A stretch of 64,000 nucleotides of DNA, taken from assembly GCF_021495345.1 (NCBI RefSeq), contig NZ_CP099397.1:1798001-1862000 (forward strand), given 5' to 3'. A model generated the notes under the pieces. It was given only the letters and a program-made list of their open reading frames with translations, had not been told where the DNA came from and ran no database searches. Positions 1 through 64,000 of the stretch are shown piece by piece; within the stretch, counting starts at the first letter, position 1; the number at the start of each line of letters is the position of its first letter. The translations under genes and the position numbers were made by a program. This DNA is from Pseudomonas hydrolytica (GTDB taxonomy: Bacteria > Pseudomonadota > Gammaproteobacteria > Pseudomonadales > Pseudomonadaceae).

Positions 1-920
1 GGATCGGTTTCGTTCAGGAACGGGAAGGCATTGTCACCACCGACCTTCTGATAGCCCACGCGGAAGGTATGGGCGCCGATGCCGGCCCACAGGTTGACCG
101 AGGTCAGGTCGTTGTCCAGCTTGCCACCGAGTTTGCGGCCGTTGTCCTGGGAGTCGAAATAGGCCAGGTTGGCGCCCAGCTTCCAGTCGCCGATCGGCTG
201 CACATGGATCAGGTTGTACAGCTTCTGGTCGTAGATATCTTCCAGTTCGCCGTACCACAGGCCGACCGTGGTGTTGCCGCCGTTGAACTTGTAGTCGCCG
301 CCGGCATAGTTGTAGCGATCGCTCCTGCCGCCCACGTTGGTGGCAGTGATGTCCTGCCGGTCGGTGGAGTTGCGGAAATTCACTTCGCGCAGTTGCCCGC
401 CGTTGAGCGTCAGGCCGTCGATCTCCTGCGAGGTCAGCATGCCGCCGGTGAAGACCTGGGGCAGCAGGCGCGAGTCGCCGGAAGCAACGATGGGCAGCTT
501 GGGCATCAGGCCGCCAACCTTGGCCACGGTCTTGGAGATACGCGCCTTGACCGCCCCGGTGGCTTCGGAATATTCGTCCGGCCCTTCATTGCCGAAGGCG
601 TTGGGCAGCAGGTTGGTACCGGCGCGCTCGTCGGAGGAGTCCAGTTTCAGGCCCAGGCCGGCATACGCGTCCAGACCAAAGCCAACGGTGCCCTCGGTAA
701 AGCCTGATTCGGCCTTGAGTATGAAGCCCTGTGCCCACTCTTCGCGTTTGGATTGCTGAGCCGCGGTGGTCTCGCGCAGATCGCGGTTCATGTAGAAGTT
801 GCGTAGTTCCAGGGTGGCCTTGCTGTCACCAATGAAGTCGGCGTGAGCCAGGCTTGGCATGGTGAGGCTGGCGCCCAGCGTGGCGAGAGCCACGGCGCGG
901 GCGAGGGGAGTCTTACTCAT
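1..920 (-). CDS. OprD-family outer-membrane porin, 3'-truncated by window edge
   Basis: This gene reads leftward out of the window, so only about 306 N-terminal residues are present of a family that is usually about 420. The start ATG (complement of 918-920) is preceded by a good GAGGAG ribosome-binding site. Residues 1-27 form a signal peptide ending SLAHA, followed by DFIGDSKATLELRNFYMNRD, which is typical of mature OprD/Occ porins. The repeated pattern of short amphipathic strands and the GGLMPKLPIVASGDSRLLPQ segment also fit. OprD porins are outer-membrane channels for amino acids, carboxylates or peptides; the substrate class cannot be read from this fragment. It is divergent from the DUF5610 gene. 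Confidence 0.9.
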   Translation of the reverse strand, partial: MSKTPLARAVALATLGASLTMPSLAHADFIGDSKATLELRNFYMNRDLRETTAAQQSKREEWAQGFILKAESGFTEGTVGFGLDAYAGLGLKLDSSDERAGTNLLPNAFGNEGPDEYSEATGAVKARISKTVAKVGGLMPKLPIVASGDSRLLPQVFTGGMLTSQEIDGLTLNGGQLREVNFRNSTDRQDITATNVGGRSDRYNYAGGDYKFNGGNTTVGLWYGELEDIYDQKLYNLIHVQPIGDWKLGANLAYFDSQDNGRKLGGKLDNDLTSVNLWAGIGAHTFRVGYQKVGGDNAFPFLNETD

Positions 921-1181
921 TATTGTTGTCTCCTCGTTGTTATTGTCAGCTCGGCCACGATGTGACCGGCCAGTTACGGCGCGATGAAATAAAACACTTC
1001 GCCGAGGAGTCGACTCTAAGACTTTAGTCTGGCGGGGCGGCCAAGCCAGCCGGCACCCGGAGGCCCGGAGCCTCTAGGTCGGGTGCTCGCGGGAAATGTG
1101 GCCGTTTCACCGCAAGTCTGAAAAAACTCGTTCGAGCCGAGTGAAAGGGCAATCAGGCAGGGACCGTTGGTCGATAAAGGC

Positions 1182-1208
1182 TAAAGCTTGCCTCCTGACG
1201 GCCGTTAA
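1182..1208 (+). promoter_or_regulatory. FliA (sigma-28) type promoter of the DUF5610 gene
   Basis: TAAAGCTT at 1182-1189, an 11-nt spacer, then GCCGTTAA at 1201-1208. This matches the flagellar sigma-28 consensus TAAAGTTT-N11-GCCGATAA at 14 of 16 positions with exact spacing. It lies 32 bp upstream of the ATG at 1241. The rest of the 320-bp gap 921-1240 shows only a small AGACT-TT-AGTCT palindrome at 1019-1030 and no other gene. Confidence 0.7.
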
Positions 1209-1240
1209 GTTCGGCAGATAACCTACTTGGGTACCTCGTC

Positions 1241-2380
1241 ATGAAACCTCTGGCCTCGCTCAATCCTTCCGCCGCTCGCACCGCGCAAGCCAGTCAGTCC
1301 ATCGCTGCGCGCAACAATGCTGTCGACCCTCAGGCCACGCTGGCCAATCGGCTGGCCGAAAAGCTCGGCCTGCAGCCGGGCGCACTCAATGGCAAGCGCG
1401 ATGACTTCAGCCCCGAAAAGGTCGCGGAGCGGGTCTTGGGTTTCATCGAACAGCGCATCCAGAGCGAGGCGGCCGCCGGTGCCGATCCCGCCAAGCTTGA
1501 GAAACTGCTGTCGCAGGCCCGTGAAGGTGTGGAGAAGGGCTTTGCCGAGGCACGCAAGATTCTCGATGGCATGGGTGTACTGAAAGGCCAGGTGGCCAGC
1601 GATATCGATGACACCTACAAGCGCATCCAGGACGGCCTGGGCGATCTCGACAAGCGCTTCGGCGGTGCGGCGTCGGGTGTCGGCGACAAGGTGGCGGTGG
1701 CTGGTTATCGCGAGCGCTTCAGCGCGGTGGCCGAAACATTCGATCTTTCCGTCACCACGCGCGATGGCGATCGCCTGCGCATTTCCGTGGCGCAGGCTTC
1801 GGCCAGCTGGTCGCAGAGCAGTTTCGCGGCGTCCAGCGATGGCAAGAGCAGCACCCTGGTGGGCGCCAGCCAGTCCGGCAGCATGCGTATCGGCGGTTGG
1901 CAGGTGAATGTCGAAGGCGAGCTGGACGACGACGAGATCAAGGCGCTGGAAAAACTCTTCAGCCAGGTGCAGGAGCTGTCCGACAAGTTCTACGCGGGTG
2001 ATCTGGCCGGGGCGTTCGACCGGGCCATGGCGCTGGAGATGGATGGCGAACAACTGGCGTCGATGTCGCTGCGCCTGACCCAGACCACCGTGCGTCAGGC
2101 GACCGATGCCTACGGCGCGGTAGCCGGGCAGGGCGCCAGTGCGGTGAATGCCGGGCTGCAGGAATATGCGCAGGGCCTGCTCGACGCGCTGCGCAGCGCC
2201 AACGACCTGGCGCAGAATGCCGGCGGTGTGCTCAAGGAACTGCTCAAGGGCGGCTTCTCGCTCGATGAGCGATTCGACCTGCCGCGCCTGGAGAAGGCCG
2301 ACAGCCTCAACCGCAGCCTGATCGACGGCCTGCAGTCGCTGCTCGCCGGTCAGTCCGACAAGGGTGTCGGCGCGAGCTGA
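1241..2380 (+). CDS. DUF5610-family protein, probably motility-regulon
   Basis: A 379-residue protein without signal peptide or membrane segment. It is rich in Ala, Leu, Gln and acidic residues and probably mostly helical. The central section (LEKLLSQAREGVEKGFAEAR, then a long region of heptad-like spacing) resembles DUF5610 proteins of pseudomonads, a family of unknown function. The ATG at 1241 has only a weak ribosome-binding site. A near-consensus FliA promoter lies directly upstream, which suggests co-expression with late flagellar and chemotaxis genes. That regulatory link is an inference from the promoter; the protein itself shows no known flagellar motif. Confidence 0.75.
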   Translation: MKPLASLNPSAARTAQASQSIAARNNAVDPQATLANRLAEKLGLQPGALNGKRDDFSPEKVAERVLGFIEQRIQSEAAAGADPAKLEKLLSQAREGVEKGFAEARKILDGMGVLKGQVASDIDDTYKRIQDGLGDLDKRFGGAASGVGDKVAVAGYRERFSAVAETFDLSVTTRDGDRLRISVAQASASWSQSSFAASSDGKSSTLVGASQSGSMRIGGWQVNVEGELDDDEIKALEKLFSQVQELSDKFYAGDLAGAFDRAMALEMDGEQLASMSLRLTQTTVRQATDAYGAVAGQGASAVNAGLQEYAQGLLDALRSANDLAQNAGGVLKELLKGGFSLDERFDLPRLEKADSLNRSLIDGLQSLLAGQSDKGVGAS

Positions 2381-2428
2381 CGCCTGCCGGTGCTAGACTG
2401 CGTACCTTGCTGAGAACGAGGTGCGCTC

Positions 2429-2665
2429 ATGACGCCTGAATGCCAACTTTTCGGAACCCTGGGCTGCCACCTCTGCGAGGTGGCAGAGGCGTTGCTCATG
2501 CCGTTCGTCGAGAACGGTCTGCTGGTCGAGCTGATCGATATCGCCGAGCACGAGGGCATGGTCGAGCGCTACGGCTTGCGCATTCCCGTGTTGCGCCGTT
2601 GCGACACCGGGAACGAGTTGAACTGGCCGTTCGACGCCGAGCAGGTGGTGGCTTTTCTGCGCTGA
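2429..2665 (+). CDS. Glutaredoxin-like (DUF836) thioredoxin-fold protein
   Basis: A 78-residue protein with a redox CxxC motif (Cys13-His-Leu-Cys16 in GTLGCHLCEVAE) followed by a helix, and a cis-proline segment RIPVLRR near residue 52. These are hallmarks of the small glutaredoxin-like DUF836 family. Its partner and substrate are unknown. It follows the DUF5610 gene by 48 nt and is closed by the terminator at 2695-2723. AGAACGAGGTGC upstream provides a reasonable ribosome-binding site. Confidence 0.85.
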   Translation: MTPECQLFGTLGCHLCEVAEALLMPFVENGLLVELIDIAEHEGMVERYGLRIPVLRRCDTGNELNWPFDAEQVVAFLR

Positions 2666-2694
2666 ACAACCTGTGGAGCTGAATCGCAGGCAAT

Positions 2695-2723
2695 AAAAAA
2701 CCCGCCGGTTAAGGCGGGTTTTT
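2695..2723. terminator. Bidirectional intrinsic terminator
   Basis: AAAAAA-CCCGCC-GGTTAA-GGCGGG-TTTTT forms a 6-bp GC stem flanked by A and T tracts. It ends the plus-strand glutaredoxin-like gene and the minus-strand tRNA-Pro transcript. Confidence 0.85.
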
Positions 2724-2727
2724 GATT

Positions 2728-2804
2728 TGGTCGGAGAGACAGGATTCGAACCTGCGACCTTCTCGTCCCGAACGAGACGCGCTACCAAGCTGCGCTACAC
2801 TCCG
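2728..2804 (-). tRNA. tRNA-Pro(CGG)
   Basis: A 77-nt cloverleaf on the minus strand begins CGGAGTGTAGCGCAGC and ends with encoded CCA. The anticodon stem is TCTCG/CGAGA around the loop TTCGGGA, giving anticodon CGG (proline). The T-arm has GCAGG-TTCGAAT-CCTGT. The acceptor stem appears to have one T-T mismatch at pair 6-67. A promoter lies just upstream at 2815-2842. Confidence 0.97.
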
Positions 2805-2814
2805 AATGAGGCGT

Positions 2815-2842
2815 ATTCTACCGAAAAACTTTTACCGCACAA
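2815..2842 (-). promoter_or_regulatory. Sigma-70 promoter for tRNA-Pro
   Basis: Read on the minus strand: -35 TTGTGC (2837-2842), 16-nt spacer, -10 TAGAAT (2815-2820), which places the transcript start a few bases before the mature tRNA 5' end at 2804. Confidence 0.65.
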
Positions 2843-2937
2843 GGGGTTAGCCCGAAAAAATCTGCAAGTCGGGTTATCCCCTGTCAACTCGCTTTCGGCT
2901 TCCGGGCGTTGCCTGGTAGAGCGCCTGGCTCGAAGTC

Positions 2938-3159
2938 TCAGAGCTCCTTGACGGTCTGCACCTGATCCTTGTTGATGGTGGCGCGCTTGCCGTCGAGCTG
3001 CTCGAATTCGTAGAAGCCGGACTCTTCGTCGTACTTAGGCTTGTCCACGGTCTGAATCTCGCGACCGTCAGTCAGCGTTATCACCGAAGGCGAAGCGCAG
3101 CCGGCCAGTACAGCGAAACCGAGGGCAATCAGCAGGGCGGGAATGATCCGTTGAGTCAT
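2938..3159 (-). CDS. YgdI/YgdR-like (DUF903) small lipoprotein
   Basis: A 73-residue protein with a lipoprotein signal peptide ending in LAGC, lipidated at Cys21. The rest is a small SH3-like beta domain (SVITLTDGREIQTVDKPKYD and ending VQTVKEL) typical of DUF903/YgdR lipoproteins. It is probably anchored to the outer membrane with a structural or unknown role. AGGAGAC precedes the ATG. It lies between mobA and tRNA-Pro on the same strand. Confidence 0.9.
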   Translation of the reverse strand: MTQRIIPALLIALGFAVLAGCASPSVITLTDGREIQTVDKPKYDEESGFYEFEQLDGKRATINKDQVQTVKEL

Positions 3160-3226
3160 GGTCTGTCTCCTTGGGTGATACGACTATTTACCCTGGCTCA
3201 GACGTGAAAGCGCTGTTCGAGTTCCG

Positions 3227-3832
3227 CTATGACTCTCGAGCGTCAGCCGAGAGGGACGCGGCGGTGAGCATCTCCGGCGTATTGAGGTTGGCCAGGCGTG
3301 GGTCGTCGATGGGGCATTCCACCGCGACCGGAGCCAGCCTGGAGAACCAGCGTTGCGGGCTGCGCTCTCCGGCCTGCCATAGCTGTTCCAGATCTGCCTT
3401 CAGCGCCGTCGGTAACAGGCAGAACAGCGGCTGCCAGTAATTGCCCTGGCGCACCACCACCGGGCGCGCACCGGCGTGGGCCAGCAAGGCTTTGAGCAAC
3501 TGCCGATCCACCAGCGGCGCATCGCAGGGCAGCACCAGCATCTGCTCATGATGGGCTACTGCCATGCCGGCGCGGATGCCAGCCAGCGGCCCCTGAAAGT
3601 CCTGGTCCTCGTCGGTTACCAGTTGGTCGGCGTAATGCGCGTAGCGTTCGTGATTGCGGTTGCAGGACAGGATCAGATCGTCGCTCAGGGGGCGCACCTG
3701 CTCGTGCAGCCAGGCGATCAGCGGTCGGCCGCGCCATTCCAGCAGGCCTTTGTCGCGGCCGCCCATGCGTTGGCCGCGGCCACCGCAAAGCAGCAGTACG
3801 GAGCAGGGAAAAGAGGCGTGGGTAACGGGCAT
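3227..3832 (-). CDS. mobA: Molybdenum cofactor guanylyltransferase MobA
   Basis: MobA attaches GMP to molybdopterin cofactor to form the guanine dinucleotide cofactor of DMSO-reductase-type enzymes. The 201-residue protein has the N-terminal nucleotide-binding signature [18 protein letters not shown], then LILSCNRN, then LPCDAPLVD, whose Asp coordinates metal. The start chosen is the ATG at 3830-3832; an open frame continues upstream to 3901 but would overlap the divergent moaB start. It is divergent from moaB and moeA, so three Mo-cofactor genes are clustered. Confidence 0.93.
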
Positions 3833-3899
3833 GGGGCGGTCTCCGACGGCGGGGCCTGTGATATAACTCCGGCCATTCTCTCGCAATTGGAAGCCTGCC

Positions 3900-4439
3900 A
3901 TGAATCACAAGGCCGATGCGGTTTTCGTGCCGCTGAATATCGCCGTGCTCACCGTCAGCGACACCCGCACCCTGGAAACCGATACCTCCGGCCAGCTCTT
4001 CGTTGACCGCCTGCAGGCGGCCGGGCACCGGCTGGCGGCTCGGGTATTGCTCAAGGACGATCTTTACCGGATTCGCGCCCAGGTGGCCAACTGGATCGCC
4101 GAGGAAGAGGTGCAGGTGGTGCTGATAACCGGAGGCACCGGATTCACCGGTCGCGACAGCACGCCAGAGGCGGTGAGCTGTCTGCTGGACAAGCAGGTGG
4201 ACGGTTTTGGCGAGTTGTTCCGGCAAATTTCCGTGGCCGATATCGGCACCTCCACCGTGCAATCGCGCGCCCTGGCCGGTCTGGCCAACGGCACGCTGGT
4301 GTGCTGCCTGCCGGGTTCGACCAATGCCTGCCGTACCGCCTGGGAGGGCATCCTCGCCGAGCAGCTGGATGCCCGCCATCGCCCGTGCAACTTCGTCGCG
4401 CACCTGAAACCGATGGCGGCCTGCGAGTCGCGCGGATGA
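3900..4439 (+). CDS. moaB: Molybdenum cofactor biosynthesis protein MoaB
   Basis: A 179-residue MoaB/MogA-fold protein that adenylylates molybdopterin or aids molybdate insertion. The family signatures are visible: [19 protein letters not shown] near the N-terminus, [14 protein letters not shown] in the middle, then [17 protein letters not shown]. It overlaps moeA by 4 nt in an ATGA arrangement, so the two genes are translationally coupled. It is divergent from mobA, with a short shared promoter region around 3833-3899. Confidence 0.93.
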
Positions 4440-5650
4440 GCGGTTGCGATCACCCCGGCTTGCTGCCCATGGAGGCGGCGCTGCAACGTCTGCTGACGCT
4501 GGCCGAGGCCGCGCCCATCGAGCAGACGGAGTCGGTGACACTCGGCGAGGCTGACGGCCGGGTACTGGCAGAGCCGCTACTCGCCACCCTGGATCTGCCG
4601 CCATGGCCCAACAGCGCCATGGACGGCTATGCCCTGCGTCTGGCTGACTGGCAGGGCCAGGCGCTGCCGGTCAGTCAGCGCATCCAGGCCGGTGTGGCGC
4701 CTGCGCCGCTGCAGCCCGGTAGCTGCGCGCGCATCTTTACCGGTGCACCGTTGCCGGAGGGCGCCGATACGGTGGAGATGCAGGAGAACGTCGAGCTCGA
4801 CGAGTCGGGGCAGGTGCGTTTTCGCGAGCCGCTGCACGTTGGGCAGAACGTCCGTGCGCAGGGGCAGGAGACACGCGTCGGAGACTGCGTCCTGCCGGCA
4901 GGCACGCGTCTCGGGCCGATCGAGTTGGGGCTGGTCGCCTCGCTGGGTGCGGCACACCTGAAAGTGCGCCGGCGTTTGCGGGTCGCGGTGTTGTCGACCG
5001 GCGACGAGCTGGTCGAGCCGGGGCAGGCGCTGGGGCCGGGACAGATCTACAACAGCAACCGACGCCTGCTGATCGCCTGGTTGCAGCGTCTGGGTTGCGC
5101 CGTGGTGGACGCCGGTATCCTGCCCGACGATCTGCCGCGCACTCGCGAGGCGCTGGGCGCGTTGGGCGATGTGGATCTGATCCTTTCCACCGGCGGCGTG
5201 TCGGTGGGCGAGGCGGATTATCTGGGTCTGGCTCTGCGTGAGGCCGGCGAGCTGGCGCTGTGGAAGCTGGCGATCAAGCCGGGCAAGCCGCTGACCTTCG
5301 GCCATTATCAGGGCGTGCCGGTCATAGGCTTGCCGGGTAATCCGGCTTCGACCCTGGTCACGTTCGGCTTGTTGGCGCGTCCTTACCTGCTGCGTCGTCT
5401 CGGCGTACAGCGTGTCGAGCCGCTGGGGTTTGTCGTGCCGGCTGGCTTCGCATGGCACAAGCCGGGCACGCGCCGTGAGTACTTGCGCGCGCGTCTGGAA
5501 GGTGGGCGCGCGGTGCCCTATGCCAACCAGAGCTCCGGGGTGCTGCGCAGTGCCGCCTGGGCCGAAGGGCTGGCCGAGGTCATGGAGGGCAGTACCCTGG
5601 CCGAAGGCGACAGCCTGCGTTTCATCCCACTCAGCGAGCTACTTGGCTGA
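4436..5650 (+). CDS. moeA: Molybdopterin molybdenumtransferase MoeA
   Basis: MoeA inserts molybdate into adenylylated molybdopterin. The 404-residue protein shows PPWPNSAMDGYALR near residue 60, the RIFTGAPLPEGADTV segment, the MoCF domain motifs LSTGDELVEPG and LILSTGGVSVGEADY, and IGLPGNPASTLVTF near the C-terminal domain. The start ATG at 4436 overlaps the moaB stop. The operon appears to end here; the next gene begins 150 nt later with its own candidate promoter. Confidence 0.94.
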   Translation: MSGCDHPGLLPMEAALQRLLTLAEAAPIEQTESVTLGEADGRVLAEPLLATLDLPPWPNSAMDGYALRLADWQGQALPVSQRIQAGVAPAPLQPGSCARIFTGAPLPEGADTVEMQENVELDESGQVRFREPLHVGQNVRAQGQETRVGDCVLPAGTRLGPIELGLVASLGAAHLKVRRRLRVAVLSTGDELVEPGQALGPGQIYNSNRRLLIAWLQRLGCAVVDAGILPDDLPRTREALGALGDVDLILSTGGVSVGEADYLGLALREAGELALWKLAIKPGKPLTFGHYQGVPVIGLPGNPASTLVTFGLLARPYLLRRLGVQRVEPLGFVVPAGFAWHKPGTRREYLRARLEGGRAVPYANQSSGVLRSAAWAEGLAEVMEGSTLAEGDSLRFIPLSELLG

Positions 5651-5734
5651 GTCTTTCGCGCCCGAGCGGGAAACCGGGGAGGGCGCGTTAGATGGCAGGA
5701 TGGAACTACTGAGTCACATTTCCAACGATAGAAT

Positions 5735-5763
5735 TTGCAAATGGGCTGCATAGAAGGCATAGT
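5735..5763 (+). promoter_or_regulatory. Candidate sigma-70 promoter of the first NlpC/P60 lipoprotein gene
   Basis: TTGCAA (5735-5740), 17-nt spacer, CATAGT (5758-5763), ending 36 nt before the ATG at 5800. The surrounding DNA is noticeably more AT-rich than the coding DNA. Confidence 0.4.
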
Positions 5764-5799
5764 CGCGCACTTATAAATTCCACTGACACGGTCGTGCCC

Positions 5800-6411
5800 A
5801 TGCTAAAACGCTTCGCACCCCTCGTGCCCATTGCACTGACAGCCTTCCTCGCCGCCTGTGCCGGCCATGCGCCGCAGCCCCAGGTTACCGAGCCCGCGGT
5901 CAAGCCCGTCGCTCAGCAGGTGAAACCTGCCGAGGACGAAATCACCGCTCTGATCGACGACAAACCCTACGAAATGCCGCAACTGGCCGACAGCCTGCTC
6001 GAGCTGGGTCGTTCGCTGATCGGCACCCGTTATCGCTACGGCGGTACGTCGGTGCAGTCCGGCTTCGATTGCAGCGGCTTCGTCGGCTACGTGTTCCGTG
6101 AGGAAATCGGCCTGGAACTGCCACGTTCCACGCGTGAACTGATCAACCTGGACGCGCCCAAGGTGGCCCGTGCCGATCTGGAGCCCGGCGATCTGATCCT
6201 GTTCAACGATCGCGGTCGTGGTCGTGTCAGTCACGCCGGCATCTACCTGGGCGATGATCAGTTCATCCATTCCAGCAGCAGCCGCAGCGGCGGCGTGCGC
6301 ATCGACAGCCTGGACGACAGCTACTGGAATCGCAGCTACCTGCAGGCCAAGCGCGTGCTGGCGCTGGCTCCGGTGGAAGAGAGCCAAGCGCAGGCCAAGC
6401 GCCATCCTTGA
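5800..6411 (+). CDS. NlpC/P60-family lipoprotein, probable murein endopeptidase
   Basis: A 203-residue lipoprotein. The signal peptide ends LAAC (Cys20), a linker of about 45 residues follows, then an NlpC/P60 domain. The catalytic cysteine is Cys91 in SGFDCSGFVGYVF, the histidine is in RVSHAGIYLG, and the third polar residue is probably the His in FIHSSS. Such enzymes cut peptide cross-links or stem peptides in the periplasm. A GTG lies 6 nt upstream, but ATG at 5800 gives the best signal peptide. The next gene is a shorter paralogue in the same direction. Confidence 0.9.
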   Translation: MLKRFAPLVPIALTAFLAACAGHAPQPQVTEPAVKPVAQQVKPAEDEITALIDDKPYEMPQLADSLLELGRSLIGTRYRYGGTSVQSGFDCSGFVGYVFREEIGLELPRSTRELINLDAPKVARADLEPGDLILFNDRGRGRVSHAGIYLGDDQFIHSSSSRSGGVRIDSLDDSYWNRSYLQAKRVLALAPVEESQAQAKRHP

Positions 6412-6495
6412 CGCATGACGGCGCGCCCGCAGGGTTGCGCCGTTCGTCGCGAGACGGCAGAGTAGAGCGCATCCAGGCTCAGGATCGCCTCGCTC

Positions 6496-7020
6496 ATGCC
6501 CGTTACGACCCGTGTTGCCCTGCTTGTTCTCGCCTTGCTGCTGAGTGCTTGCAGCAGTCGCGCTCCCTCTCCCCAGCCCACCTATATACCGCCTTCCACT
6601 GCGTCCCATTACCAGGGGGGCGCCGAGGATGTGCTGTTTCGTGCCCTGGGTTTGGTCGGTACACCCTACCGCTATGGCGGTAACACCCCGGATGGCGGCT
6701 TCGACTGCAGCGGCCTGATCGGTTACGTGTACCGGGATGCCGCGGGCATCAGTCTGCCGCGCTCGACCCGCGAGCTCAGCGCGATGCGCGCGCCCAACGT
6801 CCGGCGCGACGCCCTGCAGAGCGGCGATCTGGTGTTCTTCGCCACCAATGGCGGGCGCGCCGTCAGTCATGCCGGCATCTATGTCGGCGAGGGGCGCTTC
6901 GTCCATGCCCCTTCCACCGGCGGTACGGTGCGTCTGGACAGCCTGGCCAGCGGCTACTGGCAGGGCGTCTACCTCGATGCCAAACGCATCATCACCCCCG
7001 AACTGGCGCGCAATCCCTGA
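6496..7020 (+). CDS. NlpC/P60-family lipoprotein, second copy
   Basis: A 174-residue paralogue of the preceding gene. The lipoprotein signal peptide ends LLSAC (Cys19), and the linker is shorter. The domain has Cys71 in GGFDCSGLIGYVY, the His of AVSHAGIYVG and the His of FVHAPS. Motifs PYRYGG, LPRSTREL, SGDLVFF and SGYW...YLDAKRI align closely with the upstream copy, so this looks like tandem duplication and divergence. It starts 84 nt after the first copy and ends 7 nt before the O-methyltransferase start, so the two may be co-transcribed. Confidence 0.9.
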   Translation: MPVTTRVALLVLALLLSACSSRAPSPQPTYIPPSTASHYQGGAEDVLFRALGLVGTPYRYGGNTPDGGFDCSGLIGYVYRDAAGISLPRSTRELSAMRAPNVRRDALQSGDLVFFATNGGRAVSHAGIYVGEGRFVHAPSTGGTVRLDSLASGYWQGVYLDAKRIITPELARNP

Positions 7021-7027
7021 GGCGAGC

Positions 7028-7687
7028 GTGACTCAGCGTACGCTGCAACTCGACGACGCCCTCTACCAGTACCTGCTGGATGTCTCCCTGCGCGAGTCGC
7101 CGCTGCTCGCCCGCCTGCGTGAAGAAACCGCGCAGCTAAGCCAGGCGCGCTGGCAGATTGCGCCGGAGCAGGGGCAGTTCATGGCGCTGCTGGTGCGCCT
7201 CACCGGCGCCCGGCGGATCGTCGAGGTGGGCACTTTCACCGGCTACAGTGCGCTCTGCATGGCGCAGGCCCTGGGCGAGGGTGGGCGCCTGATCTGCTGC
7301 GACCTGCCTGGAGACTACAACGCCACGGCGCGCCGCTACTTCGCCGAGGCCGGGGTTGCCGAATCCATCGAGTGGCGGCTGGGCCCGGCGCTTGAAAGCC
7401 TGGCGGCGCTGGCTCGAGAGGGACAGGGCGTCTTCGACCTGATCTTCGTCGATGCCGACAAGGCCAACTATCCGGCCTACCTGGAGCAGGCCCTGTTTCT
7501 GCTGCGTCAGGGTGGCCTGCTGCTGTTCGACAATACCCTGTGGAGCGGTCGGGTGCTGCAACGCTCCCCCGACAGCGAAGACACGCGCGCGATCCAGGCG
7601 CTCAACCTGGCCCTGCGTGACGACCCGCGCATCGATCTGTCGCTGTTGCCGCTGGGCGACGGTCTGACGCTCTGCCGCAAGCGTTAG
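7028..7687 (+). CDS. Class I SAM-dependent O-methyltransferase (CCoAOMT-like)
   Basis: A 219-residue methyltransferase of the caffeoyl-CoA/catechol O-methyltransferase type. The SAM motif I is IVEVGTFTGYSALCMA, followed by LICCDLPGDYN, the metal-binding and active-site FDLIFVDADKANY, and GGLLLFDNTLWSGRV. The bacterial substrate is unknown. The GTG at 7028 is chosen because it lies 7 nt after the upstream stop and gives the usual family N-terminus; upstream extension would overlap the NlpC gene. Confidence 0.87.
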   Translation: MTQRTLQLDDALYQYLLDVSLRESPLLARLREETAQLSQARWQIAPEQGQFMALLVRLTGARRIVEVGTFTGYSALCMAQALGEGGRLICCDLPGDYNATARRYFAEAGVAESIEWRLGPALESLAALAREGQGVFDLIFVDADKANYPAYLEQALFLLRQGGLLLFDNTLWSGRVLQRSPDSEDTRAIQALNLALRDDPRIDLSLLPLGDGLTLCRKR

Positions 7688-7693
7688 CCGGGT

Positions 7694-8014
7694 ATGGCCG
7701 ATCCCATCCGTTTGCCGCCTCAGCCCGAGGTTTGCGAGCTGTGCGCCAGGCCAGTCGCATTGACCCGCCACCATCTGATCCCCAAGGCCCTGCATGACAA
7801 GGTCTATGTACAGAAGCGCTATGCGCGGCATGAGCGCATTACCGCCACGCTCTGGGTCTGCCGGGCTTGCCATAACCAGATTCACCGCCTGTTCAGCGAA
7901 AAGGAGCTGGCGTTGACTTACAACAGCCGTGAGGCGCTATTGAGCGATGAGCGCATGCGTACCTTCGTTGAGTGGCTGGCGCGCAAACCACCGGGCTTCG
8001 TGCCGAAACATTGA
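7694..8014 (+). CDS. Small HNH-nuclease-fold protein
   Basis: A 106-residue protein with zinc-binding CELC near the N-terminus, the HNH-type TRHHLIPK, and CRACHNQIH, so both CxxC pairs and the H-N-H residues of a beta-beta-alpha-metal nuclease are present. This compact type is common in Proteobacteria and has no established role. It begins 6 nt after the methyltransferase. Nothing nearby suggests a restriction or phage function. Confidence 0.85.
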   Translation: MADPIRLPPQPEVCELCARPVALTRHHLIPKALHDKVYVQKRYARHERITATLWVCRACHNQIHRLFSEKELALTYNSREALLSDERMRTFVEWLARKPPGFVPKH

Positions 8015-8020
8015 CTGTCG

Positions 8021-8050
8021 TTGACGCACGAGGCTGTCAGCCTCTACCCT
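8021..8050 (+). promoter_or_regulatory. Candidate promoter of the cobalamin operon
   Basis: TTGACG at 8021-8026 and TACCCT at 8045-8050 with an 18-nt spacer. The start predicted a few bases downstream would place the riboswitch at the very 5' end of the transcript. Confidence 0.45.
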
Positions 8051-8060
8051 GCGCGCCTTG

Positions 8061-8250
8061 CTTCAGGTGCCCCGCGTCGTCTCCATCGACGGCGCCGGGG
8101 TGAAACAGGGAAGCCGGTTCCAATGCCGGCGCTGCCCCCGCAACGGTAGGTGAGTCAAACGCTGTTTCAGGCCACTGTGCAATGCACGGGAAGGCGCAGC
8201 GTCGAACCTTTCAGGTTCGCTCACGAGCCCGGAGACCGGCCTGTCGCAGT
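8061..8250 (+). promoter_or_regulatory. Cobalamin (B12) riboswitch aptamer
   Basis: The stretch has the ordered conserved pieces of the AdoCbl riboswitch: GGTGCCCC, GGGTGAAACAGGGAAGCCGG, TGCCGGCGCTGCCCCCGCAA, and the B12 box GAGCCCGGAGACCGGCC near 8225-8242. It heads the cobalamin synthesis operon, where ligand binding is expected to lower expression. The leader continues for about 190 nt to the cobO start without a gene. That tail holds complementary segments that could hide the ribosome-binding site (8283-8289 with 8433-8439; 8310-8318 with 8406-8414). Confidence 0.92.
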
Positions 8251-8442
8251 TCCACGGCATCGCGGAGGGCGTTGTCCGGCCAGTGCTCCGCTTCTACCGG
8301 GGCCTCGGTGTTGCCTGCCTTCCGCTCGCCTGACCAGCCATTGGCGCCTGTATGAGGTCGCGCGGATCATCGCGATTCTTCATAGTCGTTCGCACTGTTC
8401 CTGAAGCAGGCAACGCGGGCACCTGACTTGCAGGAGCACAGC

Positions 8443-9054
8443 ATGAGCGAATCCGCCGAACGCGACGCCCGCCACAAGGCGCGCATGCAGCGCAAGAAAG
8501 CCCTGATCGACGAGAAGATCGCCCAGGCCCAGGATGAATACGGCCTGCTGCTGGTGCACAGCGGAAACGGCAAGGGCAAGAGCAGCAGCGCCTTCGGTAT
8601 GGTCGCGCGCGCCCTTGGCCACGGTATCAAGGTTGGCGTGGTGCAATTCATCAAGGGCGCGGCCAGCACCGGTGAGGAAACCTTCTTCCGCCGTTTCCCC
8701 GAGGAAGTCAGCTACCACGTGATGGGCGAGGGCTTCACCTGGGAGACCCAGGATCGTCAGCGCGACATCGCCAAGGCGCAGGAGGCCTGGGCCGTGGCCC
8801 GGCGTCTGCTCGGCGACGAGTCCGTTGGCCTGGTGGTGCTGGACGAGCTGAACATCGCCCTCAAGCACGGTTATCTCGAACTGGATGCGGTGCTGGCCGA
8901 TATCGAGGCCCGGCCGCTGCTGCAGCACGTGGTGGTGACCGGCCGCGGTGCCCTGCCGGGGATGATCGAGGCGGCCGATACGGTCACCGAGATGAGCCTG
9001 GTCAAGCATGCGTTCAAGTCTGGCGTGAAGGCGCAGAAGGGCATCGAATTCTGA
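8443..9054 (+). CDS. cobO: Cob(I)yrinic acid a,c-diamide adenosyltransferase
   Basis: This enzyme transfers the 5'-deoxyadenosyl group of ATP to cob(I)alamin precursors (CobO/BtuR/CobA type). The 203-residue protein has a basic N-terminus, the modified P-loop HSGNGKGKSSSAFG (residues 39-52), VVQFIKGA, VLDELNIALKHGYL and VVTGRGALPG. The ATG at 8443 follows AGGAG with 6-nt spacing; a TTG at 8428 is less likely. It is the first gene of the riboswitch-controlled operon, and its stop overlaps the cobB start (TGATG). Confidence 0.95.
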   Translation: MSESAERDARHKARMQRKKALIDEKIAQAQDEYGLLLVHSGNGKGKSSSAFGMVARALGHGIKVGVVQFIKGAASTGEETFFRRFPEEVSYHVMGEGFTWETQDRQRDIAKAQEAWAVARRLLGDESVGLVVLDELNIALKHGYLELDAVLADIEARPLLQHVVVTGRGALPGMIEAADTVTEMSLVKHAFKSGVKAQKGIEF

Positions 9055-10346
9055 TGACGACACGTCACTGTCCGGCGTTGCTGATCGCCGCCCCGGCTTC
9101 CGGCCAGGGCAAGACCACCGTCACCGCTGCGCTGGCACGTCTGCATACGCGCCAGGGTCGGCGCGTGCGGGTGTTCAAGTGCGGGCCTGATTTTCTCGAC
9201 CCGATGATCCATGCCCGCGCAAGCGGCGCGCCGGTGTACCAGCTCGACCTGGCCATGGTCGGTGAGGCGGAGAGCCGTCGCCTGCTGTGGCAGGCTGCGG
9301 GCGAGGCGGATCTGATCCTCATCGAAGGGGTGATGGGCCTGTTCGACGGCAAACCCTCGGCGGCGGACCTGGCGCGTCATTTCGGCGTGCCGGTGCTGGG
9401 CGTGATCGACGGCGCGGCCATGGCGCAGACCTTCGGCGCCCTGGCCCATGGCCTGGCCACCTTCCAGCCCGATCTGCCCTTTGCCGGCGTGCTCGGCAAT
9501 CGCGTTGCCAGCAGCCGTCATGGCGAGATCCTGCGCGATGCCCTGCCGCCGAGCATTCGCTGGTTCGGCGCCTTGCCGCGCAGCGCCGCGGTGGAGTTGC
9601 CCAGTCGCCATCTGGGCCTGGTGCAGGCCGCCGAGCTGGCGGATCTGGATGCGCGCCTGGACGCTGCCGCCGATGCGCTGGCGGCCAGTGCCGATGTCGA
9701 CCTGCCGCCGGCGGTGAGTTTCGCCGCGCCGCCCATCAATGAACCCGCGCCCTTGTTGAAGGATGTGCGCATTGGCGTGGCGCGCGATGCGGCGTTCGCC
9801 TTCCTCTATCAGGCCAATCTCGATCTGCTGCAGGCTCTCGGCGCCGAGCTGCGCTATTTCTCGCCGCTGGCCGACAGCGCGCTGCCCGAAGTGGATAGCC
9901 TTTATCTGCCTGGCGGTTATCCCGAGCTGTATCTGGCCGAGCTTGCAGGCAATCAGGCCATGGCCGCGGCCATCCGTGCCCATCATCAGGACGGCAAGCC
10001 GCTGCTCGCCGAATGTGGCGGCATGCTCTATCTGCTCGACGAGCTGCGCGACAAGCAGGGCGCCAGCGGGCGCATGCTCGGCCTGCTGACGGGCAGCGCC
10101 GCATTGCAGCCGCGCCTGACCGCGCTGGCCCTGCAGGAGGTGACGCTGCCGGAGGGCGAGCTGCGTGGCCATAGCTACCATCACTCGCGCCTGGACAGCC
10201 CGCTCGAGCCGCTGGTGCGCGGGCGCTGTCCGAACGGCAAGCCGGTGGCCGAGGCGGTGTATCGCCTGGGGCGACTGACCGCCAGCTATATCCACTTCTA
10301 CCTGCCGTCCAACCCGGAGGCAGCCGCCGCGCTGCTGCGCCCATGA
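9054..10346 (+). CDS. cobB: Cobyrinate (hydrogenobyrinate) a,c-diamide synthase
   Basis: CobB amidates the a and c side chains of the corrin ring using glutamine and ATP. The 430-residue protein has an N-terminal dethiobiotin-synthetase-like ATPase (APASGQGKTTVTAALARLH, KCGPDFLDPMIH, IEGVMGLFDG) and a C-terminal class I glutamine amidotransferase domain with nucleophilic Cys in LLAECGGMLYLLDEL and GHSYHHSRLDSP. It overlaps cobO by 1 nt and bluB by 4 nt, indicating one translationally coupled message. Confidence 0.95.
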   Translation: MTTRHCPALLIAAPASGQGKTTVTAALARLHTRQGRRVRVFKCGPDFLDPMIHARASGAPVYQLDLAMVGEAESRRLLWQAAGEADLILIEGVMGLFDGKPSAADLARHFGVPVLGVIDGAAMAQTFGALAHGLATFQPDLPFAGVLGNRVASSRHGEILRDALPPSIRWFGALPRSAAVELPSRHLGLVQAAELADLDARLDAAADALAASADVDLPPAVSFAAPPINEPAPLLKDVRIGVARDAAFAFLYQANLDLLQALGAELRYFSPLADSALPEVDSLYLPGGYPELYLAELAGNQAMAAAIRAHHQDGKPLLAECGGMLYLLDELRDKQGASGRMLGLLTGSAALQPRLTALALQEVTLPEGELRGHSYHHSRLDSPLEPLVRGRCPNGKPVAEAVYRLGRLTASYIHFYLPSNPEAAAALLRP

Positions 10347-10996
10347 GCGAGCACGCCTTCAGCCCCGAGGAGCGCGCGGCGGTGTACCGCGCCATCGCCG
10401 AGCGTCGTGACATGCGCCATTTCAGCGGTGGCGAGGTGCCGGCCGAGGTGTTGGCGCGCCTGCTCGAAGCCGCCCACCATGCGCCCAGCGTTGGCCTGAT
10501 GCAGCCCTGGCGTTTCCTGCGCATCCGCGATGAGCAGCTGCGTGAGGCGGCCCATGCGCTGGTGGAGGCCGAGCGGGTACGCACCGCAGAGGCCCTGGGC
10601 GAGCGCAGCGACGAATTCATGCGGCTGAAGGTCGAGGGCATCCGCGATTGCGCCGAGCTGCTGGCGGTGGCGCTGATGGACGGACGCGATGCACATGTCT
10701 TCGGGCGACGCACGCTGCCGGAAATGGATATGGCCTCGGTGGCCTGCGCCATTCAGAATCTGTGGCTGGCCGCGCGCGCCGAAGGTCTTGGGCTGGGCTG
10801 GGTGTCGCTGTTCGATCCCGAAGCGCTGGCTGAGCTGCTGGGCATGCCGGCCGGCAGCAAGCCGGTGGCGCTGCTCTGTCTGGGGCCGGTGGATGCCTTC
10901 TATGAAAAACCCATGCTGGTGCAAGAGGGCTGGGCCACGCCTCGACCGCTGAGCGAGCTGCTGTTCGAGAATCGATGGGGAGTGCAGGGTGACTGA
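10343..10996 (+). CDS. bluB: 5,6-dimethylbenzimidazole synthase BluB
   Basis: BluB cleaves reduced FMN with oxygen to make dimethylbenzimidazole, the lower ligand of B12, so the operon is equipped for aerobic ligand supply. The 217-residue nitroreductase-fold protein has the flavin-binding RRDMRHFSGGEVP, AAHHAPSVGLMQPWRF, the RRTLPEMDMASVACAIQNLWLAARAEGLGLGWVS region (positions 10706-10805) and KPVALLCLGPV. It starts inside the last codons of cobB, and 3 nt separate it from the next gene. Confidence 0.93.
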   Translation: MSEHAFSPEERAAVYRAIAERRDMRHFSGGEVPAEVLARLLEAAHHAPSVGLMQPWRFLRIRDEQLREAAHALVEAERVRTAEALGERSDEFMRLKVEGIRDCAELLAVALMDGRDAHVFGRRTLPEMDMASVACAIQNLWLAARAEGLGLGWVSLFDPEALAELLGMPAGSKPVALLCLGPVDAFYEKPMLVQEGWATPRPLSELLFENRWGVQGD

Positions 10997-10999
10997 ACA

Positions 11000-11908
11000 A
11001 TGAGCCTGGCGCTGATCACCTGCGCCGGTGTGGCGCTGGACGCCGTGCTGGGCGAGCCAAGCCGCGCGCATCCGCTGGTGGCCTTCGGGCGCCTGGCCGA
11101 TCGCCTGGAGCAGCGCTTCAACCCGGCCGGCGGTGGCTGGCGCAGCCATGGCGTCACCGCCTGGTGCCTGGCAGTGCTGCCGCTGACCCTGCTCACCTGG
11201 CTGCTGGTGCAGATCAGCGGGTTGGGCTGGGCGGTGGAGATCTTCGCCCTGTATTTCGCCATTGGCCTGCGCAGTCTTTACGAGCACGCGCAGCCGGTGG
11301 CCCGCGCGCTGCGTCTGGGCGATCTGCAGCTGGCACGCGAGCGGGTCGGCTGGATGGTCAGCCGCAACACCGCCGAGCTGGACGCCACCGGCGTGGCCCG
11401 CGCCGGTACCGAGTCGGTGCTGGAGAACGGTTCCGATGCGGTATTCGCCGCCTTGTTCTGGTTCATCGTCGCCGGTGCGCCCGGCGTGGTGCTGTACCGC
11501 CTGAGCAATACCCTGGACGCCATGTGGGGCTATCGCAACGAGCGCTTCGAGCGCTTCGGCTGGGCGGCGGCGAAGATTGATGACCTACTCAATTACATCC
11601 CGGCGCGCCTGGTGGCGCTGACCTATGCGCTGCTCGGGAATACCCTTCTGGCGCTGCGCTGCTGGCGCCGGCAGGCGCCATTGTGGGACAGTCCCAATGC
11701 TGGCCCGGTGATGGCCGCTGGTGCCGGCAGCCTGGGTGTGAGTCTGGGCGGCGCCGCCGAATACCACGGCGAGCTGCATGAGCGCCCGCAGCTGGGCGAG
11801 GGCCCTGCGCCGCGCGCGCGGGATATCGAACGGGCGATGAACCGGGTCGTTGCCGGCGTTGGCCTGTGGTTGCTGTGCCTGATGATCTGGGAGGTGCTGG
11901 GTGCTTGA
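11000..11908 (+). CDS. cobD: Adenosylcobinamide-phosphate synthase (CbiB/CobD)
   Basis: This membrane enzyme joins adenosylcobyric acid to aminopropanol phosphate to build the nucleotide-loop attachment arm. The 302-residue protein starts [26 protein letters not shown], a CbiB signature, and carries several hydrophobic segments (about 55-85, 150-175, 200-215 and the C-terminal 20 residues). [20 protein letters not shown] is a further family block. It is CobD in the Pseudomonas nomenclature and CbiB in Salmonella. It overlaps the next gene by 8 nt. Confidence 0.93.
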
Positions 11909-12911
11909 ACACGGAGGTCGACTGCGCGCGGCGGCGCAGCGCTATGGCATCCCCCTGGAGGACTGGCTGGACCTGTCCACCGGTATCGCCCCCTATGGCT
12001 GGGATCTGCCGCCGGTTCCCGCTCAGGCCTGGGCGCGGTTGCCCGAGATCAACGATGGCCTGGAGGCGGCCGCGCGCGATTATTACGGCGCCGCCAGCCT
12101 GTTGCCGGTGGCCGGTTCGCAGGCGGCGATCCAGGCTCTGCCACGGCTGCGCACGCACAGCAACGTGGGCATCCTCGCGCCGACCTACGCCGAGCACGCC
12201 GCGGCCTGGCGCCGCGAAGGCCATCGCATCACCAAGCTCAGCGAAGGCTCGGTGCATCGCGCGCTGCCGCAGCTCGACGTCCTGCTGGTGGTCAATCCCA
12301 ACAACCCGACCGGGCGTCTGATCGAGCCGGCGCGCCTGCTCGACTGGCACGACGAGCTGGCCGAACGCGGCGGCTGGCTGGTGGTCGACGAAGCCTTCAT
12401 CGACTGCACGCCGCAGCACAGCCTGGCGGCCTACAGCGACATGCCGGGGCTGATCGTGCTGCGCTCGTTCGGCAAGTTCTTCGGTCTGGCCGGCCTGCGT
12501 CTGGGCTTCGTGCTGGCGGCGCAGGCCTTGCTGGATGAGCTGGAAGCGCTGCTCGGGCCCTGGGCGGTCAGCGGTCCGGCGCGCAGCATCGCCCGCCAGC
12601 TGCTTGCTGACAGCGACGGCCAGCGCCGCCAGCGCGAGCGTTTGCTGGCCGATGGCGAGCGTCTGGCGGCGCTGCTGCGCGACTGCGGCCTGCCGCCTAC
12701 CGGCGGTTCGGCGCTGTTCCAGTTCTGCTGCACGCGCCGTGCGGTGCCCTGCATGGAGCTGCTGGCACGGCGCGGCATTCTGATCAGGCTGTTCGCCGAG
12801 CTGGACAGCCTGCGCTTCGGCCTGCCGGCAGACGAGGCCGGCTGGCTGCGCCTGGAGCAGGGCTTGCTGGACTGCGCGCCGATCCTCGCCAGCCTTGAGG
12901 AAACCTCCTGA
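11901..12911 (+). CDS. cobC: Threonine-phosphate decarboxylase (CobC/CobD type)
   Basis: This PLP enzyme decarboxylates threonine phosphate to aminopropanol phosphate. The 336-residue aminotransferase-fold protein has [33 protein letters not shown] and the PLP-lysine segment [17 protein letters not shown]. The start is a GTG at 11901 inside the end of cobD. It is named CobC in Pseudomonas and CobD in Salmonella, and should not be confused with the phosphatase CobC further along the operon. Its stop overlaps the cobQ start by one base. Confidence 0.93.
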
Positions 12912-14362
12912 TGCCAACCCTGATGGTGCAGGGCACCACTTCCGATGCCGGCAAGAGTACCCTGGTGACGGCGCTGTGCCGCTGGGCGCGGCGCCAGGGC
13001 GTCTCCGTGGCGCCATTCAAGCCGCAGAACATGGCGCTCAACTCGGCAGTGACCGCCGATGGCGGCGAGATCGGGCGGGCCCAGGCGGTGCAAGCACAGG
13101 CCGCCGGCCTGGCGCCGCACACCGACATGAACCCGGTGCTGCTCAAGCCCAACAGCGACATGGGCGCCCAGGTGATCATCCACGGCCGCGCCATCGGCAA
13201 CATGCAGGCGCTGACCTACCACGGCTACAAGCCGGTGGCGATGGCGGCAGTGCTGGAATCCCACGCCCGCCTGGTCGAGCGCCACCAGCTGGTGCTGGTC
13301 GAGGGCGCCGGTTCGCCGGCCGAGATCAACCTGCGCGCCGGCGACATCGCCAACATGGGCTTCGCCGAGGCGGTGGACTGTCCGGTGATCCTGATCGCCG
13401 ACATCGACAAGGGCGGCGTGTTCGCCCATCTGGTCGGCACCCTGGAGCTGCTCAGCCCCAGCGAACAGGCGCGGATCAGGGGCTTCGTGATCAACCGTTT
13501 TCGCGGCGATATCGCCCTGCTCAAACCGGGGCTGGACTGGCTGGAGCAGCGCACCGGCAAGCCGGTGCTCGGCGTGCTGCCGTACCTGACGGACTTTCAC
13601 CTGGAAGCCGAAGACGCCGTCGATACCCGTCAGCAGGCCAAGAGCGCGCAGGCGCTGCGCGTGGTGGTGCCGGTGCTGCCGCGCATCAGCAACCATACCG
13701 ATTTCGACCCGCTGCGCCTGCATCCGCAGGTGCAGCTGACCTTCGTCGGGCCGGGCCAGGCCATCCCGCCGGCCGACCTGATCATCCTGCCCGGCTCCAA
13801 GAGCGTGCGCGCCGACCTGGCCCGGCTGCGCGAGCAGGGCTGGGACACGGCCATCGCCCGCCATCTGCGCTATGGCGGCAAACTGCTGGGCATCTGCGGC
13901 GGCCTGCAGATGCTCGGTCGGCAGATTCACGATCCGCATGGCCTGGAAGGCGCTGCCGGCAGCAGCGAGGGCCTCGGCCTGCTGGATTTCGAGACGGTGC
14001 TGGAGCCGGAGAAACAGTTGCGCAACGTGCGTGGCCAGCTGTGCCTGGAGCAGGCGCAGGTCAGCGGTTACGAGATTCACGCTGGCGTCAGTCGCGGGCC
14101 GGGCCTCAATGGCGCCGTGCAGCTTGACGACGGCCGCAGCGACGGCGGACTCAGCGCCGACGGTCAGGTGCTCGGGACCTACCTGCATGGCCTGTTCGAG
14201 CAGCCCTCGGCGTTCGCCGCACTACTGCGCTGGGCCGGGCTGCATGAAGTACAGACGGTGGATTACCAGGCCCTGCGCGAGCGCGATATCGAGCGCCTGG
14301 CCGACCAGGTGGAACTGCACCTGGATAACGAGCAGCTCAGGATGCTTTGTGGCATCCGCTAG
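12911..14362 (+). CDS. cobQ: Adenosylcobyric acid synthase CobQ (CbiP)
   Basis: CobQ amidates four remaining carboxylates (b, d, e, g) of adenosylcobyrinate diamide. The 483-residue protein has the N-terminal ATPase motif [52 protein letters not shown] and [13 protein letters not shown]. The C-terminal amidotransferase domain carries the nucleophilic Cys in [15 protein letters not shown] and the His in GTYLHGLFE. This is the only large break in the operon: a REP-like hairpin lies in the 68-nt gap to cobP. Confidence 0.95.
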
Positions 14363-14400
14363 GGTAGCGCGGAGCTGGCTCACCGCCAGAGCGATTGAAT

Positions 14401-14421
14401 GGTGCGCACGGCGCACCCTAC
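14401..14421 (-). repeat. REP hairpin, family A (GTAGGGTGCGC type), single copy
   Basis: On the minus strand this reads GTAG followed by GGTGCGC-CGT-GCGCACC, a GTAG-headed hairpin. It sits inside the cobalamin operon between cobQ and cobP, 9 nt before the cobP start codon. Four close copies and one degenerate copy occur elsewhere in the window. Confidence 0.8.
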
Positions 14422-14430
14422 GGAGTGACG

Positions 14431-14952
14431 ATGCTTGAACTGATCCTCGGCGGTGCCCGTTCCGGCAAGAGCCGCCTGGCCGAGAGGCTGGCCGACGAGT
14501 CCGGGCTGGAGGTGGTTTACATCGCCACCAGCCAGCCGCTCGACGGCGAGATGAACGAGCGGGTTGCCCAGCACCGCGCCCGGCGTCCGGCGCATTGGGC
14601 GCTGGTGGAGGAGCCGCTGGCGCTGGCCCGTGTGCTGCAGGAAGAGGCCGCTTCCGGGCGCTGCCTGCTGGTGGACTGCCTGACCCTGTGGCTGACCAAT
14701 CTGCTGATGCTGGAGGACGCGCAGCGCCTGAATGCCGAGCGCGAGGCGCTGCTCGCTTGTGTGGCGCAATTGCCCGGGCGCATTCTGCTGGTCAGCAACG
14801 AGACCGGCCTGGGCGTGGTGCCATTGGGCGAACTCACCCGGCGTTATGTCGATGAGGCCGGCTGGCTGCACCAGGCGCTGGCCGAACGCAGCCAGCGCGT
14901 GCTGTTCACCGTTGCCGGCCTGCCGATGACCCTCAAGGGAGATGCCCTATGA
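14431..14952 (+). CDS. cobP: Adenosylcobinamide kinase / adenosylcobinamide-phosphate guanylyltransferase
   Basis: This bifunctional enzyme (CobP, CobU in Salmonella) phosphorylates adenosylcobinamide and converts it to the GDP form. The 173-residue protein starts [20 protein letters not shown], containing the P-loop at residues 7-14. The guanylylated histidine is expected in [11 protein letters not shown], and [14 protein letters not shown] and [10 protein letters not shown] are further signatures. The start ATG at 14431 gives the standard length; an earlier in-frame ATG would run through the REP hairpin. It overlaps cobT by 4 nt. Confidence 0.94.
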
Positions 14953-16004
14953 AACTGCAATGGTGGCAGGGGCCGTGCCAACCGCTCGACCACGTGGCTC
15001 GAACCAAGGCCGAAAGCCGTCAGCAGCAGCTGACCAAGCCCGCCGGCTCGCTGGGGCGTCTGGAAAAACTGGCCATTCATCTGGCCGCGCTGCAGGGGCG
15101 CGAAAGGCCCAGCCTGGACAAGCTGTGGATCGCCATCTTCGCCGGCGACCATGGCGTGGTCGTCGAGGGAGTGTCCGCCTACCCGCAGGCGGTGACCGGG
15201 CAGATGCTGGCCAACTTCGTCAGCGGTGGTGCGGCGATCAGCGTACTGGCGCGCGAACTCGATGCGGCGCTGGAGGTGATCGACCTGGGCACCGCCGAGC
15301 CGCTGCCGCCGTTGCCCGGCGTGCGCCACCTGTACGTTGGCGCCGGTACGCAGAATCTCGCCCGTGAGCCGGCCATGACCCTGTCGCAGCTGCTAATCTG
15401 CCTGGAGGCCGGCCGCGACAGCCTGCTGCGCGCACGGGCGGTGGGGTGCGACCTGTTCGTCGGTGGCGAGATGGGCATCGGCAACACCACGGCAGCGGCG
15501 GCGCTGGCCTGCTGGTTGCTGGGTTGCCCGGCAAGCGAGCTGGCCGGTCCTGGGACGGGCCTGGACGGTGCAGGTGTGGCGCACAAGGCGCGGGTGATCG
15601 ATGCGGCGCTGGCCCTGCACCATGCGCAGATCGACGGCCCGTTACAGGCGCTGGTCCACCTGGGCGGCTTCGAGATCGCTGCGCTCACCGGCGCTTACCT
15701 GGCGGCTGCGCAGCAGGGCATCGCGGTACTGGTCGATGGCTTTATCTGCAGCGTCGCGGCCTTGCTGGCGGTGCGCCTGAATCCGGGCTGCCGCGACTGG
15801 CTGCTGTTCGCCCACCATGGCGCCGAACCCGGTCATGTGCGCGTGCTGCAGGCATTGGGCGCCGAACCCTTGCTGGAGCTGGGGCTGCGCCTGGGCGAGG
15901 GCAGCGGGGCGGCTTTGGCGGTGCCGCTATTGCGCCTGGCCTGCAGCCTGCACGGGCAGATGGCGACCTTCGCCGAGGCGGCCGTGGCGCAGAGGCCGCA
16001 ATGA
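14949..16004 (+). CDS. cobT: Nicotinate-nucleotide--dimethylbenzimidazole phosphoribosyltransferase
   Basis: CobT (CobU in older Pseudomonas naming) makes alpha-ribazole phosphate from nicotinate mononucleotide and dimethylbenzimidazole, the BluB product encoded upstream. The 351-residue protein has the conserved [29 protein letters not shown], the glycine-rich [14 protein letters not shown] and [11 protein letters not shown]. It overlaps cobP at the 5' end and the phosphatase gene at the 3' end (ATGATG). Confidence 0.95.
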
Positions 16005-16576
16005 TGCTTGAGCTGGAACTGCTGCGTCATGGCGAAACCGAGCAGGGCGGCGGGCTACGCGGCAGCCTCGACGATGCGCTGACCGAGCAGGGCTGGGCGC
16101 AGCTGCGCGCCGCCGTGCAGGGAGCGGGGCCCTGGGATCGTCTGATCAGCTCGCCGCTGCAGCGCTGCGCGCGCTTCGCCGAGGAGGTGGCGGCGGACCA
16201 GGCGTTGCCACTGCACTACGAGCCGGGGCTGCAGGAGCTGCATTTCGGCGACTGGGAAGGGCGTAGCGCCGCGCAGTTGATGGAAACTCATGCCGAGGCG
16301 CTGGGCCAATTCTGGGCCGACCCCTACACCTTCACGCCACCCAACGGCGAGCCGCTGCTGCAGTTCGAGGCCCGCGTGTTGGCTGCGCTGCAAGGCCTGG
16401 CGCTGGCCCATGCCGGCCAGCGCCTGCTGCTGATCACCCACGGCGGCGTGATGCGCCTGCTGCTGGCGCGCGCACGCGGTCTGCCGCGCCAGGATCTGCT
16501 GCAGGTCAACGTCGGCTATGCCCAGCGCTTTCGCCTGCGCCTGGCTGCCGACGGGCAACTGACGGAGCTGGCATGA
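16001..16576 (+). CDS. Alpha-ribazole phosphatase (histidine phosphatase family)
   Basis: A 191-residue phosphoglycerate-mutase-like phosphatase that would remove the phosphate from alpha-ribazole phosphate or adenosylcobalamin phosphate (CobC of Salmonella). The catalytic motif is [11 protein letters not shown] near residue 9, with a second-site His in [29 protein letters not shown] is the family block. Two consecutive ATG codons (16001, 16004) can serve as start; both overlap the cobT stop. It overlaps cobS by 4 nt. Confidence 0.9.
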
Positions 16577-17304
16577 TCGCGCCACGGATCGCCCTGCAGT
16601 TTCTCACCCGTCTGCCGGTCAGCCTGCCGGGTATGCCGACGCCCGAGCAGATCGGCCGCTCGCTGCTCTGGTATCCGGCGGTGGGGCTGCTGCTCGGCCT
16701 GCTGCTATGGCTCGCCCATCTGCTGCTGGGGCAGACGCCGGACGTGCTGCAGGCGGCGATCATTCTGGCGTTGTGGGTGGGCTTGAGCGGCGGCCTGCAT
16801 CTGGACGGCCTGGCCGATACGGCCGATGCCTGGGTTGGCGGCTTCGGCGACCCCGAGCGCACCCTGGCAATCATGAAGGATCCACGCAGCGGCCCCATCG
16901 CCGTGGTGGTACTGGTGCTGCTGTTGCTGCTCAAGTTCGCCGCATTGCTGATCCTGTTGCAGGCCGGGCAGGGCATCTATCTGGTGCTGCTGCCCTGGCT
17001 GGGGCGCAGCCTGCTGCCGCTGCTGCTGGCGACCACGCCCTACGTGCGCGCCGGCGGTCTGGGGCAGGCATTGGTCGATCATCTGCCGCGCAGGCAGTTG
17101 CTCTGGGTGCTGGGTGGGCATGTGGCGGCCATGTTGCTGCTGGGCTGGGGGGCATTGATTGCCCTGGCCACGGCCCTGGCACTGTTCGTCTGGCTGCGCC
17201 GCGCCCTGTTGCAGCGCCTGGGCGGCACCACGGGCGATACCGCCGGCGCGCTGCTCGAGCTGGCCGAGTGCGCGGCACTGCTGGCCCTGGCGCTGAGCCT
17301 CTGA
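16573..17304 (+). CDS. cobS: Adenosylcobinamide-GDP ribazoletransferase (cobalamin synthase)
   Basis: CobS (CobV) is the membrane enzyme that joins adenosylcobinamide-GDP with alpha-ribazole to give the final product. The 243-residue protein has the metal-binding signature GGLHLDGLADTADAW near residue 75, MKDPRSGPIAVV next, and hydrophobic helices through the rest. It is the last gene of the operon; the following 73 nt separate it from marR. Confidence 0.94.
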   Translation: MIAPRIALQFLTRLPVSLPGMPTPEQIGRSLLWYPAVGLLLGLLLWLAHLLLGQTPDVLQAAIILALWVGLSGGLHLDGLADTADAWVGGFGDPERTLAIMKDPRSGPIAVVVLVLLLLLKFAALLILLQAGQGIYLVLLPWLGRSLLPLLLATTPYVRAGGLGQALVDHLPRRQLLWVLGGHVAAMLLLGWGALIALATALALFVWLRRALLQRLGGTTGDTAGALLELAECAALLALALSL

Positions 17305-17354
17305 ACGCAACTGTTACGCAGACACGGCCGGCAACTGTATGAGTACCGATGACT

Positions 17355-17376
17355 GATACGGGTATATACCTGTATC
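17355..17376. promoter_or_regulatory. Candidate MarR operator overlapping promoter and start region
   Basis: GATAC-g-GGTATATACC-t-GTATC is a 22-bp dyad with a single unmatched pair. It ends one base before the ATG at 17378 and contains a TATATA-like -10 sequence. Size, symmetry and location fit autorepression by the downstream MarR protein. Confidence 0.65.
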
Positions 17377-17377
17377 C

Positions 17378-17782
17378 ATGTTGCCGACTTCCTGCCTCTG
17401 TACCCAACTGCGCCGCGCCAGCCGCGGCGTGACCCGTCGCTACGATGACGCCCTGGCTGCCGTCGGGCTCGGTGCCGCGCAGTTTTCCCTGTTGCGCCAC
17501 GTGCAGCGGCTCGGGCAGCCGAGTATTTCCGCGCTGGCCGAAGCCATGGGGCTGGATCGCAGCACCCTGGGACGCAACCTGCGGGTACTACAGGAGCAGG
17601 AGCTGCTGCAACTGGGAGAAGGGCGCGATTTGCGTGCTCGCGAGGTACGGCTCACAGAGGCCGGCCTGCAACGTATCGAACAGGCGCTGCCGCTGTGGGA
17701 GCAGGTGCAGCGCGAGCTGAACGCGCGGCTGGGCGAGGATCGCCGCGCGGAACTGATGAAACTGCTCGAAGAACTGGCCTGA
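17378..17782 (+). CDS. MarR-family transcriptional regulator
   Basis: A 134-residue winged-helix regulator. The DNA-binding core is PSISALAEAMGLDRSTLGRNLRVLQEQELLQLGEGRDLRAREVRLTEAG (about residues 46-95), with dimerisation helices at both ends. Such proteins repress nearby transporter genes and release DNA on binding small molecules. No ribosome-binding site precedes the ATG and the operator dyad abuts it, so initiation may be leaderless. The MFS gene follows after 52 nt and is the likely target. Confidence 0.9.
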   Translation: MLPTSCLCTQLRRASRGVTRRYDDALAAVGLGAAQFSLLRHVQRLGQPSISALAEAMGLDRSTLGRNLRVLQEQELLQLGEGRDLRAREVRLTEAGLQRIEQALPLWEQVQRELNARLGEDRRAELMKLLEELA

Positions 17783-17834
17783 TCGGCCCTTTACTGCCTA
17801 CACGGCCGCAGGCGGCCGTCTGCTGGAGATCACG

Positions 17835-19040
17835 ATGACAACTGCATGGCGTTCGTCCACCTGGCTGCTGCTTGGCGCCTCGCTAATCCTGGCGCTGTCG
17901 TTGGGTACCCGCCACGGCTTCGGCCTGTTCCTGCCGCCGATGAGTGCGGAGTTCGGCTGGGGCCGTGAGGTGTTCGCCTTCGCCATCGCCCTGCAGAACC
18001 TGATCTGGGGCCTGGCGCAGCCGATCACCGGGGCGCTGGCCGACCGTTTCGGTGCGCGCAAGGCCATCATCACCGGCGGCGTGCTCTATGTGCTCGGGTT
18101 GGTGCTGATGGGCATGTCCGATTCCCCGCTGTCGTTGTCGCTGAGCGCCGGGCTGCTGATCGGCATCGGCCTGTCCGGCACCTCGTTCTCGGTGATCCTC
18201 GGCGTGGTTGGCCGTGCCGTGCCGGTGGAGAAGCGCAGCATGGCCATGGGCATTGCCGCGGCCGCCGGCTCCTTCGGCCAGTTCGCCATGCTGCCCGGCA
18301 CGCTGGGGCTGATCGGTTGGCTGGGTTGGTCGGCGGCGCTGCTGGCGCTTGGCCTGCTGGTGGCGTTGATTCTGCCCTTGGCGGCGATGATTCGTGAGCA
18401 GCCGCAGGCGCAACCGACCGGGCATGAGCAGACGCTGGTCGAGGCGCTGCGCGAGGCGGCCGGGCATTCCGGCTTCTGGCTGCTGGCACTGGGCTTCTTC
18501 GTCTGCGGCTTCCAGGTGGTGTTCGTTGCCGTGCACCTGCCGGCCTACCTGGTCGATCATCATCTGCCGGCACTGACCGGCACTACGGTGCTGGCCCTGG
18601 TGGGGCTGTTCAATATCTTCGGTACCTACATCGCCGGCTGGCTCGGCGGGCGCATGGCCAAGCCGCGCCTGCTCAGCGCCCTGTACCTGCTGCGCGGGGT
18701 GGTGATCGCGCTGTTCATCGCAGCGCCGCTGACGCAGTGGAGCGCCTATCTGTTCGGTATCGCCATGGGTCTGCTGTGGCTGTCGACCGTGCCGCTGACC
18801 AATGGCACGGTGGCCACCCTGTTCGGTGTGCGCAACCTGTCGATGCTCGGCGGTATCGTGTTCCTCTTCCACCAGCTCGGCTCCTTCCTCGGCGGCTGGC
18901 TGGGCGGCTATCTCTATGACACCACCGGCAGCTACGACCTGGTCTGGCAGATCTCCATCGGCCTGAGCGTGATGGCCGCCGCGCTCAACTGGCCGGTGCG
19001 CGAAGTGCCGGTGGCGCGCCTGCAGGGGGCGCCGGCGTGA
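17835..19040 (+). CDS. MFS transporter, monocarboxylate/OFA-like
   Basis: A 401-residue major facilitator with about 12 membrane helices and the family loop motif GALADRFGARKAIITGG after helix 2. The opening LGTRHGFGLFLPPMSAEFGWGREVFAFAIALQNLIWG resembles oxalate/formate-antiporter-like members (positions 17904-18011). The substrate is unknown. It follows a MarR repressor, which suggests inducible export or uptake of a small compound. GGAGATCACG precedes the ATG. A 41-codon reading frame overlaps its stop codon. Confidence 0.88.
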   Translation: MTTAWRSSTWLLLGASLILALSLGTRHGFGLFLPPMSAEFGWGREVFAFAIALQNLIWGLAQPITGALADRFGARKAIITGGVLYVLGLVLMGMSDSPLSLSLSAGLLIGIGLSGTSFSVILGVVGRAVPVEKRSMAMGIAAAAGSFGQFAMLPGTLGLIGWLGWSAALLALGLLVALILPLAAMIREQPQAQPTGHEQTLVEALREAAGHSGFWLLALGFFVCGFQVVFVAVHLPAYLVDHHLPALTGTTVLALVGLFNIFGTYIAGWLGGRMAKPRLLSALYLLRGVVIALFIAAPLTQWSAYLFGIAMGLLWLSTVPLTNGTVATLFGVRNLSMLGGIVFLFHQLGSFLGGWLGGYLYDTTGSYDLVWQISIGLSVMAAALNWPVREVPVARLQGAPA

Positions 19041-19162
19041 GCCGCAAGGCACTGACATTCGGCGCCGTGGCAGTGGGCCTTGGCCTGCTGCTGGCGCTCG
19101 CCTGGTGGGGCTGGCGCCAGGGCGGGCTGGCCCTGCTGCAATTGGGCTTGGGCATTTGCTAG
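19037..19162 (+). CDS. 41-residue single-pass membrane peptide coupled to the MFS gene
   Basis: GTG at 19037 overlaps the MFS stop (GTGA), then 41 codons to TAG at 19160-19162. The product starts MSRKALTFGAVAVGLGLL, with one hydrophobic segment of about 18 residues after a basic start, then WWGWRQGG and a second apolar stretch LALLQLGLGIC. Coupling and composition suggest a real small membrane protein, perhaps accessory to the transporter. No family is recognised. Confidence 0.5.
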   Translation: MSRKALTFGAVAVGLGLLLALAWWGWRQGGLALLQLGLGIC

Positions 19163-19224
19163 TTGCCTGGCGCATGCCCTGCGAGTAGCGTGGCAAGACC
19201 GCGTTATCGCTCGAGGTCACCGTC

Positions 19225-19776
19225 ATGTCGCTTCATCGTCTTGCCTGCTCCTTGCTGCTCTCCAGCCTGGCATTGCCGGTGCTGGCCGCCGAATGTCCGG
19301 CACTGCTGCAGGGAGAATTGCCCAAGCTGCGCGCCAAGGGTGAGAGCGTCGAACTCTGCCAGTTCGCCGGCAAGCCGCTGGTGGTGGTCAATACCGCCAG
19401 CTTCTGCGGCTTCACCCCGCAATTCAAAGGGCTCGAAGCGCTTTATCAGCGTTACAAGGATCAGGGCCTGGAAGTGCTGGGCGTGCCGTCCGACGATTTC
19501 CGTCAGGAGGCCGACAGCAGCGAGGAAACCGCCACCGTCTGCTACGTCAACTACGGCGTGACCTTCGCCATGACCGAGCCGCAGCCGGTTTCCGGGGGCA
19601 ATGCCATTCCCCTGTTCAAGGGCCTGGCCGAGCAGAGCAGGGCGCCGCGCTGGAACTTCTTCAAATATGTGGTCGACCGTCAGGGCAAGGTGGTGGCCAG
19701 TTTTTCCAGCCTGACCAAGCCGGATGATCCCGAGCTGGTCGCCGCGGTGGAGAAGGCAATCGCCTCGCAACCCTGA
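19225..19776 (+). CDS. Periplasmic glutathione-peroxidase-fold protein
   Basis: A 183-residue protein with a signal peptide cut after LAA (residue 22). The thioredoxin-like fold has the peroxidatic cysteine Cys61 in [20 protein letters not shown] and a conserved [14 protein letters not shown] near the C-terminus. The segment normally reading CNQFG in classical GPx is SDDFR here, so the usual catalytic Gln is absent, and the enzyme may use another mechanism or reductant. It is a probable periplasmic peroxide-defence protein. Confidence 0.85.
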
Positions 19777-19898
19777 GACCTGACTCACGGCCCTTCACCC
19801 ATCTGGGCGATGGGCCGCCTCCGCCTGCCTGCCTAGACTGGCCAGGCGCCGGACGCAGTAACCCCGGCGTGCCCGACAAGAACAATAAGGAGGCACCC

Positions 19899-20825
19899 AT
19901 GCGTCGCGTCTTTACCACTGCTGTCGCCAGTCTGGCCCTGCTCGGCGCCGTCCAGGCCCAGGCCAACTACACCCAGACCAAGTACCCGATCGTGCTGGTT
20001 CACGGCATCACCGGCTTCAACACCATCGGTGGCCTGGTCAACTACTTCCACACCATCCCCTGGAACCTCGAGCGCGATGGCGCGCGGGTTCACGTCGCCA
20101 GTGTCGCCGCCTTCAACGACAGCGAGCAGCGCGGTGCCGAGCTGGCCCGGCAGATCGTGCCCTGGGCCGCGGCCGGTGGCGGCAAGGTCAACCTGATCGG
20201 CCACAGCCAGGGCTCGCCGACCTCCCGCGTGGCCGCCTCGCTGCGCCCGGATCTGGTCGCCTCGGTGACCTCGATCAATGGCGTGAACAAGGGCTCGAAG
20301 GTCGCCGATGTGGTGCGTGGCGTGATTCCCGCCGGCGGGTTGATCGAGGGTGGCGCCAATGCCATCGCCAATGCACTGGGCTCGCTGATCAACCTGCTCT
20401 CCGGGGCCAGCAACCCGCAGAGCGGCATCGATGCTCTGGCGACCCTGACTACGCCGGGCACCAACGCGCTGAACGGTCGCCATCCCTGGGGCATCAACAA
20501 TTCCAGCTACTGCGCCAAGTCCAGCGAAGTGCACAACGTGCGCGGCCACAACATTCGCTACTACTCCTGGACCGGTAACGTCGCCTACACCAACGTGCTC
20601 GATGCCGCCGATCCCTTCCTGGCCTTCACCGGCCTGGTGTTCGGCAGCGAGAAGAACGATGGCCTGGTCGGCGTCTGTGCCACCTACCTGGGGCAGGTGC
20701 TCGGCGACAGCTACAACATGAACCACGTCGATGCGATCAACCATCTGTTCGGCATTCGCGGCTGGACCGAGCCGGTATCGCTGTACCGCCAGCACGCCAA
20801 CCGCCTGAAGGGCAAAGGCATCTGA
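19899..20825 (+). CDS. lip: Secreted triacylglycerol lipase (family I)
   Basis: A 308-residue precursor with a signal peptide ending AVQAQA and mature protein starting NYTQTKYPIVLVHGITGF, closely like Pseudomonas LipA lipases. The triad is Ser in LIGHSQGS, Asp in KNDGLVGVC and His in MNHVDAINH. Two cysteines (SYCAKS and GVCATY) fit the single disulfide of the family. It should be exported by Sec, folded in the periplasm by the foldase encoded next, and secreted by a type II system. The ATG at 19899 follows a strong AAGGAGG. Confidence 0.95.
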   Translation: MRRVFTTAVASLALLGAVQAQANYTQTKYPIVLVHGITGFNTIGGLVNYFHTIPWNLERDGARVHVASVAAFNDSEQRGAELARQIVPWAAAGGGKVNLIGHSQGSPTSRVAASLRPDLVASVTSINGVNKGSKVADVVRGVIPAGGLIEGGANAIANALGSLINLLSGASNPQSGIDALATLTTPGTNALNGRHPWGINNSSYCAKSSEVHNVRGHNIRYYSWTGNVAYTNVLDAADPFLAFTGLVFGSEKNDGLVGVCATYLGQVLGDSYNMNHVDAINHLFGIRGWTEPVSLYRQHANRLKGKGI

Positions 20826-20836
20826 TTTCGGCAATG

Positions 20837-20856
20837 GCGGCGGGGTGACCCGCCGC
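20837..20856 (+). other. Intercistronic GNRA-loop hairpin between lipase and foldase
   Basis: GCGGCGGG-GTGA-CCCGCCGC is a perfect 8-bp all-GC stem with a GUGA (GNRA-type) tetraloop. No U tract follows, so it is not a standard terminator. It lies 11 nt after the lipase stop and 11 nt before the foldase ATG, next to the AGGTGG ribosome-binding site. Confidence 0.7.
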
Positions 20857-20867
20857 AGCGAGGTGGT

Positions 20868-21926
20868 ATGTCCAGGTTCTTCACCTTCTCTCTGGCCGCC
20901 GTGCTGCTGGCCGGCGCTCTGACTCTCTACTGGCGGTGGCCGGCTGGCGAAGGCCAGGCGCCTGCATCCAGCGTGGCTGCGCAGGCCCAGGCCGCGCCGC
21001 TCACTCCATCATCGGCCTCTGCCGTGCCGGCTGCCGCGCAGGCGCAGCCATCCGTGGCCGCCGCGCTGCCGAGCCTGGCCGGCACCGAGGTGGACGGTCG
21101 TCTGCAAACCGATGCTGCCGGCAATCTGCTGCTGGAGCTGGCCGTGCGCGACTACTTCGACTACTTCCTCAGCGCCGTCGACCACTCCGGTCTCGATGCC
21201 GTGATCGAGGCGCTGCTGGCCGACGCCGGACGCCGCCTGCCGGAGCCGGCGCTGGGGCAGCTGATCAGCCTGCTCGGCGACTATCTGGACTACAAGCGCG
21301 CCAGCATGGCGCTGATGCAGCAGCCTCTGGATGCTCACCAACAGGTCGATCCGCAGGCGCAGTTGCAGGTATTGCAGGCAGCCTTCGAGCGTCTGGATGC
21401 GCTGCGCCGCGCGCATTTTTCCGCGGCCGCGCAGGAGGCCCTGTTCGGCGCCGAGCAGGCCTACGCGCGCTACACCCTCGACAGTCTCGCCCTGCAGCAG
21501 CGTGACGACCTCGACGACTCGCAGCGGGCGCAGCTGCAGGAGCAGGCGCGCGAGCGTCTGCCCGAGGCGCTGCGTGCCAGCGAGCAGCGCCAGCAGCTGG
21601 CTCTGGAGCAACTGGCGCGCAGCGAGCAGTTGTGGCGTGAGGGGGCGGACGAGCAGCAGGTGCGCGAATTCCTGGCCATGACCTATGATCCGGACACCGT
21701 GCAGCGCCTGCTCGTCGAACAGCGCCGCGAGCGCGACTGGCAGCAGCGTTACCAGGCCTACCGGCGTGAGCTCGCCGGCCTGCAGGGACGCGGCCTCAGC
21801 ACGGAGGATGGCGAGCAGCTGCAGCGACAGTTGCGCGAGCGCCTGTTCGCCAGCGAGGACCGACACCGTGTGGAGACCTATGACGCCATCGCCGCCAAAC
21901 AGCCGGAGCCTGCGTCCGAGCCCTGA
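20868..21926 (+). CDS. lifO: Lipase-specific foldase (steric chaperone)
   Basis: A 352-residue membrane-anchored periplasmic chaperone that gives the lipase its active fold. An N-terminal transmembrane anchor (residues 5-24) is followed by an Ala/Pro/Ser-rich linker. The chaperone signature then appears as LPSLAGTEVDGRLQTDAAGN, matching the conserved S-L-x-G-T-x-x-D-G motif, followed by LRDYFDYF-like text and a long Gln/Arg/Glu-rich helical domain. It is also called LipH, LimA or LipB. It follows lip in one transcription unit, as in other pseudomonads. Confidence 0.93.
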   Translation: MSRFFTFSLAAVLLAGALTLYWRWPAGEGQAPASSVAAQAQAAPLTPSSASAVPAAAQAQPSVAAALPSLAGTEVDGRLQTDAAGNLLLELAVRDYFDYFLSAVDHSGLDAVIEALLADAGRRLPEPALGQLISLLGDYLDYKRASMALMQQPLDAHQQVDPQAQLQVLQAAFERLDALRRAHFSAAAQEALFGAEQAYARYTLDSLALQQRDDLDDSQRAQLQEQARERLPEALRASEQRQQLALEQLARSEQLWREGADEQQVREFLAMTYDPDTVQRLLVEQRRERDWQQRYQAYRRELAGLQGRGLSTEDGEQLQRQLRERLFASEDRHRVETYDAIAAKQPEPASEP

Positions 21927-21938
21927 GTGGCGCCGCCG

Positions 21939-23699
21939 ATGAGTGCGCCGCCCCTGGAGCGTTTGCTGCTGGCGCAGCAGCGCCGCGGCCATCGCCGTCT
22001 GCGCTTCGTTGCCGAGCTGGAGCAGGCGTTCGCCGCCCATCGCGCTCAGCGCATTCGCCGGCGTTTGCCGTTGATCGCGGTGACCGCTGTGCTGTTCCAG
22101 CTGATCTACGCGCTGCTGGATTTTCTCGCCATGCCCTTGCAGGTCAGCCTGTCGGTGTTGCCCCTGCGCCTGCTGGCCCTGGGCGCGGTGGTGCTGGCCT
22201 TCTTCTATTGCCGGCGTGCGCAGGCCACGCCAGCGGCGGTGGTCGGCGTCTACGCCCTGGCCTACCTGCTCACCGGCGTCAGTGTCGCGCTGATCGTGCA
22301 CCTGTGCTGGCGCCAAGGCGTGGCCATGCCTTACGACGGCCTGTTTCTGGTTCTGCTGTTCGGCTATGCCCTGCTGGGGCTGTCGTTTCGGGTGATCAGC
22401 CTGTGCAGTTGGGGCTTCTGCCTGCTGTTCGTCGGTGCGGGCCTGGCGCTCGACGAGCCTGGACGCGAGCTGGCGTATCAGGCCTTGTTTCTGCTCTGCG
22501 CCAACATGATCGGCACCGTCGGTGCCTATATGCAGGAGCATGGCCAGCGTGGCGCCTGGCTCAACCTGCGCCTGCTCGACCTGGCTCGCCAGCGCGCCGA
22601 GGCCGACGATGCGCGCAAGCTGCGTCTGCTGGCGGCGGCCAGTCACGACCTGCGCCAGCCGCTCAATGCCATGGGCCTGTATGCCGAGCACCTGGTGGAG
22701 CAGGGGGGCGATGCACAGACGCGTCGCATCAGCACGCGCCTGGCCGCCTCGGTGGAGCAGCTGGGACGCTTGCTGCAGTCGCTGCTCGACTACAGCCGTC
22801 TGACCCTGCCTGGCGGTGTGCAGGCCAGGCCCCACGCGTTCGCCCTGCGCCCGCTGCTCGAACGCCTGCTCGGCGAGATCGCCCCGGAGGCGCAGCAGCA
22901 GGCTGTGCAACTGCGGCTGAACAGCGAGGCGTGTGCCGTGCGCAGCGATCCGCTGCTACTGGAGCGGCTGCTGCGCAACCTGCTGCATAACGCGCTGCTG
23001 CACGCCCAGGCCGGAGAGCTGAGCCTGAGCGCTTGGCGTGAGGGGCAGAACATCGTGTTGGCAGTGGCCGACGATGGCCGCGGCCTGAGCGAGGCCGAGC
23101 AGGCGCTGGTGTTCGAGGAGTTTCGCCAGCTGGACAATCCGGGGCGTAGTGCCGAGCGCGGCCTGGGATTGGGCCTGGCCATCGTGCGGCAACTGGCCGA
23201 GGTGCTGGAACATCCGCTGCAGCTCGAGTCGCAACCTGGCGCCGGAACGCGCTTCATCCTGCGTCTGCCCGCCGCCGAACTGGCGGAGCAGGCGCCGCGC
23301 AGCAGCGCGGGGCTGGCGCTCAAGGGGCGCATCCTGCTGCTGGAGGACGACGACACCGGCCGCGAGGCCTTGAGCGGTCTGCTGCGCCGCTGGGGCTGCG
23401 AGGTGCAGGCCTGTGCCGATCTGGCCGAGGCGCTGATGGCGCTGCATCGGCAGGTACCGCATTTGCTGATCAGCGATTACCGGCTGGCCGAGCAGGGCGA
23501 TGGCCTGCAGGCCATCGAACGCCTGCGCGAGGCGGCCGGGCAGATGTTGCCGGCACTGCTGATCAGCGCCGACCTGAGCCCGGAGCTGCACGAACGCTGC
23601 CTGCCGGCGCATGTCATTCCGCTGGGCAAGCCCCTGCTGCCGGCGCGTTTGCGCCAGGTGTTGGCGACTCAGCTGCAGGTGCGCCAGGCGCTCAGCTGA
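21939..23699 (+). CDS. Hybrid sensor histidine kinase with C-terminal receiver
   Basis: A 586-residue protein. A basic cytoplasmic start (RRGHRRLRF) is followed by about six hydrophobic helices (45-200), then a coiled linker, the H-box AAASHDLRQPLNAMGLYAEH with His236, the N-box LLRNLLHNALLHA, the G boxes DDGRGL and RGLGLGLAIV, and a receiver domain with Asp513 in LLISDYRLAEQG. No periplasmic ligand domain is seen, so it may sense a membrane or hydrophobic signal. It lies 12 nt after the foldase gene and ends 4 nt from the convergent response-regulator gene. GTG at 21927 is an alternative start. Confidence 0.9.
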   Translation: MSAPPLERLLLAQQRRGHRRLRFVAELEQAFAAHRAQRIRRRLPLIAVTAVLFQLIYALLDFLAMPLQVSLSVLPLRLLALGAVVLAFFYCRRAQATPAAVVGVYALAYLLTGVSVALIVHLCWRQGVAMPYDGLFLVLLFGYALLGLSFRVISLCSWGFCLLFVGAGLALDEPGRELAYQALFLLCANMIGTVGAYMQEHGQRGAWLNLRLLDLARQRAEADDARKLRLLAAASHDLRQPLNAMGLYAEHLVEQGGDAQTRRISTRLAASVEQLGRLLQSLLDYSRLTLPGGVQARPHAFALRPLLERLLGEIAPEAQQQAVQLRLNSEACAVRSDPLLLERLLRNLLHNALLHAQAGELSLSAWREGQNIVLAVADDGRGLSEAEQALVFEEFRQLDNPGRSAERGLGLGLAIVRQLAEVLEHPLQLESQPGAGTRFILRLPAAELAEQAPRSSAGLALKGRILLLEDDDTGREALSGLLRRWGCEVQACADLAEALMALHRQVPHLLISDYRLAEQGDGLQAIERLREAAGQMLPALLISADLSPELHERCLPAHVIPLGKPLLPARLRQVLATQLQVRQALS

Positions 23700-23703
23700 T
23701 TGA

Positions 23704-24315
23704 TTACAGCCAGCCGCGCTGGCGGGCGGCGCTGACGCAGGCGGTGCGGGTGTGTACGGCGAAGGTTTCGAACAGCGCCTTGAGGTGGGTTTTCACCGTG
23801 TCTTCGGCCAGGCCCAGCTGACGGCTGATGGCCTTGTTCGGCAGGCCTTCGGCCAGCAATTGCAGAATTTCCAGTTGCCTGGGCGTCAGCGGCGAGGTGC
23901 TGCTCGGCGCCGGCAGGGTCTCGCCCAGCAGCACGCGCGTTACCGCCTGGCGCAGGGCCTTGCCGTCGGCACTCTTGGGAATGAAGCCGAGTGCGCCGGC
24001 GGCCAGTGCGGCCTGGGCATCGACGGCCGAGTCGCTGGCGCTGAGGATGGCCACCGGCGTGCTTTCGCCGCGCGCCAGCCAGCGCTGCAGCAGTTCCAGT
24101 CCCGGTTCGTCGGGCAGGCGCAGGTCGAGCAGGATCAGGTCGTAAGTCTGCTGTTGCAGGCGCTGCTCCGCTTCGGCGGCGTTCTGCGCGGTGTCGATCT
24201 GCAGGTCGCGGGCGAGTGGGGCCAGGGCCAGGGCCAGGCCGTCGAGGAAGATCCGGTGGTCGTCCACCAGCAGCAGGTGCAGGTGGTCGGGCAGGGTGGT
24301 GCAGAGGGCAGTCAT
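23704..24315 (-). CDS. NarL/LuxR-type response regulator
   Basis: A 203-residue protein with an N-terminal receiver (LLLVDDHRIFLDGLAL, phospho-acceptor Asp in DLILLDLRLPDEPG, and KSADGKA) and a C-terminal LuxR helix-turn-helix (LTPRQLEILQLLAEGLPNKAISRQLGLAEDTVKTHL). It is the likely partner of the hybrid kinase encoded tail-to-tail next to it. The start is the ATG at 24313-24315; earlier ATG codons lie in the fadL 3' end. It might regulate lip/lifO or fadL, but this is only inferred from adjacency. Confidence 0.9.
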   Translation of the reverse strand: MTALCTTLPDHLHLLLVDDHRIFLDGLALALAPLARDLQIDTAQNAAEAEQRLQQQTYDLILLDLRLPDEPGLELLQRWLARGESTPVAILSASDSAVDAQAALAAGALGFIPKSADGKALRQAVTRVLLGETLPAPSSTSPLTPRQLEILQLLAEGLPNKAISRQLGLAEDTVKTHLKALFETFAVHTRTACVSAARQRGWL

Positions 24316-24379
24316 GATGGTCTCACGCGGCTTTTTCTTGTTGTTCTGCCGCGTGAGTTTAGCCAATGGCGTGCGCCGA

Positions 24380-25654
24380 TTAGAAGCGATAGCTGAGCGA
24401 GGCGCCCAGGCCGTGGGCGCGGTTCTTGTAGCGCGCACGGTAGGTGCCACGCGTATCGCTGGCGTGGTTGACGTCCACCGACTCTTCCTGCAGGTAGGAA
24501 TAGGCCAGGTCGATGGTCATGTCCTGGTTCGGGCTCCAGCCGGCGCCGACGCTGAAGATGGTGCGGTCACCCGACGGGACGCGCGGCGAGCGGTCGACGT
24601 TGTTGATCGGCGACTGGTCGATGGCCATGCCCGTGCGCAGGGTCCATTGCGGATTGAGCTTGTAGGACAGGCCGATGGCGTGGGCCCAGGTGTCGTGCCA
24701 GTTCTGCTCTTCGACGATGGTGGCGAGGTTGGCCGGCAGGGTGGCGGCATCGTTCTCCACGCGGATTTCCTTGAAGCGGCTCCAGCGTGTCCAGGTGCTG
24801 CCCAGGTACAGGGTCCAGGCGTCGTTCAGCTCATGGGTGATGGACATGTCCACCGATTCCGGGGTGGTCAGATCCAGATTGGCGTCGTACTTGCCCGCTA
24901 CGCCAGCCAGAATGCCGCTGCCGGAAACGCGGGTATCGCCTTCCAGTTCGTACTTCACGCGCGAGTGGTAGGTAATGCCGGCGCGGGTGCCGGGAGTGAA
25001 CTCGTAGAGCACCCCGACATTGAAGCCTACCGCGGTATCGTCGCCCTTGACCTTCACCTTGCCGTCGTTGCTGCCGGGGCTCAGCGGGTTGAGGATCGAG
25101 GAACTGAGTTCGCCTTCGATGTGATTGAAGGTCGGGCCGAAACCGACCGACAGCTTGTCGTTGAAGCGGTAGCTCAGGGTCGGCTGCACGGTGATCACGC
25201 GTACGTAGCTCTTGTCGGCGTGATAGCGGCCCTGGAAGCCACGTTCGTAATCGGTCATCAGGCCGAAGGGCACGTAGACGCCCAGGCCGAAGGCGACCTT
25301 GTCGTCCAGCGGCTTGACGTAGTAGCCCATGGGCACGCCGGTGGACGGCACCATATCGCCGTCATTGCTGCCGGACAGCTGCAGCGGGCCGGCGTTGGCG
25401 CTGGCGCTGCGGATGTCGCTCTTGGCGTGGATGACGGCGGCACCGACATAGATCTCGTCGCGCTTGAGGCGCGCCATGCCGGCCGGGTTGCCGAATACGG
25501 TGCTGGCGTCATCGGCCGAGGAGGAGCGACCGGCGAAGGAGGTACCCATGCCGGAAATGCTTTGCTCGTTGAGGGCGAAGCCGCTGGCCAGGCCATGGCT
25601 CGAAGTGGCGGTGATGGCAACGGCCAGACCGGTCTTGAGAAGACGTTTGCTCAC
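24380..25654 (-). CDS. FadL-family outer-membrane transporter
   Basis: FadL-type barrels let long-chain fatty acids or other hydrophobic compounds cross the outer membrane. The 424-residue protein has a signal peptide ending GLAS, then the hatch domain FALNEQSISGMGTSFAGRSS and NPAGMARL, which are hallmarks of the family. It ends in RAHGLGASLSYRF, a C-terminal aromatic barrel signature. The start is GTG (complement of 25652-25654) with AGGAG before it. Its position beside the lipase, foldase and two-component genes fits uptake of lipase products. Confidence 0.93.
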   Translation of the reverse strand: MSKRLLKTGLAVAITATSSHGLASGFALNEQSISGMGTSFAGRSSSADDASTVFGNPAGMARLKRDEIYVGAAVIHAKSDIRSASANAGPLQLSGSNDGDMVPSTGVPMGYYVKPLDDKVAFGLGVYVPFGLMTDYERGFQGRYHADKSYVRVITVQPTLSYRFNDKLSVGFGPTFNHIEGELSSSILNPLSPGSNDGKVKVKGDDTAVGFNVGVLYEFTPGTRAGITYHSRVKYELEGDTRVSGSGILAGVAGKYDANLDLTTPESVDMSITHELNDAWTLYLGSTWTRWSRFKEIRVENDAATLPANLATIVEEQNWHDTWAHAIGLSYKLNPQWTLRTGMAIDQSPINNVDRSPRVPSGDRTIFSVGAGWSPNQDMTIDLAYSYLQEESVDVNHASDTRGTYRARYKNRAHGLGASLSYRF

Positions 25655-25797
25655 GGGGAAGCTCCTGTGGTGAGGCGGGGGGGCGCACGCTACAGCTTTT
25701 CCTGACCCCTGCCAACCCGCGGAAGTTCCCGAAATAGAGCGGTTTGTCTGACAATTGGTTAAATCTTGTGCGGATCTTCGCCTATGTGGTCCGGCGT

Positions 25798-26277
25798 TCA
25801 GGCCACTCGACTGACCTGAGCCACGCAACGCTGCCAGGCCTCGAGAAAGTCCCCCAGCCGGCCCTGTGGCTGGAAGACCCGGCACCAGATACGGCCGAGC
25901 CCCAGCAGATCGTCGGCGGCGGGCAGCTCCAGCTCCTCTGCTTCCACCAGCAGCCAGGCGATGGCGGTGGCGTAGCGCAGATTCACCGTCAGCTCCAGAT
26001 GCGGCGCCTCGAGAAAGGCATGCTGGCTGGCCAGGCCGCGGACTCGGCTGGCCAGTTCGGGATCGCGCGCCAGATGCCGGTCCCACAGGGCCAGGTGACT
26101 CTGCTCGCTGATGCGATAGAGGCCGTGACCGTTGGGGTTGCCCAGGGCGCTGCCCAGCGCCGTCTGGCAGGCTGCGGTACCCAGTAGCAGGGCTTCGGCC
26201 GTGGGCGTGTGACGCTGCAGGTAGAGAAGGGTAGGGCGGATCACATGCTGGCTGAGATCGCAGGCGGCTATTCCCAT
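25798..26277 (-). CDS. Phage-type lysozyme-like orphan protein of unknown function
   Basis: A 159-residue protein starting MGIAACDLSQHVIRPTLLYL. Its layout (LLLGTAACQTALG, HGLYRISEQSHLALWDRHLARD, ASRVRGLASQ, then YATAIAWLLVE) recalls phage-associated lysozyme-like proteins common in Pseudomonas genomes. The position I would expect to be a catalytic Glu (QES in relatives, from memory) reads CQT here. No signal peptide is seen. The start chosen is the ATG at 26275-26277. The AT-rich region upstream (26278-26473, no gene) makes a phage remnant possible. Confidence 0.55.
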   Translation of the reverse strand: MGIAACDLSQHVIRPTLLYLQRHTPTAEALLLGTAACQTALGSALGNPNGHGLYRISEQSHLALWDRHLARDPELASRVRGLASQHAFLEAPHLELTVNLRYATAIAWLLVEAEELELPAADDLLGLGRIWCRVFQPQGRLGDFLEAWQRCVAQVSRVA

Positions 26278-26473
26278 GGCATCCTCGCGGAGGGTGCCGG
26301 TGGGGCCGGGCGCGTGGCAGCTGGTTTTGGTGGTTTTTCTTAAAGGCCCCACCGGGAGCGGGGTTAGCCGCTCAATTTCAAGTCTAGTGCGATATTTGTG
26401 CTGTAAAGAGCTGTTTTTAAATTGTTTTCACCTTTCGGTTATTTCCCATATTCCCAGCGGTTGTTAAGCCGCT

Positions 26474-27328
26474 TCAGTCGCCGGTGGCCACGGGGCGCTG
26501 CGGATCGGTGATCCATTCGCTCCAAGAACCGGCATACAGCGGTGCCAGGGGGTACCCGGCCAGGCACATGGCGAACAGGTTGTGGCAGGCGGTGACGCCC
26601 GAACCGCAATAGGCCGCCAGGTTGTCCAGCGGACGTTCCCCACGCAGCTGGTCGAAACGCTCGCGCAGGGCAGCGCTGGGCAGAAAGCGGCCATCGGCGC
26701 CGAGATTGTCGGTGAAGGCCGCGCATTGCGCGCCGGGGATATGCCCGGCCACCGGGTCGAGCGGTTCCACCTCGCCCCGAAAGCGCGGCAGGGCACGAGC
26801 ATCGAGCAGGGTCAGGTCCGGATTGCCCAGGCGCAGGGCCAGTTGCTCGGCGCTCAGCAGCAGGCTGTTGTCGGGCTGTGCGGAGAAGTCGCCGGGGGCG
26901 TTGCTCGGCGGCGCTGTCGTCAGTTCCAGGCCGGCCTCGCGCCAGGCCTTCAGGCCCCCGTCGAGCAGGTACAGACCGTCGCGCTTGCCCAGCCACAGCA
27001 GTAGCCACCAGGCGCGGGCGGCGAATGCGCCAGGGCCGTCGTCGTACAGCACCACCTGGCTGTCCGCCCGCAGGCCGCAGGCTCGCAGGCGTTCGACCAG
27101 TGCGCTCGGGTCCGGCAGGGGGTGGCGCCCGGTCACGCCCTTGATCACGGGGGCGGACAGGTCCTGTTCGAGATCCAGAAAGTGGGCCTGGGGGATATGG
27201 CCGTCGAGGTAGCTGCGGCGTCCGTAGGCCGGGTCCTCGAGGGCGAAGCGGCAGTCGAGGACCAGCAGATTCTCCTGCCCGAGACGTTGCTGCAGTTGCG
27301 GCGCGCTGATCAGTTGAGCGAGTGACAT
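26474..27328 (-). CDS. sseA: 3-mercaptopyruvate/thiosulfate sulfurtransferase (tandem rhodanese)
   Basis: A 284-residue protein with two rhodanese domains. The first has LVLDCRFALEDPAYGRRSYLDGHIPQA and lacks a catalytic Cys. The second has LLDARALPRFRGEVEPLDPVAGHIPGA and the active site AAYCGSGVTACHNL, whose CGSGVT loop is typical of mercaptopyruvate-type enzymes. It transfers sulfane sulfur to thiol or cyanide acceptors in the cytoplasm. The ATG at 27326-27328 has an AGGAGG-like site before it, and the gene is divergent from the acyltransferase. Confidence 0.92.
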   Translation of the reverse strand: MSLAQLISAPQLQQRLGQENLLVLDCRFALEDPAYGRRSYLDGHIPQAHFLDLEQDLSAPVIKGVTGRHPLPDPSALVERLRACGLRADSQVVLYDDGPGAFAARAWWLLLWLGKRDGLYLLDGGLKAWREAGLELTTAPPSNAPGDFSAQPDNSLLLSAEQLALRLGNPDLTLLDARALPRFRGEVEPLDPVAGHIPGAQCAAFTDNLGADGRFLPSAALRERFDQLRGERPLDNLAAYCGSGVTACHNLFAMCLAGYPLAPLYAGSWSEWITDPQRPVATGD

Positions 27329-27424
27329 GGTGCCTCCTGTGTCGTAGACGCGTTTGCCGGCATCATACCGCCTAGCCAATCCGCTGCCCCCGGATCGATC
27401 TCCCAATAAGTAAGGAGCCGTTTC

Positions 27425-28225
27425 ATGCTGAGTCTGCAACCCATCACGCGCAGTGCGAACCTGGCCCGCCGTGCCGGTGTGGCGCTGGGATCGGTGGGCG
27501 TGACCCTGTATTTCTGCCTGCTGGTGATCGTTCGCGCAGCGCTGGGGCGGCTGCGGCGCGAGCATGTCGATCGCTATACGCGCATCTGGTCGGCGGCATT
27601 GCTGCGCCTGGTACGCATGCGCATGACGGTGCAGGGGCGCTGCCCGGACTTCAACGACGGGCGCCGTTACCTGATCCTCTGCACTCACTCCAGCCACTAC
27701 GACATTCCCGCCAGTTTCGTCGCCATGCCCGGTTCGATGCGCATGCTGGCCAAGAGCGAGCTGTACCGCATTCCCTTCCTCGGTCGGGCCATGCGCGCTG
27801 CCGAATTCCCCTCGGTGGCCAGGCACAATCCGCAGCAGGCGCGACGCGACCTGGCGCGTGCCCGGCAGATGATGGAAAGCGGCATTGTGCTCTGGGCCGC
27901 GCCGGAAGGCACCCGTTCGGCCGACGGTCGCCTGCAGCCGTTCAAGAAGGGCTGCTTCCACCTCGCTCTGGAAACCGGGGCGATCATCGTTCCGGTGGCG
28001 ATCAGGGACATTCACCATGTGCTGCCCGCGCGCACCTGGCGCCTGAATCTGGATCAGCCGGTGCAGTTGTGCATTGGCGCTCCCATCGACGCCAGTCGCT
28101 ACGATCAGGACAACCTGGCGGTACTCATGGCTGATACCCGGGAGCGCATGGAGCTGCTGCTGTACGGCCAGGTGGCGGCCCCCGTGCCGAGTCCCGAGCC
28201 TGTGCTCGAAACCTGTGCCGACTGA
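27425..28225 (+). CDS. PlsC-family 1-acylglycerol-3-phosphate acyltransferase
   Basis: A 266-residue membrane-associated acyltransferase. The N-terminal helix (residues 20-42) precedes the catalytic HX4D motif in LCTHSSHYDIPASFV, then MLAKSELYRIPFLGRAM, the substrate-binding VLWAAPEGTRSADGRLQPFKKG, and IIVPVAIRD. It probably acylates lysophosphatidic acid or a related lipid acceptor. GGAGCCGTTTC before the ATG gives a ribosome-binding site. It stands alone between divergent sseA and gdhA. Confidence 0.9.
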   Translation: MLSLQPITRSANLARRAGVALGSVGVTLYFCLLVIVRAALGRLRREHVDRYTRIWSAALLRLVRMRMTVQGRCPDFNDGRRYLILCTHSSHYDIPASFVAMPGSMRMLAKSELYRIPFLGRAMRAAEFPSVARHNPQQARRDLARARQMMESGIVLWAAPEGTRSADGRLQPFKKGCFHLALETGAIIVPVAIRDIHHVLPARTWRLNLDQPVQLCIGAPIDASRYDQDNLAVLMADTRERMELLLYGQVAAPVPSPEPVLETCAD

Positions 28226-28360
28226 GTGCAATTCTGGTGCGAAATGGGAAGCTGTTTTTAGGCTTTCTAGAGCGGTTCTGTGAGGTCTTTTTCTTTGCCG
28301 CACTAAAAAGATTCATAAAAGCGACATTTTGATCTGTTTTGGTGCTTTGGCGCCTGATAG

Positions 28361-29737
<1,377 letters not shown>

Positions 29738-29753
29738 GGCGCGAGCTGGCGAT

Positions 29754-29784
29754 AAAAAAAGCCCCGGTTATCCGGGGCTTTTTT
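29754..29784. terminator. Bidirectional intrinsic terminator between gdhA and the SMP-30-like gene
   Basis: AAAAAAA-GCCCCGG-TTAT-CCGGGGC-TTTTTT forms a 7-bp GC stem with A and T tracts on both sides, placed between convergent genes that end at 29737 and 29786. Confidence 0.9.
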
Positions 29785-29785
29785 C

Positions 29786-30850
29786 TCAGTGCAGTTCGAG
29801 ACGGCCGATGCGGTCGTTGTCCAGGCTGCCGAAATACAGATGGTCGCCCACCGGTTTCACCGAGGTGATCATGCGCAGGTGGGTACCGCTGGTGTCGTGC
29901 AGGCTGCGCACGATCTCACCCTGCTCGTTGAGGGCGATGGCGAAGCCGTAGGGGATCGCCTTCGGCCACAGCGCGCGCGGCAGCTTGGCCAGTTGCGCCT
30001 TTAGCCAGGGGTGACGGTGGAGAAAATCGGCGTCGGCCTTGCGCGGTGTGGGCAGGGCAACCCAGAAGGTGCCGTTGCGGTCGCCCTGCAGGTTGTCCGG
30101 CAGGCCGGGCAGGTTGTCGATGAAGATGTCGTGCTGGCCGGCCTTGTCGCCCTTGAGCCAGTAGCGGGTGATGCGATAGCGATAGGTCTCGTTGACCAGC
30201 ACGAAGTCTTCGTTCGCCGACAACGCCACACCGTTGGCGAAGTACAGGCCATCAAGCAGTACGCGGGTTTCGCCACTGGCCGGGTCATAGGCCAGCAGGC
30301 GGCCGTGCGGGCGGGCTTCGAGCAAGTCGAGCAGGTAGTCCGGTTGCTGGAAGCGCGAGGACGCGTCGCTGAAATAGATGGTGCCGTCGCTGGCAATATC
30401 CAGATCGTCGGTGAAGGCGAACGGCACGCCGTCGGCCTCGGTGGTCAGCACCGTGATTGCGCCCTGCGGGTCGATGCTCAGCAGACCCTTGTAGGCGTCG
30501 GCGACGATCAGGTTGCCAGCGGCATCGAAGTTCATGCCCAGCGGGCGGCCGCCGGTGTCGACGAAGGTCTCCACGCTGTCATCGGCCAGCACGCGGACGA
30601 TGCGCCCGTCGTGCAGGCCGGCATAGACCCGGCCCTCGCCATCCACGGCGGTATCCTCGGGGCCATGGACCTGGCCGCGGGCGAGCAGCTCGGCCTTCAT
30701 CAGGGTGTCGTTGGCTTCCAGCACGCCGGTCATCGCCGGTGCGGGCGCGGCGTCCCAGGGCAGCGGATCGATGGGGCTCGGCGTCAGCGCCAGATAACCT
30801 GCCGCGGCGGCCAGCAGCACGACGAGCAGGGCAAGCAGTTTCTTCAGCAT
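29786..30850 (-). CDS. SMP-30/strictosidine-synthase-like beta-propeller protein
   Basis: A 354-residue protein with an N-terminal membrane anchor or uncleaved signal (LLALLVVLLAAAAGYLAL). A six-bladed propeller follows: GPEDTAVDGEGRVYAGLHDGRI, GGRPLGMNFDAAGNLIVADAYKGL, FTDDLDIASDGTIYFSDASSRF, LLDGLYFANGVALSANEDFVLVNET. This resembles strictosidine-synthase-like lactonases and hydrolases. It is probably periplasm-facing, and the substrate is unknown. The ATG (complement of 30848-30850) is divergent from rnd. Confidence 0.85.
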   Translation of the reverse strand: MLKKLLALLVVLLAAAAGYLALTPSPIDPLPWDAAPAPAMTGVLEANDTLMKAELLARGQVHGPEDTAVDGEGRVYAGLHDGRIVRVLADDSVETFVDTGGRPLGMNFDAAGNLIVADAYKGLLSIDPQGAITVLTTEADGVPFAFTDDLDIASDGTIYFSDASSRFQQPDYLLDLLEARPHGRLLAYDPASGETRVLLDGLYFANGVALSANEDFVLVNETYRYRITRYWLKGDKAGQHDIFIDNLPGLPDNLQGDRNGTFWVALPTPRKADADFLHRHPWLKAQLAKLPRALWPKAIPYGFAIALNEQGEIVRSLHDTSGTHLRMITSVKPVGDHLYFGSLDNDRIGRLELH

Positions 30851-30974
30851 TGTTGTTCTTCCGTGTCGGAGGGGCGCGGCACAGGTTACACAGTTCCCGC
30901 GCTGCGCGGCAGGCCGCTGCCCGTGGAGTTGCCGTGGCATATATACTGCGCGGCATTCTTGATGGGAGAGCCGC

Positions 30975-32108
30975 GTGGCTAACGACATTCACTGGATCCG
31001 CGACAACGCCAGCCTGGCCGAACACTGTGCCGCCTGGCGTGCCTTGCCTTTCGTCGCGCTGGACACCGAGTTCATGCGCGTCGATACCTTCTACCCCATT
31101 GCCGGCCTGCTGCAGGTCAGCGGTGGCGACAAGGCCTATCTGATCGATCCGCTGTGCATCGACGACTGGAGGCCTCTGGCCGAGCTGCTGCAGGCGCAGA
31201 CGGTGGTGAAGGTGCTGCACTCGTGCAGCGAGGACCTGGAGGTGTTTCTGCGTCTGACCGGCAGCCTGCCGCTGTCGCTGTTCGACACCCAGGTGGCGGC
31301 CGGCTATCTCAACCTCGGTTTTTCCATGGGCTATTCGCGCCTGGTGCAGACCCTGCTGGGCATCGAACTGCCCAAGGGCGAGACGCGCTCCGACTGGCTG
31401 CAGCGGCCGCTGTCGGCGACCCAGATCAGCTACGCGGCCGAGGACGTGCTGCATTTGGTGGAGGTCTATCAGGCGCTGACGCAGCGGTTGTCCGCCGAGA
31501 AGCACGCCTGGGTGCTGGAAGACGGTGCCGAGCTGGTGGCCGCGCTGAGCCGCGAAGTCGACCCCGACGAGCTCTGGCGCGAGGCCAAGCTGGCCTGGAA
31601 GCTGTCGCGTCAGCAGCAGGCGGTGCTGCGCGCGCTGTGCGCCTGGCGCGAGCGTCAGGCGCGGGCGCGCAACCAGCCGCGCAACCGCATCCTGCGCGAG
31701 CATTCGCTGTGGCCGCTGGCACGCACCCAGCCGGACAACCTGGTGGCCCTGGCGCGTATCGAAGACATGCATCCGAAAACCGTGCGTCAGGACGGCGAAA
31801 CCCTGCTGCAGCTGATTCGCGAAGCGGCGGCATTGCCACCCGAGCAATGGCCCGAGGCCTTGCCCGAGCCGCTGCCGATCGAAGCGTCAGCGCTGCTCAA
31901 GAAGCTGCGTGCCGTGGGCCAGCGCGAGGGCGAGCGGCTGGAGATCGTGCCCGAGCTGATGTTGCGCAAGAAGACCCTGGAGGCCCTGCTCAAGAGCGGC
32001 TACCCCAACGGCCCCTACCAATTGCCCGACTCCCTGCGCGGCTGGCGCCGGGAGCTGATGGGCCAGGCCCTGCTCGACTGCCTGGCCGCAGAAGGAGAAC
32101 CCGAGTGA
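30975..32108 (+). CDS. rnd: Ribonuclease D
   Basis: RNase D trims tRNA 3' ends and other RNAs. The 377-residue protein has the DEDD exonuclease motifs: [15 protein letters not shown] (Exo I), [11 protein letters not shown] (Exo II) and [15 protein letters not shown] (Exo III). One or two HRDC domains follow in the C-terminal half ([32 protein letters not shown], positions 31601-31696). The start is GTG at 30975. A TATACT at 30942-30947 may be its -10 element. It overlaps the next gene by 4 nt (GTGA). Confidence 0.94.
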
Positions 32109-32398
32109 AACGTATCTGTTCCATCTACAAGAGCCCGCGCAAGAACGAAATGTACCTCTACGTGCTCAAGGCCGATGCCCTGACGCGGGTGCCCGAGGGC
32201 CTGCTCGGCATCTTCGGCCCGCCTGCGCATGCCTTCGACCTGGTGCTCAGCCCGGAGCGTCAGCTGGCCCGCGAGGACATCGCCACGGTGCTGGAGAACC
32301 TCGACAAGCAGGGTTATCACCTGCAGATGCCGCCGCCTGAGGAGGATTACATCCAGCACCTGCCGGACGAGCTGCTCTGCCGCAACGATCCGGTCTGA
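32105..32398 (+). CDS. YcgL-family protein
   Basis: A 97-residue YcgL-domain protein (UPF0745 type): [40 protein letters not shown] and [16 protein letters not shown] are the family blocks. Its function is unknown; it is usually encoded near rnd, as here, and a role in RNA metabolism has been suggested by context only. The GTG start at 32105 overlaps the rnd stop, so expression is coupled. Confidence 0.92.
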
Positions 32399-32401
32399 AC
32401 C

Positions 32402-33334
32402 ATGCGCCTGCTGATTGCCGAGGACGATCACGACCGCTACGCCCAGCACGTGCGCCATGCCCGGCCCGAATTGGAGCTGGTGGCCGGCGCCGACCCTGCG
32501 CGATTGGCTGCGGCGGCAGGCGATTGCCCGGTGTGGCTGGGGCAGCCCGACCTGCTGGTGCCCTTGCTGCGCCAGGGGCTGCGTCCACGGTGGCTGCAAT
32601 CGACCTGGGCGGGCATCACGCCGCTGCTGGCCGCCGACCTGCCGCGCGACTATCGGCTCAGTCGCGCCGTAGGCATTTTTGGGCAGGTGATGGCCGAGTA
32701 CGTGCTGGGCCATCTGCTGGCGCATGAACGGCGCCTGTTCGCCCGCCTGGCCGCGCAGGTCGAGCAGCGTTGGGATCACAGCCTGCCGCGCAGCCTGGCC
32801 GGGCGGCGCGCGCTGATCGTCGGCTGTGGCGAGATCGGCCAGGCGGTGGCGCAGTTTCTTGCGCACTTCGGCGTGCAGCTGCGTGGCGTCGCCAGTCAGG
32901 CGCGCACGCAGGCGCCCTTTGCCGACGTGGCTGCCATGGATGAATTGCCGCGCCTGATCGCCTGGGCCGATTACGTGATTAACCTGCTGCCGGACACCCC
33001 GGCTACTCGCGATCTGTACGATGCCGAACTGCTGGCCGCCTTTCGTCCCGAGGCGTTGCTGATCAATGCCGGGCGCGGCAGTGCGGTGGTCGACGACGAC
33101 CTGGTGACGGCGCTGGAGCAGGGCAAACTGGCCGGCGCGGTGATCGATGTCTGCCGTCAGGAGCCGCTGCCGCCGGGCCATGCCTTCTGGAGCGCACCGC
33201 GTCTGCTGCTGACCGGCCACAGCTCGGCGCCCACCGACCCGGCGCTGATGGCCGAGCTGTTTCTGGACAACCTGGCGCGCTGGCAGGCCGGAGAGCCGTT
33301 GCGCGGTGAAGTGGATTTCGCCCGCGGCTATTGA
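32402..33334 (+). CDS. D-2-hydroxyacid dehydrogenase family protein
   Basis: A 310-residue NAD(P)-dependent oxidoreductase similar to GhrA-type glyoxylate/hydroxypyruvate reductases. The Rossmann motif is ALIVGCGEIGQAVAQFL. The catalytic Arg lies in INAGRGSAVV, Glu in CRQEPLPPGH and His in TGHSSAPT. The N-terminal domain is short, as in GhrA-like members. It follows ycgL by 3 nt and belongs to the rnd-ycgL-ycgN group. Confidence 0.87.
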   Translation: MRLLIAEDDHDRYAQHVRHARPELELVAGADPARLAAAAGDCPVWLGQPDLLVPLLRQGLRPRWLQSTWAGITPLLAADLPRDYRLSRAVGIFGQVMAEYVLGHLLAHERRLFARLAAQVEQRWDHSLPRSLAGRRALIVGCGEIGQAVAQFLAHFGVQLRGVASQARTQAPFADVAAMDELPRLIAWADYVINLLPDTPATRDLYDAELLAAFRPEALLINAGRGSAVVDDDLVTALEQGKLAGAVIDVCRQEPLPPGHAFWSAPRLLLTGHSSAPTDPALMAELFLDNLARWQAGEPLRGEVDFARGY

Positions 33335-33421
33335 GCAGCCGTTCGGCATGCGCCGCTTGGCCGGGCCCGGCGCTCGGGCTAGACTGCCGCGCTTTTTTCC
33401 ACCCGAGTCCATACTGCTGCC

Positions 33422-33871
33422 ATGGCCGCCAATTCCGCACCCTTCTGGAAACGCAAGACGCTCGCCCAGCTCGACCGGGACGAGTGGGAGTCGCTGTGCG
33501 ACGGCTGCGGCCTGTGCTGCCTGCAGAAGCTCGAGGACGAGGATGACGGCGCCGTCTATTACACGCGCATCGCCTGCAAGCTGCTGGATCTGCAAACCTG
33601 CCGTTGCAGCGATTACGCCAACCGCATCAAGCACGTGCCCGACTGCATCCAGCTCACGCCGGCGCAGGCCGACCAGTTCCAGTGGTTGCCGCCGACCTGC
33701 GCCTACCGCCTGGTCAGCGAGGGCAAGGACCTGCCGCACTGGCACCACCTGGTGAGCGGCGATCCGGACGCGGTGCATGCCGAGCGGATTTCCCAGTCGG
33801 GCCGCATGCTCAGTGAGAACAGCGTCGCCGAAGAGGACTGGGAAGAGCATCTGATCTTCCGCGCCGGTTGA
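33422..33871 (+). CDS. YcgN-family cysteine-cluster protein
   Basis: A 149-residue UPF0260/YcgN protein. The cysteines are arranged as [35 protein letters not shown] and PDCIQLTP, then PPTCAYRLV, giving the CxxCxxCC-type cluster of the zinc/iron-binding YkgJ superfamily. The biochemical role is unknown. It begins 87 nt after the dehydrogenase gene. Confidence 0.92.
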
Positions 33872-33977
33872 TTGCGCCGGCGCTTCATGGCAAATCTGTT
33901 CGCCTTCCATGGAATCGCCCCGGGGGTGCGGCTGTCCTATGGCTGCCACCTTCGCTTCGCATCAGGAGTCCTGCTCG

Positions 33978-35210
33978 ATGTCCCTTCGCCTGCCGCTGTA
34001 TTCGTCTGCGCTGTTGCTGAGTCTTGGTCTGCCGGCCTGGGCCGCCACCCAGAAGGTCGATCTGGATTACCGGGTGCGCTTCGTGCCGGAAAGCAACCAG
34101 GCCGAGGTCAGCATCACCCTGGAGAAGGGCGAGCGGATACGCAGCCTGGATTTCAACCTGGGCCAGGACGGCCGCTACAGCGACTTCAAGGCCGACGGCC
34201 AGTGGTCCGAGGAGACCCCGGGGCGCGGCAAATGGCAGCCGGCCGAAGGCAAGAGCGTGCTGAGCTATCGGGTGACGATCGACAAGGAGCGCCAGCCCGG
34301 CCGCTACGACGCACGCATGACGCCGGACTGGGCGCTGCTGCGTGGCGACAACCTGGTGCCCGCCGCGGTGCTCGACCAGCGCGACAAGACCGAGCTGGTG
34401 GCGCGGCTGCAGTTCGAGCTGCCCAAAGGCTGGAAGAGCGTGGAAACCGGCTGGCCGCGCATCGGCAAGAACCGCTTTCGCATCGACAACCCGCAGCGCA
34501 AGTTCGACCGTCCCACCGGCTGGATAATCGCCGGCAAGCTGGGCACCCGGCGTACGCGTCTGGGCGACACCGATGTGGCCATCTCCGCGCCGGTGGGCGA
34601 GGGCATGCGGCGCATGGATATCATGACCTTCCTGACCTTCGTCTGGCCGCAGATGCAGCAGGTGTTCCCGCGCGATCCGGACAAGCTGCTGATCGTCGGC
34701 GCCGGCGACCCCATGTGGCGCGGCGGCCTGTCGGCGGCCAATTCCTACTACATGCATGCCGATCGCCCGCTGGTCAGCGAGAACGGCACCAGCGCGCTGG
34801 TGCATGAGCTGGTGCACGTGTTCAGCCGCATCTACGCGCGTGATCGCAGCGACTGGATCACCGAAGGGCTGGCCGAGTACTACGCCATCGAGGTGATGCG
34901 CAGGGCCGGTGGCATCAGCGAAGAGCGTCATCAGAAGATTCGCGAGCAGCTGATCCGCTGGAGCAAGCCGGTCACCAGCCTGCGTACCGACAACGCCAGC
35001 GGCGCCGTTACTGCGCGTGCCGTGCTGCTGTTGCAGGAGCTGGACCGGGAAATCCGTCAGAAGACCAAGGACAAGGGCAATCTCTCGCTGGATGACGTGA
35101 CCCGCGGCCTGATGCGCCTGGATCGGGTCAGCACCAAGGATTTCATCGAGATCACCGAGAACGTCATCGGCGGGCCGTCGAAGACCCTGGATACGCGTCT
35201 GCTGCGCTAG
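33978..35210 (+). CDS. Secreted gluzincin-type zinc metallopeptidase, uncharacterised
   Basis: A 410-residue protein with a signal peptide (residues 1-22, ending PAWA). A beta-rich N-terminal half follows, then a thermolysin-like zinc site HELVH at residues 276-280 with a third-ligand Glu in WITEGLAEYYAIE, 16 residues after the second His. This resembles M1/M61-like peptidases with an unusually compact C-terminal part. ATG 33978 has AGGAG 9 nt upstream; an earlier in-frame ATG would spoil the signal peptide. It is probably periplasmic, with substrate unknown. Confidence 0.8.
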   Translation: MSLRLPLYSSALLLSLGLPAWAATQKVDLDYRVRFVPESNQAEVSITLEKGERIRSLDFNLGQDGRYSDFKADGQWSEETPGRGKWQPAEGKSVLSYRVTIDKERQPGRYDARMTPDWALLRGDNLVPAAVLDQRDKTELVARLQFELPKGWKSVETGWPRIGKNRFRIDNPQRKFDRPTGWIIAGKLGTRRTRLGDTDVAISAPVGEGMRRMDIMTFLTFVWPQMQQVFPRDPDKLLIVGAGDPMWRGGLSAANSYYMHADRPLVSENGTSALVHELVHVFSRIYARDRSDWITEGLAEYYAIEVMRRAGGISEERHQKIREQLIRWSKPVTSLRTDNASGAVTARAVLLLQELDREIRQKTKDKGNLSLDDVTRGLMRLDRVSTKDFIEITENVIGGPSKTLDTRLLR

Positions 35211-35258
35211 CGCCGCGTTTTCCGCGGCAAGGACGGCGCGCAGCGGGGGCTTTGCCCG

Positions 35259-35609
35259 TCAGCGCTTGAGCAGCTCCGCCAGCCCGGCCAGCCCCTTGTG
35301 CGTCACCTTGCTGCCGGAGCCGGCGCTGGCGGCTTCCTCCTTCTGGTAGTGCAGGTCGACCTGGCGCTGGTGCTCGTTGTCGTGGCAGTACAGGCACAGC
35401 AGTTCCCAGTTGGAGCCATCTTCCGGGTTGTTGTCGTGGTTGTGGTCACGGTGATGAACGGTGAGTTCGCTCAGGCGCTTGCCGCTGAATTCGCGCCCGC
35501 AGCGGCCGCAGATATGCGGATACATGCGCAGGGCCTTCTCGCGGTAGCTGGTTTCCCGGCGCTGCTGGGCTTCGGCGAGGATGCGGTCGAGCTTGCTGGT
35601 GGTGGTCAT
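35259..35609 (-). CDS. yajD: YajD-family HNH nuclease
   Basis: A 116-residue protein with the N-terminal basic helix KLDRILAEAQQRRETSYREKALRMYPHICGRCGREF, CGRCG zinc cysteines, TVHHRDHNHDNNP with the HNH first His pair, and NWELLCLYCHDNEHQ. All key residues of the YajD HNH family are present. Its role is unsettled. The gene is convergent with the metallopeptidase gene. Confidence 0.88.
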   Translation of the reverse strand: MTTTSKLDRILAEAQQRRETSYREKALRMYPHICGRCGREFSGKRLSELTVHHRDHNHDNNPEDGSNWELLCLYCHDNEHQRQVDLHYQKEEAASAGSGSKVTHKGLAGLAELLKR

Positions 35610-35685
35610 GGGGGCGCTTCGCTGGAACGTTCGTGGGCAGGTGTTGCCAGAATAGAACGAAAGTCAGTCGATCAGGAGCCCCGTC

Positions 35686-35997
35686 ATGCGTATCCCTGTT
35701 CTTGCTGCACTGATGCTGGCGGTCAGCGCCGGTACCCTGTCCTGGGCTCAGGAACCCATCCGCACCCCAGTGGCACCGGCTCCCGGTGCGCCAGGCACCT
35801 CCACGCCGCAACCCTATGGCCAGCCTTCCACCACGCCGATCAGGCCGCAGGGCTCGCCGCCTCTGCTACCGCCACCGCAGGGGCAGAGCATGCCGGGCAG
35901 CGTGCCGCGAACCAACAGCGATCAGTCGATCCCCCAGCTGGATCAGCAGTTGCGCCGCAACAGCCAGGGGCTGGAGGGGCAGCGGCAGCAGAACTGA
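35686..35997 (+). CDS. Small secreted Pro-rich protein of unknown function
   Basis: A 103-residue protein with a signal peptide ending SWA-QEP (about residue 21). The rest is a low-complexity Pro/Gly/Gln/Ser region ending DQQLRRNSQGLEGQRQQN. No domain is recognised. AGGAGCCCCGTC provides the ribosome-binding site. It is likely an intrinsically disordered periplasmic protein. It is divergent from yajD and convergent with the cyclic-nucleotide-binding gene. Confidence 0.7.
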   Translation: MRIPVLAALMLAVSAGTLSWAQEPIRTPVAPAPGAPGTSTPQPYGQPSTTPIRPQGSPPLLPPPQGQSMPGSVPRTNSDQSIPQLDQQLRRNSQGLEGQRQQN

Positions 35998-36025
35998 GCG
36001 CCCGCCAGGGGCCGGCAAGCGTGAC

Positions 36026-36514
36026 CTAGAGCTGGTTGACCAGCTGACCGTCGGCCATGCGCAAGCGCTTCGACATGCCCACGGCGATGGCGCGGATCAT
36101 CTGGGCTGCGGTGCGCGGGTGTTCCTGCAGCATCTTGTCCAGTGTGTCCTTGCCCAGTGTCAGCAACTGGCTGTCGCTGATGGCAACGCAGCTGGCCGAG
36201 CGCCGCTCGCCGTCGAGCACGGCCATTTCACCGAAGGCGCGGCCGCGGCGCAGGTTGGCCACCTCCAGCTCCTCACCATTGACGTTGGTCTTGCGGATCG
36301 ACACCGCGCCGCTGGCCAGGATGCACATGAAGGTGCCGGCATCGCCTTCACGGAAGATGGTGCTGCCTTCTGCGATGCGGTTGAGACTGAAGTAGCCGGC
36401 GGCGGTGAGCACCTCGGCTGGCGGCAACTGGTCGAACAGGCCGCAGTCGAGCAGCAGGTCGCGAATGGCATCGATCAGGTGGGACGTATCGGGCATGACG
36501 GTGACGAATTTCAC
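36026..36514 (-). CDS. Stand-alone cyclic-nucleotide-binding domain protein
   Basis: A 162-residue protein consisting of one CRP-like cNMP-binding domain: EGSTIFREGDAGTFMCILASGAVSIRK, the phosphate-binding-cassette segment RRGRAFGEMAVLDGERRSASCVAI, and a C-terminal helix. No helix-turn-helix follows, so it is not a normal CRP/FNR regulator; the Glu and Arg of FGEMAVLDGERRSA suggest real nucleotide binding. GTG (complement of 36512-36514) or ATG 18 nt later may be the start; neither has a clear ribosome-binding site. Confidence 0.8.
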   Translation of the reverse strand: MKFVTVMPDTSHLIDAIRDLLLDCGLFDQLPPAEVLTAAGYFSLNRIAEGSTIFREGDAGTFMCILASGAVSIRKTNVNGEELEVANLRRGRAFGEMAVLDGERRSASCVAISDSQLLTLGKDTLDKMLQEHPRTAAQMIRAIAVGMSKRLRMADGQLVNQL

Positions 36515-36602
36515 GGAAAGTGGCGACGAGCGACCCTAGCGGCTGGCCGGAGGCTTTGCCAAGGGCCAGCGCAGGGCGTTTGAGCGCTTTGTGCCGCAGC
36601 TC

Positions 36603-38639
36603 TCAGACCATGCCCAGCACCCGCAGCACGAAGGCGTACTCCAGCGCCACGTCCCTGATGCCCTGGTAGCGCCCGCTCATGCCACCGTGGCCGGCGTCCA
36701 GGTCGGTCTTGAGCAGCAGCAGGTTGTCGTCGGTCTTGCGCGCGCGCAGCTTGGCCACCCACTTGGCCGCCTCCCAGTACTGCACCCGGCTGTCGTTGTA
36801 GCCGGCCACGGCGAGAATGGCCGGGTAGGCCTGGGCAATGACGTTCTCGTAGGGCGCGTAGGCCTTGATGCGTTCGTGCACCTCGGGCTGGTTCGGGTCG
36901 CCCCATTCGTCGTACTCGGTGACGGTCAGCGGCAGGTCGGGGTTGAGCATGGTGTTGAGCACATCGACGAACGGCACTTCGGCAATGGCCGCGGCGAACA
37001 GCTCCGGCCGCTCGTTGAGCACCGCGCCGATCAGCAGGCCGCCGGCGCTGCCGCCGCTGATGACCAGTTGCGCCGGCCGGGTCAGTCCCTCGGCGATCAG
37101 ACGCTCGGCGCAGGCGATGAAGTCGCCGAAGCTATTGCGCTTGTGCTCCAGCTTGCCGGCGCGGTACCAGGCTTCGCCCATTTCGCCGCCGCCGCGCACA
37201 TGGGCGATGGCGAAGACGAAACCGCGCTCCAGCAGGCTCAGACGGGCATGGGAGAACCAGGGGTCGAGGCTGGCGCCGTAGGCGCCATAGCCATACAGGT
37301 ACAGCGGTGCCGGCTGGCCGGCCGCGAGCACGTCGCGACGTGCCACCAGGCTGATCGGTATCTGTGTGCCGTCGGCGGCGCTGGCCCAGAGGCGGCGGCT
37401 CTCGTAAGCATCGGCATCGAACGGGCCTTCGACCGGCGTCTGCTTGAGCACCTGCTGTTCGCCCGTGGCCAGCACCAGCTGGCGGATCTGCGCGGGGCGC
37501 GCCAGCGCCTCGTAGCGCAGGCGAATCACTGGGCTGTGGAACTCCAGGCTGTCCTGCACGTAGAGGCTGTAGGCCGCGTCCGGCAGCTGCACGCGATAGG
37601 CCGCCTGGCCCTGCGGCTGCACTTCGAGAACCGGCAGGCCACCTTCGCGCAGAGCCAGGACGATGGCGCGCTGGTTGAGGGTGGCGCCGTCGAGCATCAC
37701 CTGCGGGTCGTGCGCGCGAATCTGCTGCCAGTGCGGGCGCTGCGGCTTGGCTTCGTCCGCGCGATACAGCGCGAAGTTGATGCCGCTCTGGTTGCTGCGG
37801 ATCAGCCAGCACCACTGGCCGTCGAGCATGCCGTGGTCGGCGTCGTATTCATGGCCTTCCTCGCGGGGGGCCAGGCAGACGAAATCTCCCTCCGGTCGTT
37901 CGGCATCGAGCACCCAGACTTCGGTGGTGGTCTTGCTGCCCAGCTGCAGGATCAGCTGGCGCTCGGAGCTGGAACGGTAGCAATGCAGGAAGAAGCGGCC
38001 GTCGGCCTCTTCGAAAACCTGTTCGGCGCCGCGGGTACCGAGACGATGGCGATAGAGCTTGTAGGGGCGGTGGGTGTCGTCCAGTTCGGTGAAGAACAGC
38101 GTCTGGCTGTCGCCCGCCCAGGTCATGCTGCCGTCGCAGTCGTCGAAGGGCAGTTCGCTGATCCGGCCGCTGTCCAGCTCCTTGACGAACAGGCGGTAGA
38201 TCTCCTCGCCACTGCTGTCGAGGCTGTAGGCCAGGCGCCGCTGGTCCGGGCTGATGCTGAACGCACCGACGGAGAGAAAGCCGCCGCCGGCCAGTGCGTT
38301 GGGGTCGAGCAGCAGCGTCTCGCTGTCCGTGTCGACGGTCAGCGAGCCGTCCGCCGGACGTTTGCAGCGATAGTGGCGGGGGTACTCATCGCCGGCCGTG
38401 GTGCGCTGGTAATAGAGGTAATCGCCCCAGGGCGTGGGCAGCGACAGATCGGTTTCGCGGATGCGGGCCTTGATCTCGTCGAACAGGCTTTCGCGCAGGG
38501 CCTGCTGTGGCGCCAGCTCGGCTTCGAGGTAGGCGTTTTCGGCCTTGAGATGGTCGAGGACTTCTTCGCTGTCGCGCTGTTCCAGCCAGCGATAGGGATC
38601 GGTTCCGGTTTCCCGGCGGGCGATGGGGGCAGAGGACAT
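36603..38639 (-). CDS. ptrB: Oligopeptidase B (prolyl oligopeptidase family)
   Basis: A 678-residue serine peptidase that cleaves small peptides after basic residues. An N-terminal beta-propeller (FSISPDQRRLAYSLDSSGEE and similar repeats) precedes the alpha/beta hydrolase domain. The catalytic Ser lies in LVISGGSAGGLLIGA, Asp in AVAGYNDSRVQYWEA and His in DLDAGHGGMSGRY. VRGGGEMGEAWYRAGKLEHK is an oligopeptidase B signature. There is no signal peptide, so it is cytoplasmic. It is divergent from the membrane-protein gene at 38747. Confidence 0.92.
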   Translation of the reverse strand: MSSAPIARRETGTDPYRWLEQRDSEEVLDHLKAENAYLEAELAPQQALRESLFDEIKARIRETDLSLPTPWGDYLYYQRTTAGDEYPRHYRCKRPADGSLTVDTDSETLLLDPNALAGGGFLSVGAFSISPDQRRLAYSLDSSGEEIYRLFVKELDSGRISELPFDDCDGSMTWAGDSQTLFFTELDDTHRPYKLYRHRLGTRGAEQVFEEADGRFFLHCYRSSSERQLILQLGSKTTTEVWVLDAERPEGDFVCLAPREEGHEYDADHGMLDGQWCWLIRSNQSGINFALYRADEAKPQRPHWQQIRAHDPQVMLDGATLNQRAIVLALREGGLPVLEVQPQGQAAYRVQLPDAAYSLYVQDSLEFHSPVIRLRYEALARPAQIRQLVLATGEQQVLKQTPVEGPFDADAYESRRLWASAADGTQIPISLVARRDVLAAGQPAPLYLYGYGAYGASLDPWFSHARLSLLERGFVFAIAHVRGGGEMGEAWYRAGKLEHKRNSFGDFIACAERLIAEGLTRPAQLVISGGSAGGLLIGAVLNERPELFAAAIAEVPFVDVLNTMLNPDLPLTVTEYDEWGDPNQPEVHERIKAYAPYENVIAQAYPAILAVAGYNDSRVQYWEAAKWVAKLRARKTDDNLLLLKTDLDAGHGGMSGRYQGIRDVALEYAFVLRVLGMV

Positions 38640-38746
38640 GGCGAAACTCCGAAACGCAGCGGCCGACGGCAGGGGCGCCGGGCCGGATAAAAGCCGCTAT
38701 CATAAGCCCCCCTTAGTCAGCCCCGCCACGCAGGGACCGCCGCTTT

Positions 38747-39217
38747 ATGATGAACGAGAACGACTACCTCCTTGCCTGGGCTGCCTACGGCGTCGCCGCA
38801 CTGGGCTGCCTGCTGGTATGGATGCGCCTGACCAGCTGGATGTGGCGCTACCTGCGCGAGCCGCTGCGGGTGCTGGGGGCGGTGCTGCTGTTCAGCCCGA
38901 CCATCGTCGATCCGTCACGTGAGCTGTTCGCCCCGGCGCTGGCGGTAACGGCGATGGACCTGCTGCTCAAGGTCGGCAACAACGCCTGGCGTGCGGTGGC
39001 CGATCTCACGCTGTATGCGCTGATCGCCCTGGCCGTCTACCTGGTGTTCGTCGCCGTGCGCTGGCCCATCGAGCGCTGGTGGCAGGGGCGGCACGAGGCG
39101 CACGTCGAAGAAGACGAAGACCCGCGTACCCTGCGCGAGTTGATGGATCAGGACGACGAGCGCCTGGCCCGTCCCTACGAGCGCGATCGCAACGGCCGCC
39201 TGGAACCGCGCATTTAG
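38747..39217 (+). CDS. Small multi-pass membrane protein, unknown
   Basis: A 156-residue protein with about three membrane helices (8-26, 41-62 and 81-106), then a charged cytoplasmic tail rich in Glu, Asp and Arg ending RPYERDRNGRLEPRI. WRYLREPLRVLGAVLLFSPTIVDPS is a distinctive segment, but I do not recognise a named domain. The ATG pair at 38747/38750 is plausible for the start. It lies upstream of the HIT gene in the same direction. Confidence 0.78.
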   Translation: MMNENDYLLAWAAYGVAALGCLLVWMRLTSWMWRYLREPLRVLGAVLLFSPTIVDPSRELFAPALAVTAMDLLLKVGNNAWRAVADLTLYALIALAVYLVFVAVRWPIERWWQGRHEAHVEEDEDPRTLRELMDQDDERLARPYERDRNGRLEPRI

Positions 39218-39273
39218 CCCTTGCGCCGGCCAGGGCTGCCGTTCAGCATGATGGCCTCTTGGATGGAGGCCTC

Positions 39274-39720
39274 ATGACCTGCGTGTTCTGCGCCATCGCC
39301 GCCGGCCAGTTGCCGGCGCATAAGCTGTACGAAGACGAGGATTTCATCGTCCTGCTGGACATCTTTCCCATGCGCCCGGCTCACGTGCTGATCGTCAGCC
39401 GTGTCCACGCGCCTTATCTCAAGGAACTGCCTGCTGCGGCGCGCGAGCGCCTGCTGGCACTGGCCGACAAGGTCGCCGCGGCGCTGCGTGTGGCGGGCTA
39501 TGGGCGCGAGGGCATCAACCTGCTGATCAACGATGGCCCGGATTCCAACCAGCATGTTCCGCATCTGCATCTGCACCTGATTCCGCGCCGCCGCGGCGAT
39601 CTGCCGGTGCTGCTCTGGCGTCTGCTGGTACGCTTTGTCCCCCTGGGGCGCAAGCGCCTGCAGGCACGCCTCGAGGCCGAAGCCGAGCAGCTGCGTGCGA
39701 TTCTCAGCAAGGAGAACTGA
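39274..39720 (+). CDS. HIT-family nucleotide hydrolase/transferase
   Basis: A 148-residue histidine-triad protein. CVFCAIAAGQLPAHKLYEDE carries the N-terminal cysteines, RPAHVLIVSR follows, and the triad is HVPHLHLHLIPRRRGD. Such enzymes cleave nucleoside phosphoramidates or dinucleotides. GGAGG lies shortly before the ATG at 39274. It ends 4 nt before the class II amidotransferase gene, suggesting a shared message. Confidence 0.92.
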   Translation: MTCVFCAIAAGQLPAHKLYEDEDFIVLLDIFPMRPAHVLIVSRVHAPYLKELPAAARERLLALADKVAAALRVAGYGREGINLLINDGPDSNQHVPHLHLHLIPRRRGDLPVLLWRLLVRFVPLGRKRLQARLEAEAEQLRAILSKEN

Positions 39721-39724
39721 CCCG

Positions 39725-40498
39725 ATGTGCGAATTGCTCGGCATGAGCGCCAACGTACCCACCGATATCGTCTTCAGCTTCACCGGGCTGATGCAGCGTG
39801 GCGGCCGCACCGGCCCGCACCGCGACGGCTGGGGCATCGGTTTCTACGAAGGGCGCGGCCTGCGCCTGTTTCAGGACCCGCGGGCGAGCAGCGAATCGGA
39901 AGTGGCGCAGCTGGTGCAGCGTTATCCGATCAAGAGCGAGGTGGTGATCGGTCACATCCGCCATGCCAACGTCGGCAAGGTCTGCCTGGCCAACACCCAT
40001 CCCTTCGTCCGCGAGCTCTGGGGACGCAACTGGTGCTTCGCCCACAACGGCCAGCTGGCCGGTCTCGAAGGTTCCACCAGCTTTTACCGCCCGGTCGGCG
40101 ATACCGACAGCGAGGCGGCATTCTGCGATCTGCTCAACCGCGTGCGTCGCGCCTTTCCCGAGCCGGTTTCGGTGGAGATGCTGCTGCCGGTGCTGGTGGC
40201 AGCCTGCGCCAGCTACCGCAAACTCGGCGTGTTCAACTGCCTGCTCAGCGACGGCGACTGGCTGTTCAGCTTCTGTTCGAGCAAGCTGGCGCATATCACC
40301 CGGCGCGCGCCGTTCGGCCCGGCGCAGCTCAAGGACGCCGAGCTGCGCGTGGATTTCCAGGCGGAAACCACGCCCGACGACGTGGTCACGGTGATCGCCA
40401 CCGAGCCGCTGACCGACAACGAGCACTGGTCGCTGTATCAACCGGGTGAGTGGCGCCTGTGGCGTCGCGGCGAATCCATCGCCGACGGCAGAGCCTGA
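39725..40498 (+). CDS. Class II glutamine amidotransferase (YafJ-like)
   Basis: A 257-residue Ntn-type amidotransferase. After removal of Met1, Cys2 (MCELLGMSANVP) becomes the catalytic N-terminal nucleophile; GRTGPHRDGWGIGFYEGRGL, HIRHANVGKVCLANTHPF and WCFAHNGQLAGL are the conserved glutaminase blocks. No synthetase domain is attached, so the ammonia acceptor is unknown. The ATG at 39725 is fixed by the Cys2 requirement. The next gene starts 13 nt later. Confidence 0.92.
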   Translation: MCELLGMSANVPTDIVFSFTGLMQRGGRTGPHRDGWGIGFYEGRGLRLFQDPRASSESEVAQLVQRYPIKSEVVIGHIRHANVGKVCLANTHPFVRELWGRNWCFAHNGQLAGLEGSTSFYRPVGDTDSEAAFCDLLNRVRRAFPEPVSVEMLLPVLVAACASYRKLGVFNCLLSDGDWLFSFCSSKLAHITRRAPFGPAQLKDAELRVDFQAETTPDDVVTVIATEPLTDNEHWSLYQPGEWRLWRRGESIADGRA

Positions 40499-40511
40499 GC
40501 GGGAGGGAAGC

Positions 40512-41036
40512 ATGCTGAGAAGCTATCTGCGCCTGGCCTTGTTCGCCTTCGGTCTGCTGTTGGGCGTGCAGGTGCCGGGCTTCATCGACGATTACGGCAA
40601 GCGCGTCGAGGCCCGCCGGCTGGAGTCGCAGCAGAGCCTGAAGGGCTTTCAGGACACTGCGCAGAAGTTCTTCAAGGGCGATATGGATGCGCTGGTGGCG
40701 CACTATCGCGTCAGCGACGATCCGGTGATGCGCAGCGACGCGCAGAGCGTCGCGCATCTGGTGCAGCGCTCGGCCCTGCTGGAACGTGAATGGCAGGCCA
40801 TGCAGGGGCCCTGGTACGCCCAGGCCTGGCACCTGGCCACCGGCGCCGACCGCGATCTGCTCGGCGAGACCCTGCAGGCCTACCGTTACCAGGTGCTGTT
40901 CACCCCCGAGGCCATTCTCTGGGGCGTGATCTGCGCGCTGCTGCTGGCCTGGCTGGCCGAGCTGCTGGTGCTGCTGTTCGGCTGGATGCTCGGTGCCGGC
41001 CGGATCAGACGTACCCAGCAACGTCACTGGCGCTGA
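40512..41036 (+). CDS. DUF2937-family membrane protein
   Basis: A 174-residue protein with an N-terminal helix (residues 5-22), a long periplasmic helical region (RVEARRLESQQSLKGFQDTAQKFF), and a C-terminal pair of hydrophobic segments around residues 130-160 ending RTQQRHWR. The layout matches DUF2937 proteins of unknown function. GGGAGGGAAGC precedes the ATG. It probably forms an operon with the HIT and amidotransferase genes. Confidence 0.8.
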   Translation: MLRSYLRLALFAFGLLLGVQVPGFIDDYGKRVEARRLESQQSLKGFQDTAQKFFKGDMDALVAHYRVSDDPVMRSDAQSVAHLVQRSALLEREWQAMQGPWYAQAWHLATGADRDLLGETLQAYRYQVLFTPEAILWGVICALLLAWLAELLVLLFGWMLGAGRIRRTQQRHWR

Positions 41037-41182
41037 GCGTCCAATCGCCAGCGGTGATCGGCCGGCGACGGCGCTATGGTTGGCTGGCCGTAAAAAGTGC
41101 GCTGGTTCGCCTGAAGGGGGGGCAGGGACGTGCTAATGTAATACGTCGTTACATTTCCCTAACCCGTGTAAATGGAGTTTCC

Positions 41183-42250
41183 ATGTCGATCAAGGATTCG
41201 ATCCTGGCAGCCGCGCTGGCTGCCATCCTGCCGTTGATGCCCGTTGCCTACGCCGATTCCGACGCCGAGCCAGCTTCTGCTGCAGTCGACGAGGAAGTGG
41301 GCGAAGCCGAGGAATCGGCGCAGTACATCAGCCCCGAAGAATTCGTCGCCAGTCTGGAGTTCAAGACTGGGCGAGTGATGCTCGGCAATGATCTGGCCAC
41401 CCTCAATCTGCCTGATTCACTGGTATTTCTCGACGGCGATAATGCCCAGCGTCTGCTGGTCGATGCCTGGGGCAACCCGCCAGATGACGTACCGCCGCTG
41501 GGCATGATCCTGCCGGCCGGTATCTCGCCCTTGTCCGAAGAGTCCTGGGGCGTGACGGTGGAGTACGAAGACAGCGGTTACGTGTCCGACGAGGACGCCG
41601 CCGACATCGACTACGCCGACATGCTCAAGGACATGCAGGCCGACATGCGCGAGGCCAACACCTGGCGCGAGGAAAACGGCTACGAGCCGGTGCAACTGGT
41701 TGGCTGGGCCGCCGCGCCGCATTACGACGCCGAGGGCAAGAAGCTGTACTGGGCCAAGGAACTGAAGTTCGGTGACAGCGAGGCCAACACCCTCAACTAC
41801 AACATCCGCGTGCTGGGTCGTAAGGGTGTGCTGGTGCTGAATTTTGTCGCCAATATGGATCAGCTGGCGGAGATCGAAGCCAGCGTGCCGGCCGTGCTGG
41901 CGGCGACCGAGTTCAACCCCGGCCAGCGCTATGCCGAGTTCGACCCGGACCTGGACACCGTGGCCGCCTACGGTCTGGGCGCGCTGGTCGCCGGCAAGGT
42001 GGCGGCCAAGACAGGCCTGCTGGCCATGCTGCTGGTACTGCTGAAAAAGTTCTGGTTCATCCCGGTGGTGCTGGTCGGCTGGCTGTTCAAACGTATCGGC
42101 CTGCGCAAGAAGGACACCGCGAGCGACGAGACGAGCGCAGCGGCCGTTCCTGTGACTGCGCCTGCTGAGGCCAAGCCGGAGGAGCCGGTACAGGCGCCGA
42201 CGCGTACGGTGATGGATTTGAACAAGCCGGACGACGCGGACAAGCGCTGA
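41183..42250 (+). CDS. DUF2167-family membrane protein
   Basis: A 355-residue protein with a signal peptide (residues 1-24, ending VAYA). A large extracytoplasmic domain contains TGRVMLGNDLATLNLP, WGVTVEYEDSGYVSDEDAADIDYADML and LVGWAAAPHYDAEGKKLYWAKELKF, the DUF2167 hallmarks. Two membrane segments follow near residues 260-300, then a Pro/Ala/Glu-rich tail. The function is unknown. It is followed by a strong bidirectional terminator. Confidence 0.87.
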   Translation: MSIKDSILAAALAAILPLMPVAYADSDAEPASAAVDEEVGEAEESAQYISPEEFVASLEFKTGRVMLGNDLATLNLPDSLVFLDGDNAQRLLVDAWGNPPDDVPPLGMILPAGISPLSEESWGVTVEYEDSGYVSDEDAADIDYADMLKDMQADMREANTWREENGYEPVQLVGWAAAPHYDAEGKKLYWAKELKFGDSEANTLNYNIRVLGRKGVLVLNFVANMDQLAEIEASVPAVLAATEFNPGQRYAEFDPDLDTVAAYGLGALVAGKVAAKTGLLAMLLVLLKKFWFIPVVLVGWLFKRIGLRKKDTASDETSAAAVPVTAPAEAKPEEPVQAPTRTVMDLNKPDDADKR

Positions 42251-42270
42251 GTTCTACTTTCATCCGGGCA

Positions 42271-42317
42271 ACGAAAAACGCCGCGAACCCTGCACGGGAT
42301 TCGCGGCGTTTTTCGTT
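42271..42317. terminator. Long bidirectional intrinsic terminator
   Basis: A 17-bp arm starting ACGAAAAACGCCGCGAA pairs perfectly with TTCGCGGCGTTTTTCGT around a short loop that itself contains CCC/GGG. It separates the convergent DUF2167 and vWA genes. Confidence 0.93.
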
Positions 42318-42330
42318 GCGGCTTCAAGCC

Positions 42331-43509
42331 TTACTTGGACAGGTACTTCATCCCGTCTTCCAGGCCCTGCAGGGTCAGCGGGTACATACGATCCTCGATC
42401 AGCTCACGCACCAGATTGGTGGAGGCGGTGTAGTTCCAGGTGTCCTTGGGGTAGGGGTTGATCCAGATGATCTTCTTGAACTTCTCGGTGAAGCGTTTCA
42501 TCCAGACGTAGCCGGCTTCCTCGTTCCAATGCTCGACGCTGCCGCCGGCCTGGGTGATCTCGTAGGGGGCCATGGCCGCATCGCCGACGAACACCACCTT
42601 GTAGTCGGCGCCGTACTTGTGCAGCAGGTCCATCGTCGAGGTGCGCTCGCTGGTGCGGCGCAGGTTGTTCTTCCACACGCTCTCGTAGATGAAATTGTGG
42701 AAGTAGAAATATTCCAGGTGTTTGAATTCGGTCTTGCAGGCCGAGAACAGCTCCTCGCAGACCTTGACGTGGGCATCCATCGAGCCGCCGATGTCCAGCA
42801 GCAGCAGGAGCTTGACCGTGTTGCGCCGTTCCGGGCGCATCTGGATGTTGAGCAGGCCACCGTCTTTTGCAGTGTGGTCGATGGTGCCGTCCAGATCCAG
42901 CTCTTCGGCCGCGCCCTGACGGGCGAACTTGCGCAGGCGGCGCAGCGCCACCTTGATGTTGCGCGTGCCCAGCTCGACCTGGTCGTCGAGGTTCTTGTAC
43001 TCGCGCTGGTCCCACACCTTGGCGGCCTTGCCCTGGCGCTTGCCGGCATCGCCCACGCGAATGCCTTCCGGGTTGTAGCCGCCGGAGCCGAACGGGCTGG
43101 TGCCGCCGGTGCCGATCCACTTGTTGCCGCCGGCGTGCTTTTCCTTCTGCTCCTCGAGGCGCTTCTTGAACTCCTCGATCAGCTTGTCCAGGCCGCCGAG
43201 GCTCTGGATCTGCGCCTTCTCCTCGTCGGTCAGCAGGCGCTCGAACTCCTTACGCAGCCACTCCTCGGGGATCATCGCCTCGATATGCTGATTGAGGTTT
43301 TCCAAGCCCTTGAAGTAGGCGCCGAAGGCGCGGTCGAACTTGTCGAAGTGACGTTCGTCCTTCACCAGAATCGCGCGCGCCAGGTAATAGAATTCGTCCA
43401 TGTCTGCGAACACGACGTTGTGCTTGAGCGCGTTGATCAGGTCGAGCAGCTCGCGCACCGACACCGGCACCTTGGCCGCACGCATTTCGTTGAACAGGTT
43501 GAGCAGCAT
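42331..43509 (-). CDS. CoxE-like von Willebrand A domain protein
   Basis: A 392-residue protein with an N-terminal helical region (LFNEMRAAKVPVSVRELLDLINAL), a Lys/Glu-rich middle, and a C-terminal VWA domain. Its metal-ion site reads LLLLLDIGGSMDAHVKV, that is DIGGS instead of the usual DxSxS. FVGDAAMAPYEI supplies the further metal-site Asp/Thr-type loop. It forms a pair with the MoxR ATPase encoded next; such pairs act as chaperones that mature or insert cofactors into target complexes. The target here is unknown. Confidence 0.9.
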   Translation of the reverse strand: MLLNLFNEMRAAKVPVSVRELLDLINALKHNVVFADMDEFYYLARAILVKDERHFDKFDRAFGAYFKGLENLNQHIEAMIPEEWLRKEFERLLTDEEKAQIQSLGGLDKLIEEFKKRLEEQKEKHAGGNKWIGTGGTSPFGSGGYNPEGIRVGDAGKRQGKAAKVWDQREYKNLDDQVELGTRNIKVALRRLRKFARQGAAEELDLDGTIDHTAKDGGLLNIQMRPERRNTVKLLLLLDIGGSMDAHVKVCEELFSACKTEFKHLEYFYFHNFIYESVWKNNLRRTSERTSTMDLLHKYGADYKVVFVGDAAMAPYEITQAGGSVEHWNEEAGYVWMKRFTEKFKKIIWINPYPKDTWNYTASTNLVRELIEDRMYPLTLQGLEDGMKYLSK

Positions 43510-43593
43510 GCTATGCCCTCATGAAAGTCTGTGACTGCCTGTGGCCACTGCCCGCACCAGAGGAAGGGCGAGCGAGCTAGAGTCAGGCAAGGC

Positions 43594-43651
43594 GAGAGCA
43601 GGCGAGCAAGCGCAGTGTACTTTTGTACATGAGCATTGCGAGCCTGCTCTC
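43594..43651. repeat. Imperfect long hairpin element with GTAC-TTTT-GTAC core
   Basis: GAGAGCAGGC at 43594-43603 pairs with GCCTGCTCTC at 43642-43651. The middle is GTGTAC-TTTT-GTACAT at 43615-43630, with mismatched DNA between. It lies in the 176-nt gap between the MoxR and vWA genes. It is not a REP of the three families here and could fold on the mRNA between these two cistrons. Confidence 0.55.
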
Positions 43652-43685
43652 AACGCAGCCTGGCCGACGCGCAGCCGCCCGATGT

Positions 43686-44531
43686 TTACCGAGAAGCGCG
43701 GCGCGCCATAAAGGCCAGGCGCTCGAGCAGCTGCACATCCTGCTCGTTCTTCACCAGGGCACCGGCCAGCGGCGGGATGGCCTTGGTCGGGTCGCGCTCG
43801 CGCAGCACCGCTTCACCGATATTGTCGGCCATCAGCAGCTTGAGCCAGTCCACCAGTTCGCTGGTCGATGGCTTCTTCTTCAGGCCCGGCACCTTGCGCA
43901 CGTCGAAGAACACGTCCAGCGCCTCGGCCACCAGTTCGCCGCTGATGTTGGGGTAGTGCACGTCGACGATCTTCTTCAGGGTGTCGCGATCCGGGAAGGC
44001 GATGTAGTGGAAGAAGCAGCGGCGCAGGAAGGCGTCCGGCAGTTCCTTCTCGTTGTTCGAGGTGATGATGATGATCGGCCGCTGCTTGGCCTTGATCGTC
44101 TCGTTGGTCTCGTAAACGTAGAACTCCATCTTGTCGAGTTCCTGCAACAGGTCATTGGGGAACTCGATGTCGGCCTTGTCGATCTCGTCGATCAGCAGGA
44201 TCACGCGCTCGTCGGACTCGAACGCCTCCCACAGCTTGCCCTTCTTGATGTAGTTGCGAACGTCGTGAACCTTGTCGGAATCGAGCTGCGAATCGCGCAG
44301 GCGGCTGACCGCATCGTATTCGTACAGGCCCTGGTGCGCCTTGGTGGTGGACTTGATGTGCCAGGTGATCAGCTTGGCGCCGAAGGCCTCGGCCAGTTGC
44401 TCGGCGAGCATGGTCTTGCCGGTACCTGGCTCGCCCTTGACCAGCAGCGGGCGCTGCAGGGTAATGGCGGCATTGACCGCGAGCTTGAGGTCGTCGGTGG
44501 CGACGTAGGACTGGGTGCCTTCGAACTTCAT
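43686..44531 (-). CDS. MoxR-family AAA+ ATPase
   Basis: A 281-residue ATPase with Walker A in LLVKGEPGTGKTMLAEQ, Walker B in VILLIDEIDKADIEFPNDLL, sensor 1 ITSNNEKELPDAFLRRCFFHY and a C-terminal lid. HIKSTTKAHQGLYEYDAVSRL is typical of the MoxR subfamily paired with VWA proteins. It probably remodels or activates a client enzyme together with the downstream vWA protein. The genes run in the same direction with a hairpin element in the gap. Confidence 0.93.
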   Translation of the reverse strand: MKFEGTQSYVATDDLKLAVNAAITLQRPLLVKGEPGTGKTMLAEQLAEAFGAKLITWHIKSTTKAHQGLYEYDAVSRLRDSQLDSDKVHDVRNYIKKGKLWEAFESDERVILLIDEIDKADIEFPNDLLQELDKMEFYVYETNETIKAKQRPIIIITSNNEKELPDAFLRRCFFHYIAFPDRDTLKKIVDVHYPNISGELVAEALDVFFDVRKVPGLKKKPSTSELVDWLKLLMADNIGEAVLRERDPTKAIPPLAGALVKNEQDVQLLERLAFMARRASR

Positions 44532-44690
44532 CGGAAAATCCTCGAACGGTAACGGCCGGCCGTGCCGGGCGTTCGGTATCAGGTTGAAGCGCTGACTATA
44601 ACGTGCGTCCCGGCGCAGTGTGAACGCAGACGCAGCATTCAGTCACTGAATGGTCGGTCACGGGGCTGCGCGCCTGCTGGAACTTGCCCG

Positions 44691-45773
44691 CTAGGCGTCG
44701 TCCTGTTGCGGCGGCGGACGTTCGAAGCGCGGATCGAAGGCCTCGACGAAGCCATTGCGCAGGATTTCCAGAAAGGCCTGGAAGGCGCTCACTTCCTGAT
44801 CATGCACGTTGCCGCTGAGCTCCACGCGGGTGGCGAACTGATCGCGGCGCTGGTTCTTCAACAGGGTTTCGCCACCGCCGACCAGCGCCTCCCACAGCGA
44901 GCGCAGCACGCCCTTGTCCTCGTCTTCGACATCCTGCTCCCAGTCGAACACCTCCACTTCGCGCAGCAGCGGCTTGATATAGCCGCTGAGCTGGGCATCG
45001 TCGGCGCTGGCCTCGATCACCAGGTCGCCGCTGCCGCGCTTGAAGTCGAAGCGGCCATAGGCACGGGCGAAGTCGTTGAAGCGGGTCAGGTCGATGTCCC
45101 GCGCGCGCAGGCGCAGCTCGAAATCCTCGAATTGCTCGAACGGATCGAAGGTCGCCTCGGCTTCCAGCGGCGCGTGCTCCAGCAGAAGGGCGCGACCTTC
45201 GAAATGCGCGACCCGGTCGCCCGGCTCGTCACCGACATTGGTGAGGTTGTAAAGGCTGGCGTTGACCTCGTCCGCGCTCAGTTCCACCTTGGGACTGGTG
45301 GTGAAGTTGTGAAAGGTGATGCGTCCGTCGATCACTCGCAGTTCGTTGAGGGTGATGGGCAGCAGCTTGTTCAACTGGTCGCGCCAGTCGGTGCCGGCAC
45401 CGGTCTGGTCGGCCTGCTCATTCTCGCCGCCATCAACGAAGTTCAACTGCGGTCGTTCGAAGTACACCTCGGCCACCACCGCGCGCTCGCGCCACAACGG
45501 CGGCCAGCTCACCGAGATGTCGATCAGCGGGGCGTCGAGCAGCGGCACCGGTACGTCGCCGGTCACCTTGACGATGCTCAGCCCGTTGATTCGGTAGGCA
45601 CCGCGCCACCAGGCCAGGTCGATATCGCTGATCCGGCCCTGGTAGTCGCCCATGTCGGCGAGCTTGTCGTTGAGGTAGTCGCGAATCAGCCAGGGCAGGG
45701 TCAGCTGCGCCGCCAGCACCAGCAGCAGCGCAACGAGCACGGCCCTGAGGGGCCAGCTGTAGCGTCGTTTCAT
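44691..45773 (-). CDS. DUF748/AsmA-like membrane-anchored protein
   Basis: A 360-residue protein with one N-terminal membrane helix (AVLVALLLVLAAQLTLPW) and a large periplasmic beta domain. GRISDIDLAWWRGAYRINGLSIVKVTGD, ISVSWPPLWRERAVVAEVYFERPQLNFVDGG and HNFTTSPKVELSADEVNASLYNLTN are DUF748-type blocks (all near 45220-45680). Such proteins resemble AsmA-like lipid-transfer or envelope-maintenance factors. ATG at 45771-45773 or 45783-45785 may be the start; neither has a strong ribosome-binding site. It is divergent from cysK. Confidence 0.8.
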   Translation of the reverse strand: MKRRYSWPLRAVLVALLLVLAAQLTLPWLIRDYLNDKLADMGDYQGRISDIDLAWWRGAYRINGLSIVKVTGDVPVPLLDAPLIDISVSWPPLWRERAVVAEVYFERPQLNFVDGGENEQADQTGAGTDWRDQLNKLLPITLNELRVIDGRITFHNFTTSPKVELSADEVNASLYNLTNVGDEPGDRVAHFEGRALLLEHAPLEAEATFDPFEQFEDFELRLRARDIDLTRFNDFARAYGRFDFKRGSGDLVIEASADDAQLSGYIKPLLREVEVFDWEQDVEDEDKGVLRSLWEALVGGGETLLKNQRRDQFATRVELSGNVHDQEVSAFQAFLEILRNGFVEAFDPRFERPPPQQDDA

Positions 45774-45900
45774 CGGACAGTCCATCGAGTCACCTATCTT
45801 CGATGGACTGCGCGCGCGGCATTCTGTTCGGCTGGACTGCCGCTGCACCTGGGCATAGGCTGGTGTCTTTATCCGACGTTCATCTGCTTAGGAAGGAATC

Positions 45901-46872
45901 ATGAGCCGCATCTTCGCTGACAACTCCCAGGCCATCGGCAATACACCGCTGGTGATGATCAACCGCCTGGGGCCGAAAGGCGTGACCATCCTCGCCAAGA
46001 TCGAGGGGCGCAACCCGGCCTATTCGGTCAAGTGCCGCATCGGCGCCAGCATGATCTGGGACGCCGAGGAGCGCGGTGTGCTCAAGCCGGGCATGACCAT
46101 CGTCGAGCCTACCTCGGGCAACACCGGCATCGGCCTGGCCTTCGTCGCCGCCGCGCGCGGCTACAAGCTCGTGCTGACCATGCCGGCATCGATGAGCCTG
46201 GAGCGACGCAAGGTGCTCAAGGCCCTGGGTGCCGAGCTGGTACTGACCGAGCCGGCCAAGGGCATGAAGGGCGCCATCGAGAAGGCCAACGAGCTGGCCG
46301 CCGCCAACCCCGACTACTACCTGCCGCAGCAATTCGAGAACCCGGCCAACCCGGCCATTCATGAAAAGACCACCGGCCCGGAGATCTGGCGTGATACCGA
46401 CGGCGCCATCGACGTGCTGGTGGCCGGTGTCGGCACCGGCGGCACCATTACCGGCGTATCGCGCTACATCAAGCAGAATCAGGGCAAGCCGATCCTCTCG
46501 GTGGCGGTGGAGCCGGTGGGTTCGCCGGTGATCAGCCAGACCCTGGCGGGCGCCGAGGTCAAGCCGGCGCCGCACAAGATCCAGGGCATCGGCGCCGGTT
46601 TCGTGCCGAAGAACCTCGACCTGGCGATGGTCGATCAGGTCGAACAGGTGGCCGACGAGGACGCCAAGGCCATGGCGCTGCGTCTGATGCGCGAGGAGGG
46701 CATTCTCTGCGGCATCTCATGCGGCGCGGCGATGGTCGCGGCGGTGCGTCTGGCGGAGAAGCCGGAAATGCTGGGCAAGACCATCGTGGTGATCCTGCCG
46801 GACTCGGGCGAGCGCTACCTGACTTCGATGCTGTTCGATGGCCTGTTCACCGAACAGGAGCTGCAGCAGTAA
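45901..46872 (+). CDS. cysK: Cysteine synthase A (O-acetylserine sulfhydrylase)
   Basis: This enzyme makes cysteine from O-acetylserine and sulfide. The 323-residue PLP protein has the Schiff-base lysine in [18 protein letters not shown], the substrate loop [16 protein letters not shown], the phosphate-binding [15 protein letters not shown] and [15 protein letters not shown]. Length and YSVKCRIGA agree with the Pseudomonas CysK type. AGGAAGGAATC precedes the ATG. A terminator follows at 46893-46915. Confidence 0.93.
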
Positions 46873-46892
46873 CAACCGATTCAGCGCAACCA

Positions 46893-46915
46893 AGCCGCCT
46901 ACGGGCGGCTTTTTC
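46893..46915 (+). terminator. Intrinsic terminator of cysK
   Basis: A-GCCGCC-TACG-GGCGGC-TTTTT, a 6-bp GC stem followed by a T tract, 20 nt after the cysK stop. Confidence 0.85.
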
Positions 46916-46935
46916 GTAGGGGCACCGCGTCCGAT

Positions 46936-46957
46936 CGCAGGGTGCGCCGTGCGCACC
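46936..46957 (+). repeat. REP hairpin, family A, variant head
   Basis: GCAG (variant of GTAG) followed by GGTGCGC-CGT-GCGCACC. It is the first of three family A copies in the gap between cysK and the DMT transporter gene. Confidence 0.7.
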
Positions 46958-47033
46958 GCGGCTCAGGCTTTGACAGCCGATTGCATCATCAGCCATGGCG
47001 CCATGCCGATCAGTGGGTTTCAGCCATGGCCCT

Positions 47034-47094
47034 GGTGCGCACGGCGCACCCTACGCTCTGGCAGTCCCCGGCCGTAGGGTGCGCCATGCGCACC
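47034..47094. repeat. Inverted pair of family A REP hairpins
   Basis: Copy 1 at 47034-47054 is in minus orientation (ends CTAC). Copy 2 at 47074-47094 is in plus orientation (starts GTAG, GGTGCGC-CAT-GCGCACC). A 19-nt spacer separates them, a REP doublet of the BIME type. It lies just after the stop of the minus-strand DMT gene at 47100. Confidence 0.8.
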
Positions 47095-47099
47095 ATCGC

Positions 47100-47990
47100 T
47101 CAGACTTTGGCAGCTCCTGGCCGCACCACCAGCCACAGGGCCAGCGCGATCAGCACGCCGCCCGGCAGGTAGTCCCAACTGAGTGGTTCGCCCAGCAGCA
47201 GGGCGCCCCAGAGGACGCCGAACGGCGGTATCAGGAAGGTGGTGGTGCTGGCCTTGATCGGCCCGATATCCGCCAGCAGGCGGAAATACAGGACATAGGC
47301 GAACGCCGTGCAGACCAGGCCGAGGGCAGCCAGCGACAGCCATACCTCGATGCCTCCCCAGCTTGGCGGCGGTTGCAGCGCCAGGCTGCCGGCGAACAAC
47401 GGCAGCAGGAACACACTGGCGCCGACCAGGCTGGCGAAGGCGGTCAGGCGGTTGTCCAGGCCGCCCTGCTGGCCGATCCAGCGGCGGGTGAGAAAACCGG
47501 CGAAGCCATAGCAGGTGGTGGCCACCAGGCAGGCGCCGGCACCGAGCAGCAGTTGCAGATCGAAGGCCACCGGGCCGGTGCGGGTCAGCACCGCCACGCC
47601 GAGCAGGCCGAGAAACACGCCCGCCGCCTTGCTCGGGGTGATGCCTTCATGGAAGAACAGTGCGCCGATCAGTACGCCCATCAAGGGCGTGGTGGCGTTG
47701 AAGATCGCCGAGTAACCGGCCGGCAGGATCAGCGCCGCCAGGCAGTACATGGCCGAAGGCAGGCCGGCGTTGATCACCCCCAGCCCCAGGCAGATGCGCA
47801 GCTTGCCGCGAAAGTCCCAGTCGCTGCGCAGCAGCACCAGCAGTGCGAGCAGGCCCAGCGCGCCGAAGCTGGCGCGAAAGAAGGCAGTCGGCATGCTGCC
47901 CAGCGCCGGCGCGGCAACGCGCATGAACAGGAAGCTGGCGCCCCAGATGGCGGCAAGCAGCAGCAGGCGAAACAGATCGGCGGTACGCAA
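47100..47990 (-). CDS. EamA-family DMT transporter
   Basis: A 296-residue protein with about ten membrane helices arranged as two EamA repeats (LLAAIWGASFLFMRVAAP in the first, and GACLVATTCYGFAGFLTRRW in the second). The end reads FLIPPFGVLWGALLLGEPLSW, the conserved EamA block near the last helix pair. Such proteins export amino acids or metabolites; the substrate here is unknown. The minus-strand gene lies between cysK and aceK. Confidence 0.9.
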   Translation of the reverse strand: MRTADLFRLLLLAAIWGASFLFMRVAAPALGSMPTAFFRASFGALGLLALLVLLRSDWDFRGKLRICLGLGVINAGLPSAMYCLAALILPAGYSAIFNATTPLMGVLIGALFFHEGITPSKAAGVFLGLLGVAVLTRTGPVAFDLQLLLGAGACLVATTCYGFAGFLTRRWIGQQGGLDNRLTAFASLVGASVFLLPLFAGSLALQPPPSWGGIEVWLSLAALGLVCTAFAYVLYFRLLADIGPIKASTTTFLIPPFGVLWGALLLGEPLSWDYLPGGVLIALALWLVVRPGAAKV

Positions 47991-48085
47991 GGTGGTATAT
48001 CCGTCAGGATGGGGCCGAGAGTGTTGCCGCTGGGCGGGGTTCTGGCAATCCGCATTGCGCTTTCGAACGAGGTTTGTGCCAACCC

Positions 48086-48141
48086 GTAGCCCGGATGAAA
48101 TCCGGGGACCGGGGATAGTCCCCGGATTGCATTCGGGCTAC
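48086..48141. repeat. Inverted pair of family B REP hairpins
   Basis: GTAGCCCGGAT-GAA-ATCCGGG at 48086-48106 and its inverted relative CCCGGAT-TGC-ATTCGGGCTAC at 48121-48141, with a 14-nt spacer that also contains CCGGGG-like text. The pair lies in the divergent region between the DMT gene and aceK, so any promoter for aceK must share or flank it. Confidence 0.8.
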
Positions 48142-48197
48142 GTTTGGCCGACTTTGCGGCTAAGCTCGCTTCACTCATTTCCTTGCGAGGCACTTCC

Positions 48198-49916
48198 ATG
48201 GGGCAACAATGGCCGGCCGGCGAGATCGCTCGCCTGATCCTCGATGGCTTCGACGATTACCGCGAGCACTTTCGTCAGATCACCGATGGCGCGCGGGTGC
48301 GCTTCGAGCAGGCGCAATGGCAGGAGGCGCAGCGCGCCTCGGCCGCGCGCATCAATCTGTACGAAGAGAAGGTGGCGCAGACCCGTGAGCGCCTGCTCGA
48401 GGGCTTCGATGAGTCCTTGCTGGAAGTGGGTCAGTGGCCTCTAGTGAAAAGCGCCTATATCGCCCTGATCGATCTGCGCTTCGACGACGAACTGGCGGAA
48501 ACCTGGTTCAACTCGATCTTCTGCAGCCTGTTCAGCCATGACCTGATCAGCGATGGCTGCATGTTCATCCATACCACCCGACCGTCGCTGCGCAACCAGC
48601 CCAGCGCTGCGCAGACGCGCAGCTACCGGCCTGCCGGCGAACTGCACCTGGCCTTGCAGGCGATCTTCGACGACTACCGTTTCGACGTGCCCTATGAGGA
48701 TCTGCCGCGCGATTTGCAACGCCTGGAGGAGCAGCTGCGCGCCAGCCTGCCGGACTGGATCTGCAAGGACCCGCAGCTGTGCATCGAGCTGTTCTCCTCG
48801 GTGTTGTACCGCAACAAGGGTGCCTATCTGGTCGGGCGCATCTACACCCCGGACGAGCAATGGCCGCTGGTGATCCCCCTGCTGCACCGCGAAGGGCTGG
48901 GCATCCAGGTCGATGCGGCGATCACCGACGAGGCGGAGGTGTCGATCATCTTCTCCTTCACTCGCAGCTATTTCATGGTGGACGTGGCGATTCCCGCCGA
49001 GTTCGTCGGTTTTCTCAAGCGCATCCTGCCGGGCAAGCACATCGCCGAGCTGTACACCTCGATCGGTTTCTACAAGCACGGTAAGTCCGAATTCTACCGT
49101 GCCCTGATCGGCCACCTGGCCAGCACCGATGACCGCTTCATCATGGCGCCCGGGGTGCGCGGCATGGTGATGAGCGTGTTCACCCTGCCGGGCTTCAATA
49201 CCGTGTTCAAGATCATCAAGGACCGCTTCGCCCACGCCAAGACGGTGGACCGCAAGACGGTGATCGAGAAGTATCGGCTGGTGAAGAGCGTCGATCGGGT
49301 AGGGCGCATGGCCGATACCCAGGAGTTCTCCGACTTCCGTTTCCCCAAGGCCAAGTTCGAGCCCGAATGCCTGGCCGAACTGCTCGAGGTAGCGCCCTCG
49401 ACCGTGGTGGTGGAGGGCGACACCGTCCTGGTCCGGCACTGCTGGACGGAGCGGCGCATGACGCCGTTGAACCTCTACCTCGAGAGCGCCAGCGAGGCGC
49501 AGGTGCGCGAGGCGCTGGACGACTACGGCCTGGCCATCAAGCAGCTGGCGGCGGCCAATATCTTCCCCGGCGACATGCTGCTGAAGAACTTCGGCGTCAC
49601 CCGTCACGGCCGTGTGGTGTTCTACGACTACGACGAGATCTGCTTTCTTACCGAAGTGAATTTCCGCCGTATTCCGCCGCCGCGCTTTCCCGAGGACGAG
49701 ATGAGCTCCGAACCCTGGTATTCGGTAGGGCCGATGGACGTGTTTCCGGAAGAGTTTCCGCCTTTTCTGTTCGCCGATATCAAGCAGCGCCGGCTGTTCA
49801 GCCAGCTGCACGGCAATCTCTATGACGCCGATTACTGGAAGCAATTGCAGGATGCGATTCGTGCCGGCAAGGTAATCGACGTGTTTCCCTATCGGCGCAA
49901 GAGTCCGGTGGAGTGA
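48198..49916 (+). CDS. aceK: Isocitrate dehydrogenase kinase/phosphatase AceK
   Basis: AceK phosphorylates and dephosphorylates isocitrate dehydrogenase to direct carbon into the glyoxylate bypass. The 572-residue protein has the regulatory N-terminal helical domain, the ATP-binding [28 protein letters not shown] (loop near residue 315), [10 protein letters not shown], and the catalytic-loop segment [25 protein letters not shown]. Length is normal. ATG at 48198 follows TTGCGAGGCACTTCC. An earlier in-frame start at 48144 would read through REP-adjacent sequence. Confidence 0.96.
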
Positions 49917-50010
49917 TCCAGGTCAGTTGAATTCGGGCCTGGCGCAACTAATCTGTTAACAGAGCCGGCTGCGGCCGGTTCGTCCATTCACTTGGCAGGA
50001 GGTCGTACCC

Positions 50011-50145
50011 ATGCTCGCCAAGCTGCAAGAACAGTTTCACCGCCTGCTGCAGGCCTTCGGAGTCGGCACCCTGCAACCCCAGCCAGTACGCATCAGCCAG
50101 GCCGAGCAGGAGCGCCTGCGTCGCGAGGCGCGTGGGCGTCGCTGA
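50011..50145 (+). CDS. 44-residue basic/amphipathic small protein
   Basis: ATG at 50011 with a strong GGCAGGAGG ribosome-binding site 8 nt upstream, then 44 codons to TGA. The product starts MLAKLQEQFHRLLQAFGVG and ends ISQAEQERLRREARGRR, so it has an amphipathic helix and a strongly basic tail. No family is recognised. It lies between aceK and the convergent MBL gene. Confidence 0.55.
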   Translation: MLAKLQEQFHRLLQAFGVGTLQPQPVRISQAEQERLRREARGRR

Positions 50146-50153
50146 CAGGCCCG

Positions 50154-50885
50154 TCAACTGAGCCGATGGGCGTCGAACCAGGCGTCTATCAGCTCGCGCA
50201 TGCGCTCGCCGGAGAAACTCGCGAAATGCCCGCCGTGCACGGTGCGTACGGGCAGCTCGCGCAGGCGCGCAAGGCTGCGCGCGTAATCCTCCAGGTTGGA
50301 GTGGTAGGCGTCCTCGATCAGCGGGCCGTCGTAGAGGATGTCGCCGGAGAACAGCGTCTGCGTCCTCGTTTCCCACAGGCTGATACCGCCGGGTGAATGG
50401 CCGGGCGTGTGCAGCACCTGCAACACCCGATCTCCCAGATCCAGCACATCGCCATCCTCGATCAGGCGGGTGGCCGGCGCTGCCCGTACCCGGTATTCGG
50501 CGTAGCACAGCGGGCAGTCCGGATGCGCCTCGAACATCTCGTCGCCGACGAAGTCCGTGGCCAGGGTATTGGCGCCATCCGGTGCGGCGAGGATCTCGGC
50601 CTCGGCCGGATGCACCAGGCGCTCGGCGAATTCGTGATGCCCGGCGATATGGTCGAAATGGCAGTGGCTGGCCACCGCCAGCAGCGGCTTTTCGGTCAGC
50701 CAGGGCAGCTGCTCGCGCAGGCTGACCAGCCCGGAGCCGGAGTCGATCAGCACGTCATGCGCGCGCCCCTGCACATGCCACATGTTGCAGCGGTAGAAGG
50801 GGCGCACGTAGGGCTCGAGGATCAGGCAGATGCCATCGTGGCGGTGCTCCACCTCGAACCAGCGGTCACGGCTGACGATTTTCAT
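50154..50885 (-). CDS. MBL-fold metallo-hydrolase
   Basis: A 243-residue metallo-beta-lactamase-fold protein. The zinc signature is ASHCHFDHIAGHHEF (HxHxDH), further ligands are in LHTPGHSPGGISLWE, SGDILYDGPL and VHGGHFASF. This glyoxalase-II/quorum-lactonase-like arrangement is complete, so the enzyme should be active, but the substrate is unknown. Its promoter region borders the REP cluster at 50926-51049. Confidence 0.9.
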   Translation of the reverse strand: MKIVSRDRWFEVEHRHDGICLILEPYVRPFYRCNMWHVQGRAHDVLIDSGSGLVSLREQLPWLTEKPLLAVASHCHFDHIAGHHEFAERLVHPAEAEILAAPDGANTLATDFVGDEMFEAHPDCPLCYAEYRVRAAPATRLIEDGDVLDLGDRVLQVLHTPGHSPGGISLWETRTQTLFSGDILYDGPLIEDAYHSNLEDYARSLARLRELPVRTVHGGHFASFSGERMRELIDAWFDAHRLS

Positions 50886-50925
50886 GGTGGTTACTCAAAC
50901 CGGGTTCGCATTCGGCGATGACCTT

Positions 50926-50982
50926 GGCGGGTTGCACCCGCCCTACGGGGCGTCGTTTCCGGTAGGGCGGGTGCAACCCGCC
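50926..50982. repeat. Inverted pair of family C REP hairpins
   Basis: GGCGGGT-TGC-ACCCGCCCTAC at 50926-50946 and GTAGGGCGGGT-GCA-ACCCGCC at 50962-50982, with a 15-nt spacer. It is the only family C location in the window and lies between the MBL and NCS1 genes. Confidence 0.85.
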
Positions 50983-51028
50983 GCGCTCCTCATCACGCTA
51001 CGCCAGCTGCGCCTCCGCTACCAGTCTC

Positions 51029-51049
51029 GTAGGGTGCGCCGCGCGCACC
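51029..51049 (+). repeat. REP hairpin, family A, single copy
   Basis: GTAG-GGTGCGC-CGC-GCGCACC, 47 nt after the family C pair, so two different REP families sit in one 193-bp gap. It is 30 nt downstream of the NCS1 gene stop. Confidence 0.8.
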
Positions 51050-51078
51050 GGCTCTTTTCGCTCGTTCAATTGGCCGCG

Positions 51079-52419
51079 CTACGCCAGCTGTGCCCGCGGC
51101 ACCAGCACCCAGCGCCGCAGCACGGCATAGCTCGCAGCGGTGATCAGGAACACCGGCAGCGAAGCGCCCCAAGCCAGCGGCGAGACCCAGCCCCAGTAAT
51201 AAGCCAGCGCCGCACCCAGGCCGTAGGCGACGAAGGCGGCCGGGTTGAAGCCGTTCAGGTAGCGATAGCGGCCGCCGTCCTCGCTGAGCAGCTCGTCCAC
51301 CGCGTAGTCGCCCTTGTGAATCAGGAAGTAGTCGGCGATCAGCACGGCGAAGGCGGGGATGAACACGCTGCCGATCACCAGCAAAAAGCTCTGGAAGTTG
51401 TCGAGAATGCCGGGGATCTGCGAACCCAGGATCGACAGCACGCCGATGCACAGCGCCGGCTTCCAGAAGCGGGTGTTCGGGCTGATGTTCAGGTACGACA
51501 GCGAGGCGCTGTACACGCACATGACGTTGGTGGTCATCACCGAGAGGAAGACCACGATGGCCGCCGGCAGACCGAAGCCGAAACCGGCCAGCAGCACGGC
51601 GGGATCATAGGTCTGCTCCATGCCGGTGAGTACCGAGAAGCCCGACACCGTGGCGCCCAGGCCCATGGCCAGCAGCGTGGCGGCGACATAGCCGACCCAG
51701 GTGCCGACCGCCGCCACGCCCTGGCTGCGGCAGTTGCGGTTGTAGTCGGCGGCCAGCGGAATCCAGGAAAACGCGGTGGCGATGACGATATCGAAGGCGA
51801 TGCCGGGGGTGATCTCGTTGCGCGGCTCGGTGGGCATGGCCAAAAGGCTTTCGAACTCGAACTGCTGCCCCATCACGTAGAACACCGCACCGGCCAGCAG
51901 GAGCATGCCGATGGCGGCCCAGCGCTCGACGCGCTCGATGCCCAGGTGGCCGCGCAGGGCGATCAGCAGCACCAGGGTCTCGCAGAGGATGGTGAACAGC
52001 GCCAGGTTGGAATAGCCGGTCAGGTGCTCCACCGCGTAGTTCAGGCTCATGCCGGCCAGCAGCGCCTGGATCCAGCTCCAGGCCAGCAGGGTCAGCAGGT
52101 TGACCAGCGACGGCAGCTTGGCGCCGTGCACGCCATAACTGCCGCGGGCCAGCACCATGGTGGTCAGGCCGCTGCGCTGGCCCATCAGACCGACCAGCAC
52201 CAGCGGCAGAATGCCGATACCGGAGCCGATCAGGACGATGAGCATGGCCTGGGTAAATTTCAGATCCGGCACCAGCAGCATGCCGGTGAGGATGGTGGTG
52301 ACCACCACGTTGGCGCCCAGCCACAGGGCGGTGGTGCCGCCGAGGCCGAGGCTGCGATGGCCTTGGTCGGTGGGGGCCAGACCGTCCTGGCCGAAATGCT
52401 GGCTGAGATGCTTGAACAT
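51079..52419 (-). CDS. NCS1-family purine/cytosine permease-like transporter
   Basis: A 446-residue protein with about 12 membrane helices. GTTALWLGANVVVTTILTGML and LARGSYGVHGAKLPSLVNLLTLLAWSWIQ are NCS1-type blocks (52245-52370 and 52050-52145). It is the last gene of the minus-strand operon with a guanidinobutyrase, so it may import a guanidino or nitrogen-rich compound. That substrate guess rests on context only. Its start is 105 nt from the upstream decarboxylase stop, a gap that includes a REP hairpin. Confidence 0.87.
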   Translation of the reverse strand: MFKHLSQHFGQDGLAPTDQGHRSLGLGGTTALWLGANVVVTTILTGMLLVPDLKFTQAMLIVLIGSGIGILPLVLVGLMGQRSGLTTMVLARGSYGVHGAKLPSLVNLLTLLAWSWIQALLAGMSLNYAVEHLTGYSNLALFTILCETLVLLIALRGHLGIERVERWAAIGMLLLAGAVFYVMGQQFEFESLLAMPTEPRNEITPGIAFDIVIATAFSWIPLAADYNRNCRSQGVAAVGTWVGYVAATLLAMGLGATVSGFSVLTGMEQTYDPAVLLAGFGFGLPAAIVVFLSVMTTNVMCVYSASLSYLNISPNTRFWKPALCIGVLSILGSQIPGILDNFQSFLLVIGSVFIPAFAVLIADYFLIHKGDYAVDELLSEDGGRYRYLNGFNPAAFVAYGLGAALAYYWGWVSPLAWGASLPVFLITAASYAVLRRWVLVPRAQLA

Positions 52420-52496
52420 GTAACGACTCCCCGTACTTGATTATTGGTATTGGTGATCGGCAGTCAGTGGTGCAGCTAGGTCTTGTAGTTATGGCC

Positions 52497-52521
52497 GTGG
52501 CCCGGATGCAATCCGGGCCAC
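52497..52521. repeat. REP hairpin, family B, symmetrical variant
   Basis: GTGGCCCGGAT-GCA-ATCCGGGCCAC, with GTGG in place of GTAG, so the stem is extended to full symmetry (11 bp). It lies in the operon between the ThDP decarboxylase stop (52525) and the NCS1 start. Confidence 0.75.
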
Positions 52522-52524
52522 GGT

Positions 52525-54126
52525 TCAGGGATGAAAGGGCGCGGCCTCCTGCACTTCGATGATCAGCGGGCGATCCTGCGGGGCGCTGCGCAGCAGTTCG
52601 GCCAGATGCGCATGGTCGCGCGCTCGTTCGGCGGCGCAGCCGAAGCCGCGGGCGATGGCCAGCAGGTCCGGGGTGTAGATGTCGACGCCGATAGGCTCGA
52701 TGTCGCGGCGCTGCATGTAGCGCTTGATCTCGCCGTAGCCGGCGTTGTTCCACAGCAGCACGACGATGCCGACCCGCGCTTCCACGGCGCTGGCCAGCTC
52801 GGGCAGGGTGAACTGGATGCCGCCGTCGCCCATCAGGCTGATCACCGGGCGCTGCGGCTCGGCCAGCTTGGCGCCGATGGCCGCAGGCAGGCCGTAGCCG
52901 AGGGTGCCGTAGCCGGTGGAGGCGTTGAACCAGCGCCGCGCGCCGTCCAGCTCCACCAGGTGATTGCCGCTGTACACGGTCTGCGTCGAGTCGCCGACGA
53001 AGCGGGCATCGGGCAGGGCATCCAGGATGCAGTCGAACAGCTGGCGGTAATGCGCCCAGCCGCTGAAGTCCTCGTTCAGGCGTGCCTGCACGGCGGCGGT
53101 GCGCCGTGCGCCGGGGCTGTCCGCACGGGGTTCGCCGGGGTTGAACTCGGCCAGCAGCATGCGCATGGCCACGCGAGCATCGCCCTGGATCGCCAGGTGC
53201 GGGGTGAAGTTGCGCTGCAGCTGCTGGGCATCGATGTCGATGCGGATCAGCCGGCCGGGCAGGCGGAAGTCGCCGTCGAACACCACGTCGTAGTCGGTCT
53301 CGCCCAGTTCGGTGCCGATGGCCAGCACCAGGTCGGCCTCCAGCGCCAGGTCGCGCACCGGGCGCAGCGACTGGTTGCTGCCCAGCAGCAGCGGGTGGCC
53401 CGGCGGCAGCAGGCCCTTGGCGTTGATGGTCAGCGCGGTCGGTGTATCCAGCGCGGCGGCCAGGGCGCGCGCTTCGGCTTCGGCGGCGACGCAACCACCA
53501 CCGAGCAGCAGCAGGGGGCGTTCGGCCTGCTTGAGCAGGCCGGCCGCCTCGCGGATCAGCGTGCGGTTGGGCGCCGGGCGGCGCACGGTCGGCCGCGGCG
53601 CCACGGCCATATGGGTGGCCTCGGCGGTAATGATGTCCAACGGCAACTCGATATGCACCGGGCGCGGCCGCTCGCCCTCGAACACGGCGAAGGCGCGGGC
53701 CAGCACGCCGGGCAGCTCCTCGACGCTCATCAGGGTATGGCTGAAGGCGGTGACGCCGGCGGTCATGGCTCGCTGGTTGGGCAGCTCGTGCAGATAGCCC
53801 TTGCCCAGGCCGAGGCGCGCACGCTCGTTGACGCTGGAGATCACCAGCATGGGGATGGAATCGGCATAGGCCTGGCCCATGGCGGTGAGAATGTTGGTCA
53901 TCCCCGGGCCGGTGATGATGAAGCACACGCCCGGCTTGCCGGAGACGCGGGCATAGCCGTCGGCCATGAAGCCTGCGCCCTGTTCGTGGCGCGGAGTGAT
54001 ATGGCGGATGCCGCTACCCGGCAGGCCGCGGTACAGCTCCACGGTGTGCACGCCGGGGATGCCGAACACGGTGTCGACGCCCCAGGCTTCGAGTTGCTTG
54101 ACGAGAAATTCGCCGCAGGTGGTCAT
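52525..54126 (-). CDS. ThDP-dependent decarboxylase, AruI-like 2-ketoarginine decarboxylase candidate
   Basis: A 533-residue acetolactate-synthase-like enzyme. The catalytic Glu lies in ITPRHEQGAGFMADGYARVSG, the middle domain in LLLLGGGCVAAEAEA, and the ThDP/Mg motif is SLMGDGGIQFTLPELASA, ending in LLWNNAGYGEIKRYM. Homologues include 5-guanidino-2-oxopentanoate decarboxylase (AruI), which yields 4-guanidinobutyraldehyde. Because the operon also encodes guanidinobutyrase, that assignment is attractive. Other 2-oxoacid substrates are possible. ATG at 54124-54126. Confidence 0.82.
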   Translation of the reverse strand: MTTCGEFLVKQLEAWGVDTVFGIPGVHTVELYRGLPGSGIRHITPRHEQGAGFMADGYARVSGKPGVCFIITGPGMTNILTAMGQAYADSIPMLVISSVNERARLGLGKGYLHELPNQRAMTAGVTAFSHTLMSVEELPGVLARAFAVFEGERPRPVHIELPLDIITAEATHMAVAPRPTVRRPAPNRTLIREAAGLLKQAERPLLLLGGGCVAAEAEARALAAALDTPTALTINAKGLLPPGHPLLLGSNQSLRPVRDLALEADLVLAIGTELGETDYDVVFDGDFRLPGRLIRIDIDAQQLQRNFTPHLAIQGDARVAMRMLLAEFNPGEPRADSPGARRTAAVQARLNEDFSGWAHYRQLFDCILDALPDARFVGDSTQTVYSGNHLVELDGARRWFNASTGYGTLGYGLPAAIGAKLAEPQRPVISLMGDGGIQFTLPELASAVEARVGIVVLLWNNAGYGEIKRYMQRRDIEPIGVDIYTPDLLAIARGFGCAAERARDHAHLAELLRSAPQDRPLIIEVQEAAPFHP

Positions 54127-54166
54127 GGTCAGATCCTGTGTGGAAAGGAAGACCCTCACTCCCGAT

Positions 54167-54187
54167 CCCTCTCCCGCAGGGAGAGGG
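54167..54187. repeat. CTCTCCC/GGGAGAG hairpin repeat
   Basis: CCCTCTCCC-GCA-GGGAGAGGG forms a 9-bp stem with a 3-nt loop. It sits in the short gap between the YjiH-like gene (stop at 54199) and the decarboxylase start (54126). No T tract follows. This hairpin type is common in gammaproteobacterial intergenic DNA. Confidence 0.75.
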
Positions 54188-54198
54188 GAAGGAATGGG

Positions 54199-55593
54199 TT
54201 AGCCGACTATCCAGTGCGCCATCAGCGCGATGATCGGCAGGGTGATCAGGGTACGGATGATGAAGATGGCGAACAGCTCCAGCAGGTTCAGCGGCAGCTT
54301 GGCCTTGATGATCAGCACGCCCACTTCGGACATGTAGATCAGCTGGGTCAGCGACACGCAAGCCACCACGAAGCGGGTCAGCTCGCTCTCGATGCCCTTG
54401 CCCAGTACCGCCGGCAGGAACATGTCGGCGAAACCCACCAGCATGGCCGGCGCCGCCTTGGCCGCTTCCGGCAGCTGCAGGGCTTCGAGCAGGGGCACGA
54501 AGGGGTAGGACAGCCAGTTGAAAATCGGGGTGAACTCGGCAATCGCCAGGGAAACGGTGCCGATGGCCATCACCAGCGGCAGCAGACCCAGCCAGATGTC
54601 GACCACGTTGTGCACGCCGATCTTCACCATCTGCGCTGGCGAGGGGTTGGCATTGGCGCGTCTGACCGCCTGCAGCACGCCCCAGCGCAGCAGCGAGGTG
54701 CCGGCCGGCACGTCTTCCTTGATCTGCTTGCCGACGCCGGCGACGTAGTCGTCCTTCTTCCACGACAGCGGCGGAATGCGCGGGGTGATGATGGCGGCGG
54801 CCAGGCCGGCGACCACCACGGTGAGGTAGAAGGGCACGAACAGGTGATCGAGCTTCATGAAGCTGGTGATCAGCAGGCTGAAGGCGATCGAGGCGATGGA
54901 GAAGTTGGTGGCGATCACCGCCGTCTCTCGGGCGCTGTAGAAGCCTTTCTGGTATTGCTGGGCGGTGATCAGCACGCCGACGGTGCCGGAGCCGAGCCAG
55001 CTGGCGATGGCGTCGATGGCCGAGCGCCCGGGCAGGCCGAAGACCTTGCGAAATACGTTGCGCACGATGGTGCCGATGAACTCCATCAGGCCATAGTCGG
55101 TGAGCAGCGGCAGGATCAGGCCGGCGACCAGGAAGAAGGTGATCAGCACCGGCGCCAGGTCCTTGAGCACCACGCCGCCGGTGTTGGCGTTCCAGATCCA
55201 TTCCGGGCCGAACTGCCAGAAGGTCATGGCGGCGAACAGCGCGCCGAGCACGCGCAGACCCAGCCACAGCGGATGCAGCACGAACAGGTCATTCAGCGCA
55301 CGACGTTCGGTCAGCCACTTGGGCTTGAGCAGGCTGCCGAGCAGGCCGAGGGCGGCGGAGACAAGCAGCAGGGCGGTGGCGATGGCCGGCAGCTGATCGC
55401 TGACCGCGGCCTTGAGCGCGTCGGCCATCACGCCGAGGCCGATGGTGACCTTCTCCTCATAGACGATGGGGGTGAGAAACAGCAGCACGCCGAGCAGCGA
55501 CGGGATCAGGAAGATCAGGAACTGGCGCAAGCTGTAGGAGGTGTCGGCCGGCGGCTGGTCATCCAGCAGCGGCATGGTTTCTTCGCGATTCAT
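54199..55593 (-). CDS. YjiH-family (nucleoside-recognition domain) membrane protein
   Basis: A 464-residue protein with about ten membrane helices. SWLGSGTVGVLITAQQYQKGFYSARETAVIATNFSIAS and LVGFADMFLPAVLGKGIESELTRFVVACVSLTQLIYMSEVG are gate-domain blocks seen in YjiH/YjiG and nucleoside-transporter gate proteins (near 54890-55000 and 54290-54440). Its role is unknown; in this operon it could be a second transport component. ATG at 55591-55593 or 18 nt later may be the start. Confidence 0.85.
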   Translation of the reverse strand: MNREETMPLLDDQPPADTSYSLRQFLIFLIPSLLGVLLFLTPIVYEEKVTIGLGVMADALKAAVSDQLPAIATALLLVSAALGLLGSLLKPKWLTERRALNDLFVLHPLWLGLRVLGALFAAMTFWQFGPEWIWNANTGGVVLKDLAPVLITFFLVAGLILPLLTDYGLMEFIGTIVRNVFRKVFGLPGRSAIDAIASWLGSGTVGVLITAQQYQKGFYSARETAVIATNFSIASIAFSLLITSFMKLDHLFVPFYLTVVVAGLAAAIITPRIPPLSWKKDDYVAGVGKQIKEDVPAGTSLLRWGVLQAVRRANANPSPAQMVKIGVHNVVDIWLGLLPLVMAIGTVSLAIAEFTPIFNWLSYPFVPLLEALQLPEAAKAAPAMLVGFADMFLPAVLGKGIESELTRFVVACVSLTQLIYMSEVGVLIIKAKLPLNLLELFAIFIIRTLITLPIIALMAHWIVG

Positions 55594-55671
55594 CTGGGCA
55601 CCCTGATTGTTGTTGTAAGGATGTACCGGGCGCCTCGCGGGGCACCCGGGCGGAGCAATAAAAGCCGGCGG

Positions 55672-56631
55672 TCAGCGGCGCTGAACCCCCGGAAGCACGC
55701 AGAGCATTTCGTAGAGCAAGTTGGCACCGAGCAGCGAGGTGTTGCCGGTGGTGTCGTAGGGGGGCGAGACCTCCACCAGGTCGCCGCCGATCAGGTCAAG
55801 GCCCTGGCAACCGCGGATGATTTCCATGGCCTGGATGGTGGTCAGCCCGCCGATCTCCGGGGTGCCGGTGCCGGGCGCCCAGGCCGGGTCGATGCCGTCG
55901 ATGTCGAACGACAGGTATACGGGACCGCCGCCGACCTTCTCGCGCACTTCGGCCATCAGCGGCGCCAGCGATTGGTGCCAGCACTCTTCGGCCTGCACCA
56001 CGCGAAAGCCCTGCTTGCGGCTCCAGTTGAAGTCCTCGGCGGTGTAGCCCTGGGCGCGCAGGCCGATCTGCACTACGCGCTGGCTGTCGAGCAGGCCTTC
56101 TTCCTGGGCGCGGCGGAAGGTGGTGCCGTGGGCGATCTTCTCGCCGAACATATGGTCGTTGACGTCGGCGTGGGCATCGACGTGCACCAGGCCGATCTTG
56201 CCGTACTTCTTGTGCAGGGCACGCAGGATCGGCAGGGTGATGGTGTGGTCGCCACCCAGGGTCAGCGGCTTGATGCCGTACTCGACGATCTCGTCGTAGG
56301 CCTCTTCGATGATGCGCACGGCATCGAGCAGGTTGAAGGTGTTGATCGCCACGTCGCCGATGTCAGCCACGTTGAGGGAGTCGAAGGGGGCGGCGCCGGT
56401 GGCCATGTTGTACGGGCGGATCATCACCGACTGGGCGCGGATCTCGCGCGGGCCGAAGCGGGTGCCGGAGCGCAGCGAGGTGCCGATATCCAGCGGCACG
56501 CCGACGAAGGCGGCGTCGAGCTGGCGTTTTTCCTCGGGGCTCTGGATGTGGGGCAGGCGCATCATGGTGGCGATGCCGCCGAAGCGGGGCATTTCGTTGC
56601 CGCCCAGGGGCTGATGAAAAACCTTGTCCAT
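55672..56631 (-). CDS. gbuA: Guanidinobutyrase (agmatinase/ureohydrolase family)
   Basis: GbuA splits 4-guanidinobutyrate into GABA and urea. The 319-residue ureohydrolase has the manganese motifs TLGGDHTITLPIL, VHVDAHADVNDHMFG and LSFDIDGIDPAWAPGTGTPE, with all His and Asp ligands. The MDKVFHQPLGGNEMPRFGGIATMMRLP start is typical of Pseudomonas GbuA (56551-56631). Agmatinase or guanidinopropionase activity cannot be excluded from sequence alone. It is the first gene of a minus-strand operon, with a LysR-type dyad upstream at 56723-56746. Confidence 0.88.
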   Translation of the reverse strand: MDKVFHQPLGGNEMPRFGGIATMMRLPHIQSPEEKRQLDAAFVGVPLDIGTSLRSGTRFGPREIRAQSVMIRPYNMATGAAPFDSLNVADIGDVAINTFNLLDAVRIIEEAYDEIVEYGIKPLTLGGDHTITLPILRALHKKYGKIGLVHVDAHADVNDHMFGEKIAHGTTFRRAQEEGLLDSQRVVQIGLRAQGYTAEDFNWSRKQGFRVVQAEECWHQSLAPLMAEVREKVGGGPVYLSFDIDGIDPAWAPGTGTPEIGGLTTIQAMEIIRGCQGLDLIGGDLVEVSPPYDTTGNTSLLGANLLYEMLCVLPGVQRR

Positions 56632-56722
56632 GGGAAGGCCTCACGGTTGTTGTGGTTGTAGGAATCGTTGGTCCGGATTCTTGGCCAGGCACCTTCAGGG
56701 AAAAATCGGCAGGGGCAAAAAC

Positions 56723-56746
56723 TTAGTTCAGAGATTTCTAAACTAA
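56723..56746. promoter_or_regulatory. Candidate LysR-type (GbuR) operator
   Basis: TTAGTT-c-AGA-gatt-TCT-a-AACTAA is a 24-bp dyad with 9 paired positions per half and T-N11-A-like core spacing. It lies in the 242-bp divergent region between gbuA and the EAL gene, about 92 bp from the gbuA ATG and 128 bp from the EAL start. Confidence 0.65.
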
Positions 56747-56873
56747 TCGCCCGGCACTAGACTGTTCCATCTGCGCTCAGGCGCGTCGTTGACAGCTGCT
56801 AGGCTGAGTGCAACGGCGCATCGGCCATATGGCCTAGCGCGCTTGTTCTGGAACCGGCGGCGAGGAGGCCTGG

Positions 56874-58436
56874 ATGCCATTAACCGCTTACCGCACCCGT
56901 CGTTCCCGATTGCGACTGTGCGCCTCTCTTGCCGTGGGGATGCTGCCGGTCGTGCTCGGCCTGATGTTTCTGTACGCGCAGGCCGGAATCGTGCTGCGCG
57001 ACATCAGCCGCACCAGCGCCGCCGACGCCGTGCGCCAGATCGACCTGATGCTCGACAATGCCAGCCAGGCTGCCGGCGAGGTATTGCCGCAGGTCGGCAG
57101 ACCCTGCGCGGAGGTCGAGCTGGTGCTGCGCGAGCAGGTCGCCACCGTGCCCTTCGTGCGCTCGGTCAACCTGATGGATGGGGGGCGGCTGTACTGCTCA
57201 TCGCTGTTTGGCGCGTTCGAGGAGCCGGTCGACTCTGCTGCCTACGTAGCGGGCCGGCTGCGGCTGCTGGCGGGCAACCCGGTCACCCCGAATCATTCGT
57301 TGCTGGTGTATCGCGATGTCGTGGACGAGCGCGGCGCGCTGGTGGCGATCGACGGACGTTACCTGGCCAACGTGCTGCAGTCGGTGGATCGCGGCGCCTT
57401 CATGCAATTGCTGGTGGGGGAGCAGTGGATGCCGCGCAGCGGACTGGTGCGAGCGGGGCGCCTGCCCGAATACCCCTTGGCTCGGGTCGCGCTGAGTTCG
57501 ACGCGCTATCCCTATCAGGTGCGTGCGGCGTTTCCCGGGGGCGCGCGGCTGCGCTACATGGGCGAGCAATATCCGGTGCTGTTCGTGCTGCTGGGGCTGC
57601 TCGGGGCACTGGCCGGCGTGGGCAGCCACTGGCTGCTGGCGCGCTCCAGCTCCCCCAGCATCGAGTTGCGTCGTGCACTGCAGGCCGGAGAATTCATTCC
57701 CTATTTCCAGCCGCTGGTGCGCAGCGGTACGCAGCAGTGGATAGGCGCCGAGGTGCTGATGCGCTGGCAGCACCCGCGCGAGGGGCTGGTGCGCCCGGAT
57801 CTGTTCATTCCCTTGGCGGAAAGCTCCGGCCTGATCGTGCCGATGACCCGAGAACTGATGCGGCAGACGGCGGAGCTGCTGGCGCCGGTGGCGGATCGAC
57901 TCGGCGGCGGGTTTCATGTCGGCATCAACATCGCAGCCGCCCATTGCCGCAGCCGCGAGCTGGTCGAGGACTGCCGCAACTTTCTCCAAGCCTTCGAACC
58001 GGGACAGGTGGTGCTGAGCCTGGAGCTTACCGAGCGCGAACTGCTGGAGCCGGATGCCTTCACCGATCAGCTGTTCGCCGACCTGCACGAGATGGGCGTG
58101 AAGATCGCACTGGACGACTTCGGCACCGGCCATTCCAGCCTGAGTTACCTGCACAAGCTCAAGGTGGACTACCTGAAGATCGACCAGAGTTTCGTCGCCA
58201 TGATCGGCAAAGATGCCCTGTCGCTGCACATTCTCGACAGCGTGATCGACCTGTGCGCCAAGCTGCAGCTGGAGGTGATCGCCGAAGGTGTGGAGGACGA
58301 GCTGCAGCTGCGCTACCTGGGCGATCGCCGCGTGGACTATCTGCAGGGCTACCTGTTCGGTCGGCCCTTGCCGGCGGCGGAATTCCTCGCCTGCGCGCTG
58401 GACGAGCCGGCTGCTTCCGTGCAGCTGCCAGGGTAG
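56874..58436 (+). CDS. CSS-domain EAL cyclic-di-GMP phosphodiesterase
   Basis: A 520-residue inner-membrane phosphodiesterase. TM1 (about 18-38) and TM2 (about 235-257) flank a periplasmic CSS domain whose motif appears in GGRLYCSSLFGAFEE. The cytoplasmic EAL domain has EVL in GAEVLMRWQHPREG, NIAAAH, ELTERELLEPD, ALDDFGTGHSSLSYL, DYLKIDQSFV, VIAEGVED and LQGYLFGRPL, so the catalytic residues are complete. It should degrade c-di-GMP with redox/DsbA-linked control typical of CSS proteins. It lies between gbuA and the LysR gene, 9 nt from the latter, and may be co-transcribed with it. Confidence 0.9.
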   Translation: MPLTAYRTRRSRLRLCASLAVGMLPVVLGLMFLYAQAGIVLRDISRTSAADAVRQIDLMLDNASQAAGEVLPQVGRPCAEVELVLREQVATVPFVRSVNLMDGGRLYCSSLFGAFEEPVDSAAYVAGRLRLLAGNPVTPNHSLLVYRDVVDERGALVAIDGRYLANVLQSVDRGAFMQLLVGEQWMPRSGLVRAGRLPEYPLARVALSSTRYPYQVRAAFPGGARLRYMGEQYPVLFVLLGLLGALAGVGSHWLLARSSSPSIELRRALQAGEFIPYFQPLVRSGTQQWIGAEVLMRWQHPREGLVRPDLFIPLAESSGLIVPMTRELMRQTAELLAPVADRLGGGFHVGINIAAAHCRSRELVEDCRNFLQAFEPGQVVLSLELTERELLEPDAFTDQLFADLHEMGVKIALDDFGTGHSSLSYLHKLKVDYLKIDQSFVAMIGKDALSLHILDSVIDLCAKLQLEVIAEGVEDELQLRYLGDRRVDYLQGYLFGRPLPAAEFLACALDEPAASVQLPG

Positions 58437-58445
58437 ACTGCTGGC

Positions 58446-59345
58446 ATGACGCCTCCTACCTCGCTACCCGATCTCAAGCTGCTGCGCATCTTCGCCTGCG
58501 TGGTGCGCCACCAGGGCTTTGCCGCCGCGCAGCAGGAACTGAACCTGTCCACCTCGGCCATCAGCACCTACATGAGTCAGCTGGAGACCCAGCTCGGCAT
58601 CGTGCTGTGTCACCGTGGGCGAGGCGGCTTCAGCCTGACCAGCAAGGGCGAGCTGTTTCATCAGGAAACCCTGCGCCTGCTCGGCGAACTGGAAGGTTTC
58701 GAGCGCTACTCCGCCGCGCTCAAGGGCGAGTTGCGCGGCACCCTCAATCTCGGTGTGCTGGATTCCACGGTGAGCGATACGGCGCTGCCCCTGGCCGAGG
58801 TGATCGGCGCCTACAGCCAGGAGCACCCGGGGGTGCATTTGCACCTGTCGGTGATGAGCCCGTACGAGCTGCAGCTGGCGGTGCTGGACAACCGCCTGGA
58901 TCTGGCCATCGGCGCGTTCTCCACGCGAATGAACGGCCTGGTCTACCAGCCGCTGTACCGCGAACAGCACTGGCTGTACTGCAGCGAGCGGCATTCGCTG
59001 TTCGAGCAGCGGCGCATTCCAGCCGAGGTGATCACCCAGCAGCGCATGGTCGGCCGCGGCTACTGGAGCCAGGCCGAACTGGCGCGGCACGGCTTCAAGC
59101 ACAGCGCAGCGACGGTAGAGTCGATGGAAGCGCAGCTGATTCTGGTGCTGTCCGGCGCCTATATCGGCTACCTGCCGGAGCACTACGCCCAGCCCTGGGT
59201 GGAGCAGAAGCGGCTCAAGGTGCTGTTGCCCACCACCTTCGGCTACCAGGCGCCGTTCTCCCTGATCCTGCGTCGTGGCCGCTCACGCGAGCCGCTGATC
59301 CAGACCTTCCGCGATCTTTTGAAAAACCAGCTCAATCAGATCTGA
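58446..59345 (+). CDS. gbuR: LysR-family regulator, probable GbuR
   Basis: A 299-residue LysR regulator. The N-terminal winged helix-turn-helix is LLRIFACVVRHQGFAAAQQELNLSTSAISTYMSQLETQLGI (residues 11-51), followed by RGGFSLTSKGELF and a periplasmic-binding-fold effector domain. In P. aeruginosa gbuR activates gbuA on 4-guanidinobutyrate, and a LysR gene next to gbuA here fits that role. Caveat: an EAL gene intervenes, so the identity is inferred. It starts 9 nt after the EAL gene. Confidence 0.8.
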   Translation: MTPPTSLPDLKLLRIFACVVRHQGFAAAQQELNLSTSAISTYMSQLETQLGIVLCHRGRGGFSLTSKGELFHQETLRLLGELEGFERYSAALKGELRGTLNLGVLDSTVSDTALPLAEVIGAYSQEHPGVHLHLSVMSPYELQLAVLDNRLDLAIGAFSTRMNGLVYQPLYREQHWLYCSERHSLFEQRRIPAEVITQQRMVGRGYWSQAELARHGFKHSAATVESMEAQLILVLSGAYIGYLPEHYAQPWVEQKRLKVLLPTTFGYQAPFSLILRRGRSREPLIQTFRDLLKNQLNQI

Positions 59346-59464
59346 TTCCAGGTCGCCTATCTATTCGTCGAAAGGCGTAGCTGCGGCGCCTGGCGCCATG
59401 ATTGCCCTGTGCTAGTACTTATTCATACGTCTGCCTCACCCATACATTCGACAGGGATGCCTCG

Positions 59465-61030
59465 ATGCGCCAGAACCTGCCAGTGACTCAACGCGAAAGA
59501 ACCTTTGCCGCCGATGAGCGCCTGATCTCCACCACCGACCTCAACAGCAAGATCACCTATTGCAACGACGCCTTCGTCGCGATCAGCGGTTTCACCCGTG
59601 AAGAGCTGATCGGCCAGCCACACAACATCGTGCGCCACCCGGACATGCCGCCGAGCGTGTTCGGCCATATGTGGGACACCATCAAGCAGGGAAAGCCCTG
59701 GATGGGCATCGTCAAGAACCGCTCGAAGAACGGTGACTTCTACTGGGTTAGTGCCTATGTCACGCCGGTGTACGAAGACGGCCGCATGGTCGGTTACGAG
59801 TCGGTGCGTTCGCTGCCAAGCGAAGCGCAGAAGCGCCGTGCGGAGCGGCTCTACGCTCGCCTGCGCGAGGGCAAGCCTGCCGTGCCACATCTGCAGAAGT
59901 GGACCTACAGCCTGGTGCGTTCGTGGCCGCTGATTCTCGCCGCAGCCCTGATCCTGGGGCTGGAGTCGGTGCTCGACGGGGGCTGGCTGGCCGCCGTCAC
60001 CTTCGCCATCATGCTCGCGCTCGGGGCCTATCAGTTGTACCGCACCCGTGCCCTGATCCTGCGGACGTTGGACGAGCATCCCAAAGCCTTTACCAGCGAA
60101 CTGGTGGCGCTGACCTACAGTGACAACCGAGGCGCCCAGGCATTGCTGGACATGGCCATGATCAGCGAGGAGGCGCGCCTGCAGACGGCGTTGACGCGCC
60201 TGGAAGATGCGGGAGAGAACGTCAAGAAACGTGCCTCGCAGTCGGCCGACCTGTCGCGCTCCGGTGCTGAGCTGCTCGATCAGCAGCGTGCCGAGACGGA
60301 TCAGTCGGCTACTGCCATCAACGAAATGGCCGCCACCATTCAGGAGGTGACGCACAACGTGCAGAACACCTCGCACGCCGCCGAAGAGGCCGACCGGCTG
60401 GCCAGGGGCGGGCGCGATCTCGCCGTGGGCAGTCTGGATTCCATGCGCCAGATGGCCAAGGCGGTCACCGACATCGGTCAGGCGGTCAACGAGCTGGCCA
60501 ATTCCACTCAGTCCATCGGCAGCGTCGCCGATGTGATCACGGCGATTGCCGAACAGACCAACCTGCTGGCACTCAATGCCGCCATCGAGGCCGCGCGGGC
60601 GGGTGAGCAGGGCAGAGGGTTTGCCGTGGTGGCCGACGAGGTGCGCTCGCTGGCCTCGCGCACCCGTCAGTCCACCGAGCAGATCCACCAGATCATCGCC
60701 GACCTGCGCGCTGGCGCCGAACGCGCAGTGGTCACCGCGAGCAAGGGCGAAGAGATTTCCCGTGGCAGCGTGCAGAGCGTGGAGTCGGTACGCGACGCAC
60801 TGGAGGGTATCAGCTCGGCGGTGACGCGCATCTCCGGCATGAGCCAGCAGATGGCAGCCGCTGTCGAGCAGCAGAGCCACGTGGCGGAGGACATCAGCCG
60901 GCAGATCACCCGCATCGCCCAGCTGTCCGACCACAGTGCCGGCCAGGCGCATCAGGGCGCGGCGATCAGCCGTGAGCTGGAGCAGATGGCCGACTACCTG
61001 CACAGCCTGGCGGAGCGTTTCAACCGCTGA
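59465..61030 (+). CDS. aer: Aer-like aerotaxis receptor (PAS-MCP)
   Basis: A 521-residue chemoreceptor, the usual Aer length. An N-terminal PAS domain ([42 protein letters not shown], about residues 19-60 and onward to 115) binds FAD in this family. Two membrane segments around residues 155-200 ([14 protein letters not shown] and [16 protein letters not shown]) follow, then an MCP signalling domain with hairpin tip [37 protein letters not shown] (60545-60655). It should mediate energy or oxygen taxis. No consensus FliA promoter was found before it. It lies after gbuR. Confidence 0.9.
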
Positions 61031-61149
61031 TGCGGCGGGAAGGCGGAAGGTGATCGGCGGCAAACCGCAAAGCGCGTCTCATCAGGGCGCGCATGCTGGA
61101 GTCGATACGTTGTAGCCCTTGTGCAGCGCGGAGCACCGTCGGGCCATGG

Positions 61150-61172
61150 TCCCGGATTGCATCCGGGCTGCG
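61150..61172 (-). repeat. REP hairpin, family B, degenerate
   Basis: CCCGGAT-TGC-ATCCGGG-CTGC at 61150-61172, a variant whose GTAG head reads GCAG on the minus strand. It lies in the 186-nt gap between aer and tapT. Confidence 0.6.
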
Positions 61173-61216
61173 CGCCTGTGCTGCCTGGCGCCGCGCTTCG
61201 TGGCACACTGCGCGGC

Positions 61217-61810
61217 ATGCCTCGACCATCCTGCCCCCGCTGCCAGCGCCCACTGCGCCATTGCCTGTGCGCACTGATTCCAGACCTCGACAGCCGTACC
61301 CGTGTGCTCATCCTGCAGCATCCGAGCGAGGTCGGACATGCCCTCAATACCGCTCGCCTGGCTGCGCTGGGGTTGCGTAACGCCGAGCTGCGCGTGGGCG
61401 AAGTGTTCGATGATCTGCCGCAGTTGCTGGCGCAGCCCGGTTATCGCGCCTGCCTGCTGTTTCCGGGGGAAGATGCCGTGGCGCTGACTGGCTATGCGCC
61501 CGAGGAGCAACCGCTGCTGCTGGTCGTGCCCGACGGCACCTGGCGCAAGGCGCGCAAGCTGCTGCATCTCAATCCGTTACTGGCGGCGTTGCCACGCGTG
61601 AGCCTGGGAGCCGTGGCCCCGTCGCGCTACCGCCTGCGCAAGGCGCCGGAAGAGGGGGCGCTCTCGGCCATCGAGGCGATCGTTGCCGCGCTGGATGCGT
61701 TGGAGGCGCCGCAGGGTTTCGATGCGTTGCTCAGGCCATTCGATGTGCTGATCGAAGGCCAGATCGCGGCGATGGGAGAAGAGGTCTTCATCCGCAATCA
61801 TCAGCGCTAA
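61217..61810 (+). CDS. tapT: DTW-domain tRNA-uridine aminocarboxypropyltransferase
   Basis: A 197-residue DTW-family enzyme that installs acp3U on tRNA in homologues. The N-terminal zinc-type cysteines are CPRCQRPLRHCLCALIP; LILQHPSEVGHALNTARLA and the DTW-type motif LVVPDGTWRKARKLL follow. SRYRLRKAPEEGALSAIEA is a further family block. ATG at 61217 is chosen because an earlier in-frame start lacks family similarity and would include a REP copy. It stands alone between aer and the convergent lapC. Confidence 0.88.
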   Translation: MPRPSCPRCQRPLRHCLCALIPDLDSRTRVLILQHPSEVGHALNTARLAALGLRNAELRVGEVFDDLPQLLAQPGYRACLLFPGEDAVALTGYAPEEQPLLLVVPDGTWRKARKLLHLNPLLAALPRVSLGAVAPSRYRLRKAPEEGALSAIEAIVAALDALEAPQGFDALLRPFDVLIEGQIAAMGEEVFIRNHQR

Positions 61811-61813
61811 CGA

Positions 61814-61832
61814 GGTGCGCACGGTGCATCCG
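61814..61832 (-). repeat. REP hairpin, family A, degenerate
   Basis: GGTGCGC-ACG-GTGCATC resembles family A but lacks the CTAC end and has mismatches, so it is probably a decaying copy. It is immediately after tapT and next to a family B pair. Confidence 0.45.
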
Positions 61833-61842
61833 GCGATGTCGC

Positions 61843-61899
61843 GTAGCCCGGATGCAATCCGGGAGGCTGACCATCAATCCCGGATTTCATCCGGGCTAC
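61843..61899. repeat. Inverted pair of family B REP hairpins
   Basis: GTAGCCCGGAT-GCA-ATCCGGG at 61843-61863 and CCCGGAT-TTC-ATCCGGGCTAC at 61879-61899, with a 15-nt spacer. It lies between the convergent tapT and lapC genes and may stop or stabilise both messages. Confidence 0.85.
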
Positions 61900-61919
61900 G
61901 CAGCGTGCACGGCCGCTAA

Positions 61920-63278
61920 TCAACGCTCGCGCATGGCCTCCGAGCGTGCCTTGAGCACCGGCTTGAGCAGGTAGGCCAGCACGCTCTTCTCGCCGGTGAT
62001 GATGTCCACGGTGGCGACCATGCCGGGGATGATCAGCAGCGGATTCTCCTCGCTGCCGAGGTGGCTTTTATCGGTTCGCACCTGGATCAGATAGAAGCTG
62101 TTGCCCTCCTCGTCGGTGATGGTGTCTGCGCTGATCAGCTCCAGATTGGCCTTGAGGCCGCCGTAGATGGTGTAGTCGTAGGCGGTGAACTTGACCATCG
62201 CCTTCTGCCCCGGGTGGAGGAAGGCCACGTCCTGCGGACGCACCTTGGCTTCGATCAGCAGACTGTCGTCCAGCGGCACGATTTCCAGCATATCGCTGCC
62301 GGGCTGCACCACGCCGCCGATGGTGTTGACCTTGAGCTGCTTGATCACGCCGCGTACCGGCGAAGTCACGGTGGTCCGGGTGACCTTGTCCTGAATGGCG
62401 ACGCTGGTGGCGGTGATCTTCTGCAGTTCGGTGCGCACCTCGTTGAGCTCCTTGAAGGCTTCGGCGCGGAACGCCAGTTCGGATTCCTCCATCTTGCTCT
62501 TGATCTCGCTCATCGCCGCTTCGGCGCGCGGGATGGCCAGGTTGGTGGCCTCCAGCGAGCCGCGCACTTCCACCACGCTGCGGCGCAGGCGCAGCACCTC
62601 GACCTCGGAAATCGCCCCCGAGGCCACCAGCGGCTGCGACATGTTCAGTTCCTGTTGCAACAGGCCGAGGCTGGAGCGGTATTGCTGGGCCTTGGAGCGA
62701 AATTCGGCGAGCTCCTGCTCCTTCTGCCGCAGCTGCTCGCCCAGGGTGCGTTGCTCGCTGCGCAGACGTTGCTGACGCGAGCGGTACAGGGCCAACTGGT
62801 CCTCGGCCAGTTGCGGGGCGTCGCGGGTGATCTCTTCGGGCAGTTGCGGCGCCCGCCCTTCGGCTTCGGCACCGAGGCGTTCGAGGCGGGCGATCAGCGC
62901 CAGTCGGTCGGCTTCGGTTTCACCGCGGTTGGAGAGAAAGCGCGTGTCGTCCAGTCTCAGCAGGGTGTCACCTTTGTCCACCACCTGACCTTCGCGCACG
63001 AATATCTCGCTGACGATACCGCCCTCCAGGTTCTGGATCACCTGCACCTTGCTCGACGGGATGGCCTTGCCCTCGCCGGTGGTGACCTCTTCCAGCACCG
63101 CGAAGTGCGCCCACACCAGCGCGGCGAGCAGGCAGGCACTGACGACCCAGACGGTGGCGCGGCTAAGCCAGGGAGAGTCCTCCAGAATGGCGCCTTCCAC
63201 TTCCGGCATGAATTCGGTGTCCTGGCGCTTTTCGCGCAGGCTGCCGAAGTAGTTGCCGAGGCTCTGGGTCGCTTGCAT
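61920..63278 (-). CDS. lapC: LapC-like type I secretion membrane fusion protein
   Basis: A 452-residue HlyD-type adaptor. A cytoplasmic start (YFGSLREKRQDTEFMPEVEGAILEDSPW, 63170-63255) precedes one membrane helix (AtVWVVSACLLAALVWAHFAVL region), then EIFVREGQVVDKGDTLLRLDDTRF lipoyl motif, a long coiled coil (about residues 110-290), and VTSPVRGVIKQLKVNTIGGVV barrel text. The start segment resembles LapC/BapD adaptors exporting giant biofilm adhesins. It is downstream of the ABC transporter gene by 12 nt. The matching adhesin is not in this window. Confidence 0.85.
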   Translation of the reverse strand: MQATQSLGNYFGSLREKRQDTEFMPEVEGAILEDSPWLSRATVWVVSACLLAALVWAHFAVLEEVTTGEGKAIPSSKVQVIQNLEGGIVSEIFVREGQVVDKGDTLLRLDDTRFLSNRGETEADRLALIARLERLGAEAEGRAPQLPEEITRDAPQLAEDQLALYRSRQQRLRSEQRTLGEQLRQKEQELAEFRSKAQQYRSSLGLLQQELNMSQPLVASGAISEVEVLRLRRSVVEVRGSLEATNLAIPRAEAAMSEIKSKMEESELAFRAEAFKELNEVRTELQKITATSVAIQDKVTRTTVTSPVRGVIKQLKVNTIGGVVQPGSDMLEIVPLDDSLLIEAKVRPQDVAFLHPGQKAMVKFTAYDYTIYGGLKANLELISADTITDEEGNSFYLIQVRTDKSHLGSEENPLLIIPGMVATVDIITGEKSVLAYLLKPVLKARSEAMRER

Positions 63279-63290
63279 CGCTCGTCGCTC

Positions 63291-64000
63291 CTACAGGCTG
63301 GCCGGGCCGACACGGCCCTTGCGCAAGGCTTCGATCACCGCTTCCTTCGGTCCGTCCGCCACCACCTGGCCGTTGTCCAGCACGGCCAGGCGATCCACCA
63401 GGCTGAGCATGGAGGCGCGGTGGGTGATGAGGATCAGCGTCTTGCCCTGCACCCACTTGTGCAGGCGCTGGCGCAGCAGGTCCTCGCTGGTGTTGTCCAT
63501 GGCGCTGGTGGGCTCGTCGAGCACCAGGATTGGCGGGTCGAGCAGCAGCGCGCGGGCCAGCAGCACGGCCTGGCGCTGGCCGCCGGAGAGCAGCTGGCCG
63601 CGTTCACCCACCGGTCGGTCGAAACCTTGTGGGTGCTGGCGCGCCAGATCGACCACACCCGTCAGCTCGGCCACCTCCAGCATGCGTGCGTCGCTGACGT
63701 AACGGGCACCGAGAGTCAGGTTGTCGCGCAGGCTGCCGGCCAGCAGCGGCAGATCATGGGCGACATAACCGATCTGGTGGCGCAGGTCGGCCACGTCCAG
63801 TTGGCGCAGGTCCAGATTGTCCAGGAGGATCTGCCCCTCGTCGGCGCTGTAGAAGGCCATCAGCAACCGGGCCAGGGTGCTCTTGCCCGAGCCGCTGCGG
63901 CCGATGATGCCGAGGCGTTCACCAGCCGCCAGACGCAGGCTGACGTTGTTCAGTGCCGGTGCATTCTGTCCGGGGTAGGTGAAGCTGACCTGGCGAATCT
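63291..64000 (-). CDS. lapB: LapB-like type I secretion ABC transporter, 5'-truncated
   Basis: Only the C-terminal 236 codons or so lie inside the window; the gene continues beyond 64000. The ATP-binding domain is complete: Walker A in GRSGSGKSTLARLL, Q-loop in HQIGYVAHDLPLL, signature LLSGGQRQAVLLARALL, Walker B in PPILVLDEPTSAMD and H-loop in LILITHRASML. These features and the adjoining adaptor define a type I secretion exporter. LapB assignment rests on the neighbouring LapC-like protein. Confidence 0.85.
   Translation of the reverse strand, partial: IRQVSFTYPGQNAPALNNVSLRLAAGERLGIIGRSGSGKSTLARLLMAFYSADEGQILLDNLDLRQLDVADLRHQIGYVAHDLPLLAGSLRDNLTLGARYVSDARMLEVAELTGVVDLARQHPQGFDRPVGERGQLLSGGQRQAVLLARALLLDPPILVLDEPTSAMDNTSEDLLRQRLHKWVQGKTLILITHRASMLSLVDRLAVLDNGQVVADGPKEAVIEALRKGRVGPASL

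Follow-up and report, generated by a model that had tools for sequence, protein, structure and literature searches.

The window analysed here, a 64,000-nt stretch of Pseudomonas hydrolytica DNA, carries on its plus strand an open reading frame that runs from an ATG at position 1241 to the end of a stop codon at 2380 and that encodes a cysteine-free protein of 379 aa. The nearest named proteins and loci point to a genome of the Ectopseudomonas kind. Pfam assigns residues 32-136 of this protein (1334..1648, plus strand), which are predicted to be helical, to the DUF5610 domain (PF18433), with a match of 117.5 bits against a curated cut-off of 26.4. Compared with the PF18433 family, with which it shares these residues, the protein is of a long type that adds a second, C-terminal half (residues 165-379; 1733..2377, plus strand), also found in proteins without PF18433. 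No Pfam match over the cut-off was obtained in this C-terminal half and no NCBIfam match to the 379-aa protein. The first-pass annotation had described a DUF5610 protein devoid of any flagellar motif, and this description holds: neither Pfam nor NCBIfam gave a credible match to a flagellar axial or motor family, nor to the rod, hook and filament families. A weak FlgD match in one of 57 members (E 0.0012) was judged to be noise, as were weak matches to phage, toxin, lectin and other families.

Structure predictions had a mean pLDDT of 57 when made from the single sequence and of 51 when made from a 57-row alignment, and the sole usable part of the models is the N-terminal half, for which a helical bundle is predicted fairly confidently. 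Foldseek with the predicted structure returned nothing at an E value of 0.001 or better, and neither the long protein nor its profiles, when compared by sequence with solved structures, gave a credible match. The one solved relative found, PDB 3SJR, corresponds to the uncharacterised protein CV_1783 of Chromobacterium violaceum, which looks like a distant DUF5610 relative; the other VIA-align matches look like common helical bundles and were set aside.

Upstream of this gene lies a putative promoter for the flagellar sigma factor FliA (sigma-28), composed of a -35 element, TAAAGCTT (1182..1189), an 11-nt spacer, GCCTCCTGACG (1190..1200), and a -10 element, GCCGTTAA (1201..1208), all on the plus strand, so that TAAAGCTT-N11-GCCGTTAA spans 1182-1208 and leaves 32 nt before the ATG. 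The FliA consensus used for comparison is TAAAGTTT-N11-GCCGATAA, which the box matches at 14 of 16 bases and with exactly the N11 spacing, confirming the near-consensus box that had been reported 32 bp ahead of this start codon. This consensus agrees with the FliA sites mapped in E. coli (PMC4183435, Table 2). A scoring matrix built from 20 of these mapped sites gave the box a score of 18.9, the first rank among 127,946 window positions, with the runner-up at 12.3. This score exceeds those of just four of the 20 E. coli sites (leave-one-out, range 8.2-29.3) and lies below those of all seven scored boxes of flagellar and chemotaxis genes of the same genome (19.3-25.9). In this genome, boxes of this type precede the genes for flagellin, FlgM, FliS, two chemoreceptors and a PAS-domain (aer-like) chemoreceptor. 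No sigma-70-like site was listed by a scan of the gene's own strand upstream of the DUF5610 gene, from position 900 on.

Searches with the pattern TAAAG-N14-GCCG-N-TAA gave the box of the DUF5610 gene as the sole match without mismatches in the window, where the 23 matches with up to three mismatches were not above shuffled sequences (mean 17.4). In the whole genome (5.29 Mb), exact matches were found twice, before the DUF5610 gene and before fliC, while matches with one mismatch (14) were fewer than in a reversed control (28); counts in the genomes of eight relatives were likewise about those of the controls. A second FliA pattern matched exactly before the DUF5610 gene and flgM, and its nine matches with one mismatch included fliS, fliC and an aer-like gene, with families checked. 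Within a single genome, the box is therefore only partly beyond chance and suggestive as a lone match. Since a single genome offers little proof, it is the conservation of the box before orthologues that carries weight.

A lack of such conservation had been named beforehand as a possible refutation of a FliA link, and the upstream regions of orthologues were scanned for boxes with at least 12 of 16 matching bases and an exact N11 spacer; the outcome did not refute the link. In the Pseudomonas group, such a box preceded 77 of 80 orthologues (the best 80 of 278 relatives found), with the start codon 30-34 nt past the box in at least 75 of these 80 loci. By comparison, 12 of 16 matches were reached in 21 of 4,000 shuffled upstream regions, and 5 of 834 neighbouring ORFs, as called by a crude gene caller, had a box. 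The three misses, which were kept in the total of 80, are a locus whose contig ends before the start (L065), one with no box (L075) and one that reaches 11 of 16 matches (L123), where an N12 form of the box can be made out by eye. After exclusion of these three and of a fourth locus with too little upstream sequence (L072), 76 loci were aligned on the box. The mean information was 1.44 bits in the -35 element, 1.70 in the -10 element and 0.39 in the spacer, compared with 0.23 in the 60 nt upstream and 0.48 in the 60 nt downstream; as rows were anchored on their best match, the values of the box columns are somewhat inflated, while the fixed distance to the start is unaffected. T1, A3 and A4 of the -35 element and GCCG of the -10 element were invariant over the 76 promoters, and most of the spacer was nearly free.

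The box was also conserved well outside the genus. A wider survey covered the 58 of 68 distinct DUF5610 matches for which DNA was at hand (the ten left out came from the phylum set), the box being sought within a 110-nt upstream region. In the Gammaproteobacteria, it was found before 22 of 24 genes for long DUF5610 proteins (347-560 aa), including 13 of 15 from outside the genus, compared with 4 of 279 neighbouring ORFs; the two long orthologues scored as lacking it are L040 and L036, the latter having 10 of 16 matches at the right position. Boxes were less frequent before genes for short proteins made of DUF5610 only, with 6 of 15 in the Gammaproteobacteria and 4 of 19 in other classes, a count in which one short gene (L041) was scored as a miss with a 15/16 box lying 125 nt before its first ATG, beyond the 110-nt region. 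Separately, in f210, a family belonging to another class, 7 of 10 genes for short DUF5610 proteins (L165-L168, L173, L175 and L177) have some 30-60 nt ahead of the start codon an element scoring 11-12 of 16, which is perhaps a local, lineage-specific form of the sigma-28 box.

A search with the C-terminal half alone recovered nine more proteins, all scoring below the cut-off for PF18433, two with a trace of that domain (L210 and L217) and seven without any; another match to the C-terminal profile (L216, in genome G233), histidine-kinase-like by its translation, had been dropped before this count. A box with at least 12 of 16 matches preceded one of the first three ATGs in 6 of the 9, and in 4 of the 7 without a PF18433 trace; wider upstream regions give 7 of 9, the box of L215 preceding a later ATG. 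Judged by these proteins, the C-terminal half forms a separate domain, as yet unnamed. In one genome (G248), the two halves are encoded by different genes, L041 for a short DUF5610 protein and L212 for the C-terminal half, each with a strong box, and in Pseudomonas the two parts form one protein. This split hints that the two halves work together, as far as one case can tell.

The conserved box departs from the canonical one in its -10 element. At position 5 of the -10 element, T or C was found in 75 of the 76 aligned Pseudomonas-group loci (among the best 80 of 278), giving GCCGY before DUF5610 genes in contrast to the GCCGA of FliA late genes: the seven other scored FliA-type boxes of the same genome have A at this position, as do flgM of genome G574 (FlgM identity checked) and a chemoreceptor-like gene of G028. 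GCCGY is thus a conserved variant that is new here, and this departure may tune the strength or the timing of the promoter.

DUF5610 was found in 15 of 57 relatives, 17 of 274 class genomes and 40 of 299 phylum genomes, whereas the 14 control genomes gave no match. FliA is encoded in the same genome as the gene studied here (271.4 bits against a cut-off of 189.6), and among the class genomes it was above the cut-off in 14 of the 17 that carry DUF5610 versus 143 of the 257 that do not (Fisher p 0.025), a modest association that was not significant for the long types alone (7 of 8 genomes, p 0.08). It was also above the cut-off in 13 of the 15 DUF5610-bearing relatives. The DUF5610 genomes with no FliA above the cut-off are G109, G277 and G289 in the class and G046 and G051 among the relatives, three of the five being 81-90% complete. 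No flagellar cluster was found around the DUF5610 gene in 20 neighbourhoods, save for cheV, which lies at a distance of up to about 10 kb in three of them, when judged with a crude gene caller against a partial set of the flagellar ORFs of this genome. The genome also encodes a second sigma-28 (230 bits) with fliD-, fliS- and motB-like genes nearby, as well as another FlgK and, under the cut-off, a FliG-like gene (all at G000:C1:186000-226500, with L152, L153 and L249, and at 5061617), which are signs of a second flagellar system, with a cluster near 0.2 Mb. A link between the DUF5610 gene and that system was considered and rejected: seven genomes of this genus carry DUF5610, and just two of them (G000 and G008) have a second sigma-28 above the cut-off.

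Downstream, at 48 nt past the stop codon of the DUF5610 gene, lies a plus-strand gene (2429..2665) for a Glrx-like CxxC protein (PF05768). Such a gene is the next one after DUF5610 in 75 of the 80 Pseudomonas-group loci (best 80 of 278), with a gap of 42-50 nt in 51 of the 72 gaps measured, and it also follows DUF5610 in three other families (L126, L127 and L130), with gaps of 76, 89 and 91 nt. This conserved neighbour is new here. The window scan listed no terminator between the two genes, and the Glrx-like gene is likely the second gene of a DUF5610 transcription unit, as judged from this arrangement. A terminator-like plus-strand hairpin followed by a T run, CCCGCC-GGTTAA-GGCGGG (2701..2723), noticed by eye and absent from the terminator scan list, is likely the end of this unit. 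A tRNA-Pro gene (cgg) lies just past the Glrx-like gene on the minus strand (2728-2804).

Because the box is conserved in the Pseudomonas group, across the class and before relatives of the C-terminal half, the membership in the late flagellar regulon that the first-pass annotation had offered as inference is now strongly supported, and we infer that the DUF5610 gene is very probably controlled by FliA. Whole-genome motif counts that do not exceed the reversed controls would suit a chance match, or a box with another function; since conservation lies far above that of neighbours and shuffles, and since the distance to orthologue starts is fixed, such an origin is hardly credible. The second sigma-28 and the flagellar genes around it raise the question whether the box could serve that factor instead of the polar FliA, yet five other genomes of the genus (G001, G012, G013, G014 and G028) carry both gene and box with one sigma-28 above the cut-off, making this very improbable. 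With FliA as the preferred factor, the box at 1182-1208 would act as a promoter driving a short late-class (class IV) unit, made of the DUF5610 gene and then of the Glrx-like gene, the latter reached most likely by read-through. During flagellar assembly, completion of the hook lets FlgM exit the cell, and FliA is thereby freed. Given this known order, expression of the unit would coincide with that of flagellin, flgM and the chemoreceptors. According to PMC8036289, fliC, che, mot and flgM/N are class IV genes under FliA in Pseudomonas, and the FliA regulon varies between species.

The DUF5610 product would then be a soluble late accessory of the flagellum, a suggestion weaker than that of FliA control, and two molecular roles were weighed. 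In one, the protein would be exported late by the flagellar type III apparatus, to be secreted or to become part of the filament end or its surroundings. The late-class promoter fits with this, as do the lack of a hydrophobic segment in all 24 long types (the mean over 19 residues peaks at 1.18 or less), the richness of the first 30 residues in S/T/N/Q/A/P/G in many of them (0.40-0.77) and a serine content about that of FliC, FliD, FlgK, FlgL and FlgM together. To our knowledge, exported flagellar axial proteins are usually, though not by definition, without cysteine; no statement to that effect was found in the sources consulted, including the parts used of PMC7911332 and PMC8306008. Cysteine was absent from 24 of 24 long types and from 78 of 80 Pseudomonas-group members (best 80 of 278), compared with 6 of 92 and 43 of 294 neighbouring ORFs, and from 29 of 30 FlgK proteins used as a control. 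This absence was first adopted as a mark of export and then lost most of its force, since the cytoplasmic control FliG was cysteine-free in 30 of 30 cases (all of one genus) and since FliF, FlhA, CheZ and FliS of this genome are cysteine-free too, showing that the trait is not diagnostic of export. Acidic and lysine contents are closer to those of the cytoplasmic flagellar set, so that the evidence from composition is mixed, and a match to rod, hook or filament families is lacking. In the other, the protein would stay in the cytoplasm as a late accessory that acts on the motor, the export gate, the chemotaxis array or the FlgM/FliA balance. The soluble sequence, the charged composition, the predicted N-terminal helical bundle and the Glrx-like gene in line behind agree with this role; against it, family searches gave no credible link to known flagellar or chemotaxis proteins, and a stable cluster linkage is lacking. 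Considering the FliG control, we rank the cytoplasmic accessory, which we give an even chance, ahead of the exported protein, which we see as a tentative alternative.

The conclusion that the DUF5610 family, with its unnamed domain, would be a new member of the known FliA regulon is strongly supported by the upstream regions. We found no paper on DUF5610 in the open-access literature, nor any report, at the level of titles and listings, that describes this family as flagellar or links it to the late flagellar regulon, in keeping with the initial remark that such a link was not known to be described. For Shewanella, PMC3120886 mentions 169 sigma-28 sites obtained by prediction, and since these are tabulated, a prediction for a DUF5610 relative could exist there. 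FliA control would provide DUF5610 and the unnamed second domain with a first biological context, in late flagellar assembly or swimming, and this gene would then probably be a component of the swimming machinery that has so far been overlooked. A bolder and rather speculative proposal is that DUF5610 proteins and the relatives of their C-terminal half form an unrecognised modular late flagellar family of the Gammaproteobacteria whose members are produced only once the hook is complete, share their transcript with a Glrx-like partner and may pass out through the flagellum; if exported, the DUF5610 protein would represent a novel type of substrate for this route.

The DUF5610 gene shares with the FliA late genes of the same genome (flgM, fliC, fliS and chemoreceptor genes) the layout of its promoter, the spacing and the distance between box and start codon. 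Unlike them, it stands alone with its Glrx-like gene and encodes a protein without an assigned function. In E. coli, ycgR, yhjH and flxA stand apart from the flagellar clusters. These three genes, which appear in Table 2 of PMC4183435, likewise have stand-alone FliA promoters, a likeness to the DUF5610 gene that concerns promoter layout alone.
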